In this document: piece by piece, positions 1 to 64,000 of the stretch
Layout: each line of letters begins with the position of its first letter
Position numbering within the stretch: the first letter of the stretch is position 1
Assembly (NCBI GenBank): GCA_036924085.1
Contig: JAVGWX010000018.1
Coordinates: forward strand, 22,378,964 to 22,442,963
Origin: Ariolimax columbianus
Lineage: Eukaryota > Mollusca > Gastropoda > Stylommatophora > Arionidae
DNA length: 64,000 nucleotides
Direction of reading: 5' to 3'
The notes under the pieces: model-generated
Database searches by the model: none
What the model saw: only the letters and a program-made list of their open reading frames with translations
What the model was told of the DNA's origin: nothing
Translations under genes and position numbers: made by a program

Positions 1-177
1 CAAAATCCAACATAGGTGTTAAGAAGCAAGTCAAACCATTGAGCATATGTACTTTACAATGAAAACACGTGACAGTGGATACAAAATAAAACGTTACACA
101 ACATGATATTGTTACCCAAATTATGATATGAATGACAGAAGTGGACATTAACAAACAAAGATAAAAAAAACATTGTA

Positions 178-499
178 GCAGCAGAGATGAAATGCCTGCG
201 CAGAATGCTTGGAGTAACACGAATTGATAATCAGAAACGAAGATACTAGTAGACAAGTAGGTACATCACCAGTGCTAGACCTCATCAAAAGACAGCAAAC
301 CAAATTGTTCGGTCACGTGACACGACAAACACCAGATAGTAACCCTCAGAAAGCAATGTTATACAGATACAATGGATACAAACACAAGGACCGATCACGC
401 AAAAGATGGATAGCAGAAATAACAGAAGCAGTAAAGCTCTCCATGTACGAAGCACATTCTAGGGCCCGGTCAAGAAACCTCTTTATAGCCGGACACTAA
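178..499 (+). mobile_element. RTE-like LINE remnant, C-terminal end of ORF
   Basis: Two overlapping frames read like the C-terminal tail of a non-LTR retrotransposon polyprotein. The first (from 178) gives AEMKCLRRMLGVTRIDNQ. The frame then shifts, and from 224 it gives VLDLIKRQQTKLFGHVTRQ followed by RKRWIAEI. The 'LRRMLGVTR ... I.R.Q...FGHV.R ... RKRW' order is the usual tail after the reverse transcriptase domain in RTE-like elements. A frameshift and the loss of everything upstream show it is dead. The end runs directly into the 57-bp array, whose first unit lies inside this reading frame. Confidence 0.75.
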
Positions 500-744
500 A
501 AGGTACAAGCACATACTAGGACCCGGTCAAGAAACCTCTTCATAACCTGAAGCTGAAAGGCACAAGCACATATTAGGGTCCGGTCAAGAAACCTCTTCAT
601 AACCTGACGCTGAAAGGCACAACTACATACTAGGGCCCGGTCAAAAAACCTCTTCATAACCTTACGCTGAAAGGCACAAGCACATACTAGGGCCGGGTTA
701 AGAAACCTCTTCATAACCTTACGCTGAAAGGCACAAGCAGGACA
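455..744. repeat. 57-bp minisatellite, about 5 units
   Basis: The anchor GGTCAAGAAACC recurs at 468, 525, 582, 639 and 696 (the last as GGTTAAGAAACC), exactly 57 bp apart. Units carry a few substitutions each. The period is a multiple of three, so both strands stay open, but I see no reason to call a protein. Confidence 0.95.
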
Positions 745-949
745 AAAAGCGAAACGAAGAAATAAGAAGAAACAAAAGGAAGCCAGATGAAAACTGCAAA
801 GCAGTATGAGGAACTGTATAAACTTGCGACACGAATAGACAAAACTCTCATTTACATGTGAGATAAGACACGCATAACACGCATGGTTTCATTCTGCTTC
901 TTGTACGCTAAATTTTATTTCATTATTAGAAACAATGGACATGGAAACA
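745..949. other. Unassigned single-copy sequence
   Basis: AT-rich sequence between the 57-bp array and the GA tract. No coding signal, RNA gene or repeat unit is visible. Confidence 0.5.
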
Positions 950-1033
950 GATGCAAAGAGATAGACAGACAGAAAGATAGAGAGATAGAGAGGAGAGAGA
1001 TAGAGAGAGAGAGAGAGAGAGATGAGAGAGATA
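950..1033. repeat. (GA)n / GATA-rich microsatellite
   Basis: Runs of AGAGAG mixed with AGATAG and GACAGA. The short open frames on both strands (Ser/Leu-rich or Arg/Glu-rich) are by-products of the simple repeat. Confidence 0.9.
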
Positions 1034-1236
1034 GCGAAAGAAATATAAACAGACAAGCAAGCGGAGATACACATATCCATATAGAAAAACAATGAGAGAT
1101 AAAACCCGCCATGCAATGAGTAAGAACGACAGATATATAGGTTTATAGGCAGAGAGACAGACAGATGGACACACATACTCTATGTATATGTGTGAGTGCG
1201 TTCGTGCGTGTGTGTGTGTGTATATGTATGTATGTA

Positions 1237-1545
1237 TGTATGGGGGTCGCTTTAGTGAAGAGGTTAGGGCATTCGCCTCTCATGGTGATGAACAGAAACG
1301 GTGGATGATCGAATCCCACATGTTTCAAGCGACACCTGGTCTCACGGGAGGTAATACCAGAGTGCTTGCATCCTGAGTTACCTCCAGTCGTCTCGACCAA
1401 TAGTCTTGCCACTGATCTAAGGTAGCTCGGGATAAGAGTGAGATTGATGACCAGCGCATATTCTTCCTCACTATAATCTAAGTACAGCCGCACGTCACAT
1501 TAATAAGACAAAACCGTCTGATGTTGTAGCCATCATCGCTTCAGG
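1237..1545 (+). mobile_element. tRNA-headed SINE, family 1
   Basis: A tRNA-like head (about 1240-1320) has a B-box-like GATCGAATCCC and a weak A-box region around GTGAAGAGGTTAG. It is followed by a body shared with 42222-42515 (+), 16779-16965 (+) and 13950-14165 (-). The shared words are TTTCAAGCGA, CTCCAGTCGTCT, CTTGCCACTG, AGGTAGCTCG and TTGATGACCAGCGCA. The 3' end carries CTGATGTTGTAGCCATCATCGC, the part that is tandemly amplified at 16966-17222. Such elements are Pol III transcribed and depend on a LINE. Confidence 0.8.
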
Positions 1546-1555
1546 ATGGGCAAAA

Positions 1556-2075
1556 AATTGGTATGTATGTGTGTATGTATGTATGTGTGTATGTATGTAT
1601 GTGTGTATGTATGTAGGTATGTATGTGTGTATGTATGTATGTGTGTATGTATGGATGTGTGTATGTGTGTAGGTATGTATGTGTGTATGTATGTATATAT
1701 GTGTATGTATGTATGTATGTATGTATGTACGTATGTATGTATGTATGTATGTATGTATGTATGTATGTATGTATGTATGTATGTGTGTATGTATGGATGT
1801 GTGTATGTATGTATGTGTGTATGTATGGATGTGTATGTGTGTAGGTATGTATGTGTGTATGTATGTATATATGTGTATGTATGTATGTATGTATGTATGT
1901 ACGTATGTATGTATGTATGTATGTATGTATGTATGTATGTATGTATGTATGTGTATTGGTGTGTATGTATGTGTATGTATGTGTGTATGTATGTGTGTGT
2001 ATGTGTGTGTATGTATGTATGTATGTACGTATGTATGTATGGATGTATGTGTATGTGTGTCTTTGTGTGTATGTA

Positions 2076-2106
<31 letters not shown>

Positions 2107-2192
2107 ATGTATGTGTGTGTATGTATGTATGTATGTATATATGTGTGTATGTGTGTGTATGTATGCATGTTATGAATGTGTGTATGTATATA

Positions 2193-2229
<37 letters not shown>

Positions 2230-2243
2230 TTGTATATATATAT
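1556..2243. repeat. (TATG)n/(TGTG)n microsatellite, ~0.7 kb
   Basis: Almost pure GTAT/GTGT tetranucleotide repeat with interspersed GGAT and TACG variants. It starts about ten bases after the SINE 3' end, a usual place for tail-seeded microsatellites. All open frames here (Cys-Val-Tyr or Thr-His-Ile) come from the repeat. Confidence 0.97.
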
Positions 2244-2296
2244 AGTTACCTTGTTCACTCATTCTTCGTGTCCATGACAATTGTCTCCCCTTTCCC

Positions 2297-2355
2297 TCCA
2301 CACACACACACACTCTCCCCACCCCCCTAATCTTTCTCTCCCTCTCTCTCTTTCT

Positions 2356-2392
<37 letters not shown>

Positions 2393-2393
2393 T
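2297..2393. repeat. AC then CT-rich simple repeat
   Basis: CACACA followed by CTCTCT/TTTCTC tracts, with no other signal. Confidence 0.9.
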
Positions 2394-2930
2394 CTCTATT
2401 GCCCTGTTCCTACTTTAAAGAAATTAAGAAAAGTCAAGAAAAACAAATATTAATCTCAAAAATATGTTAACCACTTGCAGCCATGACAACGACATAGCAC
2501 ATGACTGAAATGAGTCACTATTGGGAAAATAAATCAAACGTAATATCTCACGTCCGGTAGGATATTTTTAATTTTAAAAGTTGACCCAACATATTTTTTT
2601 AAAAACCGCTCACAGGAAGCGCATGTTGGGATCATGTTAACGTGTTATGCCTCATTTAATACTCACTGCGCATGCATTGTTGACATTAATGGAACTTTAC
2701 GTGTGGTATGTTGTATTGCTTCTCTTGGTGATTTTATAAATGTTGGTCACTTTACTCGCAGAGTACAGTTTAGATCATCAGGTGAGGTTGAATCGACACA
2801 CTCATTCAAGCGTGCGCGAGCGCACGCACACACACTTATACATACACACACACATATATATATATACACACACACACAAAGACACGTATGTATGGATGTG
2901 TGTGCAGCGAATTATACAACAATTTGTATG
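2394..2930. other. Unassigned sequence with AC/TA tract
   Basis: AT-rich DNA with an (AC)n-(TA)n-(AC)n tract at about 2826-2882. Short frames across the tract are not convincing. No recognised element precedes the P-family copy starting near 2935. Confidence 0.5.
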
Positions 2931-2934
2931 TTTA

Positions 2935-3210
2935 CTCTTGTGTGCACCCTTAAAAAAACATTAAATGGTGGGTTGCAGTAGTTTTTCTCACATCCCGAGT
3001 ATGCTGATGAAGGTGGCGGGGTCCTCCAGGTTGTTGTGCTTTGCTTCATCTTCCCGAGGCTTACATGGAAGGCAACATGGTAGAGACATAGTGGCCTGAG
3101 TCAGTATGTTGTGCCTGACCCTGACGTCACGCCTTGGTCAGTATGTGGTGCTTGACCCTGACGTCACGCCTTGGTCAGTATGTTGTGCCTGACCAGACTA
3201 GCGTCGCATT
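2935..3210 (+). repeat. P-family dispersed repeat (partial)
   Basis: Shares its body with copies at 9556-10130 (+), 50700-51030 (+), 53090-53640 (+), 4380-5265 (-) and 57210-57520 (-). The common words are GGGTTGCAGTAG, TCACATCCCGAG, GTCCTCCAGG and TTGTGCTTTGC. The copy ends in about three diverged 37-bp units of the type GTCAGTATGTTGTGCCTGAC at 3095-3195. This copy lacks the central GGGGATCACGTCGATCC block found in the longer copies. There is no coding capacity, so it is a non-autonomous element of unknown class. Confidence 0.8.
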
Positions 3211-3414
3211 TCTCCAATAAGAGAGAGTGTGAGAGAGGGGGGGAGGGGGGGGGAGGTAGAGAGATTGAGAGAAGAATGCCAATTATATCTAAGTAGCCCA
3301 GAGAATAAAATTGAATGACAGAGGGAGGACAGATAGAGGGGAGCTGTTAGAAATAGAGATATGAGAGATATAGCGAGTTGTATAAAGAGATTTAGGAATG
3401 ATAGAGAATAGGGT

Positions 3415-3457
<43 letters not shown>

Positions 3458-3570
3458 AATGGGGAAAAACGAAGTGTGAGAAATAGCGAAAAGCAGAGAG
3501 AAAGAGAGATTTAGAGAGAGAGAAATGACATGTTGAGAGACGGTTTATAGAGTTGGCTAAAGCTAAATGT

Positions 3571-3601
<31 letters not shown>

Positions 3602-3812
3602 GAGGTCAATAACGAAAGATACTGTGAGATAGAGAAAGAATGAGAGGGAGAGAGAGACCAAGAGAGAGAGAGACAGAGAGAAAGAGCTGTAATGAAAGGC
3701 AGAGAGAGAGAGATATAAGATGACATGTTTAGAGTGAGTGAGTGTGTGTGTGAGTGAGTGTGTGTGTGTGTATGTGTGTGTGTGTGTGTGTGCGTGAGAG
3801 AGAGAGAGAGTG
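3211..3812. repeat. GA-rich low-complexity DNA with GT tract
   Basis: Interrupted (GA)n, purest at 3417-3452, followed by a (TG)n stretch at 3740-3792. Open frames on the minus strand are Ser/Leu/Thr-His artefacts. Confidence 0.9.
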
Positions 3813-4379
3813 AAACGATGCTAATCCAAGGACGAGTTAAATAAACTCCAGAACCATAAATCAAATCGTATCACACGCCAACCGCTGCCATAGTCCTGCT
3901 CTCAGACAAGCGACGGAGGACTAAGCTAGGACAATTGCAAGATAAACATGAAAGGCGACACCTCTTGAAAGAACCGACACCAGCCAGGCTTCAATGCTGT
4001 GGCAACACCTTTAACAGGCTGGTCAAGGCTCTCCTTGTTAAATCGGTCAGAGGCTCTTGTAACCAGCTCGGACGATATGTGTGCTACTAGACGGAGATGT
4101 GTGTGAAGATGCCTTCTCGATTGAGCCTAATCAAAGACTTGAGGAGGATAGATTCCAGCCCTGGTAACCAGACACCAGACAACGTGTCCAGTTCAATCAA
4201 GTCAGTCCACGCAGAACAGGTATGCTAGGCTAGACACGGTCGCTAGAACTACACTTTGTGAAGCAATAGGGTGGTCTCTACCAACAAGCTCATCTAAATG
4301 TGACCTGAAGTCAATGGAGGCAGAGTGGTACGCTACTCGCTTCTGTTCTGTTAAGAATCGACTTAACTCTACTCTGGGA
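3813..4379. other. Unassigned; contains one half of a dispersed pair
   Basis: The stretch 4135-4230 (GGTAACCAGACACCAGACAA ... TCAATCAAGTCAGTCC ... GAACAGG) resembles 13086-13175, so it belongs to another low-copy dispersed repeat. Nothing else is recognised. Confidence 0.5.
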
Positions 4380-4945
4380 GGGACGACTAACGTCTGGTCA
4401 GGTAAAATATACTGATCAGACATGTTAGTCAGGTTCAGGTAAAATATACTGATCAGACATGTTAGTCAGGTTCAGGTAAAATATACTGATCAGACATGTT
4501 AGTCAGGTTCATGTAAAATATACTGATCAGACATGTTAGTCAGGTTCAGGTAAAATATACTGATCAGACATGTTAGTCAGGTTCAGGTAAAATATACTGA
4601 TCAGACATGTTAGTCAGGTTCAGGTAAAATATACTGATCAGACATGTTAGTCAGGTTCAGGTAAAATATACTGATCAGACATGTTAGGTTCAGGTAAAAT
4701 ATACTGATCAGACATGTTAGTCAGGTTCAGGTAAAATATACTGATCAGATATGTTAGTCAGTTTCAGGTAAAATATACTGATCAGATATGTTAGTCAGGT
4801 TCAGGTAAAATATACTGATCAGATATGTTAGTCAGTTTCAGGTAAAATATACTGATCAGATATGTTAGTCAGTTTCAGGTAAAATATACTGATCAGATAT
4901 GTTAGTCAGGTTCAGGTAAAATATACTGATCAGACACGTTAGGTA
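4380..4945 (-). repeat. 37-bp minisatellite of the P family
   Basis: About 15 units of 37 bp, with anchor AAAATATACTGATCAGACAT. Several units are identical; others carry GATATG for GACATG or a short deletion near 4685. Read in reverse, the unit is TGATCAGTATATTTTACCTG..., which matches the 37-bp units ending the P-family copies at 9801-10130 and 3095-3195. It is therefore the expanded end of the adjoining reversed P-family body (4946-5265), not an independent satellite. Confidence 0.95.
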
Positions 4946-5265
4946 GATTCATGCAAAACATACTGGACAAGACCCTCACCTCGACTTCTTCGTAGCCCTT
5001 CCTGAAAACGGGCTGTTTTCATGGCAGCTTGGATAACGAGGTGAGGGATCCACGTGACCCCCGTAGTAGTGAGCGACAGGCAGATGAAGCCACGCATAGC
5101 ATGACCGCCTGGAGGACCCCGGTCGAAATTAATCAGCTCGCTCGTGATGTGAGGAAAGCTACTACATCCCGTCACTTAACGTCCTTTCCAGGGCGCACAC
5201 AAGAGCAACCTACACATTGTGGACATTTGCATCAACAACAACAACTCTACCCTAGGCAAATCCAC
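4946..5265 (-). repeat. P-family dispersed repeat, reverse copy
   Basis: In reverse it carries the P-family words: ATGTGAGGAAAGCTACTAC is the complement of the TCACATCCC..GCAGTAG region, GGATCCACGTGACCCCC corresponds to the GGGGATCACGTCGATCC block, and GGGCTGTTTTCATGGCAGC to the end of the body. It runs from about 5265 (5' end) to 4946 and is joined to the 37-bp array. Confidence 0.85.
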
Positions 5266-5868
5266 AGATGCTTAGTCCAAGTTAGCAAATGGTGGCAAGT
5301 ATATTTAATGATTGTTCCTGTAGCTCGCTAGTTGTACACACTTCTGGTACGTCGTCTAAGGTGTATCTCTCTCTCTCTCTCTCTCTCTCTCTGCTGGTCT
5401 CGTGTATGATTCCAAAATCTTTCAATACGTGCACGGACTGCAGTGTTTTCATATACACGTGGCCGCTATATCAAATTCGAAATGGCACCTATATCCATTG
5501 TCAATGCCCCCTCCCCCCTACTGCCAGTGTCCTGAGGCCAGCATGTCAGCAATTTCCTTTCCGTACACCCCAGTATGGCCACGACAGCAGGCTTAAGTCA
5601 GTTGCTAGAGGGTCGATGGCTTCTGTGTCCACTGTCAACTAGTACCACAGCCAGCCCTTCTGCACTTTCCGAAGTAGGGATTGAGAGCCAGAGCCGAAGT
5701 CACTGCCTCAATCTCCACTCTGATACTAAACCTCACGCTTATCACGATAATACTAACGGGTTCAAATCCTCGTCACCATCACTCTTCCATGAGCTCAGCT
5801 CTAAACGGACACCTCGCAGATAGTTGAAGAGGAAAGTGAAGGAGAAAAGAGAAATGCCCACTCGACCA
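5266..5868. other. Unassigned sequence with a (CT)n tract
   Basis: Contains (TC)n at about 5366-5393. Several frames of 80-117 codons are open, but they overlap on both strands and resemble no known family. It directly precedes the tail of the rDNA-derived element. Confidence 0.45.
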
Positions 5869-6503
5869 CTTCTTCTTCTTCTTCGTACGCTGTTTACAGC
5901 GATATTTACGTTGCACTGTTTTATTTTGTTAAGCCCGTGGCTCAGTGCATCCGATTTCAACAGGCGTTTCTGTATGGTTGCCCTCCTAAGCCGTTGGCTG
6001 TCCCCAGCTAACTGCAAGGCAGCAGTTGTTTTTGGTCAGAGTTGTCTCTCTTAGGAAGTTGTCTTGCAGGACTATCGAGTCTTCCCTACTCGTGTCTATA
6101 GGGTTTGGCAATGATATGATGGACTATGTACTCGTTTGTACTTTCCCGGAAGAGAGGCAGTCCAGTGTGACTTTGTCCCAGGATCGTCACGTCCTGCCAG
6201 AAACGTAGCATATGCATGTGAGTGAGGTATCTCTTTGCTCCCTTTATTTTCTTGGCTCATCTGCAGTGATGGTACGCCTAGCATTCCCCGCCACCCGGGA
6301 GGTTGTCACAATAGGGCAGGAGGTGCAATGTCCGCTGGACTGCATCTCTTCTGCGTCCATTGGGATGACTGATAGCAGACAGAGGCAAAGAGTGAGGCAG
6401 GAGTGCATTTTACCAGGTGCATTTCTGCGGCTCGACCGGGCCGGACTGAGACGCAAGCCCCAGCCATGTCGTAGCCTCACATCACAGCGGTGCTGAGATT
6501 TAG

Positions 6504-6603
6504 GGCGGGATTCTGGCTTAGGGGCGTTCGGCCGTAGTCCCTCAGATGTTAGCTTATCAGCAAAGCACGTGGACCAAATGTCAGCGACCTGTGATTCCTC
6601 TCG
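6504..6603 (-). pseudogene. 28S rRNA 3'-end fragment A (degenerate)
   Basis: The plus strand shows GGATTCTGGCTTAG, GGCGTTCGGCC, GGTAGCTTATCAGC-like, CAAATGTC and CCTGTGATTCCTCTCG words. These follow the order of the complement of the conserved 28S region near its 3' end (TGACTTAGAGGCGTTCAG, CACCAAATGTCTG, GCGGTTCCTCTCG). About a fifth or more of positions differ from the conserved sequence as I remember it. Confidence 0.75.
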
Positions 6604-6937
6604 AAATAGTGCATTTGACCAGAGGACAAGCCTGGTCATTGCACGGAGATATTGTTCGCCTGGTGTGCGGACATATCTCATGGTCAAGGGTTGAGTCTCA
6701 GCAGTTCGCAGTGAGGTAGCTGATCTAGTGCTTAGGGCAACCCGACCGAGAACTAAGTCTTCTACAAATGGTTTCATACCTCATCGCCGTATGGGGTGAA
6801 TATCGAGTAGCTTCCCGCCCGCTTTGATAGGCGGACGGCAGAGACCTCATTCTGCGGCTCGACCGGGCGGTGCTGGAGCGGGAGCCCCAGTTCCCCACCA
6901 TGTCGAAGCCTCCCTTTGCAATCGTGCTGAGCTTTTG

Positions 6938-7146
6938 GGCTGGATTTTGGCTTAGAGGCGTTCGGCCGTAATCCCTCACCTTGTAGCCTCGCGCCGTTGG
7001 CTTATCAGCCTAGTACGTGAACCAAATGTCTGCGGCTCCTCTCGAGTTGAGCAGGATTACCGTAGCAACGCCCTGTCATTAGTAGGGTAAAACTGACCTG
7101 TCTTCCGAGGGTCTATTTCCAGCACCCGTTCAATATTAGGCCGGAC
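6938..7146 (-). pseudogene. 28S rRNA 3'-end fragment B (longest)
   Basis: Continuous collinear resemblance to the complement of 28S: GGCTTAGAGGCGTTCGG, TAATCCCTCA, TTGGCTTATCAGCC, GAACCAAATGTCTGCGG, TCCTCTCGAGTTGAGCAGG, ATTACCGTAGCAACG, AGTAGGGTAAAACTGACCTG, GGGTCTATTTCCAGC and ACCCGTTCAATATTAGG. Each aligns in order with the well-known segment containing GAGCAGGATTACCATGGCAA and AGTAGGGTAAAACTAACCTG. It is diverged and cannot be functional rRNA. Confidence 0.85.
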
Positions 7147-7181
7147 GTAACAATTGAGGGCTTTTTAGTTTGTCAATGGCC

Positions 7182-7320
7182 AAGTTTCTGGAACCTGCGA
7201 TTTCTGCAGGGTTAAGACCAGATTACCATAGCAGACGCTCTTTCATTAGGGGGTTAATAGACTGACCTAACTTCCGTGTATCTAATACCAGCACATGTTC
7301 ACTATTAGACCGCACGAAGG
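7182..7320 (-). pseudogene. 28S rRNA 3'-end fragment C (second, offset repeat)
   Basis: Repeats the downstream half of fragment B with different mutations: GGAACCTGCGATTTCTGCAG, ACCAGATTACCATAGCAG, TCATTAGGGGGTTAA, TGACCTAACTTCCG, CTAATACCAGCACATGTTC and ACTATTAGACC. Confidence 0.8.
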
Positions 7321-7350
7321 TGCTCTCGATTTGACAGTCATTCTACAGTA

Positions 7351-7418
7351 TTGGCGTGTTAAGTCAATTTAAGCCACAGGCTCCACTCCTGGTAGTGCTC
7401 TTCCGTCAATTCCTTTAT
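7351..7418 (-). pseudogene. 18S rRNA duplicate segment inside the mosaic
   Basis: GTGTTAAGTCAATTTAAGCC, ACAGGCTCCACTCCTGGTAG and TTCCGTCAATTCCTTTA match the complement of the conserved 18S segment GGAATTGACGGAAGGGCACC ... TTAATTTGACTCAACAC. The same segment occurs again, less altered, at 7549-7620. Confidence 0.9.
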
Positions 7419-7456
7419 AAAAAAACTGAATGCAGACAAACCGAGCCACAGAGGGC

Positions 7457-7520
7457 ATAACCCCAAATTTCCGAGGGTCTAAATCCAGCACTCGTTCCAT
7501 ATTAGTTAGACCCAAGGAAA
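7457..7520 (-). pseudogene. 28S rRNA 3'-end fragment D
   Basis: TCCGAGGGTCTAAATCCAGC, CACTCGTTCC and ATATTAGT repeat the end of fragments B and C (28S complement ...GGTCTAAACCCAGCTCACGTTCCCTATTAG). Confidence 0.7.
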
Positions 7521-7548
7521 GTGGTCTCGGCATGTCAGTCATTTCAGT

Positions 7549-7591
7549 GTTGGCCGTGTTGAGTCAAATTAAGCCGCTGGCTCCACTCATC

Positions 7592-7626
<35 letters not shown>

Positions 7627-8187
7627 TTTGCAACCATACTTCCCCCGGAACCCAAACACTTTGGTTTCCCGGAAGCTGCCCGCAGAGTCATTGAAGCAAC
7701 TCCTGCGGATCGCTAGTCTGCATCGTTTATGGTCAGAACTACGACGGTATCTGATCGTCTTCGCGCCTCTGACTTTCGTTCTTCATTAATGAAAACATTC
7801 TTGACAAATGCTTTTGCAGTAGCTCGTCTTGCAGCGGTCCAAGAATTTCACCTCTAACGCAGCAATACGAATGCCCCCGTTTGTCCCTGTTAATCATTAC
7901 CTCCAGTTCCGAAAACCAACAGAATAGAACCGACGTCCTATTCCATTATTCCATGCACCATTATTCAGGCAGCCGAGGCCTGCTTTGAACACTCTATTTT
8001 TTTCAAAGTAAACGCGCCGGCCACACAGGACGCTCAGCGAAGAGCACCCGTGGGAGAGAGCCGGCAGACGGTAGGGCAGGAGACAAAGGGCAGTGAACCG
8101 GCGCGAGCCGGACCGCCCGCCTGCGCCTGAGATCCAACTACGAGCTTTTTAACTGCAACAACTTTAATATACGCTATTGGAGCTGGA
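7549..8187 (-). rRNA. 18S rRNA fragment (pseudogene, V4 to ~1.2 kb)
   Basis: The complement of universally conserved eukaryotic 18S is clear: CGTCAATTCCTTTAAGTTTC, TTCCCCCGGAACCCAAA, CCCGCAGAGTCATTGAAG, ACGGTATCTGATCGTCTTCG, CAGGCAGCCGAGGCCTGC and TACGAGCTTTTTAACTGCAA. It runs from the central region back through V4. It covers neither the 5' end nor the 3' third of 18S. Substitutions at conserved sites (for example TTCTTCATTAATGAAAAC for TTCTTGATTAATGAAAAC) show it is not under rRNA constraint. Confidence 0.96.
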
Positions 8188-9053
8188 ATCCACCCCATTC
8201 AAAACTGACATCTATATACACGAACGCCTCTAACAGCCCACCCCATTCAAAACTGACATCTATATACACGAACGCCTCTAACAGCCCACCCCATTCAAAA
8301 CTGACATCTATATACACGAACGCCTCTAACAGTCCACCCCATTCAAAACTGACATCTATATACACGAACGCCTCTAATAGTCCACCCCATTCAAAACTGA
8401 CATCTATATACACGAACGCCTCTAACAGCCCACCTCATTCAAAACTGACATCTATATACACGAACGCCTCGAACAGTCCACCCCATTCATAACTGACATC
8501 TATATACACGAACGACTCTAATAGCCCACCCCATTCCAAACTGACATCTATATACACGAACGCCTCTAACAGCCCACCCCATTCAAAACTGACATCTATA
8601 TACACGAACGCCTCTAACAGCCCACCCCATTCAAAACTGACATCTATATACACGAACGCCTCTAATAGTCCACCCCATTCAAAACTGACATCTATATACA
8701 CGAACGCCTCTAACAGCCCACCCCATTCAAAACTGACATCTATATACACGAACGCCTCGAACAGTCCACCCCATTCAAAACTGACATCTATATACACGAA
8801 CGCCTCGAACAGTCCACCCCATTCACAACTGACATCTATATACACGAACGCCTCGAACAGTTCACCCCATTCAAAACTGACATCTATATACACGAACGCC
8901 TAAAACAGTCCACCCCAATCAAAACTGACATCTATATACACGAACGCCTCTAACAGTCCATCCCATTCAAAACTGACATCAATATACACGAACGCCTCGA
9001 ACAGTCCACCCCATTCAAAACTGACATCTATATACACGAACGCCTCGAACAGC
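8188..9053. repeat. 48-bp minisatellite, about 18 units
   Basis: Unit CCACCCCATTCAAAACTGAC followed by ATCTATATACACGAACGCCT and CTAACAG. Variation is mainly at CTCTAACAG versus CTCGAACAG and CCCACC versus TCCACC. Because 48 is divisible by three, the minus strand reads as a 16-residue repeat (YIDVSFEWGGLLEAFV) over long distances. I regard this as chance. It abuts the truncated 5' end of the rDNA-mosaic copy exactly. Confidence 0.97.
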
Positions 9054-9192
9054 AGTGGATGTGATGAAACTACCTTGACCTTTAATTAAGGAAGCACATC
9101 GCATGTCTGCATATGTTCTAATACGTGCGAATCATTAGTATGTGCCATGTCGACTGGTACAGACGATAACGGATCACCTTAAGATCTTAATC

Positions 9193-9555
9193 CTAGACTC
9201 CCCTTGTCAAAATGCTGTCTGTGGATGTGTAATGTCCACGATGTGTCGAAATGCTGTCTGTGGATGTGTAATGTCCACGATGTGCCGAAATGCTGTCTGT
9301 GGATGTGTAATGTCCACGATGTGCCGAAATGCTGTATGTGGATGTGTAATGTTCACGATGTGTCGAAATGCTGTCTGTGGATGTGTAATGTCCCCGATGT
9401 GTCGAAATGCTGTCTGTAGATGTGTAATGTCCACGATGTGTCGAAATGTTGTCTGTGGATGTGTAATGTCCACGATGTGTCGAAATGCTGTCTGTGGGTG
9501 TGTAATGTCCACGATGTGTCGAAATGCTGTCTGTGGATGTGTAATGTCCACGATG
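9193..9555. repeat. 39-bp minisatellite, about 9 units
   Basis: Unit GAAATGCTGTCTGTGGATGT followed by GTAATGTCCACGATGTGTC. Open on both strands because the period is a multiple of three. It is not supported as coding. It leads directly into a P-family copy. Confidence 0.97.
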
Positions 9556-10130
9556 AGTGAATTTGCTCTTTTGAGTGCCCTGAAAGGGCGTTAGTTGGCG
9601 GGTTGTAGAAGCTTTCTTCACATCCCGAGCGAGCTGATCAAAGTGTACTGAATCCTCCAGGCGGTTGTGCTATGCTTGGCTGCATCTGCGTGATGCTCAC
9701 TACTAAGGGGATCACGTTGATCCACACCTCGTCAGCTAGAATGCCTTGAAAACTGTATGTTTTCAGAGAATGCTAGTAGGAAGAGAGGCAGTGATCTTGG
9801 TCAGTGTATTGTGCATGACCCTGGCAGGACGTCCTCGTCAGTATATTGTACCTGGCCCTGACACGACGTCCTGGTCAGTATGTTGTGCCTGACCCTGACA
9901 CGACGTACTGGTCAGTATATTTGATATGACCCCGACACGACGTCCTGGCCAGTATGTTGTACCTGACCTTGACACGACGTACTGGTCAGTATGTTGTACC
10001 TGACCCATACACGACGTACTGGTCAGTATGTTGTACCTGACCCTGACACGACGTCGTTGCCAGTATTATGTTTCTGACCCTGACACGACGTCCTGGCCAG
10101 TATGTTGTGCCTGACTGGACTAGCGTCTCA
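9556..10130 (+). repeat. P-family dispersed repeat with 37-bp array
   Basis: One of the most complete copies. It starts GAGTGCCCTGAAAGGGCGTT, then GGCGGGTTGTAGAAGC, CACATCCCGAG, CCTCCAGGCGGTTGTGCTAT, GGGGATCACGTTGATCC and GAAAACTGTATGTTTTCAGA. From about 9801 it becomes nine 37-bp units (GTCAGTATGTTGTACCTGAC ... CTGACACGACGT). The organisation, a unique body followed by a variable number of short tandem units at one end, is the same in every long copy. Confidence 0.88.
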
Positions 10131-10685
10131 GTTCCCCCGATCTTCTGATAACTACCAATATCATTACCGTGTTTAGCGCAATTCCAGAGGTCACAGAGAC
10201 GATTTAAAGGGTAGGAATAAAGGTTGTTTGCCCATGCAGTCACCACGTACTAAGAGATAACTCTATATTTTACCTCCGACAGAAACAAATACGATATTTA
10301 GACCGAATGTCACCGTAGTCCAAAAGGGGAGCAAACAATAGTAATACTGTAACCTACCGTGCATGTGATATGAGACGACTGAGGAGGGTCAGACATGGGG
10401 TTGGCTACCGCGTCCTGTAGTAACGCTAAGCTATTCAAAAATAGGTATACTGAGGTCAACGTTTCCTGACTTGGCGTGTATTTGATAGAGGGAGTTGAAA
10501 AAAACAAACTTTGATTCATTGATTGATTGATTACCGGGGTATGGAAGGTATATACGAAGTAAGTATAGCAACAGGGTCCACGATGTAGCATTGTGCCCCG
10601 GCTGACCGCAGACAGCGACATAACTGCCCGCTTACATATGGGTCAGTAAACCACACATGACCAAGACCATGTTTCGTATCCAAGA
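10131..10685. other. Unassigned sequence
   Basis: No repeat unit, RNA gene or believable reading frame. Contains a short GATTGATTGATTGATTA-like stretch near 10514. Confidence 0.5.
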
Positions 10686-11072
10686 GACGGGATCAAGACG
10701 CTAAGCTGCACATTAGCTGCAGTGGTCAGCGACCCATAGCTGACTGCTAGCGTCAGGGCCAGCGAACCATAGCTGCCAAGACCCTTCTACACCTCCACGC
10801 CGTGATCCTGGATAACAGGCTGCAGCAGGGCAGACTGGCTAAGGAGAAGGGATCGAAGAGGGAATGCTAACCCAGTACTACAAAAATGCTTGCTGAAGTC
10901 GGATGTGTTGGACCGAAAGATGCAAATATCGCAGTCAAGCTGTAAACTACGACACTACGCATTCCGTTCTCTTGATTACATTCTGCTACTTGAGCCCTTT
11001 CAGGGTTTGGTAGCGGGAGATTGAGAACGAACGCAGAAAAAGAAGAAGAAGAAGAAGAAGAAGAAGAAGAAG

Positions 11073-11104
<32 letters not shown>
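10686..11104 (+). mobile_element. GAA-tailed SINE-like element with (GAA)n tail
   Basis: Near-complete copy of a family also at 42909 (+), 55433 (+), 63718 (+), 48650 (-), 52060 (-) and partially at 11105, 29891 and 58245. Landmarks in order: GCAGTGGTCAGCGACCCATA, GCTGACTGCTAGCGTCAGG, CCAAGACCCTTCTACACCTC, GATCCTGGATAACAGGCTGC, GAAGTCGGATGTGTTGGACC, AATATCGCAGTCAAGCTGTA, GGGAGATTGAGAACGAACGC, then (GAA)n. No coding capacity. The tail is the same trinucleotide used by the LINE at 18861-21911. I see no convincing A and B boxes, so 'SINE' is used loosely. Confidence 0.85.
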
Positions 11105-11282
11105 TCCAAGAGACGGTCCTGGAAAAATGTAGTCTGGCTAAGATAATAGGGATCACACAGGGAATGCAAACTTGGTCCCAAAAATGCCTTCATGAAACCG
11201 AATGTGTTAGGCTGAAAGACGCAGATATCACAGCCTTCCTGTTAACTACGATATAACGTTACTTTCTGGACGAACATCGAAG
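11105..11282 (+). mobile_element. GAA-tailed SINE-like element, 3' half
   Basis: A second, diverged 3' portion follows immediately: GTAGTCTGGCTAAGATAATA, ACCGAATGTGTTAGGCTGAA, GCAGATATCACAGCC, then GACGAACATCGAAGAAGAAG. It lies head to tail behind the tail of the previous copy. It resembles the subtype at 29891-30060. Confidence 0.75.
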
Positions 11283-12418
11283 AAGAAGAAAAAGACGAGG
11301 AAGAGCAAGAAGAAAAAGAGGAAGAGGTAATGGAGGAGGAGGAAAAAGAGAAGAAGAAGGCAAAGAAGAAGAAAATGAAGAAGAAGAAGAAGAAGAAGGA
11401 CAACAACAAAAACAACAATACAACAAGAACATCAAAAACAAGAACAACAAGGACAAGAACAGCAATACAATAACAATACAACAACAAAAACAACAACAAC
11501 AAGAACAACAATACAAGCACAAGAACAACAATACAACAACAAAAACAACAAGAACAAGAACAACAATACAACAACAAGAACAACAAGAACAAGAACAACA
11601 ATACAAGCACAAGAACAACAATACAACAACAAAAACAACAAGAACAAGAACAACAATACAACAACAAGAACAACAAGAACAAGAACAACAATACAAGCAC
11701 AAGAACAACAATACAACAACAAGAACAACAAGAACAAGAACAACAATACAACAACAAGAACAACAAGAACAAGAACAACAATACAACAACAAAAACAACA
11801 AGAACAAGAACAACAATACAAGCACAAGAACAACAATACAACAACAAGAACAACAAGAACAAGAACAACAATACAAGCACAAGAACAACAATACAACAAC
11901 AAAAACAACAAGAACAAGAACAACAATACAACAACAAGAACAACAAGAACAAGAACAACAATACAAGCACAAGAACAACAATACAACAACAAGAACAACA
12001 AGAACAAGAACAACAATACAACAACAAGAACAACAAGAACAAGAACAACAATACAACAACAAAAACAACAACAACAAGAACAACAATACAACAACAAGAA
12101 CAACAAGAACAAGAACAACAATACAAGCACAAGAACAACAATACAACAACAAGAACAACAAGAACAAGAACAACAATACAACAACAAGAACAACAAGAAC
12201 AAGAACAACAATACAACAACAAAAACAACAACAACAAGAACAACAATACAAGCACAAGAACAACAATACAACAACAAAAACAACAACAACAAGAACAACA
12301 ATACAAGCACAAGAACAACAATACAACAACAAAAACAACAACAACAAGAACAACAATACAACAACAAGAATAACAAGAACAAGAACAACAAGAACAAGAA
12401 CAAGAACAAGAAGAAGAT
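11283..12418. repeat. 1.1-kb AAC/AAG compound array
   Basis: The first ~130 bp are AAG/AGG-rich, a continuation of the GAA tail. The rest is built from AAC, AAG, ATA and AGCAC blocks in recurring words such as ACAATACAACAACAAGAAC and ACAATACAAGCACAAG. These blocks are arranged in higher-order groups of about 60-120 bp. All variation keeps triplet phase, so minus-strand frames of 331-416 codons (Leu/Val/Cys) stay open. They are not genes. Confidence 0.95.
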
Positions 12419-13400
12419 AGACAACAAATCGCTCGTCTGTTATCACTATATGACTCCCAAACAACGTCAATTGCCGGAATGTGCCGTAACAAGGAGATAG
12501 GCCCTGTCCAGTATATCTTTATGAACCAAATTACATGTCCATTGCATTCTCAGCATAATTCTATCAAACCATTGTGGCTTCCAGTGTTCTGCTTCTCATC
12601 CTAATGATTATCCATGGTGTACGTCAAGATGACAGGACTGTCTCTATATAAAACGTAATAACTCTCTTTTCACCTCCAATGGCACAGATTTCTTGCAATG
12701 AAAGCTTTTCTCATTCTGAAAAGCTCTATTTGCCTAGGATGGTTTTATTGTTTTTCTCTAAGCTGTATTTGCCATCTGATAGAATTAGAATGCCTCTATT
12801 TGTAATCTATATACAAATTTTTTCTCTCGATCGTCTCGATGACTAAGGCGCAGTGTGTTCTACTGTGGTTGGCGCCTGGTGATAAAATGTGCCCGACTTG
12901 CGAACGATTACTTTAATGTGCTTACCTTACACAGGGGTACAACCTTTCTGTTTCAAGGAAAATTTGGATGTGCACCTTACCACAGACCGCTTCGCCACGC
13001 CCTCCCTACCCTGACTAGTCTTAATATTAACTCATTTACCATGATACCGCCTTTGGGAGAATTCCTCTCAGTTTAATCAAAGAATGCTGGTGAATGGATC
13101 CCAGACCAGGTAACCAGACTCCAGAATACGTGCCCACCTCAATCAAATCCGTACAAATAGAACAGGCCAGTCAGTCCCATGGCGCTGGAAGGACACGGCA
13201 TCAACAGGGTGGTCCCTATTGCATATTTGACCAGTCTCCGAGAGAAGTACCAGAAATGCTATACCACAACCTGATACGTGTGAATAGAAAGGGGCATTTC
13301 AGAAATATATCGTGTCAATAGACGACGTGATTCGACATTTTCGTCCGTCCGTTAGACACAAAACAAAGGAAATGAGAATATATAACACACACAAAATACA
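12419..13400. other. Unassigned; contains dispersed-pair element
   Basis: The stretch 13086-13175 resembles 4135-4230 (GGTAACCAGACTCCAGAATA, TCAATCAAATCCGTAC, GAACAGGCC). Otherwise AT-rich unique sequence without a recognisable gene. Confidence 0.5.
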
Positions 13401-13407
13401 CAAAAAA

Positions 13408-13480
13408 GGTTTATAATAATAATGACAATAACTATAACAATTATAATAGTTATAATAATAATAATAGGTATAATAATAAT
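13408..13480. repeat. (TAA)n microsatellite
   Basis: Interrupted TAATAATAA with CTATAA and ATTATAAT interspersed. Confidence 0.9.
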
Positions 13481-13679
13481 AAGTGGTCTGCCCGGTTCTT
13501 TGTTTATGACAAAGACAGGACAAGAATAGCACCACTGCCCCACAGAGAAAATGTCGTAAGAGGCGACTGTGTTAGATGACTTAACACTGGCCATGGTTAG
13601 GTGGTTTGTTAAGAGCAACATAGATGACACCTAACAGGCTACAGGTTTATTTTGCTCTAGTGTTTGACTCTATTAAGAT

Positions 13680-13680
13680 G

Positions 13681-13769
<89 letters not shown>

Positions 13770-13795
13770 ACATACATATATACATACATATACAC
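13680..13795. repeat. (TA)n microsatellite
   Basis: Long alternating TA, ending in TACATACATATACA. Confidence 0.95.
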
Positions 13796-13949
13796 AAAAG
13801 AGTTATTTCACAATCATAGATCATTATGGGATCTTACATAAAACCTCAAATAAACAAAGTTCTTATTCTCAAGTAAATACACAAATAGATGAGTTTATAT
13901 GTAATAATAGTTGTCCATCACAAGTGATGAAGACCACTCTCTTTGTTCA

Positions 13950-14165
13950 GCCGTGTGGACAGTCGTAGCTCTTGCTGTGTCCGCTGAAATGGGTGACTTG
14001 CGCTGTGATTTGGATTAAAGTGAGGAAGAAACTGCGCCTTTTGTCAACCTCACTCACAGAGCCTAAGCTACCTTTTGCCAGTGGCAAGACATTCATCGAG
14101 ACGACTGGAGATAGCATAGGATGCAGATTTTGCCTCAGGGTTACCACCGAAGTCTTTCCGTAAAC
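13950..14165 (-). mobile_element. SINE family 1, reverse partial copy
   Basis: The complement contains CTCCAGTCGTCTCGATGAAT, GTCTTGCCACTGGCAAAAGG, TAGCTTAGGCTCTGTGAGTG, AGGTTGAC and TTCCTCACTTTAATCC, matching the body of 1237-1545. The tRNA-like head is missing. Confidence 0.75.
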
Positions 14166-14718
14166 ATGTAACCCGCAGGGTAGAAAGGTGGGATGGCATC
14201 TAACGCAGTTTGTCGTGCCTTTTCGATAACCACAAGAGGTCGTATTGACAACACTCAGCGTGTGAGTGAGTCTGGCATCTCTCCCCAGCTGTATTCAGCT
14301 CATCATAGTAGCATCTAAAATTTCCACACGCCAAATTCGTGAAGGTGAACCGGCAGAACTAACCCGTGAAATACGACACAGGTATAAGCGTAGCTCCATT
14401 CAGCCGGCGTTCAGACCAGGATAAACGGATGGAAGAAATCACAAAAAAAGATCGAAATAATAAGTCCCGACGGAAAACAACACCCCGTTTCCGTGAACAC
14501 AAGTGTAAGTCGTCGACTAGTGTGAATTCCAGGCAAAGCCGTGGTCTGGCGGCATCCATAATGACCCAAAACAGTAGAGAAATGTAGACTCGCAGCCAGT
14601 TATGGCGCCATCTTTGCCAGATGTAAATACCGCATATAAAAGAATGGTTTCTTATTTACATAAAATATCAAATAAAAATGTTCTTGAGTAAATGCATAAA
14701 TAGATGAGTTTTAATGTG
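14166..14718. other. Unassigned sequence
   Basis: Overlapping short frames on both strands at 14359-14587, without a family signature. Nothing supportable. Confidence 0.45.
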
Positions 14719-14724
14719 TGTGTG

Positions 14725-14793
<69 letters not shown>
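14719..14793. repeat. (TG)/(TA)n microsatellite
   Basis: TGTGTGTGTATATG leading into about 30 TA repeats. Confidence 0.95.
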
Positions 14794-14794
<1 letters not shown>

Positions 14795-15097
14795 TTTATA
14801 TGTAGAAACTTGAATTCTGATATAACAACTCTGTTTTAACATTTCGTACTATTCAGGTAAGTTTGGTGGCCAGTGCTTACAACGATTGCTTCTCCTGGCA
14901 AAGATGTCTGCTCCAATACCCGGTCTTAAGCTCTGGTCTATCAAGCATGAAATGCATTCATGACGCAAAGCTTGATTATGCAGGGCGACGAGTACGGAGG
15001 ACTTGTTATAACACCTCAAAGGAAGATGTACCTGGTGCAATAGCGTATCTAACACTTCACCCCTGATGGCAGTTACTGTCAAAAAAGCCACTTCACA

Positions 15098-15598
15098 TTT
15101 CAATCTTTTTCAATATCAATCATTCTTGTTATGTTTGCAAGCCTTTTCAATATCAATCATTCTTGTTATGTATGCAAGCCTTTTCAATATCAATCATTCT
15201 TGTTATGTTTGCAAGCCTTTTGGCTTTTCCATATCAATCATTCTTGTTATGTTTGCAAGCCTTTTTAATATTAATCATTCTTGTTATGTTTGCAAGCCTT
15301 TTCAATATCAATCATTCTTGTTATGTATGCAAGCCTTTTCAATATCAATCATTCTTGTTATGTTTGCAAGCCTTTTGGCTTTTCCATATCAATCATTCTT
15401 GTTATGTTTGCAAGCCTTTTTAATATCAATCATTCTTGTTATGTTTGCAAGCCTTTTCAATATCAATCATTCTTGTTATGTTTGCAAGCCTTTTCAATAT
15501 CAATCATTCTTGTTATGTTTGCAAGCCTTTTCAATATCAATCATTCTTGTTATGTTTGCAAGCCTTTTCAATATCAATCATTCTCGTTATGTTTGCAA
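15098..15598. repeat. 37-bp minisatellite with 44-bp variants
   Basis: Unit TTTTCAATATCAATCATTCT followed by TGTTATGTTTGCAAGCC. Three spacings are longer because TTTTGGCTTTTCC replaces TTTTC. The sequence is unrelated to the P-family 37-mer despite the equal period. The 44-bp variant recurs in a similar neighbourhood of units at about 15218 and 15374, suggesting block duplication. Confidence 0.96.
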
Positions 15599-16551
15599 AC
15601 ACACACACGCTGTATTGCGAGTATTGGTTTATATTTAGCTGATGGGAAATTTGTGCGCAAAAATGAGCCAACAACTAAATTTTTATAAATTTTCATCAGT
15701 CATTTTTTATGCAAAATTGAGGCGGAGCACATGAGTGTGAATCTCAACAAATAATCGAGAATATTATATCTGCAAAATTACTTAACGTGTTTCCAGCATC
15801 AAGTGGTTTCTGGTGTCCAGGGCACGCTGAACGGCGTATTTTATGCGCCAGTTCAATGACATAATCTTATAGTTTAACTTTTTACAACCTAAGCCTTGAA
15901 ACGGGAAATGCGTATTCATAAGATCAGGGATTTACAAGGGGCTTGTTTATAAGTCTTTACCCTGACTATGAAGGAGTAGGAGGAAAAAGTTGAAATTGGC
16001 ACATATGTAGCTCATTCAATTTGTACTGGACTTGAGAAGTATGAATTTCCCTCCTTGACGGGTTTACCCGGTGTGGTGCATGACGCAACACACTTTATTG
16101 ACCGGATCTGCTACTATAACGGGTTGTCAGAACAATGGAAAAATAGAGGCCAGAACTGTGATAAAATTCTTGATTTGCATGGAAAAACACCTACAGAAAT
16201 ACACACAGAAATGTAACCAGTGTTTGAGGAATTCTGCCCTTCGCATGTTTCGTAACATGGGGGTTATTAAATGTGCACATGTATGTATAAGTGGGCATAT
16301 GCGTTTGTAAGATGACCTGGGTGCGTTGTTCGCCTGCCCGGTAAACGTATCTCAAAGCAGACGCTGTAACGTAAGCTCAAGACAGGCAGAAAGACACTGA
16401 AAGTGTCAGAACGGTTTCAACATTGCCCTTACTTCCAGAAAGACACTTGGACAAAACGTCTGGCCCACTACCATAACACAAGGTGCTCGCATCGATAAAT
16501 GCAGTATAATCGCTGAGCCACAAAGAAAACAGCTACCGGAAAGGACATAAT
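15599..16551. other. Unassigned AT-rich sequence
   Basis: No repeat unit and no plausible gene. Short frames lack family resemblance. Confidence 0.5.
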
Positions 16552-16778
16552 GTACGAGGCGTGTTCAAATGAAACCGGACCTAACTGCACCAAGCGAACA
16601 TACGTACGATGCGCATGATGACGTTCCTTCTGGTGTAAACGGCACATACAAACATGGTGAATGTGATACGGAATCCGTCCAGATTTGATCAGCCAGCGGT
16701 GATTCAGTTTCTAACAGCTGAAGAATGTCGACCAGTGGACATTCATCGCAGTATGCAGGCAGTGCATGGTGACAAAAG
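16552..16778 (+). mobile_element. Mariner-like transposon, 5' end fragment
   Basis: Begins at a TA with ACGAGGCGTGTTCAAATGAA, the inverted-repeat-like start seen also at 47671. After ~100 bp an open frame reads NVIRNPSRFDQPAVIQFLTA then EECRPVDIHRSMQAVHGDK. This is the start of a mariner/SETMAR-type transposase helix-turn-helix. Relative to 47671 it lacks ~55 bp of the leader (the CAGCCGCTAAGTTTGCATTA stretch). It ends abruptly where a SINE body begins. Confidence 0.8.
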
Positions 16779-16965
16779 AGTGTTTCAAGCGGCCTCTGGT
16801 CTCAAGAGAGGTAAGACCAGAGTGCCTGCGTCCTGAATTACCTCCAGTCGTCTTGACTTATGTCTTGCCACCGGCACAAGGTAGCTCGCAGCCAGAGAAT
16901 GAGGTTGATGACCATCGCAGTTTTTCCTTCACTATAATCAAAATGCAGCGCAACTTACATCATCG
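16779..16965 (+). mobile_element. SINE family 1 body fused to mariner fragment
   Basis: TTTCAAGCGGCCTCTGGTCT, CTCCAGTCGTCTTGAC, GTCTTGCCACCGGCACAAGG, TAGCTCGCAGCC and GGTTGATGACCATCGCAG follow the family-1 body without its tRNA head. The switch from mariner sequence occurs within GACAAAAGAGTGTTTCAAGC. It ends by running into an array made from its own 3' end. Confidence 0.8.
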
Positions 16966-17222
16966 CGGTAAAACTGATGTCATCATGGCGGTAAAACTGA
17001 TGTCATCATCGCGGTAAAACTGATGTCATCATCGCGGTAAAACTGATGTCATCATCGCGGTAAAACTGATGTCATCATCGCGGTAAAACTGATGTCATCA
17101 TGGCGGTAAAACTGATGTCATCATCGCGGTAAAACTGATGTCATCATCGCGGTAAAACTGATGTCATCATGGCGGTAAAACTGATGTCATCATCGCGGTA
17201 AAACTGATGTCATCATCGCTTG
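16966..17222 (+). repeat. 23-bp array amplified from a SINE 3' end
   Basis: About 11 units of ATCGCGGTAAAACTGATGTC plus ATC, some with ATGG for ATCG. The unit matches the 3' terminus of SINE family 1 (AAAACCGTCTGATGTTGTAGCCATCATCGC at 1511-1540, quoted in part). The last unit continues as CATCATCGCTTGCG, like the natural SINE end CATCATCGCTTCAG. Confidence 0.92.
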
Positions 17223-17387
17223 CGATTGGAAAATAATTATTACGGATTTAGAAGCACCCAGGCTTTCACACTTCAGCCCAGTGCCATGTAATGTTACTTG
17301 TATGGGTTTTTAGTTGTTGTTTAGTGCCACACAAAGTGTTCCTATCGTTGAGCGCCGACCACTCAAAGAAATGATGATCAAAGGTTT

Positions 17388-18036
17388 GCACTATCCCAGA
17401 GCCAACAACAACTTAATGTCAATGCTCTATCCCAGAGCCAACGACAACTTAATGTCAATGCTCTATCCCAGAGCGAACAACAACATATTGTGAATGCTAT
17501 ATCCCAGAGCCAATAACACCTTATTGAGAATGCACTATCCCAGAGCCAACGATAACTTAATGTCAATGCTATATCCCAGAGCCAACAACAACATATTGTG
17601 AATGCTATATCCCAGAGCCAACAACTTATTGCGAATTCTCTATCCCAGAGCCAATAACACCTTATTGTGAATGCACTATCCCAGAGCCAACAACAACATA
17701 TTGTGAATGCTCTATTCCAGAGCCAACGATAACGTATTGTGAATGCTCTATTCCAGAGCCAACGATAACTTATTGTGAATGCTCTATTCCAGAGCCAACG
17801 ATAACTTATTGTGAATGCTCTATTCCAGAGCCAACGATAACTTATTGTGAATGCTCTATTCCAGAGCCAACGATAACTTATTGTGAATGCTCTATCCCAG
17901 AGCCAACGATAACTTATTGTGAATGCTCTATCCCAGAGCCAAGGATAACTTATTGTGAATGCTCTATCCCAGAGCCAACAACAACCAATTGTGAATGCTC
18001 TATCCCAGAGCCAACAACACCTTATTGCAAATGCGT
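17388..18036. repeat. 36-bp minisatellite, about 18 units
   Basis: Unit CCAACGATAACTTATTGTGA followed by ATGCTCTATCCCAGAG. The minus strand reads as a 12-residue WLWDRAFTISYR repeat with a 228-codon frame. Frame maintenance follows from the period, and short units lacking a triplet (17610-17650) break it only mildly. I do not call a gene. Confidence 0.96.
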
Positions 18037-18848
18037 TATTGCGCCTAATGTTTATACGATACATTTATATAATTACCTACTAATAGTGTGTATGAGATGT
18101 CTCAAACACGCAGCAAGCCGTATCCTACAAACACGCAGTATGATGATGGGCGTTTCAAAGTAGATTGAGATAAAAATCATTAGATGAGAATTCATTACAC
18201 AAAATTCCACCAAGAAATGAAGAAAGGAATTTTTTTAAATTGCATTAAATTAAAGATCAGCAATAGTCATTAAAAAAACCCAAATGATCAAATGTGAAGA
18301 TACATTAAAGTAGGGCGAGTTTAGCAGATGATCTTGGCAGAATGTCTTAAAATGCGACAAAAGAGGGTGGGGATAAGGCAGACATCGTGAATGGATTATT
18401 GCTTCGAAACCGCCACTGCATTTTATTGTATGTAGGTTTCTTTAACAGAGATTGTGAGGGAACCCACTCTAGTGTATGACTTAAGCTTCAATAACTGGAG
18501 TGAAAGAGGGGTCAAATGCACTGTCGGAAATATCATTTAATACGAGACCATTTTCTAGAGTTGTCTTCCTTAGACGTTTTGGGAACGTGAGTTATTGCTC
18601 CTTTACTGCTTCTTGTAAATGGGGGATATTGTTTCTAGGTATTTCTTCCAACCCGAAAAAGGTTACTGGAAACGCTGGAGGACTATATGAATAGCGGGGT
18701 GTGCAAACCCATGAGTTTGATAATCCTCTACCCTAGAGTTAATATAGGTCATAACGTACTACCACTGCCTTATGTATGTGAACCGTGGACATTGAATAAA
18801 CACAAACACATTCTTCTCTCACCTTTTTCAATTCGTTTTCTCTGTTTT
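18037..18848. other. Unassigned flank upstream of the LINE
   Basis: AT-rich unique sequence. Its last part, ending TTTTGCTCGTTCAAAA, resembles the start of units of the satellites downstream of the LINE (TTTGCTCGTTAAGAAA). The LINE therefore probably landed at the edge of that satellite field. Confidence 0.55.
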
Positions 18849-21800
18849 GCTCGTTCAAAACCCACAGGAAACAAAACCGCTCCCACGTTGGAATTACAAA
18901 CGAGCCGACTGGGACAGATTTGCAATCCTGACAGATGGGCTGTGTGAAACCATCAACACACGAAACACCAAAATGAAGCCCATGGTAGAGAGCCTAAGCA
19001 AGGCAATAATGCAAGCCGCCACTGAAACCATCCCAAGAGGAGCTAGGAAAAACTATAAGCCCTACTGGAATGATGAGTTACAGAAAGTGGAAGATGCAGT
19101 AACAAATGCTAGGAACATGGCAGAACGACAAAAATCCATGGAGGCAAACATCGCCCTCAAAGCCGCCGCGGCGAAGTACAAACACACTCTCAAGCAAACA
19201 GCAAGAGAAAGCTGGAAAAATAAAACGGAAAGTCTAAACCTGGACAAAGAAGGGAACAAGCTATGGAAGCTAGTCAGAGCCATGAATGACGAAACCCCGT
19301 CAAATAAACAAATTACTATCAAGCAAGGCGAGAACTTGATCACAGGTAAGAAAGCCGCAAACGCCTTTGTCGATCACTATGCCAGAGCAAACCACATCGA
19401 GGTCCCTGCAGATAAGCATACAGACATTAGCGAAGAGCTAAAGGGACACGAAAACATAAATACGGCTCCTGAAGAGCACATGATGGCCAAACTAACAATG
19501 CGCGAAATGGAAGAGGCTATGAGAACACTAAAGAAAAGGAAATCTCCCGGAAAAGACGGGATAACAAACGAAATGCTGATGGGGCTGGGCCAAACAGCGA
19601 AGAAGAAACTGCTATCGGTCCTAAACCAAAGCTGGAAAAGGGGAATTGTACCACAGGCATGGAAAGATGCAATACTGGTACCAGTACCAAAAACAGGAAA
19701 GGACAAAACAGATCCAAATGGATACAGGCCCATAAGCCTACTGAGCTGTGTCGGCAAGCTGATGGAACGGATGATAAACACCAGACTGATGTGGCATCTG
19801 GAAGAAAAACGAATACTAATTCCACAGCAAGCCGGCTTTAGACAGCACAGATCCACTGAGGACCAGGTCATCCTCATAGCCCAGGAGATAGAAGATGCCT
19901 ACCAGGCACAGAAACACACAGTAGCTGTTTGGGTGGATCTGGAAAAGGCATTTGACAAAGTCTGGAAGGATGGACTTAGAGTCAAGCTAAGAAGAAGTGA
20001 TGTCTGTGGGAAGATGTACAAGTGGATCAACCACTACCTCAAACAAAGAACGGCCAAAGTCCAAGTACAAGGGCAGATGAGCAAAAAGGTGACACTCGAG
20101 CAGGGAGTACCCCAAGGGGGAGTATTGTCACCCACACTCTTCCTGGTATATATAAACGATATTACAGAGAATATACCAAGAAGAGTCCATAGCTCAATGT
20201 TTGCAGACGATCTGGCTATGTGGACCTCTGAAAAGAATCTCACCATAGCAAGAAATCGGATGCAGACGGCCCTAACATCGCTGGAAGAGTGGGCGAACTC
20301 ATGGCTGGTCAAAATAAACGAGGAGAAAACCACGTGCACAATATTCTCGCTCTCATTAAAACCCCAAAGTACCAAATTAAGTCTAAATGGCAAAATCCTG
20401 CAGCCAAACGACAACCCAACCTATCTGGGAGTCACATTTGATCGGCGCATGACGTGGAAAAGTCAGATTGAGAGAAACCGAATGAAAGCCAGAGAAAGAA
20501 TGGCGATCATGAGGAAACTTGCTGGCACAAGCTGGGGAGCAGACGAAGGCATACTAAAGAAACTGTACACTGGAAGAGTGAGACCAGTTCTCGAGTATGG
20601 CATTGCGGCATGGACAACAGCAGCGAAGGCGAACTTCGATAAAGTTAACAAACTTCAAAACCAAGCCATGAGAATTATAACAGGTTGCATGAAGTCAACG
20701 CCAATTGTAGAACTTGAAAAGATTACAAAACTGCAATCCATGACCGATAGAAGAGACTGCAGAGCCCAGCTGCAGTCAGAGAAACTCCGAAGACTGACGG
20801 ACCATCCAATGTACCAGAGACTAAACAATCTGGGAAATGGGAAACTAAAGCGGAGAAACTTTGCAGAAATAGCCAAAGCAAAGATGCACGAAGATCCCAT
20901 AAACGCACTAACAACACCAAAACCCATCACTACTGTACGAAAACCTACTTGGAGGCAGGATATATTTCCAGAGGTGGTAGAAAATATACCAGGTATTGCA
21001 AACAAAAACTGCCAGACTGAAAAAGAAAGGAGAGACACTACCCTAAGCTTCATAACGAAAAGCTACCCAAGCATGGACTGGACCCATGCATACACCGACG
21101 GTTCTGTAACAAACACTACACAGAACGGAGGGGCAGGAGCATTCCTGAACCTACCAAATGGCAGAAAAATAACACTGTCATTCGCTACTGGTAAGTACAC
21201 AAGCAATTTCAGAGCGGAGACAGAGGCACTGAGGGCGGCAGTGGAAGAAATGGTAACACACAGTGAAAATGAGAGCCATATAGTCCTGCTGACAGATGCT
21301 CTCGCCGTAGTCACAGCGCTAAAAAGCCAGAAAAACACTGAGCTTAATGACTTAAGAGCAGCACTCTGTAAACTGTGCCAGCAGTCCGCACCAAAAAGGG
21401 TAGTGGTACAGTGGGTTCCGTCACACTGCAACATCCAAGGCAACGAGGAGGCAGACAGACTGGCAAAAGAAGGTGCAAGACTACCACAAACAGATACCAG
21501 TATGACGTACGAAGAGTCAAAACGGCTTATCAAAGCCAGATACATGACCAAATGGGAAACCGAACATACTGGTTACACCAAAAACGATGCCTATTACCAG
21601 TTGAACCGAAGAGAGCAGGTCGTTGTCTTCAGACTTCGCACTGGCCACAACAGACTGAGGTACCACCTATTCAACAAATTGAAGATAGGGTGTACCGACG
21701 AATGCCCGTGCGGTACTGGTAAAATGACCACTGAACATCTGCTGCAGAACTGCCCGACATACGAGGATCAGAGAGAGCAGATGTGGCCATTACCAGTGGA

Positions 21801-21882
21801 ACTGCAAGACAAGCTCTATGGTAGTGGCGAGAGTCTCAGGATGACCGCCGCTTTTTTCGAAAAAATAATGGTTACTGTCTGA
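18847..21882 (+). CDS. LINE ORF2 remnant: reverse transcriptase plus RNase H
   Basis: 1011 codons. The first methionine and the next few residues come from flanking DNA, so this is not a native start. An N-terminal linker, residues 10-220, is rich in Lys/Ala/Glu. The reverse transcriptase follows: SPGKDGITNEML near 233, NGYRPISLLSCVGKLMERMI near 290, QAGFRQHRSTEDQ near 327, VWVDLEKAFDKVW near 360, GVPQGGVLSPTLFLVYINDI near 420, and the catalytic FADD at 452-455. A thumb with LEYGIAAW lies near 585. RNase H starts at YTDGS (749-753), followed by RAETEAL (~790), LTDALAVV (~817) and PSHCNIQGNEEADRLAK (~858-875), which carry its acidic residues. A C-terminal CPCGTGKMTTEHLLQNCP (~953-971) is a CCHC-like knuckle usual for such elements. 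The endonuclease is absent. No stop or frameshift disrupts it, but without a 5' end and promoter it is unlikely to be expressed. I/jockey-group assignment rests on the RNase H behind the RT. Confidence 0.95.
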   Translation: MLVQNPQETKPLPRWNYKRADWDRFAILTDGLCETINTRNTKMKPMVESLSKAIMQAATETIPRGARKNYKPYWNDELQKVEDAVTNARNMAERQKSMEANIALKAAAAKYKHTLKQTARESWKNKTESLNLDKEGNKLWKLVRAMNDETPSNKQITIKQGENLITGKKAANAFVDHYARANHIEVPADKHTDISEELKGHENINTAPEEHMMAKLTMREMEEAMRTLKKRKSPGKDGITNEMLMGLGQTAKKKLLSVLNQSWKRGIVPQAWKDAILVPVPKTGKDKTDPNGYRPISLLSCVGKLMERMINTRLMWHLEEKRILIPQQAGFRQHRSTEDQVILIAQEIEDAYQAQKHTVAVWVDLEKAFDKVWKDGLRVKLRRSDVCGKMYKWINHYLKQRTAKVQVQGQMSKKVTLEQGVPQGGVLSPTLFLVYINDITENIPRRVHSSMFADDLAMWTSEKNLTIARNRMQTALTSLEEWANSWLVKINEEKTTCTIFSLSLKPQSTKLSLNGKILQPNDNPTYLGVTFDRRMTWKSQIERNRMKARERMAIMRKLAGTSWGADEGILKKLYTGRVRPVLEYGIAAWTTAAKANFDKVNKLQNQAMRIITGCMKSTPIVELEKITKLQSMTDRRDCRAQLQSEKLRRLTDHPMYQRLNNLGNGKLKRRNFAEIAKAKMHEDPINALTTPKPITTVRKPTWRQDIFPEVVENIPGIANKNCQTEKERRDTTLSFITKSYPSMDWTHAYTDGSVTNTTQNGGAGAFLNLPNGRKITLSFATGKYTSNFRAETEALRAAVEEMVTHSENESHIVLLTDALAVVTALKSQKNTELNDLRAALCKLCQQSAPKRVVVQWVPSHCNIQGNEEADRLAKEGARLPQTDTSMTYEESKRLIKARYMTKWETEHTGYTKNDAYYQLNRREQVVVFRLRTGHNRLRYHLFNKLKIGCTDECPCGTGKMTTEHLLQNCPTYEDQREQMWPLPVELQDKLYGSGESLRMTAAFFEKIMVTV
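18849..18860. repeat. Target-site duplication, left copy (LINE A)
   Basis: GCTCGTTCAAAA, repeated exactly at 21912-21923 behind the (GAA)n tail. This is the hallmark of target-primed reverse transcription. Confidence 0.93.
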
Positions 21883-21911
21883 CTGCGTACGCAGAAGAAG
21901 AAGAAGAAGAA
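18861..21911 (+). mobile_element. LINE copy A, I/jockey-group, 5'-truncated, GAA-tailed
   Basis: A 3.05-kb insertion bounded by an exact 12-bp duplication. It starts within the second reading frame, apparently after the endonuclease domain, so the 5' part was never copied. It ends just after the stop codon with CTGCGTACGCAGAAGAAGAAG. The 3' untranslated region is only ~13 bp before the GAA repeat. Shorter copies of the same family lie at 29222-29880 (-), 53930-54342 (-), 58705-59137 (+) and 50074-50172 (+). The open frame and perfect duplication indicate a recent insertion, and the family is a strong candidate source of machinery for other GAA-tailed repeats here. Confidence 0.95.
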
Positions 21912-23412
21912 GCTCGTTCAAAAACATAATGTTATCCTTTCTTATGTTTCGCTCATTATAAAAATCATAATATTATCTTTAATTCACAGTTTCGCTCATT
22001 ATAAAAATCATAATATTATCTTTAATTCACAGTTTCGCTCATTATAAAAATCATAATATTATCTTTAATTCACAGTTTCGCTCATTATAAAAATCATAAT
22101 ATTATCTTTAATTCACAGTTTCGCTCATTATAAAAATCATAATATTATCTTTAATTCACAGTTTCGCTCATTATAAAAATCATAATATTATCTTTAATTC
22201 ACAGTTTCGCTCATTATACAAATCATAATATTATCTTTAATTCACAGTTTCGCTCATTATAAAAATCATAATATTATCTTTAATTCACAGTTTCGCTCAT
22301 TATAAAAATCATAATTTTATCTTTAATTCACAGTTTCGCTCATTATAAAAATCATAATATTATCTTTAATTCACAGTTTCGCTCATTATAAAAATCATAA
22401 TATTATCTTTAATTCACAGTTTCGCTCATTATAAAAATCATAATATTATCTTTAATTCACAGTTTCGCTCATTATAAAAATCATAATATTATCTTTAATT
22501 CACAGTTTCGCTCATTATAAAAATCATAATATTATCTTTAATTCACAGTTTCGCTCATTATAAAAATCATAATATTATCTTTAATTCACAGTTTCGCTCA
22601 TTATAAAAATCATAATATTATCTTTAATTCACAGTTTCGCTCATTATAAAAATCATAATATTATCTTTAATTCACAGTTTCGCTCATTATAAAAATCATA
22701 ATATTATCTTTAATTCACAGTTTCGCTCATTATAAAAATAATAATATTATCTTTAATTCACAGTTTCGCTCATTATAAAAATCATAATATTATCTTTAAT
22801 TCACAGTTTCGCTCATTATAAAAATCATAATATTATCTTTAATTCACAGTTTCGCTCATTATAAAAATCATAATATTATCTTTAATTCACAGTTTCGCTC
22901 ATTATAAAAATCATAATATTATCTTTAATTCACAGTTTCGCTCATTATAAAAATCATAATATTATCTTTAATTCACAGTTTCGCTCATTATAAAAATCAT
23001 AATATTATCTTTAATTCACAGTTTCGCTCATTATAAAAATCATAATATTATCTTTAATTCACAGTTTCGCTCATTATAAAAATCATAATATTATCTTTAA
23101 TTCACAGTTTCGCTCATTATAAAAATCATAATATTATCTTTAATTCACAGTTTCGCTCATTATAAAAATCATAATATTATCTTTAATTCACAGTTTCGCT
23201 CATTATAAAAATCATAATATTATCTTTAATTCACAGTTTCGCTCATTATAAAAATCATAATTTTATCTTTAATTCACAGTTTCGCTCATTATAAAAATCA
23301 TAATATTATCTTTAATTCACAGTTTCGCTCATTATAAAAATCATAATATTATCTTTAATTCACAGTTTCGCTCATTATAAAAATCATAATATTATCTTTA
23401 ATTCACAGTTTC
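21912..23412. repeat. 43-bp satellite, about 34 units
   Basis: After the right target-site duplication (GCTCGTTCAAAA, 21912-21923) comes a short transition. Then very homogeneous units of TTTCGCTCATTATAAAAATC and ATAATATTATCTTTAATTCACAG follow. Only a handful of units carry a substitution (for example ATTATACAAATC near 22214, AATAATAATATTA near 22736). Such homogeneity implies recent expansion. Confidence 0.97.
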
Positions 23413-24945
23413 GATCATCAAGTACCATCTTATCCTTCTCCCTTTCACTCGTTAAGAAATGTATTATCTCTTCTCCCGTTCGCTTGTTAAGAAAATTATT
23501 ATATCTTGTCCCTTTTGATCGTTAAGAAATATATTATCCCTTCTCCCTTTTGCTCGTTAAGTAGTATGTTATCCCTTCTCCCTTTCGCTCGTTAAGAAAT
23601 GTATTATCCCTTCTCCGTTTTGCTCGCTAAAAAATATATTATCCCTTCTCCCTTTTGCTCATTAAGTAGTATGTTATCCCTTCTCCCTTTCGCTCGTTAA
23701 GAAATATATTATCCCTTCTCCCTTTCGCTCGTTAAGAAATATATTATCCCTTCTCCCTTTCGCTCGTTAAGAAATATATTATCCCTTCTCCCTTTTGCTT
23801 GTTAAGTAGCATGTGATTCTTTCTCCCTTTCACGCATAAAGAAATATATTATCCCTTCTCCCTTTTTGCTCGTTAAGAAATATATTATCCCTTCTCCCTT
23901 TCGCTCGTTAAGAAATATATTATCCCTTCTCCCTTTTTGCTCGTTAAGAAATATATATTCCTTCTCCCTTTCGCTCGTTAAGAAATATATTATCCCTTTT
24001 CCCTTTTTGCTCGTTAAGAAATATATTATCCCTTCTCCCTTTTTGCTCGTTAAGAAATATATTATCCCTTCTCCCTTTCGCTCGTTAAGAAATATATTAT
24101 CCCTTCTCCCTTTTTGCTCGTTAAGAAATATATTATCCCTTCTCCCTTTTTGCTCGTTAAGAAATATATTATCCCTTCTCCCTTTTTGCTCGTTAAGAAA
24201 TATATTATCCCTTCTCCCTTTCGCTCGTTAAGAAATATATTATCCCTTCTCCCTTTCGCTCGTTAAGAAATATATTATCCATTCTCCCTTTTTGCTCGTT
24301 AAGAAATATATTATCCCTTCTTCCTTTCGCTCGTTAAGAAATATATTATCCCTTCTCCCTTTTTGCTCGTTAAGAAATATATTATCCCTTCTCCCTTTTG
24401 CTCGTTAAGAAATATATTATCCCTTCTCCCTTTTGCTCGTTAAGAAATATATTATCCATTCTCCCTTTTGCTCGTTAAGAAAAATATTATCCCTTCTCCC
24501 TTTTGCTCGTTAAGAAATATATTATCCCTTCTCCCTTTTGCTCGTTAAGAAATATATTATCCCTTCTCCCTTTTGCTCGTTAAGAAATATATTATCCCTT
24601 CTCCCTTTTGCTCGTTAAGTAGCATGTTATCCCTTTTGTTCTTTAAGAGACCAATGTTATCCCTTTCCCTTTCGCTAGGCAAGACACATGTTATCATTTC
24701 CCTATTTCGCTCGTCAAGAAAAATGATTTACTTTTTTCCTGTCGCCCGCTAACAAACATAATTTCCCTTCTCAGTTTTCTCGTCAACAAACATGCTTTTA
24801 TTCCGTCATTTCCCTCGCTGAGACACATATTATCTATTCTCCTTTTCATCCATTAAGACATGTTTCCATCTCCCTTTAGACCGGTTAAGAAGCACAATAT
24901 TTCATTGTCTTCTCCCGTTCACTCGTTAACAAACGTGGTTTCCCT
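23413..24945. repeat. 35-bp satellite, ~34 units plus decayed edge
   Basis: Units of TTTCGCTCGTTAAGAAATAT followed by ATTATCCCTTCTCCC, with TTTTGCTC and TTTTTGCTC length variants. From 24620 to 24945 the units decay but keep the pattern (CGCTAGGCAAGACACATGTTATC). The unit shares TTTCGCTCRTTA...ATATTAT(C) with the neighbouring 43-bp unit, so both probably derive from one ancestor. Confidence 0.95.
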
Positions 24946-25129
24946 GCAGTGATGACTGCTGTAGTAATATGTTTCATACATTCCCATGCACTATTACGTT
25001 TTTTTCCCTCATTGTAATAAGGCTATTGTAATAAGGCTATTGTAATGAGGATGTTGTAATAAGGCTGTATTATTGTATATTAAACTGAACATGAGAATCG
25101 TTAAATGTACATTCAGATTTATTGAATGG
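24946..25129. other. Short unassigned sequence with GGCTATTGTAATAA repeats
   Basis: Three to four imperfect copies of AAGGCTATTGTAAT at 25016-25068. Nothing else. Confidence 0.5.
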
Positions 25130-25700
25130 AATATAAAACTGGACCACTAGAAAGAAAATGAAGAAGAATTATTGAAGCCTTTGAAATGTGGGTCCTCAGA
25201 AGAATTGGACAAGTTTCTTGGAAAGTTAGGAAAACAAATAGTGAGGTCATGGAACAACTGAAGAAGGAGAAGACGCTTATGGAGGACATAAAAATTAGAA
25301 AAACTAAACATTTTGTTCATATCAAGCGACATGACAGTCTGCTGCAGGTTGTAAAAACCACGGTGGAAAAAAACACATTTAAATGGGTACCTACAATTCA
25401 GCACGAACGAAACCAACGTTAAGACCAATGGACCTTCATCACGGATAACGAATAACAACAATAATTTACTAACGAATCAAAGAAGAAGGGATTAATACAT
25501 ATTTGGGGGATGTCAATACACAGGGGAGAGAAGAGTGGGAAGCAAGAGAGCCAGAGGGCGGTGGAGGTACAGATGGACTGACAACATCCAAATGTGTTCG
25601 GAACGCAGTCTGAGTGTATCGACCTGGCGCTGGACAGAGACAGATGGAAGTCCATTACCGTCAACCTCCGATGTGAAGACGGCGCTTGATGATGATAGAA
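25130..25700 (+). mobile_element. RTE-like LINE C-terminal remnant, interrupted
   Basis: 25184-25405 reads WVLRRIGQVSWKVRKTNSEV, then MEDIKIRKTKHFVHIKRHDS, the tail of an RTE/Bov-B-like ORF. It resumes at about 25535 as RARGRWRYRWTDNIQMCSER, then WRWTETD. The final segment, in another frame, contains DRWKSITVNL and RCEDGA, the usual end of this ORF type. Between the two parts lies a ~110-bp PLE-like arm. Dead element. Confidence 0.8.
25400..25525 (-). mobile_element. PLE-like terminal arm with decayed hammerhead core
   Basis: The complement reads GTGATGAAGGTCCATTGGTC then TTAACGTTGGTTTCG. It aligns with the arms at 51541-51640 and 51860-51970 (CTGATGAAGGTCTATTGGTC GAAACGTAGG) and with their outer part (CGAATCAAAGAAGAAGG versus CGAATCATAGAAGAATGG). 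The core CTGATGA/GAAAC is mutated to GTGATGA/TTAAC. Confidence 0.65.
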
Positions 25701-26104
25701 AACAAAGTGACCTGATCGTACCCATACGAAAACAAAGCGACCTTAAAGTACCCATACATCTTTCGCTGGGTCGTTAACCCGAGGATGCATTTCTTTCCAC
25801 CTGGAAAGTGCAACGCCCGCAAAGGATATTCGCTCTGGTGCATACATCGACATCGTCCACCTGCCACCCTTGCACGGGCGCGTGCATAGGAAGGGTCACT
25901 GTGGCGTAGAGGTCAATGGTCCGACCAGGGGCACGTGCTGGCCTCCCAGACCTCTGTCCCGCCAGCCAAACGATGAAACTTGAGGTGGCAAGCGTACAAA
26001 AGAGGTCATTACCACGCTTGAAGAGCGGGGTCACCTGCAGCCTTTGTAGTTGTTTGATTTCTCTCCCAGGCTGTCTGATTTGAGCAGTGACCACTTATCG
26101 CCAT
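25701..26104. other. Unassigned sequence
   Basis: Mixed-composition unique sequence. A 106-codon minus frame at 25774-26094 has no family resemblance that I recognise. Confidence 0.45.
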
Positions 26105-26545
26105 CTGTCCCTTGTGGATCGTTCTGCTCTTTCTTCTTCATCTTCCTCTTCTTCTTCCTCTTATTCTTCTTCTCCATCGTCTTATTTTTCTTATTCTTCG
26201 TTTTCTCCCTACTTCTTTTTCGTCTTCTTCATCGTTTTTCCCTCTTCATTCTTCTTCATTTATTTCTTTATTTTACTCTTCTTCTTCTTCGTCTTCCTAT
26301 TAGTATTTTTCTCCAGCATCTTTTTTTTATCTTCCTTCTTTTTTTTCTCGTCGTTTTCATCTTTTTTCTTCATTTTTTTCTTCTTCGAATTTCTTCGTTT
26401 TCTTCTTATTTTTATTTTTCGTCTCATCTTTCTTCTTTTACTTTTTCTTCTTCTATTTCTTCTTCTTCATCATCTTCTTCCACCACATTCACATTATTAT
26501 ATTTCCTCTTCCATATTTTTTATTATACTGTCTGAATTTCTTTTT
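26105..26545. repeat. Polypyrimidine (TTC/TTTTTC) tract
   Basis: About 440 bp nearly free of purines on the plus strand, with TTCTTCTTC blocks. Probably a degenerated GAA tail in reverse orientation. Confidence 0.93.
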
Positions 26546-26631
26546 TTCATTATCTACAATTACTTGCAATATAATCGTCATCATAATCATCATCCTTATC
26601 ATCCCCACCAAATTCTTCTTGTTCTGCTACT

Positions 26632-27785
26632 TAAGTACGAATGGCTGGCTAAGTACGAATGGCTGGCTAAGTATGAATGGCTGGCTAAGTACGAATGGCT
26701 AGTTAAGTATGAATGTTTGGCTAAGTACGAATGGCTAGTTAAGTATGAATGGCTGGCTAAGTATGAATGGCTGGCTAAGTATGAATGGCTGGCTAAGTAC
26801 GAATGGTTGGTTAAGTATGAATGGCTGGCTAAGTATGAATGGCTGGCTAAGTATGAATGGCTGGCTAAGTATGAATGGCTGGCTAAGTATGAATGGCTGT
26901 CTAAGTATGAATGGCTAGTTAAGTATGAATGGCTGGCTAAGTACGAATGGTCGGTTAAGTATGACTGGCTGGCTAAGTATGAATGGCTGGCTAAGTATGA
27001 ATGGCTGGCTAAGTATGAATGGTCGGTTAAGTATTAATGGCTGGCTAAGTATGAATGGCTGGCTAAGTATGAATGGATGGCTAAGTATGAATGGTCGGTT
27101 AAGTATGAATGGCTGGCTAAGTACGAATGGTCGGTTAAGTACGAATGGTCGGTTAAGTATGAATGGCTGGCTAAGTATGAATGGCTGGCTAAGTACGAAT
27201 GTCTAGTTAAGTATGAATGGCTGGCTAAGTATGAATGGCTAGTTAAGTATGAATGGCTGGCTAAGTACGAATGGCTGGCTAAGTATGAATGGATGGCTAA
27301 GTACGAATGGCTGGCTAAGTATGAATGGCTGGCTAAGTACGAATGGCTAGTTAAGTATGAATGGCAGGCTAAGTATGAATGACAGGCTAAGTATAAATGG
27401 CAGGCTAAGTATGAATGGCTGGCTAAGTACAAATGGCTAGTTAAGTATGAATGGCTGGCTAAGTACGAATGGCTGGCTAAGTATGAATGGATGGCTAAGT
27501 ACGAATGGCTGGCTAAGTATGAATGGCTGGCTAAGTACGAATGGCTTGTTAAGTATGAATGGCTGGCTAAGTACGAATGGCTGGCTAAGTATGAATGGCT
27601 GGCTAAGTACGAATGGCTAGTTAAGTATGAATGGCAGGCTAAGTATGAATGACAGGCTAAGTATAAATGGCAGGCTAAGTATGAATGGCAGGCTAAGTAT
27701 GAATGACAGGCTAAGTATAAATGGCAGGCTAAGTACGAATGGCTGGCTAAGTATGAATGGATGGCTAAGTATGAATGGATGGCTG
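26632..27785. repeat. 18-bp minisatellite, ~64 units
   Basis: Unit AAGTATGAATGGCTGGCT with variants TACGAA, TCGGTT, CTAGTT, ATGGCT and CAGGCT. The variants recur in ordered groups, for example a repeated block with CTAGTT, CAGGCT and ATGACAGGCT at 27340-27420 and again at 27610-27690, indicating segmental duplication. Frames (KYEWLA on plus; HSYLAS on minus) exist only because 18 is divisible by three. Confidence 0.97.
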
Positions 27786-28044
27786 TGTAAAACCGTGTGT
27801 TGAGTCTTCCACACAAGAGGGTATAGACATCACTGTGTGTCGCCTCTTACAACATCACAGTGTGGCAGTAGTCAGACCTATCACCTTATATGTCAAACCC
27901 ACAACACGGTTAGACGGAATTGTAAGTGGCCTTCTACGATATGCTTTCCGTGTGGCAGAGGACTTATTTTCAGCTCTGCACACGCGAAGTTCTCCAGGGT
28001 TGGCTTCCAAAGGAGGTCAACTACAGTAGTGGTCACATAGTACC
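27786..28044. other. Unassigned sequence
   Basis: Short unique segment between array and polypurine tract. No supported gene. Confidence 0.5.
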
Positions 28045-28500
28045 ACTTAAAGGAAACAGAGCAAGAAGAAAGGTGAAACAGAATAAGAACAAGAAGTAAG
28101 AGAAGACTGCGACGAAAAAGAAGACGATCAAAAAGAAACATAATAAAATAAAGGACAATAACAAATTATAAAAGATAGAGAAAAAGAAGAAGAACAGGCA
28201 GAAGACGAACAAGAAGAAGAAGTAAAAGAAGAAGAACAAGAAGAATAAGAAGAAGAAGAGGAAGAAGTAGAAGAAGAAAAAGAAAAAGCAGTAGAAAAAG
28301 AAGAAGCAGTAGAAAAAGAAGAAGCAGTAGAAAAAGAAGAAGCAGTAGAAAAAGAAGAAGCAGTAGAAAAAGAAGAAGCAGTAGAAAAAGAAGAAGCAGT
28401 AAAAAAAGAAGAAGGAAGAAGAAGAAGAAGAGAAAGAAAAAGCAGTAGAAAAAGAAGAAGGAAGAAGACGAAGAAGAAAAAGAGAAAGAAGTAGAAGAGT
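28045..28500. repeat. Polypurine (GAA)-rich tract with 15/18-bp units
   Basis: AAGAAG-rich, containing a local array GAAGAAGCAGTAGAAAAA from about 28286 to 28400. Open frames are low-complexity artefacts. Confidence 0.93.
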
Positions 28501-29060
28501 GGATCAAAAGTGTTTACAAGCAACGAGATACAGGAACCATCAGTAACCCCATACTAGAGCGTCTATATATCCAGAATGCAGCAATCGAGCCGTAACAAGA
28601 TAAAATCACTACACTTTCATTACCATGCTTAGTTTACATAAAGCCGCTTACACTTGCAGTCGCCATCCACTTTATAGACTAGGTTTTCATGCTCCCTCCG
28701 ATGCAGCAAATCCTGTGTCTTAACCCGTTAAGAATCAGATTGAATAACCACGCCTGCATCGTAAATGTGTCTGCTATCACAGGCATCCACCCTACCTCGA
28801 CACTGGACCGTCGCTGTTTTTTTAAATCCGATCATGTCGTACGGCAGGACCAGAAAAAAAGGCCTACAGTATATCTGACAAATCGTTCTTCAATTCCAAA
28901 GCACTTCCTCCGACCATCTGGAGTGACAGAAGGCTGCCTCCGCACAGTATAGATCCAACAGTTAGCCGCCTCCCCCTCACCTCTGTACGAGGCCTGGAGC
29001 CGTGCTGCAGCAGTGGGCCATGAATGTGGCCGAACGACACAACATGCCTCATACACCTAA
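28501..29060. other. Unassigned sequence
   Basis: No recognisable repeat or gene. Frames at 28689-28952 (+) and 28832-29056 (-) overlap each other and have no signature. Confidence 0.45.
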
Positions 29061-29125
29061 GCCATAAACCTTGTAATAATAATAATAATAATAACAATAA
29101 CATTAATACTACAATTATTATTACT
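29061..29125. repeat. (TAA)n microsatellite
   Basis: TAATAATAATAATAATAA with AACAAT variants. Confidence 0.92.
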
Positions 29126-29221
29126 AAGATGCAGTACAATGAATGACTGAGCTGACATCAGCCAGCGACTCAAAGTTGGTTTCTTTCATCAGGTCAGCGA
29201 ACCTCAGATTACCAAGACCCT

Positions 29222-29880
29222 CTTCTTCTTCTTCTTCTTCTTCTTCTTCTTCATCGTACGCAGTCAGACAGTAACCATTATTTTTTCGAAAAAAGCGGCG
29301 GTCATCCTGAGGCTGTCGACACTGCCATCGACCTTCTCGTGTGGTTCCACTGGTGATGGCCACATCTGCTCTCTCTGATCTTCGTATGTCGGGCAGTTCT
29401 GCAGCAGATGCTCAGCGGTCATTTTCTCGGTACCACATGGGCATTCGTCGGTACCACCTATCTTCAATTTGTTGAATAGGTGGTACCTCAGTCTATTGTG
29501 GCCAGTGCGAAGTCTGAAGACAACGACCTGCTCTCTTCTGTTCAACTGGTAAAAGGCATCGTTTTTGGTGTAACCAGTATGTTCGGTTTCCCATTTGGTC
29601 ATGTATCTGGCTTTAATAAGCCGTTTTGACTCTTCTTACGTCATACTAGTATCTGTTTGTGGTAGTCTTGCACCTTCTTTTGCCAGTCTGTCTGCCTCCT
29701 CGTTGCCTTGGATGTTGCAGTGTGATGGGACCCACTGTACCACTACCCTTTTTGGTGCGGACTGCTGGCATAGTTGACAGAGTGCTGCTCTTAAGTCATT
29801 AAGCTCAGTGTTTTTCTGGCTTTTTAGCGCTGTGACTACGGCCAGAGCATCTGTAAGCAGGACTATGTGGCTTTCATTTT
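29222..29880 (-). mobile_element. LINE copy B, 3' end, GAA-tailed
   Basis: Reverse copy of the last ~640 bp of the LINE at 18861-21911, starting within RNase H (NESHIVLLTDALAVVTALKS). It continues through PSHCNIQGNEEADRLAK and the CPCGTEKMTAEHLLQNCP knuckle to MVTV-stop, then CTGCGTACGATGAAGAAG. It is flanked by CCAAGACCCT at 29212-29221 and 29881-29890, a ~10-bp target-site duplication. One change, TAC to TAA near 29638, splits the frame after SMT. Otherwise it is very close to copy A. Confidence 0.94.
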
Positions 29881-29890
29881 CCAAGACCCT

Positions 29891-30060
29891 ATTCAACCTC
29901 CAATCAACTGCACTAGTGTAGTCTGGCTAAGAGAATAGGGATCGCAGTGAGAAGGCAAATCAGGCACCTACATTTGCCTGCTGAAATAGGATGTGTTGGA
30001 CCGAAAGACGCGGATATCGCAGGTTCTTCGTAAACTTCAACATAAGGTCACACCGTCCTT
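29891..30060 (+). mobile_element. GAA-tailed SINE-like element, partial
   Basis: GTAGTCTGGCTAAGAGAATA, GGATGTGTTGGACCGAAAG, GCGGATATCGCAGG and TAAACTTCAACATAAGGTCA follow the subtype at 11105-11282. The tail region is replaced by unique sequence. Confidence 0.75.
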
Positions 30061-30394
30061 TTCATGACGAGCGCCATAACAGATACAGAAAAAACCGAAA
30101 GAACATGATTGTGGTAATGAAGAAAAACGAACAGAAGACGATAATGACGAAATAGCCGACGAATATACAGAAGCATAAGACGAAGAAAGTGAAGAGAAAG
30201 TCGGAGATTATGAAGATAAAGAAAAAATAGGTAGTTGCAGAAGATAGTAATGGTAATAATGATGAAAAACAACACGAACAAGAAGATGATGAAGAAGGTA
30301 GCTTACGGCAATATCTGATGTGATGAATGCCACTGTGCATGAGGCACACAGTATGGGTCGTTCCAGAGATATCTTAACCTGTCGCTGTACGGCA
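30061..30394. other. Unassigned A-rich sequence
   Basis: AGAA-rich but not clearly tandem, grading into the polypurine tract. No gene. Confidence 0.5.
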
Positions 30395-30755
30395 AAACAT
30401 GATAAGCGAAAAGAAGAAGAAGAAGATGAAAAGCAAAAGAACAAGAAGAACAAGAAAAACAAGAGGAAGCAGAAAAAGCAAGAAGAAGAAGAAGAAAAAA
30501 AAAGGAGGCGACGACGAAGAAAAAGAAGAAGAAACAAAGGAGAAAAAGAAGAAGAAAAAGAAGATGACGAAGAAGAAGAGTGATGATGATGAAGATTATG
30601 AAGAATTACAATCAAAATGGTAAAAAGAAGATTTAGTAGAAGAATATGAAGAAGAAGAAGAAGAAGAAGAAGAAGAAGAAGAAGATGCAGAGAAGAAGAT
30701 AAAAAGATGAAGCAGATACAAGAAGAAGAAGAAGAAGAAGAAGAAGAAGAAGAAG

Positions 30756-30787
<32 letters not shown>

Positions 30788-30830
30788 CAACCAAATCAAG
30801 AATATAATGAAGAAGAAGATAAAATCCAGA
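30395..30830. repeat. (GAA)n polypurine tract
   Basis: Purine-rich GAA repeats, purest at 30645-30685 and 30720-30785. Confidence 0.95.
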
Positions 30831-31430
30831 AATGGACGTGACAGCAAACATGCGCCATAACCATCAAGGCCTGTATAAATCAATAATCCAGAAGCTGTAA
30901 TATTGACATCCAAATATGAGCCGAGACCGAAACTTCTGCAACCAAACTTCTGCTACTTCCATCGCTAAACGTATAGGCTAAGTCCAACCACACCACAGAC
31001 TGCACCCCCTTGCTCTTTGCTCGGAAATCATCTAGCCAGCTCAAGTTCCGTCTATTTTCAGGGTTAAACTGCTTTTCGTCGATACTTACGAGCTCTGACT
31101 AGTTTTGTGAAGCTGAGTAGCCGAGTGGTTAGAGTGATTGTTGCTCCTGTTTTAGGTGCGGCGTTTGGTCCTGGGTAGCGACAAGCTATAGAATACCCAA
31201 CAGAAGATGAGTACCTGTTTTGTAGTTAAGGAAGTCAAGAGACCGACGTAAGAAAACTGTTGAACGTGCACATTACACGAAACTGTCAGTTATGTACGAT
31301 GACGTTTCGAAAACTTCATCCCCAACGGTAGTGCTGTAGAATCGTACTACTACAACCACAATGTTTGTAATAGCCGTGCTTTTTACAAACCGCAAAAGGG
31401 TACTCAACAACCAAACTACGGGCTTTGTAT
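30831..31430 (+). other. Unassigned, with a tRNA-like SINE head at 31110-31190
   Basis: AGCTGAGTAGCCGAGTGGTTAG contains an A-box-like TAGCCGAGTGG. About 35 bp on, TTTGGTCCTGGGTAGC is a weak B-box. This looks like a decayed tRNA-derived SINE head. The rest is unique sequence. Confidence 0.45.
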
Positions 31431-33115
31431 CGGGGTGCGAGGCCTGACTTCTGGGGGTGTGAGACCTTACTTCCTGGGGTGTGAGACCTGACTTCTAATG
31501 GTATAAAACCTGATTTTTATTGGTCTGAGACCTTACTTCTGGGGGTCTGAGACCTGACTTCTGGGGGTATGAGACCTGACTTCTTGGGGTGAGAGACCTG
31601 ACTTCTGGGGATGTGAAACCTGACTTCTGGGGGTGTGAGACCTGACTTCTAATGGTATAAAACCTGACTTTTATTGGTCTGAGACCTTACTTCTGGGGGT
31701 GTGAGATCTGATTTCTAATGTTCTGAGACCTGACTTCTAGGGATGTGAGACCTAACTTCGGTTGGTGTAAGACCTGACTTCCGGTGGTGTGAGGCCTGAC
31801 CACTAATGATCTGAGACCTGACTTCTGGGGGTGTGAGACCTGACTTTTGAGGGTGTCAGACCTGACTTCTAATGGTATAAGACCTGACTTCTGGGGGTAT
31901 GAAACCTGACTTCTGGGGGTGTGAGACCTGACTTCTGGGGGTGCGAGACCTGACTTCTATGGTATAAACCTGACTTTTATTGGTCTGAGATCTTACTTCT
32001 GGGGGTGTGAGACCTGACTTCTAATGGTAAAAAACCTGACTTTTATTGGTCTGAGACCTGACTTCTGGGGGTGTGAGACCTAACTTAATAATGGTATAAA
32101 ACCGGTCTTCTATTGGTGTGAGATCTAACTTATGGGGGTGTGAGACCTGACTTCTAATGTTCTGAGACCTGACTTCTAGGGATGTGAGACCTGACTTCGG
32201 TTTGTGTGAGACCTGACTTCCGGTGGTGTGAGACCTGACTTCTAATGGTGTGAGGCATGATTGCTGGGGTTATGAGACCTGACTTCTGGAGGTGTGAGAC
32301 CTAACTTCTAATGTTTTGAGACCTGATTTCTGGGGGTGTGAGACCTGACTTCGGTTGGTGTGAGACCTGACTTCCGGTGGTGTGAGACCTGACTTCTAAT
32401 GGTGTGAGGCATGATTGCTGGGGTTATGAGACCTGACTTCTGGAGGTGTGAGACCTAACTTCTAATGTTCTGAGACCTGATTTCTGGGGGTGTGAGACCT
32501 GACTTCTAATGGTCTGAGACCTGACTTCTGGGGGTGTGAGACTTAACTTCTGAGGGTGTGAGACCTGACTTCTAATGGTATAGGACCTGACTTATGGGGG
32601 TATGAGACCTGAATTCTGTGGATTTTGACCAGACTTCTGGAGGTGTGAGACCTGACGTCTGGGGGTGTGAGACCTGACTTCTAATGGTATAAGACCTGAC
32701 TTCTATTGGTCTGAGACCTGACTTCTGAGGATGTGAGACCTGACTTCTATTGGTCTGAGATCTAACTAATGCGGGTACGAAACCTGACTTCTAATGGTCT
32801 GAGACCTGACTTCTGGGGGTTTGAGACCTGACTTCTGGTGGCGTGAGACCTGACTTCTGGGTGTGTGAGACATGGATTTTGGGGGTGTTAGATATGACTT
32901 CTGAGCGTGTTAGACATGACTTCTAGAAATGTTTGAGCTGCCTTCATTGGGTGCTAGACCTAACTTCTGGGTGTGTGAGACATGGATTTTGGGGGTTTAG
33001 ATATGACTTCTGAGCGTGTTAGACATGCCTTGTAGAAGTGTTAGAGCTGTCTTATATGGGAGCTAGACCTGACTTCTGAGTGTGTGAGACATGACTTCTG
33101 AGTCTGTGAATGTGG
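31431..33115. repeat. 22-bp minisatellite, ~75 units
   Basis: Unit GAGACCTGACTTCTGGGGGT plus GT, with alternates CTAATGGTAT, TTATTGGTCT, GGTTGGTGTG and CGGTGGTGTG. Sets of alternates recur in the same order (31630-31700 resembles 31490-31560; 32190-32300 resembles 32345-32450), showing higher-order duplication. The 3' edge (32870-33115) is decayed. Confidence 0.97.
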
Positions 33116-33339
33116 CAAAACTTATTTGTGTAAGATATGCCTGCTTATTTAGATAGAAGCAAAATCTCAATTGAAAAAAAAAACCAACAAATAAACTGGA
33201 CTACATTGCCTTGCATTATCTCAGGTAATGTGATAACACAGCACAGAGAAACCGTGGTTTAGCGTAAAGATTGTATCTATGTCGTATTAAAATAAATTAC
33301 ATTCGTTTGTTTTTAAAAAAAAATATACGTTTCAACTTT
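33116..33339. other. Unassigned AT-rich spacer
   Basis: No feature recognised. Confidence 0.5.
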
Positions 33340-33627
33340 AAGGCTTTCTGCATCTGTAGGCAGTTTTTGATTTGAAAAGAACATCTGATGAGTTCGAGAG
33401 GAGGTTTGTTTGAGAGAATATATATAAAGTTATGTGACACATTTATTGAGTAGTTTAGATAATTGTTTGTGGTATTGCATTTATTAAGCTTTTGAGAGTC
33501 ATCTGTTGACTCAATAGGGCATTTGTGAAAGTTGTGGAGCAACATATGATACTCGATTGAAAAAGCATTTGTAGATATACAATTTGTTAAGGAAGACATT
33601 TGTAGCAAAGATATGACATTTGAGCAA
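33340..33627. repeat. Decayed 36-bp minisatellite (left part)
   Basis: Degenerate versions of the unit seen cleanly at 33900-34350, for example GTTAAGGAAGACATTTGTAG near 33587 and GAAAAAGCATTTGTAGATAT near 33560. It is separated from the clean part by a LINE insertion. Confidence 0.7.
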
Positions 33628-33875
33628 GAGTTCATAGCTACAAATTAACTAAAGAAAGGTCCAGATTAGATATTAGGAAATATGTGTTTAGTCAGAGAGT
33701 GGTGAATGCTTCGAATGCATTGCCACAGAAAGTAGTGGAGGCAAGTATTATCAATGCATTTAAGAATAGAATGGATGCGCATAGCTTTTAGAGTAAAGAA
33801 ATGTTCATGAAACTGGTTGTATAGAGACTCTACATAGTCTTCTAAAACAGTATAAAGACGTTTAAGTTAAGTTAA
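33628..33875 (+). mobile_element. CR1-like LINE 3' end, inserted in an array
   Basis: AGCTACAAATTAACTAAAGA, TTTAGTCAGAGAGTGGTGAA, TGCATTTAAGAATAGAATGG and CTTCTAAAACAGTATAAAGA, then TTAAGTTAAGTTAA. The same end is found at 40595-40840 and 44635-44880. The TTAAG-type tail is unlike the GAA tail of the I/jockey-group LINE. The 36-bp units continue on both sides. Confidence 0.85.
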
Positions 33876-34500
33876 GGATGACATCTGTATCGAGGATATG
33901 ACATTTGTTAAGGAAGACATTAACAGGGAAGATTGGAAAAGACATTTGTAAAGAAGATAGGTTATTTGTTTTGGAAAAGATATTTGTAGAGAAGATCGGA
34001 TATTTGATTAAGAAAACATTTGTAGAAAAGATCGGATATTTGTTTAGGAAGACATTTGTAGAGGAGATCGGATATTTGTTTAGGAAGACATTTGTAGAGA
34101 AGATCGGATATTTGTTTCAGAAGACCTTTGTAGAGAAGATCGGGTATTTGTTGAGGAAGACATATGTAGAGGAAACCGGATATTTGTTTAGGAAGACATT
34201 TGTAGAGAAGATCGGATATTTGTTTAGGAAGACATTTGTAGAGGAGATCGGATATTTGTTTAGGAAGACATTTGTAGAGGAGATCGGAAATTTGTTTAGG
34301 AAGACATTTGTAGAGGAGATCGGATATTTGTTTAAGAAGACATCTGTCGAATATTTGAGACATATGCTTTGTTTACTATGTGGAAATATTTTCAAAAGCA
34401 TATGTCGAATTTCAGAGAACATTAAAATGAGCGTTGGAAAATATTTGATCAGTTTCCGAAGAGTTTGTCGACTTACTGAGGAGCACTTTGTTGTGTAGCG
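33876..34500. repeat. 36-bp minisatellite (right part)
   Basis: Unit GATCGGATATTTGTTTAGGA then AGACATTTGTAGAGGA, about 12 clean units to 34350 and decayed units to ~34500. The 12-residue repeats on both strands reflect the period only. Confidence 0.95.
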
Positions 34501-34859
34501 GGCATTCGTTGAATTACGTGCCTTGCATTCACAGCCATATCCACAGAGAGAACAAACAAACAAGCAGACTGACGCGGTTGGCATGACAACCGCTTCTTAA
34601 GACCGCATCTAGGGACTGCTGGTATTACAAATATTCTTAATCATCTCAAGGCGGCCCGACCACACAGGAACGGCGGGCGAGAACAAAAGAGCTGGTGCAC
34701 TCAACACCCTCGACAACACTAATCACCTGTGTTCAGATCTTCGTGGTGTATACCTTCGATCGGCAACTGGTTTACGGTAATGATTCCCATCTTAGACATA
34801 TTTCAAATGACTTACAAATATTCAAGAGTTTCCCCAATAGCAACAGTTAATATTACACA
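34501..34859. other. Unassigned sequence
   Basis: No repeat or gene recognised. Confidence 0.5.
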
Positions 34860-35049
34860 TCTTAGTCCATTTGTTTCAAATTTGTTCTTCTAACCTTCAT
34901 CTAATCACCACATCTGATACTCGTTAAATCTCTTCTAACCTTCATCTAATCACCATACCTGATAATCGTTAAATCTATTCTAATCTCCCTCTACTCACAT
35001 ACCTGATACTCGTTCACTCTCTTCTAATTGTCATCTAATCACCACATCT
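34860..35049. repeat. 45-bp minisatellite, left part, with TSD
   Basis: Units of CTTCATCTAATCACCACATC then TGATACTCGTTAAATCTCTT and CTAAC. The last 12 bp, ATCACCACATCT (35038-35049), are repeated at 38548-38559 on the other side of the inserted rDNA-mosaic element. Confidence 0.93.
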
Positions 35050-35089
35050 TCTTCTTCTTCTTCTTCTTCGTACGTTGTTTACAGCGATA

Positions 35090-35690
35090 TTTACGTTGCA
35101 CTGTTTTATTTTGTTAAGCCCGTGGCTCAGTGCATCCGATTCCAACAAGCGTTTCTGTAGGGTTGCCCTCCTTAGCCTTTGGCCGTCCCCAGCCTAACTG
35201 CAAGGCAGCAGTTGTTTTTGGTCAGAGTTGTCTCTCTTAGGAAGTTGTCTTGCAGGACTATCGAGTCTTCCCTACTCGTGTCTATAGGGTTTGGCAATGA
35301 TATGATGGACTATGTACTAGTTTGTACTATCCCGGAAGAGAGGCAGTCCAGTGTGACTTTGTCCCAGGATCGTCACGTCCTGCCAGAAACGTAGCATATG
35401 CATGTGAGTGAGGTATCTCTTTGCTCCCTTTATTTTCTTGGCTCATCTGCAGTGATGGTACGCCTAGCATTCCCCGCGACCCGGGAGGTTGTCACAATAG
35501 GGCAGGAGGTGCAATGTCCGCTGGACTGCATCTCTTCTGCGTCCATTGCGATGACTGATAGCAGACAGAGGCAAAGAGCGAGGCAGGAGTGCATTTTACC
35601 AAGTGCATTTCTGCAGCTCGACCGGGCCGGGCTGAGACGCAAGCCCCAGCCGTGTCGTAGCCTCCCATCAAAGCGGTGCTGAGATTTATG
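35090..35690 (-). other. Unrecognised 3' region of the rDNA-mosaic element
   Basis: About 600 bp conserved between the two copies (5889-6503 and here) with few differences and not recognised as rRNA. A minus-strand frame of 147 codons (35430-35873) corresponds to a 177-codon frame in copy 1 (6244-6777), but it runs through 28S-like segment A and resembles no protein family I know. This region should hold whatever sequence or structure is recognised by the reverse transcriptase. Confidence 0.6.
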
Positions 35691-35790
35691 GCGGTATTCT
35701 GGCTTAGAGGCGTTCGGCCGTAGTCCCTCATATGGTAGCTTATCAGCAAAGCACGTGGACCAAATGTCAGCGACCTGTGATTCCTCTCGA
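35691..35790 (-). pseudogene. 28S rRNA 3'-end fragment A (degenerate)
   Basis: Counterpart of 6504-6603: TTCTGGCTTAGAGGCGTTCG, GTAGTCCCTCATATGGTAGC, CAAAGCACGTGGACCAAATG and TTCCTCTCG follow the complement of 28S in order. Confidence 0.77.
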
Positions 35791-36090
35791 AATAGTGCAT
35801 TTGACCAGGGGACAAGCCTGGTCATTGCACGGAGATGTTGTTCGCCTGGTGTGCGGACATATCTCATGGTCAAGGGTTGAGTCTCAGCAGTTCGCAGTGA
35901 GGTAGCTGATCTACTGCTTAGGGCACCCCGACCTCATCGCCGTATAGGATGAATATCGAGCAGCTTACCGCCCGCTTTGATCGGCGGACGGTAGAGACCT
36001 CATTCTGCGGCTCGACTGGGCGGGGCTGGAGCGGGAGCCCCAGGTCGCCACCATGTCGAAACCTCCATTTGCAATCGTGCTGAGCTTTTG

Positions 36091-36300
36091 GGCTGGATTT
36101 TGGCTTAGAGACGTTCGGCCGTAATCCCTCACCTTGTAGACTCGCGCCGTTGGCTTATCAGCCTAGTACGTGAACCAAATGTCTGCGGCTCCTCTCGAGT
36201 TGAGCAGGATTACCGTAGCAGCGCCCTGTCATTAGTAGGGTAAAACTGACATGTCTTCCGAGGGTCTATTTCCAGCACCCGTTCAATATTAGGCCGGACG
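36091..36300 (-). pseudogene. 28S rRNA 3'-end fragment B (longest)
   Basis: Counterpart of 6938-7146, with the clearest collinear 28S words: TTGGCTTATCAGCCTAGTAC, CCTCTCGAGTTGAGCAGGAT, AGTAGGGTAAAACTGAC and GGGTCTATTTCCAGCACCCG. Confidence 0.85.
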
Positions 36301-36330
36301 TATCAATAGTTTTTAGTTTGTCAATGGCCA

Positions 36331-36468
36331 AGTTTCTGGAACCTGCGATTTCTGCAGGGTTAAGACCAGATTACCATAGCAGACGCTCTTTCATTAGGGG
36401 GTTAAGAGACTGACCTGTCTTCCGTGGGTCTAATACCAGCATATGTTCACTATTAGACCCCACGAAGG
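36331..36468 (-). pseudogene. 28S rRNA 3'-end fragment C
   Basis: GGAACCTGCGATTTCTGCAG, ACCAGATTACCATAGCAG, TGACCTGTCTTCCG, TCTAATACCAGC and TTCACTATTAGACC repeat the later half of fragment B with independent changes. Confidence 0.8.
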
Positions 36469-36500
36469 TGCTCTCGATTTGACAGTCATTCTACAGTATT

Positions 36501-36566
36501 GGCGTGTTAAGTCAATGTAAGCCGCAGGCTCCACTCCTGATAGTGCTTTTCCGTCAATTCCTTTAT
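36501..36566 (-). pseudogene. 18S duplicate segment in the mosaic
   Basis: GCGTGTTAAGTCAATGTAAG, CCGCAGGCTCCACTCCTG and CCGTCAATTCCTTTA duplicate the end of the main 18S block (36700-36770). Confidence 0.9.
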
Positions 36567-36611
36567 AAAAAAACTGAATGCAGACAAACCGAGCCACAGA
36601 GGGCATAACCC

Positions 36612-36670
36612 CAGATTTCCGAGGGTCTAAATCCAGCACCCGTTCCAGATTAGTTAGACCCAATGAAAGT
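36612..36670 (-). pseudogene. 28S rRNA 3'-end fragment D
   Basis: TTTCCGAGGGTCTAAATCCA and GCACCCGTTCCAGATTAG form the shortest of the four 28S-like blocks, placed directly next to the main 18S block. Confidence 0.7.
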
Positions 36671-36699
36671 GGTCTCGGCATGTCAGTCATTTCAGTGTT

Positions 36700-36737
36700 G
36701 GCCGTGTTGAGTCAAATTAAGCCGCAGGTTCCACTCA

Positions 36738-36774
<37 letters not shown>

Positions 36775-37935
36775 TTTGCAACCATACTTCCCCCGGAACC
36801 CAAACACTTTGGTTTCCCGGAAGCTGCCCGCAGAGTCATCGAAGCAACTCCTGCGGATCGCTAGTCGGCATCGTTTATGGTCAGAACTACGACGGTATCT
36901 GATCGTCTTCGCGCCTCTGACTTTCGTTCTTGATTAATGAAAACATTCTTGACAAATGCTTTCGCAGTAGCTCGTCTTACGGCGATCCAAGAATTTCACC
37001 TCTAACGCCGCAATACGAATGCCCCCGTTTGTCCCTGTTAATCATTACCTCCAGTTCCGAAAACCAACAAAATAGAACCGAGGTCCTATTCCATTATTCC
37101 AGGCACCATTATTCAGGCAGCCGAGGCCTGCTTTGAACACTCTAATTTTTTCAAAGTAAACGCGCCGGCCACCCAGGACGCTCAGCGAAGAGCACCCGTG
37201 GGAGAGAGCCAGCAGACGGTAGGGCAGGAGACAACGGGCAGTGAACCGGCGCAAGCCGGACCGCCCGCCTGCGCCTGCGATCCAACTACGAGCTTTTTAA
37301 CTGCAACAACTTTAATATACGCTATTGGAGCTGGAATTACCGCGGCTGCTGGCACCAGACTTGCCCTCCAATAGATCCTCGTTAAAGGGTTTAAAGTGTA
37401 CTTATTCCAATTACGGGGCCTCGAAAGAGTCCCGTATTGTTATTTTTCGTCACTACCTCCCCGTGCCGGGAGTGGGTAAGTTGCACGCCTGCTGCCTTCC
37501 TTGGATGTGGTAGCCGTTTCTCATGCTCGCTCTCCGGAATCGAACCCTGATTCCCCGTTACCAACATGGTAGGCATGTCACGTACCATCGACATTTGATA
37601 GGGCAGACATTTGAAAGATGCGTCGCCGGCACATGAGGCCATGCGATCAGCACAAAGTCATCCAGAGTCACCAGTGGGGACGACGCAACCCCACGAGGGG
37701 AAACGACGATTGGTTTTGAACTAATAAAAGCGCTCTTTCCGCGAGGGTCGGAGCTTGGTATGCATGTATTAGCTCTAGAATTGCCACAGTTATCCAAGTA
37801 GGATCGTGTCATCTAAGGAACCTCGACTGATTTAATGAGCCATTCGCGGTTTCACCGTGAGACAGTGTGAGCTTAGACATGCATGGCTTAATCTTTGAGA
37901 CAAGCATATGACTAGTGGCAGGATCAACCAGATAT
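36700..37935 (-). rRNA. 18S rRNA 5' two-thirds (pseudogene)
   Basis: The complement begins TATCTGGTTGATCCTGCCAC (canonical TACCTGGTTGATCCTGCCAG). It continues AGTCATATGCTTGTCTC, AATGGCTCATTAAATCAG, GGTAACGGGGAATCAGGGTT, CCAGCAGCCGCGGTAATTCC, TAGTTGGATCGCAGGCGCAG, AGGTGAAATTCTTGGAT, GGGAAACCAAAGTGTTTGGG and GGAATTGACGGAAGGGCACC. It stops at CTTAATTTGACTCAACACGG, about 1.23 kb into an ~1.8-kb gene. The 3' third is absent and scattered substitutions hit invariant positions, so this is not a working rRNA gene. Confidence 0.97.
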
Positions 37936-38547
37936 CTGTCGGAGACGTACGTACCGCACACACCGGTCGGCGGAGGACGGGTGTGTAAAAAGCCTCACTG
38001 AGACGGCCGCAGGGACCGACTGACGAACGGACGGACGGTTGTTCCCCCCCCCCTCACTCCGTCGACCTAAGACCGCCTGACAGGGGCCCCTACACACACC
38101 AGACGACCGACCGACCGGGCTCGCTCGCTCTGTGCAGAACGGATTCCAACGACCCCGGCGATGAATTTCACTGGGACTAGAGACAATTTGGCCTGCCCTT
38201 CTCCCGAGGGTTGGTCCCCGGGAGAACACAGGGCCTTCAGGCACAATTCCTGCTTTCCATTTGCCGGTCACAAGCTCTTTGCGAGAGTCTGACCACCAGC
38301 GAGACGAACTGTCGAGCTCTGCTATAAGCCTTAGATAAATCACCACCGACTGACAACGTTTCTCGATACGGACCAGAGCAGCGCACCTCGGCAGAGGAGA
38401 CGCCAAAAACCGCATCCCAATACCTCCACGGGGAAAGGCGAGCAAGCGTTTTCCGCAAGCCCGCGCTATCGCTCCGCCTGGCGGGACTGAGATCGCTTTA
38501 CGAGCACTGGTTGAAATTAAATCGCGGCGGCGAGACAACTACCCCAG
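37936..38547 (-). other. Probable rRNA 5' external transcribed spacer segment
   Basis: Directly upstream, in the 18S sense, of the 18S 5' end. It has a GC-rich, low-conservation composition with a C/G homopolymer near 38045 and CGGTCGGTCGGTCG-type runs, as expected of a spacer. Assignment rests on position. The element's own 5' end is CTGGGGTAGTTGTCTCGCCG at 38547, which would be at or downstream of the rRNA transcription start. Comparison with a complete rDNA unit of the same species would settle this. Confidence 0.7.
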
Positions 38548-38775
38548 ATCACCACATCTGATACTCGTTAAATCTCTTCTAATCTCCATTTAATCAACAT
38601 ACCTGATAATCGTTAAATCTATTCTAATCTTCATCTACTCACATACCTGATACTCGTTAAATCTCTTCTAATCTTCATCTTATCACCAGATCTGATACTC
38701 GTAATCTATTCTAATCTTCATCTAATCACCACACCTGATACTCGTAATCTCTTCTTATCGTCATCTAGTGACCCT
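38548..38775. repeat. 45-bp minisatellite, right part
   Basis: Begins with the right target-site duplication ATCACCACATCT (38548-38559) and continues GATACTCGTTAAATCTCTTC in the phase of the left part, then decays toward 38775. Confidence 0.94.
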
Positions 38776-39399
38776 ATTTAATACGCGTATCTCATTGTTC
38801 ATCATCTCTATTCACCTTCGCCCAACCTCCTCCACCCCGCCTCATTCTCCATCATCTCTTCTCACCTTCAACCTCATTTCCGCTCCCCCTCCCCCAACCT
38901 CACCCACTTTTGCCAATCCTTTCTGCACATGAAGAGAAGTGCTCATATCGAAAAACATCTTCAACATGGCCCAGATATGATCAGCTCAGAAAAACACCAC
39001 GGCACAGAGAAGCAACACTAGAAGAGACAACATTGTGGAACTCTACGTGAACAGTAAATAACAGTAAAGTTCATCAAATACAATCAACATCATTGCAGAC
39101 ATAGACATGATATTTAAAAAAAAAAAAAATTATTTTGTATTTTGTTTTAAATTAACAGTTTGCCTTTCTGGATTCTACTGGCAAATGTGCGGCCTTTTTC
39201 ACCACAGATAATGGTACTTTGGGCGATATCAGGATGTATTGGCCAGTAGAATGGATGCGTGTGTGTATCTGTTTCACTATGCCGATTTTGCAATACAGAA
39301 GTTGTTAGTACTTTTATGTGATGTCTCGGCACTCGGTGGTCTCGAGGTAAGATGTCCATGTCCGTGATTCCGTGACAAAATGTCCCGGATCAAAGGCCG
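38776..39399. other. Unassigned sequence
   Basis: Pyrimidine-rich then AT-rich, with a poly(A) of 13 at 39116. No gene recognised. Confidence 0.5.
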
Positions 39400-39667
39400 C
39401 TGCCTGAATGAATATCAACAATTCTAGTTACTTTAAGCGGGGGCTCAACTTCATTGCCTCGGGTTTTTTCCCCATTTTACATCTGTCTCTCTCGGCAGAT
39501 GGGTACCCCATCTGTGGAGAGCATCGCACAAAGCACGAACTCCGTAGCTCCAGAGATGAACCTAGGAATCTCCTGAAAAAATTGACATTATGGACCGACG
39601 GCTCGAAATCGAACCCCGACCGTCTGAACACGAGACAAACGGCTTGACCACTTCGCCACAGAGACCC
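39400..39667 (-). mobile_element. tRNA-headed SINE, reverse
   Basis: The complement begins GGGGTCTCTGTGGCGAAGTG, containing A-box TGGCGAAGTGG. It has B-box GGGGTTCGATTTCG about 35 bp on, both well spaced for a tRNA-derived Pol III promoter. The body behind it (39400-39590) is unlike SINE family 1. Confidence 0.75.
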
Positions 39668-39779
39668 CAAATTATCTGTACCGATTTACACTCCATATAG
39701 ATCATACACAGGAGAGAGAGAACCTATGCAGGGACGTACAAGTAATAGCAGACCATCATCAACGATTATTTAGAAAGTT

Positions 39780-40840
39780 AAAATAACATGGACTAGGTTG
39801 AAAAGTTGCCAAATGAATTGAAAATCGGTTTACGAGAAGAAGGCAGAGAGTGGGCATACAATAAGGAGTGCTATGAGCGGTGTGAAGTAAAAAGTGGAGT
39901 GCCACAAGGCTCGGTTTTGTAATCAATTTTGTTTTTGATATATGTAAACGATTTGGACATTGGTACCGGATCCATGGTTGCAAATTTCGCTGATGACACA
40001 AAACTAAGCACCGGTGTCTCATTTAAAGCAAAAGTGGATATATTGAGGTCGGATTTAGATAGAATTCGAGAATGTTTAATGTAGATAAATGCATAGTCAT
40101 CCACATGGGCAGATCTAATATGGAACATGCTTACAGAATGGGCGATAATAATATTAGAATGATCGACAAGGAAAGGGAGCTAGGGGTTATAATAGATCAT
40201 ACAGGTAAGGTGAGTGAGCAAGTCCAGGTAGCAGGGAAAACGGCAAATGTAATATTAGGTATGAAAAAAAGAAATATTGAACAAAGGAGTAAGGAAGTGA
40301 TAGTCAAACTGTGTAAAGCTTTAGTTAGACCTAGATTGGAGTACTGTGTACAGGTGTGGAGTTCTTATCGTGCAGGAGATATAAAGATGCTAGAAAGGAT
40401 ACAAAAAAGAGCGACAAAGCTGATAGTAGGATTCCAGAATTACAGTTATGAGGAAAGACTCAGAAATACTGGTCTATGGTGTATAGAAAAGAGAAGAATT
40501 CGAGGTGACTTAATACAGGTTTATAAGATAATCAAAGGAACGGAAAAATTAGACTATAAGTTTTTTTTTCTTTCAAATACCTACAAGAACAAGAGGGCAT
40601 AGCTACAAATTAACCAAAGAAAGGTCCAGATTAAATTTTAGGAACTATTTTTTTTAGTCAGAGAGTGGTGAATGCTTGGAATGCATTGCCATAGGAAGTA
40701 GTGGAGGCAGGGACAATTAATGCATTTAAGAATAGATTGGATGCGCACAGCTTTTAGAGCAAGGAAATGTAAAAGAAACTGGTTGTGTACAGACTCAGCA
40801 AAGTCTTCTAAACCAGTATAAAGACGTTAAGTTAGGTTAA
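39780..40840 (+). mobile_element. CR1-like LINE, 3' part, broken
   Basis: An early frame reads CEVKSGVPQGSVL, then a stop, then FLIYVNDLDIG and VANFADDTKLSTG, the RT catalytic FADD region. After a frame change, 40072-40602 is open and reads FNVDKCIVIHMG, ERELGVIIDHTGKVSEQ, ALVRPRLEYCVQVWSSY, ERIQKRATKLI and LIQVYKIIKG. The 3' end is CTTCTAAACCAGTATAAAGA then TTAAGTTAGGTTAA. At least one stop and one frameshift, plus a T-run frameshift near 40561, disable it. Related 3' ends are at 33628 and 44335. Confidence 0.88.
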
Positions 40841-41849
40841 CAAAGAAAGAACCTACGTGGGGACGTACGAGTAACAGCAGACCCGGCTACTGTCAGCACG
40901 AGTGTCTGGTGTACACTTTTACACAAACAACCACACAGTCTGGAGACATCAGTGAAACACTTACGCCCATACATCGCGTACACAGCTCAGACGTGCGGGT
41001 TAGCTTATAAATCTTCTATCCAAATAAATGACGATATACCCCAGGCAAACGATAACAACATCCAGAGATAATTGTGTTTGCGTTTACATTCGTCAAGTTT
41101 CTTGCGTTAGGACGAGGTCGTCCAAATATGTGTGTCTGCAATATGCTCATGCCGGCATGGGTGTACTAGAGTCGTCGACTCGAGTCCACCGACTAGGACG
41201 AGAGACGTAGTTAGGAAATCGACTTGATACTTGACTCGAGTTTTTGCTACCAACGGACTCACTCGAATTTCGGTTTGGATAATAATTTGGCGTGCTGACT
41301 TAATTAATTTGAAGCGCAATTCGTCAGCGCTCGTTTTATGTGTGTAGATGTTAATGCTTGAATGATTACAATGAGCAACAAATGTATATTTAAAAGTCGC
41401 GCCTCTTAGATAATATTTGCCATTTTTAGCGTTACTATGCGTTCTTTGCAGTCCATGGAGTTAACAACATTCTTCTGTAAAACCATATTTCCGTTGCCTC
41501 CAATGATCACTGTGTATGCTTGTATACTCGCTGTCGTATGTCAGTTCTGGTTGCATGTTAGGATCCAAGAAATCGCTTCCTTAAATCCAGTGAAAAGCTT
41601 ATGTTGCACAAGATCCCCCTCAAACTCTGGAAGACTGATGTTTCATTGGCTATCCTGTTCTACATTTCATAAATTCATCTCCAATCAGAAATGATGAGGG
41701 CGTCCAAGTATTGAAATGAGTGTATTGGTTTTAGTTCCGCCTGGTTCACCTGTATATATACCACATATTGGAGAAATGTGCTTCTTAGCTACTACCATTA
41801 TTTCTCATTTCTTTGGATTTAAACTGAAGCCTTACTTTCGCTTTGAATA
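40841..41849. other. Unassigned sequence
   Basis: About 1 kb with no tandem unit or coding signature. An 85-codon frame at 41437-41694 has no resemblance I recognise. A phrase (AGTCGTCGACTCGAG) near 41170 is palindromic in part. Confidence 0.5.
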
Positions 41850-42135
41850 ACTGGAATGTATATTACGAGCATATTATAAAAATATTTTATAACGAGCATT
41901 ATCATATTACGAATATATTGTACTACGAACATACTGTATTACGAACATATCGTATTACGAGCATAATCGCATTACGAATATATCATATTACACATATATT
42001 GTATTACAAACAAATCGTATTACGAACATATTGTTTTACAAGCATATCGTATTACTAGCATATCGTCTTACGAGCATATCGTATTACGAACATGCCGTAT
42101 TACGAACATATAGTATTACGAGCATGCCGTATTAT
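41850..42135. repeat. 16-bp minisatellite, ~17 units
   Basis: Unit CGTATTACGAACATAT with GAGCAT and AAGCAT variants. Edges decay on both sides. Confidence 0.94.
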
Positions 42136-42221
42136 TTCATGTGTACTGGTAACAGTCAAGCTGTTCATCCGACGTCGCTTTGCCTGTCGCTTGTATAGAT
42201 GCTCAGGGTCATATTTGCTGA

Positions 42222-42515
42222 GTGTCCGACGCAGGGGATCGCTGAAGTCGAGAGGTAAGGCTCTCGCTTCTAGGGACCGATGAACGGAAACGGGTGGACG
42301 ATCGAATCCTGCAAATTTCAAGCGATCCAAAGTCTCAAGCTAGATAAGACCAAAGTGCATGCATCCTGAGTTACATCCAGTCATTTTGACTGCTCTTCTT
42401 GCCACTGGTATAAGATAGCTCGGGACGAAAGGGTGAGGTTGATGACCAGCGCAGTATCTGAAGTACAGCTGAAGACAAATCTTGTCTAAAGATGTCGCCA
42501 TCATCGTTTGAGACA
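42222..42515 (+). mobile_element. tRNA-headed SINE, family 1
   Basis: Head GGGGATCGCTGAAGTCGAGAGG ... GGACGATCGAATCCTGC (shown in parts), then TTTCAAGCGATCC, GAGTTACATCCAGTCATTTT, TCTTGCCACTGGTATAAG and GAGGTTGATGACCAGCGCAG, ending GCCATCATCG. Same family as 1237-1545. Confidence 0.82.
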
Positions 42516-42908
42516 GACAACAAAATGTAGTGGGCCAACAATCAAGTGGGCCAGTTGTCCTGGTATCTTTCCTCTACCGTGACAATGTCCTGGTCAAAAT
42601 GTAAAGCGTGCTAATCAGTAACCATGTCAAAGTTGACGGGGAAATTCTGAAAAATCGCCCATTCTTGAGTCATTTAAAAAAAAATTTTGGCGTTAGCCTT
42701 ATTTCTCTAATCCCCAAAGCTGTGTGCGTTGTACTGTGGGTTTTATTTTGCGCCTGGGCCTAGTGCATTCTACTTCAGTATGCGGGTGCAGGTCATTAAT
42801 GGCTCTTAGAGCATTCACCAGACTACCGAGGTTATTTTCCTTTCTGAAGTAAAGAGCAAGCTCGTCATGATAACTGTGAAACGAAGTAACTCGAGACATT
42901 TTCTTTGA
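42516..42908. other. Unassigned sequence
   Basis: No feature supported. Confidence 0.5.
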
Positions 42909-43380
42909 GCAGATTCGTGATCAAGATGTTGAGCAGTCCATTAGCTGCAGTGGTCAGCGACCCACAGATGACTGCTAGCTTCAGGGTCAACGACCCAGAG
43001 CTGCCAAGATCCTCTACACCTCGACGTCGTGATCCTGAATAACATATTGCAACAGGACTACTGGCTAAGGAGAAGGGGTCGAAGAGGGAAGGCTAAACCG
43101 GTAGCCAAAATTTCCTGCTGAAGGCGGATGTGCCAGACCGAAAGGTGCAAATATCGCAGTCAAGCTGTAAACTACCACACAACGCCTTCAGTTCTCTGGA
43201 CTACTTCCTGTTACTTGCAAAGCACTTTTCATGATTTGGTTGCGAGACTTTAAGAACGATCGACGAAGAAGAAGAATAAGTAGAGGAAGAAGAAAAGAGA
43301 AGGAAGAAGAAGAAGAAGAAGAGGAAGAAGAATAATAATAATAATAAGAAGAAGAGAAGGATGAGGAGGAGGAGGATACT
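42909..43380 (+). mobile_element. GAA-tailed SINE-like element
   Basis: GATCAAGATGTTGAGCAG, GCAGTGGTCAGCGACCCACA, CCAAGATCCTCTACACCTCG, GATCCTGAATAAC, GAAGGCGGATGTGCCAGACC and ATATCGCAGTCAAGCTGTAA, then GAACGATCGACGAAGAAGAA. The tail has expanded to a GAA/TAA/GGA mixture to ~43380. Confidence 0.85.
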
Positions 43381-44334
43381 CCATTGCTTAAATCTTAACC
43401 CAAGAAACTTTGCTTTGGTCCTGGGAAGCTCACGATCGTGAACTAGCTCGCTGAGTTCTTGAGATCTTGATGCGTGCGAATGTCTGGCACAGATGACGCC
43501 TCATGATAGACGTGTGGATCATCAATAGACGCTGAAAAGCTGCTGATAAACCCTATGTTGGTTCCCCTCGATCCTCACTGTCTAAATCGATGGACAAATT
43601 ATTTGGAAGTTTTGGAACAGGAAGTCTTTCGCCGTGTGGAATTGATCGGACAGCCGATTGTAAATTCGGGTACGCTATTGTGCCAATTCTATTTCCTGGT
43701 AATGGCTGAAGAAACCAGAGGAACCGTGCAGTCGTGACAGTAATTTGAGCGATTGCTTGGCTCTCTTTACTTCCTAGCTACAGCAATTGGCATCATCGGT
43801 GTATCGCTTTCAGCCACTTCGGAAGATTTCTTGCGTTTGTGTTGCATCATACGTTTTGGGGTATAGGCCGTGTTCTGATTCCTAAGCTAGTAATGATGGC
43901 TTTAAACTGCAGGTTATCTGTTGTGTTGTACTTATAACAAAGTGTTAAATGTGAGTTGATCAAATGGCTTGCTGACCCTACAAAACTTCCTTTGCAACTT
44001 ACGAGTGTATCATTGTCGTAAGCGATTACAGCAGCGTGGTGGCATGACTTAAAGGCAGTGCGTCAGAAAATGATGCAATACTATTGGAGATGTGTGTATG
44101 GCAGGTTGTTGAAATGCGACGCAATATTAAGATGGACATACTGGATTGCGATATTGTTACCTAATGTAATAAATGCGGACTGATTCGTGCATATATCAAA
44201 ATCGATATTTCTCTAAAAAAACACAAGCCTAACGACAAATAGGATTGTCGAAAGCGTTCACTATCCTGCCCATTTGAGACTTACAAGTACTTGACTCAAC
44301 ATGATAGTTGAAGATCACAGCTTTTGAAATTAGG
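43381..44334. other. Unassigned sequence
   Basis: About 0.95 kb of unique-looking DNA. A 60-codon frame at 43555 has no signature. Confidence 0.5.
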
Positions 44335-44880
44335 TGATACAGGAAGTGATAGTTAAACTAAGTAAAGCATTAGTTAGATCTATATTGGAGTACTACGTTC
44401 ATGTGTGGATCATTATCGTAGAGGAGATATCAACATGCTGGAAAGAATATAAAACTCATAGTGGGAATCCGTAATAAAAGTTATGAAGTAAGACTTAGAA
44501 AAACCGGTCTACAGTTTTTATAAAAGAGAAGAATTAGAGGTGATTTAATACAGTGCATAAGATAATCAAAGGAAAGGATGCATTAGACTATGACACGTTT
44601 TTCAAAGAGATGGTGCCTACAAAAACAAGAGGGCGCGGCTACAAATTAAGCAAAGAAAGGCCCAGTTTAGATATAAGGAAATATTTTTTTTTTAGTCAGA
44701 GAGTGGTAAATGCTTGGAGTGTATTGTCACATGAAATAGTGAAGGCAGGGTCAACTGATGCATTCAATAATAGATTGGATGCACATAGTTGTTAGATCAA
44801 GCAAAGAAAATGAAAAATTAGTTGTGTACAGACTCTGCATAATCTTCTAAACCAGTATAAAGACATCAAGTTAAGTTAAA
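44335..44880 (+). mobile_element. CR1-like LINE, 3' end, decayed
   Basis: Matches 40290-40840: TGATAGTTAAACTAAGTAAA, TATTGGAGTACTACGTTCAT, ATAAGATAATCAAAGG, AGCAAAGAAAGGCCCAG and TTTAGTCAGAGAGTGGTAAA, ending in CATCAAGTTAAGTTAA. The frame is broken several times. Confidence 0.85.
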
Positions 44881-44944
44881 AAGGATGTTTAAAAAAGTTA
44901 AATTTCAGAAATTTTCAAATCGCAGCATATTTCAGAAAATTGGC

Positions 44945-45235
44945 TCCTAGACAACATGAAAAAAACAGCTGAGATATTTAGGTCATGTGAAGAGACATAG
45001 CGGTAAGGAGAGATTATGTAGCGCATGGTTCCTTGAAGAAGGATAAGATGTAGACCTCGAAAACGATAATATTAGGACAATACGGGCAGTCTGTGGGTGT
45101 TGTTCCTTGTTTAATGATGTGCGCCAACAACCGCCGTGTCTACCGAGCTGCTGTGACGGAGACTTCGTTCTGGAAAGAATATGTGACATGACGATGAAGA
45201 CTTGAGATGACTTGAAATGACTGACGATTTCAGAA
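44945..45235 (+). mobile_element. RTE-like LINE tail, decayed (tentative)
   Basis: Conceptual translation gives KQLRYLGHVKRHSGKERL, reminiscent of the FGH(V/I)(K/R)R motif of RTE-like C-termini. A stop and diverged sequence follow. It is adjacent to the 38-bp array. Confidence 0.5.
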
Positions 45236-45295
45236 TTGAGGCTTGACTTCGGTGCTTAAGTGGCAACGGACATTATCATCATCAGTTAGGAAAGT

Positions 45296-45971
45296 GTGGT
45301 CATGTAAAAGGGCATCACACCTTCAGGAGAACCGTGGTCATGTAAAAGGGCATCACACCTTCAGGAGAACCGTGGTCATGTAAAAGGTCATCACACCTTC
45401 AGGAGAACCGTGGTCATGTAAAAGGGCATCACACCTTCAGGACAGGAGAACCGTGGTCATGTAAAAGGGCATCACACCTTCAGGAGAATCGTGGTCATGT
45501 AAAAGGGCATCACACCTTCAGGAGAACCGTGGTCATGTAAAAGGGCATCACACCTTCAGGAGAATCGTGGTCATGTAAAAGGGCATCACCCCTTCAGGAC
45601 AGGAGAACCGTGGTCATGTAAAAGGGCATCACACCTTCAGGAGAACCGTGGTCATGTAAAAGGGCATCACACCTTCAGGAGAACCGTGGTCATGTAAAAG
45701 GGCATCACACCTTCAGGAGAATCGTGGTCATGTAAAAGGGCATCACACCTTCAGGAGAACCGTGGTCATGTAAAAGGGCATCACACCTTCAGGACAGGAG
45801 AACCGTGGTCATGTAAAAGGGCATCACACCTTCAGGACAGGAGAACCGTGGTCATGTAAAAGGGCATCACACCTTCAGGACAGGAGAACCGTGGTCATGT
45901 AAAAGGGCATCACACCTTCAGGAGAACCGTGGTCATGTAAAAGGGCATCACACCTTCAGGAGAACCGTGGT
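45296..45971. repeat. 38/43-bp minisatellite
   Basis: Unit CGTGGTCATGTAAAAGGGCA then TCACACCTTCAGGAGAAC, 38 bp, about 17 units. Some units carry an extra GACAG (TTCAGGACAGGAGAAC), giving 43 bp. The 43-bp form occurs singly and three times in a row near 45790-45890. Confidence 0.97.
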
Positions 45972-47170
45972 GGAATGAACAACAGCCGGCAAACGTGGCA
46001 GACGAAAGGAAACTCTACATGATCGCGTTAAGTGGAGGGAGTTTGTTGCTGTCTTAAACGATGTTTCCAGGCATGATGGTTTCTGACTGAGTTGTCAGTC
46101 ATTGACAAAGGTACGAGAATATAAGAACATATATTTTTCATGCGGATCTTCTCGTACAAGTTCCACTGGTCTCTGAGTAGTGAGGTCCGCCTCCCGAGTT
46201 CAAAATCCCTTGGCAGCTAGAAGTCGAAAAGAGTAGGCTGCCCGGACAAAATTATAGTTAAAGATCTACCCAAATTATGTGTACTCCCCCCCTCCCCCCC
46301 CCCCATGTCTAGTAAGCAGGAGGACGTTTCAAACACCTACTAGGATATCTTTTGGCTAGTACCTGACAACATACATTAATATGCCTGTTTAAATACCTGG
46401 ACTCCAAGTATTCCAAGTATCCCCAACAGACCTTTGGATCTCAGACTGGGATCCACAGACAGCGTGACAACGATATAGGGAACCTAGTATTCCGCCTCAC
46501 ATTAAAGAAGATCTAGCATACTAAAGTCTTTAACACGTCATCACCCTCGTCCCCTGTCTGCTCTAGAACTACATTAACCTCCAACAGCAAACATAAAAAC
46601 ACAGCATATACACATAAGCTTCACCGCTAAACGAGCTCAGGTGTCTGTTGATTTCACGGCTGTTATCAAAGTCTCGAATCCCTACCGCCATGTTTTCATA
46701 CCTGGAACCGATTTACTCACACCACAAAAGCTCGAAGCGTGTTAGGTCCCGGTTCATCTTTTCATAACATTTCAATATCGACGTTCAAAAATAAATCCAT
46801 CGAAGGTCAATTTTTCCATCGAATGCTATCGGCGGTCTGCGGTAGGTTAATGTGTGAGGCGATACGTGTAATCTTCTTAAAAACTGAGAAACTTTCGACA
46901 TTTAATTCAACCATCATTTCCGATTGTTATTTTCGGTACTCATTTCATCTCATCTGTCCACAGACATCGTTAGACGGCGTGGGAAAGAAGGAATCTTCTG
47001 TTATGTGACATATGGGTCTCGTTAATGGCAATGAAAGAGCTGACATATTTGTTTAGAAATCATCCATTGCGGGGGACATGCACATAGATCAAATGCAAAG
47101 GGATTCCCACAGCAGAAAACGTTGGCAGGGATCAGGTGCTAGAAATGACATTGTACTTGAGTAGACCTCA
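45972..47170. other. Unassigned, with a possible tRNA-like head
   Basis: 46155-46215 (GGTCTCTGAGTAGTGAGG ... CCGAGTTCAAAATCCC) is weakly tRNA-like and could be a decayed SINE head. A C-run lies at 46287-46305. The remainder is unrecognised, including an 89-codon frame at 46739. Confidence 0.45.
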
Positions 47171-47330
47171 TCCTTTTGTGAAAGAGAGTGGGCAACTAAG
47201 ACGGTAGCCCGGTCAGGGTTAGGCACACCATAGTGACTAGGACGTCGCGACAGGCCAGGCACAAAATACTGGCCGGATGTCGTGTCAAGGTCAGCCACAA
47301 AATAGTGACTAGGACAACAACCTTTCTTCC
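47171..47330 (-). repeat. P-family 37-bp units, decayed
   Basis: About three units in reverse: GGTCAGGGTTAGGCACACCA, TAGTGACTAGGACGTCGCGA and GGCCAGGCACAAAATACTGG. No P-family body is seen next to them. Confidence 0.65.
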
Positions 47331-47349
47331 AGGTTACATTCCATATATA

Positions 47350-47628
47350 TATATATGGATTCCGTGGCGAAGTGGTTAAGCGTCGGCCTCGTGATCAGGT
47401 GGTGTGAGTTCGATTCCGGACTCCGCCGTCTTTTTCACGGGTGCTTGATGCGTCGTCCCCTGCATCTCGTAGCCGCCCCTTAGTCGTCTTGTCCTTGACT
47501 TGCCACTGGGGTCGGGCGGCACGAGACGAGTGAGTGAGGATAACAAGTAGCGCAGTTAGTCCTTACTAAAAAATAACGCTAGCAAAATAAATTATGCCAT
47601 CATCGTCTACGATGGACGGCGGTCGTTG
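47350..47628 (+). mobile_element. tRNA-headed SINE, family 1b
   Basis: Head GGATTCCGTGGCGAAGTGGT with A-box TGGCGAAGTGG, then GAGTTCGATTCCGG as B-box. The body has CTTGACTTGCCACTGGGGTC, ACGAGTGAGTGAGGATAAC and GTAGCGCAGTTAG, ending GCCATCATCGTC, parallel to the family-1 body order. It lies between ATATAT tracts at 47343-47354 and 47631-47640. Confidence 0.85.
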
Positions 47629-47670
47629 CATATATATATATGTGTGTGTGTGTTATGTGTGTGTGTGTAT

Positions 47671-48050
47671 ACGAGGCGTGTTCAAATGAAACCGGACCAA
47701 ACTGCAACAAGTGAACAGACGTACGATGGGCAGCATGACGTCACTTCTGGTGTAAATAGCACATATCAGCCGCTAAGTTTGCATTATCGTCCGACTCATA
47801 GCTTCATCAGCAGACTGTTGAAAACATGGCGAGTGTGATACGGAATCCGTCCAGAGTTGATCAGCGAGTGGTGATTAGGTTTCTAACAGCTGAAGGATGT
47901 CGACCAGTTCACATTCATCGCAGAATGCAGGCAGAGTATGGTGACAAAAGTGTGTCAAAGACAATAGTGAAGAACTGGACAACAATGTTTAAAGAAGGAC
48001 GTGAGCTAACGAAAGATCTTCTGAGACCAGGTCAGCGCTTATTGTTGCGT
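47671..48050 (+). mobile_element. Mariner-like transposon, 5' end with transposase start
   Basis: Starts after TAT with ACGAGGCGTGTTCAAATGAA. The frame at 47826-48053 reads MASVIRNPSRVDQRVVIRFL, TAEGCRPVHIHRRMQAEYGD and KSVSKTIVKNWTTMFKEGRE, the N-terminal helix-turn-helix of mariner/SETMAR-type transposases. A LLRPGQR-like linker follows before a premature end. The catalytic DD(D/E) domain and the right inverted repeat are missing. The sequence breaks into a GAA tract. Confidence 0.88.
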
Positions 48051-48059
48051 TAACTCACG

Positions 48060-48425
48060 TCATTCTTTAAATAAGAAGAAGAAGAAGAGGAAGAGGAGGA
48101 AGAAGAAGAGGAAGAAGACGGAAAAGAAGAAGACGGAGCAGGAGAAGAAGAAGTAGAGGAAGAGGAGAAAGAAGAGGAAAAAGAAGAGGGAGACGAAGAA
48201 GAAGAAGAAAATGAAGAGGAGGAAGAATAAGAAGACAAGGAAGAAGAAGACGGAGAAGAATACAAAGAAGAAGAAGAAGAAGAAGAAGAAGAAGAAGAAA
48301 AAGAAGAAGAAGAATAAGAAGACAATGGAGCCGAATAATACTAAGAAGAAGACGACAGGGAAGAATAAGAAGAAGAAGACGGAGAAGAATAAGAAGAAGA
48401 AAAGATAGACGGAGAAGGAGAAGAC
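48060..48425. repeat. GAA/GGA polypurine tract
   Basis: Purine-only for long stretches (GAAGAAGAGGAAGAGG). Apparent Ser- or Lys-rich frames are artefacts. Confidence 0.95.
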
Positions 48426-48649
48426 CATCTCTTCCAGTTTTCACTGAGGTCGAACAAAAACGCTTTTGGCGTTTGTTTGTTTGCGTGGACTTTTATTTCT
48501 CCTATTTTAACCAACTTCCCCATAACCCAGATTACACAGTCTCTATTAATACGACACGTCGGTCCACCAGATCACACTCCTGTAGTCTCAACAAGAAAGC
48601 GAAATAGTCTTCCGATAAATACGTAGTTTATAAAAAAAATAGTGTCTTG
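48426..48649. other. Unassigned sequence
   Basis: Nothing recognised. Confidence 0.5.
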
Positions 48650-48990
48650 CTTAAGGACTTCGTATTCTTCTTTTTCTTCTTCTTCGTCGTTCGATCTCAA
48701 ACTCTGGCTATACGTCCTGAAAAAGGCTTTGAAAGTAGCAAGATGTAGTCCGGAGAACGGATTGCGTTGTGCCGTTGTTTTACAGCTTGATTGCGATATG
48801 TCCAACTTGCGGTCCGACACATCCGACTACAGCATGGAATTTGTTGGTACCGGGTTAGCCTTGCTTCTTCGATCTCTTCTCCTTAGCCAGTCTGCTATAT
48901 TGCAGTCTGTTATTCACGATCGCCACGTGCAGGTGGAGAAAAGTCTTGGCAGTTCGGGTTGCTGGTCCTTACGCTAGCAGACAGCTATGC
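48650..48990 (-). mobile_element. GAA-tailed SINE-like element, reverse
   Basis: The complement has ATAGCAGACTGGCTAAGGAG, AAGAGATCGAAGAAGC, GATGTGTCGGACCGCAAG, ATATCGCAATCAAGCTGTAA and GAGATCGAACGACGAAGAAG. Its 5' head lies toward 48990 and merges with the 33-bp array. Confidence 0.83.
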
Positions 48991-49395
48991 GTCGCTGATC
49001 CTGAAGCTAGCAGACAGCTATTGGTCGCTGATCCTGACGCTAGCATAAGGCTATGGGTCGCTGATCCTGACGCTAGCATACAGCTATGGATCGGTGAACC
49101 TGACGCTAGCAGACAGCTATGGGTCGCTGGTTCTGACGCTTGCAGGCAGCTATGGGTTGTTGGTCTTGACGCTAGCAGACCGCTATTGGTCGCTGATCCT
49201 GACGCTAGCATACAGCTATGGGTCGCTGGTTCTGACGCTTGCAGGCAGCTATGGGTGGCTGGTCCTGACGCCAGCAGACAGGTATGGGTAGTTGGTCTTG
49301 ACGCTAGCAGACCGCTATTGGTCGCTGATCCTGACGCTAGCATACAGCTATGGGTCGCTGATTCTGACGCTTGCAGACAGCTATGTGACGCTGCC
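48955..49395. repeat. 33-bp array amplified from the SINE head
   Basis: About 13 units of GCTGATCCTGACGCTAGCAT and ACAGCTATGGGTC. The complement of the GAA-tailed SINE head (as at 55470-55510) is GCTGGCCCTGACACTAGCAG TCAGCTATGGGTC, i.e. the same 33 bp with few changes. The array starts exactly where the reversed SINE reaches this part of its head. Confidence 0.94.
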
Positions 49396-49419
49396 CGGTG
49401 CCGCTCATGTTTTGCTCAG

Positions 49420-50073
49420 CATCTTGATCCAACATATAAGGACGCATTAGACCTATTAAAGATCTATCAATAAGGAGTTATTTAATAGGTATAATGTGTC
49501 CTTATACGTTGGATCAAGATATGTCAATACGGAGTCATATAATAGGTCTAATCTATCCTTATTTGTTGGATCAAGATCTCTCAATAAGGAGTTATATCAT
49601 AGGTCCAATGTGTTCTTATATGCTGGATCAAGATATCTCAATAAGGAGTCATATACTGTCTAATGTGTCCTTATATGTTGGATCAAGATCTCTTAATAAT
49701 GAGTCATATAATAGGTCTAGTGTGTCCTTATATGTTGGATCAAGATATCTCAATAATGAGTCATATAATAGGTCCAATGTGTCATATGTTGGATCAAGAT
49801 CTCTCAATAATGAGACATATAATAGGTCCAATGTGTCATATGTATGATCAAGATCTCTCAATAAGGAGTCATATAATAGGTCTAAAGTGTTATATGTTGG
49901 ATCAAGATCTCTCAATAATGAGTCATATAATAGGTCCAATGTGACAGATGTTGGATCAAGATCTCTCAATAAGGAGTCATATAATAGGTCTAATGTGGCC
50001 TTACATATTGGATCAATATCTCTCAATAAGGAATCATATAATAGGTCCAATGTGTCATATGTTGAATCAAGAT
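49420..50073. repeat. 57/51-bp minisatellite, ~11 units
   Basis: Unit CTCAATAAGGAGTCATATAA, TAGGTCTAATGTGTCCTTAT, ATGTTGGATCAAGATCT. From 49780 a 6-bp shorter form (GTGTCATATGTTGG) predominates. The array is interrupted by a LINE end at 50074 and resumes briefly at 50172 (TATCTCTCAATAAG). Confidence 0.95.
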
Positions 50074-50172
50074 CTACAAGCTGTATGGCAGTGTCGACAG
50101 CCTCAGGATGACCGCTGCTTTTTTCTAAAAAATAAAGGTTGATGTCTGACTGCGTACGATGAAGAAGAAGAA
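50074..50172 (+). mobile_element. LINE copy E, last ~100 bp
   Basis: AAGCTGTATGGCAGTGTCGA, CAGCCTCAGGATGACCGCTG and TCTGACTGCGTACGATGAAG, then GAAGAAGAA. A severely 5'-truncated copy of the LINE family at 18861, placed inside the 57-bp array. The flanks AATCAAGATCT and AATCTATATCT look like an imperfect target-site duplication. Confidence 0.88.
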
Positions 50173-50600
50173 TCTATATCTCTCAATAAGCACTCCGTTT
50201 ATCTATGCAACGGAGAAGCAGTACGATGCACTTAAATCGAGTGCTCAATTCAAAACCTCGTACAAGACGCGGAAAGCCGTCAACGTGATGAAAACCAAAT
50301 CACAACAGAACCACATGGTTGATGCTGGGAAAGGTTGAAACAAACGTCATATTATTCCTCAATAACCGACAAGAGGCGACAGAAAGAATGAACAAGTCCA
50401 TGTAGACAACGCATAGGAGGTATATCCACAGGGATAACATGCAAGGTTTGTACAAGCCGTGCCAACATTCGGGCAAAATGTCAGACGCTGTAGTTGCTGG
50501 TACGTGCACGCATCGGAAGCTGGTTTCCTTGGTGTGAGTAATATTGTTTGGAGATGATGACTCGATATAGGTATAGCAGGTTTATGTGCGTGTGTGTTTT
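50173..50600. other. Unassigned sequence
   Basis: After a short remnant of the 57-bp array, no feature is recognised. Confidence 0.5.
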
Positions 50601-50651
50601 GTGTTATAGTCTATCTATCTCTGTCTCTTTCTCATTCTCTCTTTCTTTCTA

Positions 50652-50690
<39 letters not shown>

Positions 50691-50695
50691 ATTGT
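50601..50695. repeat. (CT)n microsatellite
   Basis: CTATCTATCTCTGTCTCTTTC leading to pure CTCTCT. Confidence 0.9.
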
Positions 50696-50699
50696 TGTT

Positions 50700-51030
50700 T
50701 CGAATGCCCACAATGAGTATGTGTACTACTTTGTACGCCTGGAAAAGGACCTTAAGAGACGGGTTGCAGTAGCTTTCCTCACATCCTGAGCATGCTGAAG
50801 AAGGTGGACCGGAGTCCTCCAGTCCAGGCGGTTGTGCCATGCGTAGCTTCATCTGCGTGTCGCTCACTACTACGGGGATCACGTCGATCCGTCACCTTGT
50901 TAGCCAGGTTGCCATGAAAACAGCCTGTTTCCAGACAGGGCTGCGAGGAAACGGAGGTGAGGGTCTTGGCCGGTATTTTGCCTGACCCTGACTAGCACGG
51001 CTGATCAGTATATTTTGCCAAACCAGAAGC
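50700..51030 (+). repeat. P-family dispersed repeat
   Basis: GAATGCCCACAATGAGTATG, GGTTGCAGTAGCTTTCCTCA, CATCCTGAGCATGC, CCAGGCGGTTGTGCCATGC, GGGGATCACGTCGATCCGTC, GCCATGAAAACAGCCTG, then one or two 37-bp units. This copy shows the full body with a minimal array. Confidence 0.88.
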
Positions 51031-51094
51031 TAGTATTTCTCTCCCCCCCCCAACCCCCCCCCTCTCTCTCTCTCTCTCTTTCTCTGGGATATCA

Positions 51095-51440
51095 TCATCA
51101 TCAGGTGCCCTGCCGGCTAGCTTTGACGATCAAGGACCCCCATCTATTTCTATCACGTGTGTCGTTTACCAACTTTGTTATTGGTTGTCGCCGCTGCCAT
51201 TTTCTCAGGATGTCTAACATCTTCTCTCTCGGCCTTCCTCCGTCTCTCTTTCCTACTATCTTTCCCGTTGTGACGACGTGCTCCAAGCCGCCTCTTCTTA
51301 TAAAATGCCAGAAGAAGGATCACTACTGCCGTGTCCTGATCCTTGCAATAAGTTGTCTTGGTATTTGGGCCTCATCGAGTACTGTATCATTAATCTTCTG
51401 TGTGATATCGATTTTGGTGTTCGACATCTGACACATTAGG
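51095..51440 (-). mobile_element. RTE-like LINE C-terminal remnant
   Basis: Minus frame 51286-51101: EHVVTTGKIVGKRDGGRPRE, KMLDILRKWQRRQ, VNDTRDRNRWGSLIVKASRQ, then GT-stop. It is preceded, in shifted frames, by RQLIARIRTRQ and FFWHFIRRGG. It matches the typical 'GRPREKMLD...DRNRWR..V..A...' end of RTE-like ORFs. Frameshifted. Confidence 0.85.
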
Positions 51441-51540
51441 GGCCATTTGGACGATATCTTGTTGTCAAGATAATAGGGGGGAAAATCAATCAATACAAAT
51501 GTTAAATTTGATTAAAGTTAAATGTAATCAAAATTGTTTA

Positions 51541-51970
51541 ATGGGTATGGCCAGATACCGCACCGAGACAAGAACCCAAACAAAACCTACGTTACGACCA
51601 ATAGGCCTTCATCAGGGACAAAAAATAACAACAATGGTCAGGTCATTCCGTAAACGGTAAGATCGTTGGGGCACACATGAAGACATCCTCACAACCCAAC
51701 GCCACCCTTGAAATCAACATATAAGGAAAAAATGGTCTACTTATCTAATATAGTGTTTGTCATCACGACTGGTTGGGTCGGAAGCTCGACTTGTCGTCCA
51801 GATAAATACCCTTCTTACGTGTTTCTGTTATCATATCCTCCATTTATGTATTCTTCCATTCTTCTATGATTCGCTAGCTCAGCATTGTTGTTGTCTGTTG
51901 TGCCTGATGAAGGTCTATTGGTCGAAACGTAGGTTTAGTTTGTGTTTCGACTGCGGTATCTGACCATATA
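51541..51970. mobile_element. PLE-like inverted pair with hammerhead-like core
   Basis: Two ~95-bp arms (51541-51640 and, inverted, 51860-51970) share GGTCAGATACCGC, AAACCTACGTTTCGACCAAT and AGACCTTCATCAGG in reverse sense, with ~20% divergence. On the plus strand the right arm contains CTGATGA (51904-51910), AGGTCTATTGGTC and GAAAC (51924-51928), the hammerhead ribozyme core. The left arm (minus strand) has CTGATGA but GTAAC. Penelope-like elements are known to carry such ribozymes in their terminal repeats. No PLE protein is seen between the arms. A third arm is at 25400-25525. Confidence 0.6.
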
Positions 51971-52059
51971 TATTTATTATGATTGTATTTTTAAAAAAAA
52001 CATTTTAATGTTATACACCGTGAGGCCACAGCTTCGCTTTATTTTAATTATAGAACAAG

Positions 52060-52270
52060 TCTCTTCTTCTTCGTTTGCGTTCGTTCTCAATCTCCAACTA
52101 CCAAGTCCTGAACAGGGCTTTGCAAGTAGCAGGATGTAGTCCGGAGAATGGAATGCGTTGTGTCGCTAGTTTACAGTCTGACTGGGATAGTTACACCTTT
52201 CGGTCCTACACATCCTTCTTCGACAGCAGAACAATTGTGATCGATCAATATTTGAGGGACTACAGTGGCC
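52060..52270 (-). mobile_element. GAA-tailed SINE-like element, 3' half, reverse
   Basis: Reads CTTCTTCTTCGTTTGCGTTC, GTTCTCAATCTCC, GCAAGTAGCAGGATGTAGTC and AGTCTGACTGGGATAG on plus. The complement matches the 3' half of the family and its GAA tail. Confidence 0.8.
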
Positions 52271-52321
52271 CTAGTATACATATCTTCAACTCCAATGTGA
52301 TTTTAGTTATATAAGTGGACA

Positions 52322-52610
52322 GCGTGGGCTAGTGGTTAAGTGACACGGCTCACAACACCGAAGGTGATGGGTTCGATCCCCATCACATCACCGGCCGTTA
52401 CCCCGGGGAAGCAAACCCTTAGAAAATGCAGGAGCAAGCAGATCCTTAAAATGCATGCCGAAGTCGGATGCAGTAGGCCGACAGGCGCAAAATAAAAACA
52501 GTAGTGCAACGCACACCGACTTTGAGGAATAGAGAAATAAGGTGAACGCAATGTCGTTCCATTGTATGGTTCTGGGTTCTTGTGCGTTAATTCACCCATT
52601 CTGAAATGTT
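52322..52610 (+). mobile_element. tRNA-headed SINE, family 2
   Basis: Head GTGGACAGCGTGGGCTAGTG with A-box TGGGCTAGTGG and B-box GGGTTCGATCCC at 52369-52380, spaced as in tRNA. The body contains GAAGTCGGATGCAGTAGGCC and GACAGGCGCAAAATA, close to the GAAGTCGGATGTGTTGGACC ... GCAAATA block of the GAA-tailed SINE-like family. It ends GAATTCACCC-like near 52600. Confidence 0.85.
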
Positions 52611-52961
52611 ATACCATTCAATGACCACACGGGTTTACGTACAAAAATAATTATACGTGTCTAGCTAGCAGGGTGCAGTTTTGTTGTTTTTTGTGGGCCC
52701 TAAAAAGGACCGTGATGCTGGTTTTTGGGCCCTTAAAAGGGCCGTGAGGGGAACAGATTACCAAGGATCGCTGAAGCTATGCACATATCAGGACATAACA
52801 CATGTTGTTCGTTCGTATCTGCACAATTTAAAGAGAAGGCCAAAATTATGTGATGTTCTGCAGAATATTGTCGAACGGGTCTAACTGACGGACTTTGTTT
52901 CGATGTCGCCACAGAAACTTACACATGTAAGAATTTATCATGTGTCTCTGTGTTCCATTAA

Positions 52962-52990
52962 GGTTAGCGTTAGGGTTGGGGTTAGGGTTA
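52962..52990. repeat. Short interstitial telomere-like stretch
   Basis: GGTTAGCGTTAGGGTTGGGG followed by TTAGGGTTA: four imperfect TTAGGG-type units. Confidence 0.7.
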
Positions 52991-53089
52991 TGTGTCCTCT
53001 ACGTGCAAAACAAATAAAGAACAATTAAACAGGTTCAAATTTTTATCATTGGATGATCGCGCTGCATTGAGAGAATACAATGGCGCCGA

Positions 53090-53400
53090 CTGTTATGGTT
53101 GAATTCCCACAATCAGTAAGTTCACTTTTCCGGGTGCCACGAAAAGGGCGTTAGATGACGGTTTGCAGTAGCTTTTCTTACACCCCGAGCGTACTGGTGA
53201 AGGTATACTAGGGTACTCAATGCGGTTGTGATGTGCTTGGCTCCATCTGCGTGTCACTCACTATTACCCAGATTACGTAGGTGCCCACCCCATTAGCTAG
53301 ACCGTCATGAAGCAGGTTTATTTCCAGGGAAGACTGCACGGGTGTGAGGTAGGCTCTTGGTCTGTATATTTTACCTGATCCTGACTAACATTATCTTATC
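53090..53400 (+). repeat. P-family dispersed repeat
   Basis: GAATTCCCACAATCAGTAAG, GGTTTGCAGTAGCTTTTCTT, ACACCCCGAGCGTACTGG, CAATGCGGTTGTGATGTGC and CCATCTGCGTGTCACTCAC, then CCTGATCCTGACTAAC and TATCAGTATGTTGCGCCTGA. A diverged copy. Confidence 0.82.
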
Positions 53401-53640
53401 AGTATGTTGCGCCTGACCAGACAGTCACCTGACCAGACAGTCTCCTGACCAGACAGTCTCCCGACCAGACAGTCTCCTGACCAAACAGTCTCCCGACTAG
53501 ACAGTCTCCTGACTAGACAGTCTCCCGACCAGACAGTCTCCTGACCAAACAGTTTCCCGACCAGACAGTCTCCCGACCAGACAGTCTCCCGACCAGACAG
53601 TCTCCCGATCAGACAGTCTCCCGATCAGACAGTCTCCTCT
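53401..53640. repeat. 18-bp array derived from the P-family end
   Basis: About 13 units of GACCAGACAGTCTCCCGA, starting from the last CCTGACCAGAC of the P-family copy. It is a shorter amplified sub-unit than the usual 37-mer. Confidence 0.95.
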
Positions 53641-53929
53641 CCCCAGATGCTATACTAAAGTCTCTAGTATAAAGCCGTGAGAAAGAACCAGACATTTGCC
53701 AGTGGAACTAGACGGAAAGAGAAGGCATTGGCGGTGAATAGGACACACATTACAGAAACCAGCGATATCGTTACAAAGCAGTCACTATTTGGAAATCCTC
53801 AGGGCACCAGAAGTAGGGACAGACCTAAACAATCATTGAGAGGGAGGTCGAGAGAAACCTAATCACGACAAGAACAACTAGGTGGATCTGGGGCTCTGAA
53901 GATGATGACGAATGACAGGACGAGCATTT

Positions 53930-54342
53930 TCTTCTTATTCTTCTTCTTCTTCATCGTACGCAGTCAGACATCAACCTTTATTTTTTCGAAAAAAAGCAGC
54001 GGTCATCCTGAGGCTGTCGACACTGCCATAGAGCTTGTCTAGTGTTACCACTGGTGATGGCCACATCTGCTCTCTCTGATCTTCGTATGTCGGGCAGTTT
54101 TGCAGCAAATGCTCAGCGGTCATTTTCCCGGTACCACACGGGCATTCGTCAGTGCCACCTATCTTCAGGTGGTACCTCAGTCTATTGTGGCCAGTGCGAA
54201 GTCTGAAGACCACGACCTGCTCTCTTCTGCTCAACTGGTAATAGGCATCGTTTTTTGTGTAGCCAGTATGTTCTGTTTCCCATTTGGTCATGTATCTAGC
54301 TCTAATAAGCCGTTTTGACTCTTCGTATGTCACACTAGTATC
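53930..54342 (-). mobile_element. LINE copy C, 3' end, GAA-tailed
   Basis: The minus strand reads SVTYEESKRLIRARYMTKWE, TEHTGYTKNDAYYQLSRREQ, RTGHNRLRYHLKIGGTDECP and HLLQNCPTYEDQREQMWPSP, ending CTGCGTACGATGAAGAAG. It is flanked by GGACGAGCATTT at 53918-53929 and 54343-54354, an exact 12-bp duplication. It lacks the four residues FNKL present in copy A and has an altered end (FFRKNKG). Confidence 0.94.
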
Positions 54343-54399
54343 GGACGAGCATTTAATGACCTATGCTCTGCATGTAGTTGAAGAACTGTGACTGACAGA

Positions 54400-54650
54400 T
54401 TGAGTGACACTGAATAATGGGTGAAAGGCTAGGACCAATAAAATGTCGTTTTATGTGGACAAACGATTATTTGAGCGACTGTACTGACGCTCAATAATGG
54501 GTGAAAGGCTAGGACCAATAAAATGTCGCGTTATGTGGATACATGATTTTTCGAGCGACTTATGTGGATAAATGATAATTCTACTGTACTGATGCTCAAT
54601 AATGAGTGAAAGGCTAAGATAAATAAAATGTTGCTTTATGTGGACAATTG
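54400..54650. repeat. Imperfect ~70-100-bp repeats, 3 units
   Basis: CAATAATGGGTGAAAGGCTA, GGACCAATAAAATGTCG and TTATGTGGA recur at about 54412, 54490 and 54597 with indels. Confidence 0.8.
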
Positions 54651-54755
54651 AGAGTCAATGAGAAGTTTTTTTGTGAATAAAGATATACTGTTCAATGTTA
54701 CTGTGATTAGTTGTGTTTATACCTAGTACTGAGGTAGTCGATGGGCTTTTGGGCA

Positions 54756-54890
54756 GAGGACTAAAGGCCGATTCGCCAATTCTGTCGCCATGTATGTTAG
54801 ATTTCTTTGCTTACCGAGGATTCGATCCGCTGCCATGCTTGTCAGCAGGCAGGTACTAAAACTATTCGGCCACCAGTTCCTCTTTAGCTG
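54756..54890 (-). mobile_element. tRNA-headed SINE fragment, reverse
   Basis: The complement reads GAACTGGTGGCCGAATAGTT and GCAGCGGATCGAATCCTCGG, with A-box-like TGGCCGAATAG and B-box-like GGATCGAATCC. Confidence 0.65.
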
Positions 54891-55024
54891 TGTGTATAAA
54901 TTGTAAATTCAACGTGCATTTAGGAAGAGTTGTAAAAAAAAAATACTAGGCAATATGGTGTTAGGCCCATATTATTTTGTAACCTATGGCACTAAGTGAA
55001 TGATGTGGTCAGCATTATGCCAGC

Positions 55025-55180
55025 CGCTTTTACATCCCGAACTCAACAGGTACCCATTTAACGCTGGATCAACCCGGGAGCCGTTGCTGTCTGAAATACA
55101 AATGTCCGCCTCAACTGGGAGATGAAACTAGGAGCACTCAGATGCGAAGTCAGCTCGCTAACCACTGCACTCAAATATAT
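55025..55180 (-). mobile_element. tRNA-like SINE head, reverse (tentative)
   Basis: The complement is GAGTGCAGTGGTTAGCGAGC then TAGTTTCATCTCCC. The first half is tRNA-like, the B-box weak. Confidence 0.45.
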
Positions 55181-55343
55181 ACTTCTGTTTCTCTAATACG
55201 TTTGACGGTCTGTGAGTAGATCCTCTCGTGGGCACGCAGTTTATTCATCGTGCGTGTTGTCGTGTTGTGTAAGGATTATCATTACACTGACTAACACGGG
55301 GATCGAAGTATGTCTCCCACGCCTCCCAACAACAACAAGCTCT

Positions 55344-55344
<1 letters not shown>

Positions 55345-55406
<62 letters not shown>

Positions 55407-55432
55407 AAGAAGAAGAAGAAGAAGAAAAAGAA
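55345..55432. repeat. (TAA)n-(GAA)n microsatellite
   Basis: TAATAATAA passing into AAGAAGAAG. It sits directly before the next SINE-like copy, so it may be the tail of an earlier insertion. Confidence 0.93.
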
Positions 55433-55860
55433 GGGATCAAGATGCTGAGCAGCGCATGAGCTGCAGGGGTCAACGACCCATAGCTGACTGCTAGTGTCAG
55501 GGCCAGCGAACCAGAGCTGCCAAGACCCTTCTACACCTCCACGCGGTGATCCTGGATGACAGGCTGCAGCAGGACAGACGGACTAAGGAGAAGGGATCGA
55601 AGAGAGAATGCTAACCCGGTACTCAAAAAATGCTTGCTAAAGTCGGATGTGTTGGAACCAAAAAGTTCAAATATTGCAGTCAAGCTGTAAACTACAACAC
55701 AAAGCATTCCCTTCACTAGACTTGATTCTGCTACTTAAGCCTTTTCAAGGTTTTGTAGTGGGAGATTGAGAACGAACGAAGCCAAGCCATACGAACAAGA
55801 AGAAGAAGAAGAAGAAGAAGAACGATGAAGAGGAAAAAAGAAGAAGAAAAAGAAGAATTG
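55433..55860 (+). mobile_element. GAA-tailed SINE-like element (complete-looking)
   Basis: GATCAAGATGCTGAGCAGCG, GACCCATAGCTGACTGCTAG, CCAAGACCCTTCTACACCTC, CGGTGATCCTGGATGACAGG, AAGTCGGATGTGTTGGAACC, ATATTGCAGTCAAGCTGTAA and GGGAGATTGAGAACGAACG, then an AAGAAGAAG tail from ~55796. Good reference copy for the family. Confidence 0.88.
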
Positions 55861-56238
55861 TCTGTGACGAGAATAACACAAGAAAGCATTGCAGATGGTT
55901 GGGAAAAACACTAGAAAGTGCAACAAACAAATCCGCACACACAGCAAAGTTAGGTTAAAACCATGTCACAAAGAAGGAGTCAAGGTACCTCCCACAGACG
56001 CGGGGGACATCATAAATCATACTGCTACCAGTGACCTACAATGCAGTCAGTGAGGTTATCGGCTGACTACCTGTTTTCGACGAATTTTATGACGACTCAT
56101 TCATTTCAAACCGGCCGTCGAAGTCACAACACGCCAACACCTTCTCGTATGGTTCTCAAACTTAAATCTCTAGGCTACGTTTTGGGAACAGTCGAGTTTC
56201 TTTCCACGTGTGCTGTTAAGCGTCGTGTGGAGTTCAAG
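55861..56238. other. Unassigned sequence
   Basis: No recognised feature. A plus-strand 155-codon frame beginning at 56041 overlaps the reverse LINE remnant and is its shadow. Confidence 0.5.
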
Positions 56239-56530
56239 TCATCTGTCATGCGCCATGTGCGTTGCGTCGGTCAATGTGAGCCCGTGTCGCTGCATGATCA
56301 CTCTAATGGCTTCTATCCACCTGCCTCGCAGACGTCCTCTCGCCATGTAGCCAGATCTAAGAGCGCTGTAAGTCATCAGTGGAAGTTGATCAAGGTACGT
56401 TCTCATGAAATGACCAAACCAATATGTTTTGCGCCAGGAAATGTACTCTGCACAAGACGTTATGCCGACCATACCGCGAATGTCGTCGTTTCGCATTGTC
56501 ATTCCTGATAACACCGATGACCTTCCTTGA
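56239..56530 (-). mobile_element. RTE-like LINE C-terminal remnant
   Basis: Minus frame: NDDIRGMVGITSCAEYISWR, KTYWFGHFMR, DQLPLMTYSALRSGYMARGR, LRGRWIEAIRVIMQRHGL and TLTDATHMAHDR. This is the classic FGH..R / RGR.RGRW tail after reverse transcriptase. It resembles the fragment at 61985. Confidence 0.85.
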
Positions 56531-56899
56531 ACACTTCATTTCACACGTGGAAAACACGGACAGAGGCCATTTGTGGTACTGGTAGCACAGAGTCGGCATA
56601 AATATACTGTTTATCATAGTTGCTTTGTTGCCAAACTTATGCTCGGGTGCCTAAGCAGTGGTGACAGTCGATAAGTTGTCGTAGAAGATTTCTGATACCT
56701 AGTCTTGATTTTCCTGCCGTAAAAATACTTGTTCTCATGGGCCTGTTGAAGAACAATATCATTGACACTCATGTTGAGTGGCCCATGTGTTCTACTCATC
56801 ATCATTGTATCTGTTTTCTTCTCATATTGCATCTAGCACATGTTGTCGCAAGCGCGTTCATGTGATTTTGCAGTTTATTTTAATCGTCGTGCAGGAGAC
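56531..56899. other. Unassigned sequence
   Basis: Minus frame 56832-56614 contains a LINE-like TRYQKSSTTTYRLSPLLRHP stretch (quoted in part) that could be further decayed LINE, but the support is weak. Confidence 0.35.
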
Positions 56900-57060
56900 A
56901 CTTATTGGAATGAAATCTTTCTGGTTCCCAATATCTATTTCTGACCACATGAGCCGGTTTGCGAACGGAAAGAATAAAGTAAGCCTAAACTTACTGGAGA
57001 TTGATCCCTGATCTCTTGACAGAGAAGCCAGTGCAACTGCCACTGCGTTACGCGGCCTAT
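56900..57060 (-). mobile_element. tRNA-headed SINE, reverse
   Basis: The complement starts TAATAGGCCGCGTAACGCAG, then TGGCAGTTGCACTGGC and GAGATCAGGGATCAATCTCC. The A-box (CGTAACGCAGTGG) and B-box (GGGATCAATCTCC) have correct spacing. Confidence 0.65.
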
Positions 57061-57209
57061 TAATGAGAAAGTGCTCGCAACAAAATTTTAATTTGTATTG
57101 AAGTTGTTCTGGGTCCTGTCTGCCTGTTACCTGTGACTGCCAGGGGAAGAAATGAATAGTGGCTGATTTAACGCGGAAGATGGATAGACGACATGTCACA
57201 TAACATACA

Positions 57210-57520
57210 GATCGGATATACTAGACAGGGTCAGTTCAAATATACTGGCCAAGACCTCCACCTCACTTCCCGTAGGTCTCCCTGGAAACAGGCTGTTTTC
57301 ATGGCAGCCTGGCTAACAAGGTGGGGAATCGACGTGATCCCGTAGTAGCGAGCAACATGCAGATAAATCTAAGTCTAGCTTTACCCCCTGGAGGACCAGG
57401 CCCACCTTCATTAGCACGCTCGGGATGTGAGGACAGCTACTGCAGCCCGCCATTTAACGTCCATTTCAGGTCGCACACATGTGTAACGTTACTCCTTGTG
57501 GGCATTCAACAACAACTGAC
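57210..57520 (-). repeat. P-family dispersed repeat, reverse
   Basis: GACCTCCACCTCACTTCCCG, GGAAACAGGCTGTTTTCATG, GCTAACAAGGTGGGGAATCG, CCTGGAGGACCAGGCCCACC, GCACGCTCGGGATGTGAGGA and GGGCATTCAACAACAACTG are the complement of the P-family body. Confidence 0.87.
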
Positions 57521-58244
57521 TATGTATCCATTGGACCACGTCATAAGTCAGTGATTATTCACACTGACTGCCGTGTCGTTCCCCTAGAGCAGATCTTCCA
57601 TTACACACGTGTGTGGTAGTTTAGGCTTGTCATGAGGTAACCTTGGTTCTGATGAAACACCGCATTCGCTAGTATCTTCGATGCTGTATTACCATCTAAT
57701 TAAGGGGTTTGTCTGCATCGGATCACCAGACCGAAGTCTTCTTTGAAGATTCTCCATACTGGATATGGTAGGTGTGCTCTGAGTGCAACAATATCGTGCA
57801 GCTTTCTCCATGGGGTCTGATGGTTGTCCAGCCATTTCTTGATGCGACGATGCCCTGATCTTTATGGGGAAAGTTGTCTTTTGTATTAGACAAAAAAATG
57901 TTTGTTAGTACTCCCTCTAGAAATTAGTCACATTTTTTGGAGTTGGTGCCCGTGCATTAGGTCGATCTCCCTCCCTCCCTCCCTCTCTCTCTCTCTCTCT
58001 CTTTTTCTACTGCTGTAAGACTTTTTTTCTGTGGTTGGTGTGTTTGTACATTAGGTGTCCTGAATAGTTTGTCTTTTTGTCTCTCTCAACTTCTGCTGCA
58101 AAGCTTTTTCTGCTTGAGGTGGACAACGGGGGTGCGGGGGGGGGGTGTCCTTAGTGGTGCTATGCCAAGTACGGGGGTGGTTTTACGTACTCAATCACAC
58201 TCTGAATACAGGACTAAGTCAAAAATCAAGGGGAGCTGCGACGG
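57521..58244. other. Unassigned sequence with CT and G tracts
   Basis: (CTCC)n/(CT)n at 57968-58000 and a G-run at 58134-58147. No gene. Confidence 0.5.
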
Positions 58245-58525
58245 TTCAGAAGGTCAAAGGGTTGACACATCGCCCTGCCAGCGACTCGTAGCTGGCTGAC
58301 TGGATCGGGTTCAGTGACCCATAACTGATCTTTTTCTGCCTTCAATTGTCGGCCCTGGAAACAGACTGAAACCAAGCAGCCCAGCAAACAGATTATGGAT
58401 CAAAGATGCCAGACAGACCTGGTCCGAAAAATGCCGTGCTGAAATCAGATATGTCGGGCAGATAGGTGCAGATATCACAGCCTCGCTGTAAGCTAAGACA
58501 CGACGTCACAGACGCCCTTGTTAAG
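58245..58525 (+). mobile_element. GAA-tailed SINE-like family, divergent member
   Basis: CGACTCGTAGCTGGCTGACT, TTCAGTGACCCATAACTGAT, AATGCCGTGCTGAAATCAG, CAGATAGGTGCAGATATCAC and AGCCTCGCTGTAAGCTAAGA follow the family order at lower similarity. There is no GAA tail. Confidence 0.65.
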
Positions 58526-58704
58526 AAGACCACAGAATAATAAGATACAGCACTGGGTGAGAAATACAGCGAAACGAAAGCTGCGTAACGTTACAGCTAC
58601 AAAGTTGTCATTGCGGACATCGAGCGATCTAATTTATAACTAAACAAAATAACACAACCACAACGAATATTATTTATGTTATTATCAACTTTGGCCTGAA
58701 GTAC

Positions 58705-59137
58705 GGCAAAAGAAGGCGCAAGACTACCACAACCAGATTCTAGTGTGACCTACGAAGAGTCTAAAAGGTTTATTAGGGCCAGATACATGGCCAAATGGGA
58801 AACAGAACATACTGGCTACACAAAATTGATGCGTTTTACCAGTTGAACAAAAAAGAGCAGGTGGTTGTCTTCAAACTCCGCACAGGCCACAACAGACTGA
58901 GGTACCATCTATTCAATAAACTGAAGATAGGTGGCACTGACGAATGCACCTGTGGTACAGGGAAAATGACCGCTGAATATCTGCTGCAAAATGTCCCGTC
59001 ATATGAGGACCAGAGAAAGCACATGTGGCCATCACCAGTGCCAACACTAGAGAAGCTCTATGGCAGTGTCGACAGCCTCGGATGACAGCTGCTTTCTTCG
59101 AACAAATTCAAGTTGACGTCTGACAGCGTACGAAGAA
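58705..59137 (+). mobile_element. LINE copy D, 3' end
   Basis: AKEGARLPQ-type start, then TYEESKRFIRARYMAKWETE, a one-base indel near 58822, then FYQLNKKEQVVVFKLRTGHN and ECTCGTGKMTAEYLLQ. It ends GACAGCGTACGAAGAA. It is flanked by GGCCTGAAGTAC at 58693-58704 and 59138-59149, an exact 12-bp duplication. It is more diverged from copy A than copies B and C and has almost no GAA tail left. Confidence 0.94.
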
Positions 59138-59149
59138 GGCCTGAAGTAC

Positions 59150-59426
59150 TCGTACTGTATCAGCTTCAATGTATGCTCTATATTAGTACAGATTGTCTTG
59201 GTAATTTACATACAGTAGGTTGCCACTGGTTTCTGTGTGATTCTGGTCACTATTCCCTTTCTGCTCCTTGCTGCTCTAAGCCCGAAACCAAGCTGGGCCA
59301 GTTCCCGGCTTCCGAGCTATTGTCAATTATGGTGACCACTAGGTGGTAACGTAGGGATGTGAAACGTGGATCAACACACAAACACTTAAGAAAATAGTTG
59401 AATCTCTTGGACTAAATGCAAATGAT
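59150..59426. other. Unassigned sequence
   Basis: Nothing recognised. Confidence 0.5.
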
Positions 59427-59700
59427 CTAATTTGTAGTTCGGTCTTTGTAAGTGACGTTGAGAAGTCTTCGGAAACATCTCACCTCCAAAGGCTGTATCA
59501 TTCGCTGCAGGTCGCCTGTAATTGTCCATGTCTCACAAGCATAGAGGAATATTGACAGGACCAAAGTACGCATAAATCTGTTCTTCGTGCAGATGGATAA
59601 CTGGTTATCTTGCCAGATTGTGCCAAGCCGTGCAGGCGCCGTTATTGTATGTGATATTCTGGTCAACACCTTACATTTTCAACCTTCACCACTAACAATC
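59427..59700 (-). mobile_element. RTE-like LINE remnant (RT thumb region)
   Basis: Minus frame: ARLGTIWQDNQLSICTKNRF, MRTLVLSIFLYACETWTITG and MIQPLEVRCFRRLLNVTYKD. The order 'W.D..IS..TK..LMR.LV.SIFLYACE.WT' and 'MRC.R.LL...YKD' is typical of RTE-like elements. Confidence 0.88.
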
Positions 59701-60454
59701 GAATCCAGATATTTAAACAGGTCGACCACTTCGTTAAAACAATATATTAACTGTCGGGCTATGATTATGTTTCACAATACTCTTTGCACCTTCCAATTTA
59801 TCCAAGATTTCATTATGTTGTCTTTTCTTTCCACGGCATGCGCCGCATTCTTCTATATGTCCACATGTCAACGGTACCAATCGTATTCTCCAATCGCTGG
59901 TTGACGATTCTTGAGCCATGCAGTAAAGACTAGTAGACCCTATGTATGCAAGGTGACAACCTTTATTGTTAATCTGTGAGTGATTTGCTTGAATGTAAAT
60001 ATATGACCCATGTTGGGAATACGGTACTCATTTCTTCTTTGGAATTCCTTGTTCTGAACTGACAACGTGTGCCTGATGTCGTCTTTAAGAGCAGCAACAA
60101 ACCGACACCCTTCTCCCCATCCGCCCCCCCCCCCCCCCACACCCCGACTTCACCCGGTATGATGCCGCCTTTGTACAGTGCGCCGAATCTGATTCATGAT
60201 TTTCATTTCGACATTTACGGTTTATGACCACCTTGTCTTAAATCGATCTCTCTTTCGTCTTTCCTTTGGAATTTATAACTAGCCAGTTCTTGTGATGATG
60301 TCTGGTTCTTTTCTTAGGACGTGGCCTTTCTAATTCCAGCGTCGACCGGTTATGATGGTGTTCATGTCTTCGTCATTCCTCGGGACAAGCAGCTCTGTGT
60401 TAGTGTTTGGCCAGACAATTATATGAATCATTCACAGGCAGGGTGTGTGAAAAT
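59701..60454. other. Unassigned sequence
   Basis: A C-run at 60126-60139 and no supported gene. Confidence 0.5.
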
Positions 60455-61545
60455 ATGACAATTGTCATTCACCATTGCTTTCCAGTAAGCACTCCTTCCC
60501 ATACCGAAGTACAGAAAGTATATACTTCTTGTATATTCTCAGTTCAGTGTTTGTGCTTGGCACAACATATGGAGCAAAGCCAGATGTCCTCAGAACATCA
60601 GCACTCGCTCTGTTTTTCTCTGTAGCTGCGTAAGCTGCACCAGTCTGGAAGAACGCTGCACATGTCAAACATAAAGATTTAGATACATCAATAAATGAGA
60701 CAGGCCATATAGTTACTGGATGTCTAAAACCTACACCAACTGAAATACTATACCTCATAATCGGTATAGCGCCACCGGAAATACGAAGAACTGTCGCGTC
60801 AGAGATAGAAAGAGAGAGGTAAATGACTCAAGATACTCTATGCTCGGAGATCAGGTGCAGCGCCCAAGATTAAAGTCAAGGCGAAGTTTCTTACAGTCAA
60901 TCCAGCTTCTACAGACTAGTCCAGGAAATCGACGCATCGAAAGTTGGAATCAGCTGACATAGGTCCCCTGAATCGAGTTACGGGAGGAACCTGCGCCTGG
61001 AAATCTCCTGCCCTCCGCAACATGGACGTCACTAAATAGACTTCAAACTGGTGTATCACGATGCATGAAAAATCTAAAAAGATGGGGCTACATGGATGAT
61101 GAAACATGCGAATGTGGAGTAACACAAGACCAGGACCATCTGATGATCTGCCCAAACCTCCTGGAGACTTGTAGCATGGATGACCTGCTGAGTGCCAGTG
61201 ACAGGGCAATCAACGTGGCTGAATATTGAAAGAATGAAGTGTGACGTAGTGTCTAGGACAAGGGAAGTAAGTAAGTAGTGTTTGTGTTGTTCTGCGATGA
61301 CTTCCAAACGTTGTTTAAGCTACTGAAGGTTATTCTAGCTTTGTTCATTCTGCTTTTGATGTCTTTGCCTGTTCCCCAGTCTGGTGTAACTATGCTTCCT
61401 AGGTATGTAAATGTTTCCGTCCTAGTTAATTCTTCTTTCCTTATTTTAATTGGCGTTGTATTCCAATTATTCAATGTCATGACTTCTGGATTCTTTATAT
61501 TAATATTCAGTCCGACGTGTTGAATATACACAATCAGTCTATCCG
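60455..61545 (-). mobile_element. RTE-like LINE remnant split by a nested LINE
   Basis: The minus strand from 61531 reads IQHVGLNINIKNPEVMTLNN, TFTYLGSIVTPDWGTGKDIK and SRMNKARITFSSLNNVWKSS. It then stops at the nested element and resumes at about 60560 with STNTELRIYKKYILSVLRYG and KECLLESNG. The order NVWKSS / STNT.LRI ... SVLRYG.EC is that of an uninterrupted RTE-like ORF. Confidence 0.87.
60556..61276 (+). mobile_element. Nested LINE 3' end with (GTAA)n tail
   Basis: The plus strand reads GAKPDVLRTSALALFFSVAA, a stop, AAPVWKNAAHVKHKDLDTSI, NETGHIVTGCLKPTPTEILY, IGIAPPEIRR, then after frame changes RLQTGVSRCMKNLKRWGYMD and CECGVTQDQDHLMICPNLLE (a CCHC-like knuckle). It ends GGAAGTAAGTAAGT. 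It is flanked by AGTGTTTGTG at 60546-60555 and 61277-61286. A different family from the GAA-tailed LINE. Confidence 0.86.
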
Positions 61546-61984
61546 TTTATTCTTGAATGTGTTGATATATAAAAGTGCAAAATCACTTGGCGCGTTGTAC
61601 TCAACCTGCGATAAGTACGGAATGCGTCTCAGAACATCAAAGGAAACTTCTCTAAAGGTGGGCATAACGCAGTGGCCGCTTAACTTGAGCATTTAGAACA
61701 TGGCTCTCAAGCAGGTTCTGGCGGTCAGGTTCATGGGCAGCACTTTCTCCAAAGACAGCAGATGTGGCAGAGAGATTGAGAGAAGATGCCAACAAGAAGC
61801 AAGAGCGGCGTATCAACCGTCGGAAAACATCATCACATTAGTCTGGCAACAAAGCAGCAACTGACCCACAGCTTCTTCCAACCAACCCTTTGCTTCCAGA
61901 GCCAAACACGGGGCATGTCCAAGGTGCGAGAGTGTAACATTCCCACCTGCGAAATGAGATTCTGCGAATGGCCGGCGGCGCTTC
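61546..61984. other. Unassigned sequence
   Basis: No supported feature. Confidence 0.5.
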
Positions 61985-62255
61985 CAGGAAAGATAGTTTG
62001 AGTAAGCAGGATATTTACAAAAGGGTCGGTCCCATCCCATGTGCCGAATACATGTCTAGACAGAAGGTGCGCTGGTTTGGTCATCTCATAAGAACTTCCT
62101 ATGATCATCTTCCACCTACAATGCCCAGCGGCTTCCGAGCAAGAGTGCGACACGAGAGAAAGGCGGATAAACAATGTAACGCGTCTGGTCCAGGAGCGGA
62201 GACAAAGGCTCCCCACGACGTACATCAGAGTACACGTGGACCAAAAACTAACTAA
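61985..62255 (+). mobile_element. RTE-like LINE C-terminal remnant
   Basis: DIYKRVGPIPCAEYMSRQKV, RWFGHLIRTSYDHLPPTMPS and GFRARVRHERKAD correspond to the fragment at 56239. Broken after this point. Confidence 0.8.
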
Positions 62256-62464
62256 ATAATAATGCAATGTCATCTGCGCATTCTATATCTTCCATCGTAG
62301 ATCATCGTAGTTCCTTAATACTGATTTGGTCATCGCTAATATCATCCTGATTTCACATTTTTCATCTAATTCAACTTGCTCCGTAAAGATAAGGTATAAA
62401 CAAGGCATTGCTGGAACTATTCATGTGGGTATCTGATTGACAGCTATGAAGATGATCGTCGTCT

Positions 62465-63045
62465 TGGAACCAAACGGCTACAACTTCCACACTCTCTCAC
62501 TGTACAGTTTAGGAACGTCCATACTCTCTCACTGCACAGTTTGGGATCTACCTCAAACGGCCACAACTTCCACACTCTCTCACTGCACAGTTTAGGAACG
62601 GCCATACTCTCTCACTGTACAGTTTGGGATCTACCTCAAACGGCCACAACTTCCACACTCTCTCACTGCACAGTTTAGGAACGTCCATACTCTCTCACTG
62701 CACAGTTTGGGAACTACCTCAAACGGCCACAACTTCCACACTCTCTCACTGCACAGTTTAGGAACGTCCATACTCTCTCACTGCACAGTTTGGGAACTAC
62801 CTCAAACGACCACAACGTCCACACTCTCTCAGTGCACAGTTTAGGAACGTCCATACTCTCTCACTGCACAGTTTGGGAACTACCTCAAACGGCCACAACT
62901 TCCACCCTCTCTCACTGCACAGTTTAGGAACGTCCATACTCTCTCACTGCACAGTTTGGGAACTACCTCAAACGGCCACAACTTCCACACTCTCTCAGTG
63001 TACAGTTTAGGAACGTCCATACTCTCTCACTGCACAGTTTGAGAA
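62465..63045. repeat. 83-bp minisatellite with internal half-repeats
   Basis: Units of CGGCCACAACTTCCACACTC, TCTCACTGCACAGTTTAGGA, ACGTCCATACTCTCTCACTG, CACAGTTTGGGAACTACCTC AAA, about seven copies. The two halves share C.ACTCTCTCACTGCACAGTTT, so the unit is a diverged dimer of ~40 bp. Confidence 0.96.
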
Positions 63046-63717
63046 CTGCTGACATAGCGAAACAGCCCTGAGGAATTCGCTTACAAAAAGAGAGCCCCGT
63101 CGCAGTCTGACGTGTGAGCGTAGAAATGCAAACAGACGACACTTCAGTGTTGGTGTTTTCATTTTACTGGTTCTCTACATGTGAAGATCATGTTGTGTTG
63201 CTTATTTATGATTTTATTAGACTGTTTTGTCCTCCTCCTTCGTCTTCTTTGTGTCCTTATTCCCTCCAGCCCGACCATGGGGCAGCCACTACAGTCAGAC
63301 TTAACCAGGAAGCCTTCGCCAAAACACTTCTGCTGATTTTGAAGTGTTTTTTTGCAGCAATTATTTTTACACGGTGAGATTGTCTCCCCCATTCACAACC
63401 CTCTTTAGTTGTCTTTTGGTGTACGCAATAGGGAACCGTGGTCGTATCCTCTCCTCCTCAGAATGAGATCACGAAAATCGCCTCAGGGAGTGTGTCTGCC
63501 ACCCATTAACCCTTTACAGGCCAAAGTGTCAATTTCAGTCAACTAGAGTAACACTACTTTTTAAAGTCTAATTTATCTGGTCACTTGTATTTATTTCAGT
63601 GATATCTTGTTAATTAGCTAAAATTGATTTATACATAACTGTATTCTTTAAAATTAAAAAAAACATAATTTTAGTTTAAATGAATTGTTATGTTGTTAAC
63701 CATGAAACGCATACAAT
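63046..63717. other. Unassigned AT-rich sequence
   Basis: Overlapping short frames on both strands at 63114-63392 without resemblance to known families. Confidence 0.5.
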
Positions 63718-64000
63718 TGGGATCAAGATGCTGAGCAGCAGTGGTCAGCGACCCATAGCTGACTGCTAGCGTCAGGCCCAGCGAACCAGAGCTGCCAAGA
63801 CCCTTCTACACCTTGATGCGGTGAACCCGGATAACAGGCTGCAGCAGAGCAGACTGACTAAAGAGAAGGGATCGAAGAGGGAATGCTAACCCGGTACTAA
63901 AAAATGCTTGCTGAAGTCGGATGTGTTGGACTGAAAGGTACAAACATCGCAATCAAGCTGTAAACTACGACACAGCGCATTCTGTTCTCTGGACTACATT
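63718..64000 (+). mobile_element. GAA-tailed SINE-like element, cut by window end
   Basis: GGGATCAAGATGCTGAGCAG, CAGTGGTCAGCGACCCATAG, CCAAGACCCTTCTACACC, GAAGTCGGATGTGTTGGAC and ATCGCAATCAAGCTGTAAAC. The 3' part and tail lie beyond the window. Confidence 0.87.

Follow-up and report, generated by a model that had tools for sequence, protein, structure and literature searches.

The 64,000-nucleotide stretch of the Ariolimax columbianus genome analysed here (contig JAVGWX010000018.1, hereafter the window) carries on its minus strand, at 35050..38547, a non-autonomous element of 3,498 bp that we call e1. Its 5' end is at 38547, and positions within e1 are numbered from that end. The element is laid out as a 616-nt leader, 18S rRNA to about nt 1210, a mosaic of 18S and 28S sequence, a 500-nt region without a family name, and the terminus CGTACGAAG(GAA)n. 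The first two parts form what we call the head: the leader, 37932..38547 (-), is the host's 5' ETS and opens with the initial base of that spacer, a predicted Pol I start, as judged from how its beginning aligns with tandem rDNA and from a promoter-start pattern, and 18S rRNA nt 1 to ~1,210 follows at 36700..37931 (-), delimited by Rfam, a bin-wise comparison and a junction 27-mer. The body consists of the decayed 18S/28S mosaic of a LINE leader, 35588..36699 (-), recognised by self-comparison, and the last part of that leader, 35089..35587 (-), which at other loci adjoins the LINE ORF. At 35050..35088 (-), after an internal deletion, comes the LINE 3' end, with a 12-mer at 35063-35074. The element is flanked by an exact 12-bp duplication, the downstream copy at 35038..35049 and the upstream copy at 38548..38559, the first 2 bp of the latter probably being the element's own AT. 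An earlier note on this DNA had reported this repeat, and exact it is; by itself, though, it is weak evidence, because units of the surrounding 45-bp minisatellite contain it, and it is better taken as 10-12 bp, because its last AT occurs in 27/27 copies checked.

The Rfam 18S model (4-1116) matches 37931-36794 (-) with 885.5 bits, the 18S continuing to ~36700, and the 28S 3' end (model 3005-3399) matches 36227-35859 (-) with 78.3 bits; the 18S-28S segment of e1 recurs in diverged form when the window is compared with itself. The 18S that had been recognised from its 5' end through ~1.2 kb is thereby confirmed for nt 1 to ~1210, and the spacer-like leader noticed upstream of it proves to be 5' ETS, aligning with a tandem rDNA unit from ATCTGGGG onward. 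Four 28S pieces and a second 18S piece had also been counted, of which Rfam alone returns a single long match to 28S and, for 18S, a weak second piece; the figure of four has self-alignment and reading by eye as its basis. In the window 18S and 28S were the only Rfam classes found, with no match to 5S, tRNA or 7SL, and ARAGORN found no tRNA genes in it. The element is not an rRNA-derived SINE with an internal Pol III promoter in a 5S, tRNA or 7SL head, and Rfam gave no match to a ribozyme, HDV-like ones included, at the element 5' end.

The window holds further members of the same system which the earlier note overlooked, namely a second copy of the element and its partner LINEs. The second copy, at 5869..8189 (-), is 5'-truncated inside 18S, is 96-97% identical to e1 and has a 48-bp minisatellite next to it; a search for exact flanking duplications of at least 8 bp came up empty, GTGG being what can be read by eye. 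LINE-A, 18861..21911 (+), is also 5'-truncated, has a 1,011-codon open frame with RT and RNase H (18847-21882) and is flanked by GCTCGTTCAAAA. The remaining four are 3' fragments: LINE-B at 29236..29881 (-), flanked by AGGGTCTTGG; LINE-E at 50076..50172 (+); LINE-C at 53934..54342 (-), flanked by AAATGCTCGTCC; and LINE-D at 58705..59138 (+), flanked by GGCCTGAAGTAC. Duplications of 10-12 bp are present at four of the five LINE ends, the fifth, LINE-E, lying within a minisatellite. The LINE-A frame, with RVT_1 and RNase_H domains, stops just ahead of the 3'-terminal motif CGTACGAAGAAG, which has seven matches at ≤1 mismatch in the window against 0.16 expected; these are the two elements and the five LINE 3' ends, a 3' end common to the element and its autonomous partner.

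LINE-A is very young: from 2,459 genome candidates, the 40 scored, itself included, are 99-100% identical. Of 904 protein relatives 120 were listed; those at 42-67% identity comprise, among others, named proteins of the caenogastropods Batillaria and Littorina, and the best listed carry endonuclease, RT and RNase H Pfam domains. An endonuclease-like ORF start was read in loci other than LINE-A, and the combination of endonuclease, RT and RNase H in one ORF that marks the I superfamily is thus pieced together here from separate loci rather than read from one intact full-length copy. Within that superfamily Ingi and Nimb are the candidate clades for the LINE, Ingi being common in some gastropods (PMC11203168). 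At 11 loci the sequence beyond e1 3459 runs into a LINE ORF with the endonuclease-like start, and the two longest of these reach LINE-A sequence (84-90% identity over 252-426 bp). On C1 one head-body junction precedes, on the same strand, a LINE-A copy of 99-100% identity by 2,474 bp, the expected distance being 2.45-2.48 kb; among junction positions listed on C1, up to 50.6 Mb, one of the two LINE-A matches there has its junction at the expected place. As the leader runs on into the LINE ORF at those loci, the 3.5-kb element consists of the leader of the LINE joined to its final bases. The two have the same 3' tail, the GAA tail remarked on earlier being that of the LINE, and e1 is non-autonomous and derives by internal deletion from a young RT/RNase-H LINE, its rRNA mosaic being the 5' leader of that partner. 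The earlier interpretation as a non-autonomous, rRNA-derived element was in this respect incomplete: the element is a LINE deletion derivative, the rRNA is the LINE's 5' leader and the front of it is true 5' ETS.

The 2.29-Gb genome holds 4,451 occurrences of the 27-mer that spans the head-body junction, and none of its reversed pattern. A genome search with the element returned 49 matches on many chromosomes from 40 scored of 9,076 candidates, a lower bound, as are all genome copy counts given here; 39 of the scored matches together with the window's own make up the 40 loci compared. Exact duplications of 11-15 bp flank 19 of the 22 full-length copies in which both ends are present, 18 of them besides e1, and differ at each locus; the exceptions are L019 (12 bp around its chimera, see below), L004 (7 bp) and L013 (none). 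A few duplicated copies sit in tandem repeats, and there such a repeat is weaker evidence. The base before the insertion is a pyrimidine in 19/19 cases, preceded by T in 18/19, and a purine follows in 18/19. Target-site duplications of variable sequence are those of a non-LTR retrotransposon (LINE), as is 5' truncation with a constant 3' end and tail, seen in the second copy and in LINE-A to LINE-E; with copies dispersed over chromosomes and differing duplications, this is not site-specific insertion into rDNA in the manner of R2. The proposal of a mobile, non-autonomous element carrying rRNA is thus well supported by many loci with the same ends and different duplications. The worry that there might be only one locus is answered by the dispersed loci and the 4,451 junctions, and an assembly chimera is very unlikely given many copies with identical ends and different duplications. 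No relatives were found in viral contigs, by protein or by junction 27-mer, or in the genome contigs collection by the 27-mer, and none of the titles and abstract openings listed in searches of open-licence PMC text describes a LINE with an ETS-18S head.

Tandem rDNA (C222, L049) reads ...GGAATGTATATT-ATCTGGGGTAG, and the head begins exactly at ATCTGGGG, the first base past the promoter-like sequence. From this start beside the rDNA promoter-like sequence we conclude that the leader is 5' ETS, and ATCTGGGG is predicted from sequence to be the Pol I start. The element start reads AT-CTGGGG in 27/27 copies tested; upstream of it similarity to rDNA is at chance (8.9/40), homology opening at the start base, and the rDNA promoter-like sequence is absent from the dispersed copies checked. 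Over the first 382 bases of the leader e1 agrees with rDNA L049 at 86%, and the youngest copy, L030, shows 0 mismatches in 382 columns and one 7-nt gap by BLAST, its score of 8/374 in the multiple alignment arising because the gap is placed otherwise there. The promoter-start pattern has 122 matches. Those listed, the first 100 by contig order, fall on chromosomes in 4 cases and on 12 short contigs in 96, many of them spaced ~12.28 kb or multiples of it. With a query from the middle of 28S, the 40 scored among 81 candidates were pieces on various chromosomes, and rDNA arrays surfaced only with a universal 18S motif, a longer form of which gave 0.

Head and rest of the element have different histories, a point that the first reading of the locus had also missed. 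LINE-type and non-autonomous copies are 2.7% apart in the 18S, 9.3% in the leader and 13-21% in the body, and bin by bin the jump in divergence is sharp at e1 ~1850, where 18S homology breaks; beyond it, after a gap of 14 nt, lie ~45 nt that we take by eye to be diverged 18S. Trees were built from 29 of the 40 loci (21 non-autonomous and 8 LINE-type), with 11 omitted for having no 5' end, no 3' part or internal deletions (L009, L014, L017, L018, L021, L024, L028, L032, L033, L037 and L040). In consensus sequences of groups comprising 25 of the 29 tree loci, picked after the trees were seen and compared for substitutions only, without indels, the young LINE and young non-autonomous groups differ at 0/630 ETS and 0/1232 18S positions, and at 173/891 positions of the 28S mosaic and 68/478 of the 3' region (bodies 14-19% apart). 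Old and young non-autonomous consensuses differ at 38/630 positions (6%) in the ETS and 0/1239 in 18S.

The trees tell the same story. With FastTree the ETS gives a ladder in which LINE-type and non-autonomous copies intermingle, and the body sets six of the eight LINE-type copies apart, the two oldest falling at the base of the non-autonomous branch; the label changes seven times on the ETS tree and once on the body tree. The AU test rejects the six LINE-type copies as a single ETS clade (p 7.8e-6), and for the body rejects the mixed young clade, which was named after seeing the ETS tree (p 1.2e-12). ETS distance to today's rDNA climbs with private 18S changes (rho 0.79, n=29). The correlation is partly built in, as both measures include changes since insertion, but in old copies the ETS distances reach 12-26%, as against 1-3% for the 18S changes. 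Shared 18S substitutions are mostly scattered pairs and not subfamily marks, and private ones are slightly commoner toward the 3' side (1.21% and 1.46%; 8-bin trend p 0.21). Older copies carry older ETS states, the 18S is without consensus substitution throughout, and the substitutions of a head follow contemporary rDNA-headed copies of the other lineage and not its own body. The front 1.85 kb is thus likely to be largely in the version that the host ribosomal genes had when the copy was made, and the family would seem to draw its head from the host rather than simply to inherit it. A head taken from a functioning rDNA array that itself changes slowly should show this pattern, which neither vertical descent nor selection on 18S predicts.

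The LINE enzyme joins its copies to pre-rRNA. L019 is a single insertion in which 241 nt of 28S (99.6%) are fused exactly at the element start and a single 12-bp duplication encloses the two together, and at L046 ITS2 is joined at the exact start. In all eight 5.8S loci fetched, out of 40 scored from 53,434 candidates, the LINE leader is fused with ITS1-5.8S-ITS2 or with 28S 5' pieces; read by eye, these amount to seven junctions, the near-identical pair L043/L044 being counted once, and L047 is included on fewer comparisons. From these fusions the element RNA likely ends at ATCTGGGG, and the LINE enzyme likely works near pre-rRNA.

We regard e1 as an internally deleted member of the LINE family whose head is kept in step with rDNA through source copies docked behind the Pol I promoter, a reading to which we give an even chance. 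Source copies would dock behind that promoter in rDNA units, and the homology of the 1.85-kb head to rDNA would perhaps let the docking be renewed; Pol I would transcribe the docked source, its RNA starting as pre-rRNA; the docked head would be kept in step with the rRNA genes; and the LINE enzyme would copy the RNA by target-primed reverse transcription from the GAA tail at TY|R sites. Docking likely accounts jointly for the start site, the head history and the missing promoter, the docked units themselves being postulated from these. Against it, no copy docked in an rDNA unit appeared among the junctions listed, which reach 50.6 Mb on C1; template jumps onto rRNA are documented in this genome and docking we infer, and it gives no account of how docked sources keep a functional LINE ORF. 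The junction is at the expected place for only one of the two listed C1 LINE-A matches, and the slight excess of private 18S changes on the 3' side (p 0.21) also counts against it. So do certain indels. Seven nt of the Rfam 18S consensus, the reference here being Rfam and not host rDNA, are missing in 8/8 LINE-type and 4/21 non-autonomous copies, 860 nt upstream of the head/body boundary, and three 3-nt indels in the ETS set the young groups apart. The site of the 7-nt gap is a direct repeat, and the gap may recur. The head is not wholly free of lineage, as full renewal from intact rDNA each time would erase both kinds of mark. From the gap it follows that LINE sources seem to carry their own 18S, matching rDNA in substitutions, and this agrees better with docked units that are incompletely homogenised than with a switch close to the boundary.

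Such switching is a less probable but serious contender: reverse transcriptase on LINE RNA would switch within 18S onto abundant pre-rRNA and run to its 5' end, renewing the head. The observed jumps onto rRNA (L019 and 8/8 fetched 5.8S loci) are of this kind, and the head/body boundary falls where 18S homology breaks. However, any switch downstream of the gap onto intact 18S would remove it from the LINE-type copies, all eight of which have it, an upstream switch cannot explain the 860-nt stretch without consensus substitution, there is no clear gradient of inherited changes, and transcription of dispersed copies without a promoter is left unexplained. A vertically inherited head whose 18S is maintained by selection, be it for ribosome mimicry, as an IRES or to escape silencing, would be in keeping with an 18S free of consensus substitution between lineages and with the lineage-linked gap, but the ETS is substitution-identical across lineages with bodies 14-19% apart, and changes with age in both; selection on 18S leaves this unexplained, and we consider such inheritance strongly disfavoured and quite improbable. 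Heads swapped only between LINE and non-autonomous RNAs, without rDNA, would mix the ETS tree too and could retain some lineage marks; this we find hard to credit, as the pool of heads has changed in the way a functioning rRNA gene does (ETS 6% changed, 18S 0/1239) and the youngest head matches today's rDNA over 382 columns apart from one gap. Retrocopies of rRNA are known in other genomes (PMC13174262), yet chance processed pseudogenes or an assembly chimera are refuted by 4,451 identical junctions with precise ends and different duplications, and we give them practically no weight.

Taken in full, the docking proposal says that the lineage owns only its back half, takes its 1.85-kb head from the host rRNA unit, has no promoter of its own, and has left in its thousands of copies a dated archive of the rDNA spacer, and for this fuller statement we put the chances somewhat short of even. 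If true, a 5' half that follows host rRNA genes would be a new way of getting a promoter. There would be no promoter of its own to be silenced, and the element would perhaps escape silencing in another way, because any small RNAs that the host aimed at the head would strike rRNA as well. The copies would be a fossil record of the rDNA spacer that carries its own clock, the 18S being substitution-free at insertion and decaying afterwards, which would make the concerted evolution of rDNA directly measurable.

Known systems share parts of this arrangement. The SINEs with rRNA heads (5S SINEs and 28S-derived ones) are small, and a 28S-derived mammalian SINE was reportedly described by Longo in 2015; they resemble the e1 family in having an rRNA 5' head and LINE-type mobilisation, whereas e1, at 3.5 kb, originates from the LINE itself and has a head that does not share the history of its body. 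In trypanosomes ingi and RIME are an I-group RT/RNase-H LINE and its internally deleted partner, sharing both ends and carrying their own 5' promoter/ribozyme, Pr77. The likeness lies in an I-group LINE with an internally deleted partner; unlike the bearers of Pr77, the slug element has no Rfam ribozyme match. R2/R1 and the R2 SIDEs (PMC3414825, PMC2718515) are alike in rDNA dependence (which for e1 we infer), in an internally deleted non-autonomous partner and in 5' template jumps in vivo. R2 is site-specific in 28S and frees itself of rRNA by a 5' ribozyme, whereas insertions of the e1 family are dispersed, the rRNA stays as the head and Rfam finds no ribozyme at the 5' end. Finally, LINE-1 forms chimeras with 28S, 5S and U6 RNA (28S/L1 n=18, median 269 nt), in which reverse transcriptase likewise joins rRNA to a LINE 5' end; those are single insertions (PMC13174262), whereas here a fixed 1.85-kb ETS-18S head is present in thousands of copies and has followed rDNA over time.

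Between old and young copies the consensus of the external transcribed spacer (ETS) and of the element body has shifted by 3-6%, as against a mean difference of less than 1% in private 18S changes, which argues that the source lineages change faster than the inserted copies. Relative to the 18S consensus, a 7-nt gap, GTAACGG, falls at position 986 (18S nt ~370) in the numbering of the non-autonomous element at 35050-38547 (-). This gap is present in all eight LINE-type copies examined, which run into the LINE ORF, and in 4 of 21 non-autonomous copies.

Minisatellites are very dense across the window (1-64000; 89 TRF rows), and this element, its second copy (5869-8189, -) and a LINE 3' fragment (50076-50172, +) all adjoin them or sit within them. 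An open frame of 176 codons at 40072-40602 (+), read by eye, resembles the C-terminal part of the reverse transcriptase of a different LINE. By-eye judgement also marked 39578-39670 (-) as a tRNA-like, SINE-looking stretch (ggtctctgtggcgaagtggtcaagccg...); ARAGORN called no tRNA in the window.

Four exact matches to the rDNA promoter-like sequence plus ETS start, among 100 listed of 122, lie on chromosomes (C5:86646556, C10:58993503, C12:62836870 and C13:24609058), the C10 match having a 28S-mid piece ~0.7 kb away on the same strand (40 of 81 candidates scored for that query). Among the matches listed, only 12 of 65 promoter-marked rDNA units tallied (contigs C50, C86, C100, C190, C222 and C233) carry the universal 18S 3' 20-mer, at +2287 or +2313, and some spacings exceed a multiple of 12.28 kb by 3-7 kb; this may reflect a variant form of the 18S, damage to the units or masking of the sequence.

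Among the chimeras joining the LINE leader to rRNA pieces, L041 and L043 share a nearly identical 5' end within ITS1, as do L045 and L048, and these paired ends are perhaps pre-rRNA processing sites.
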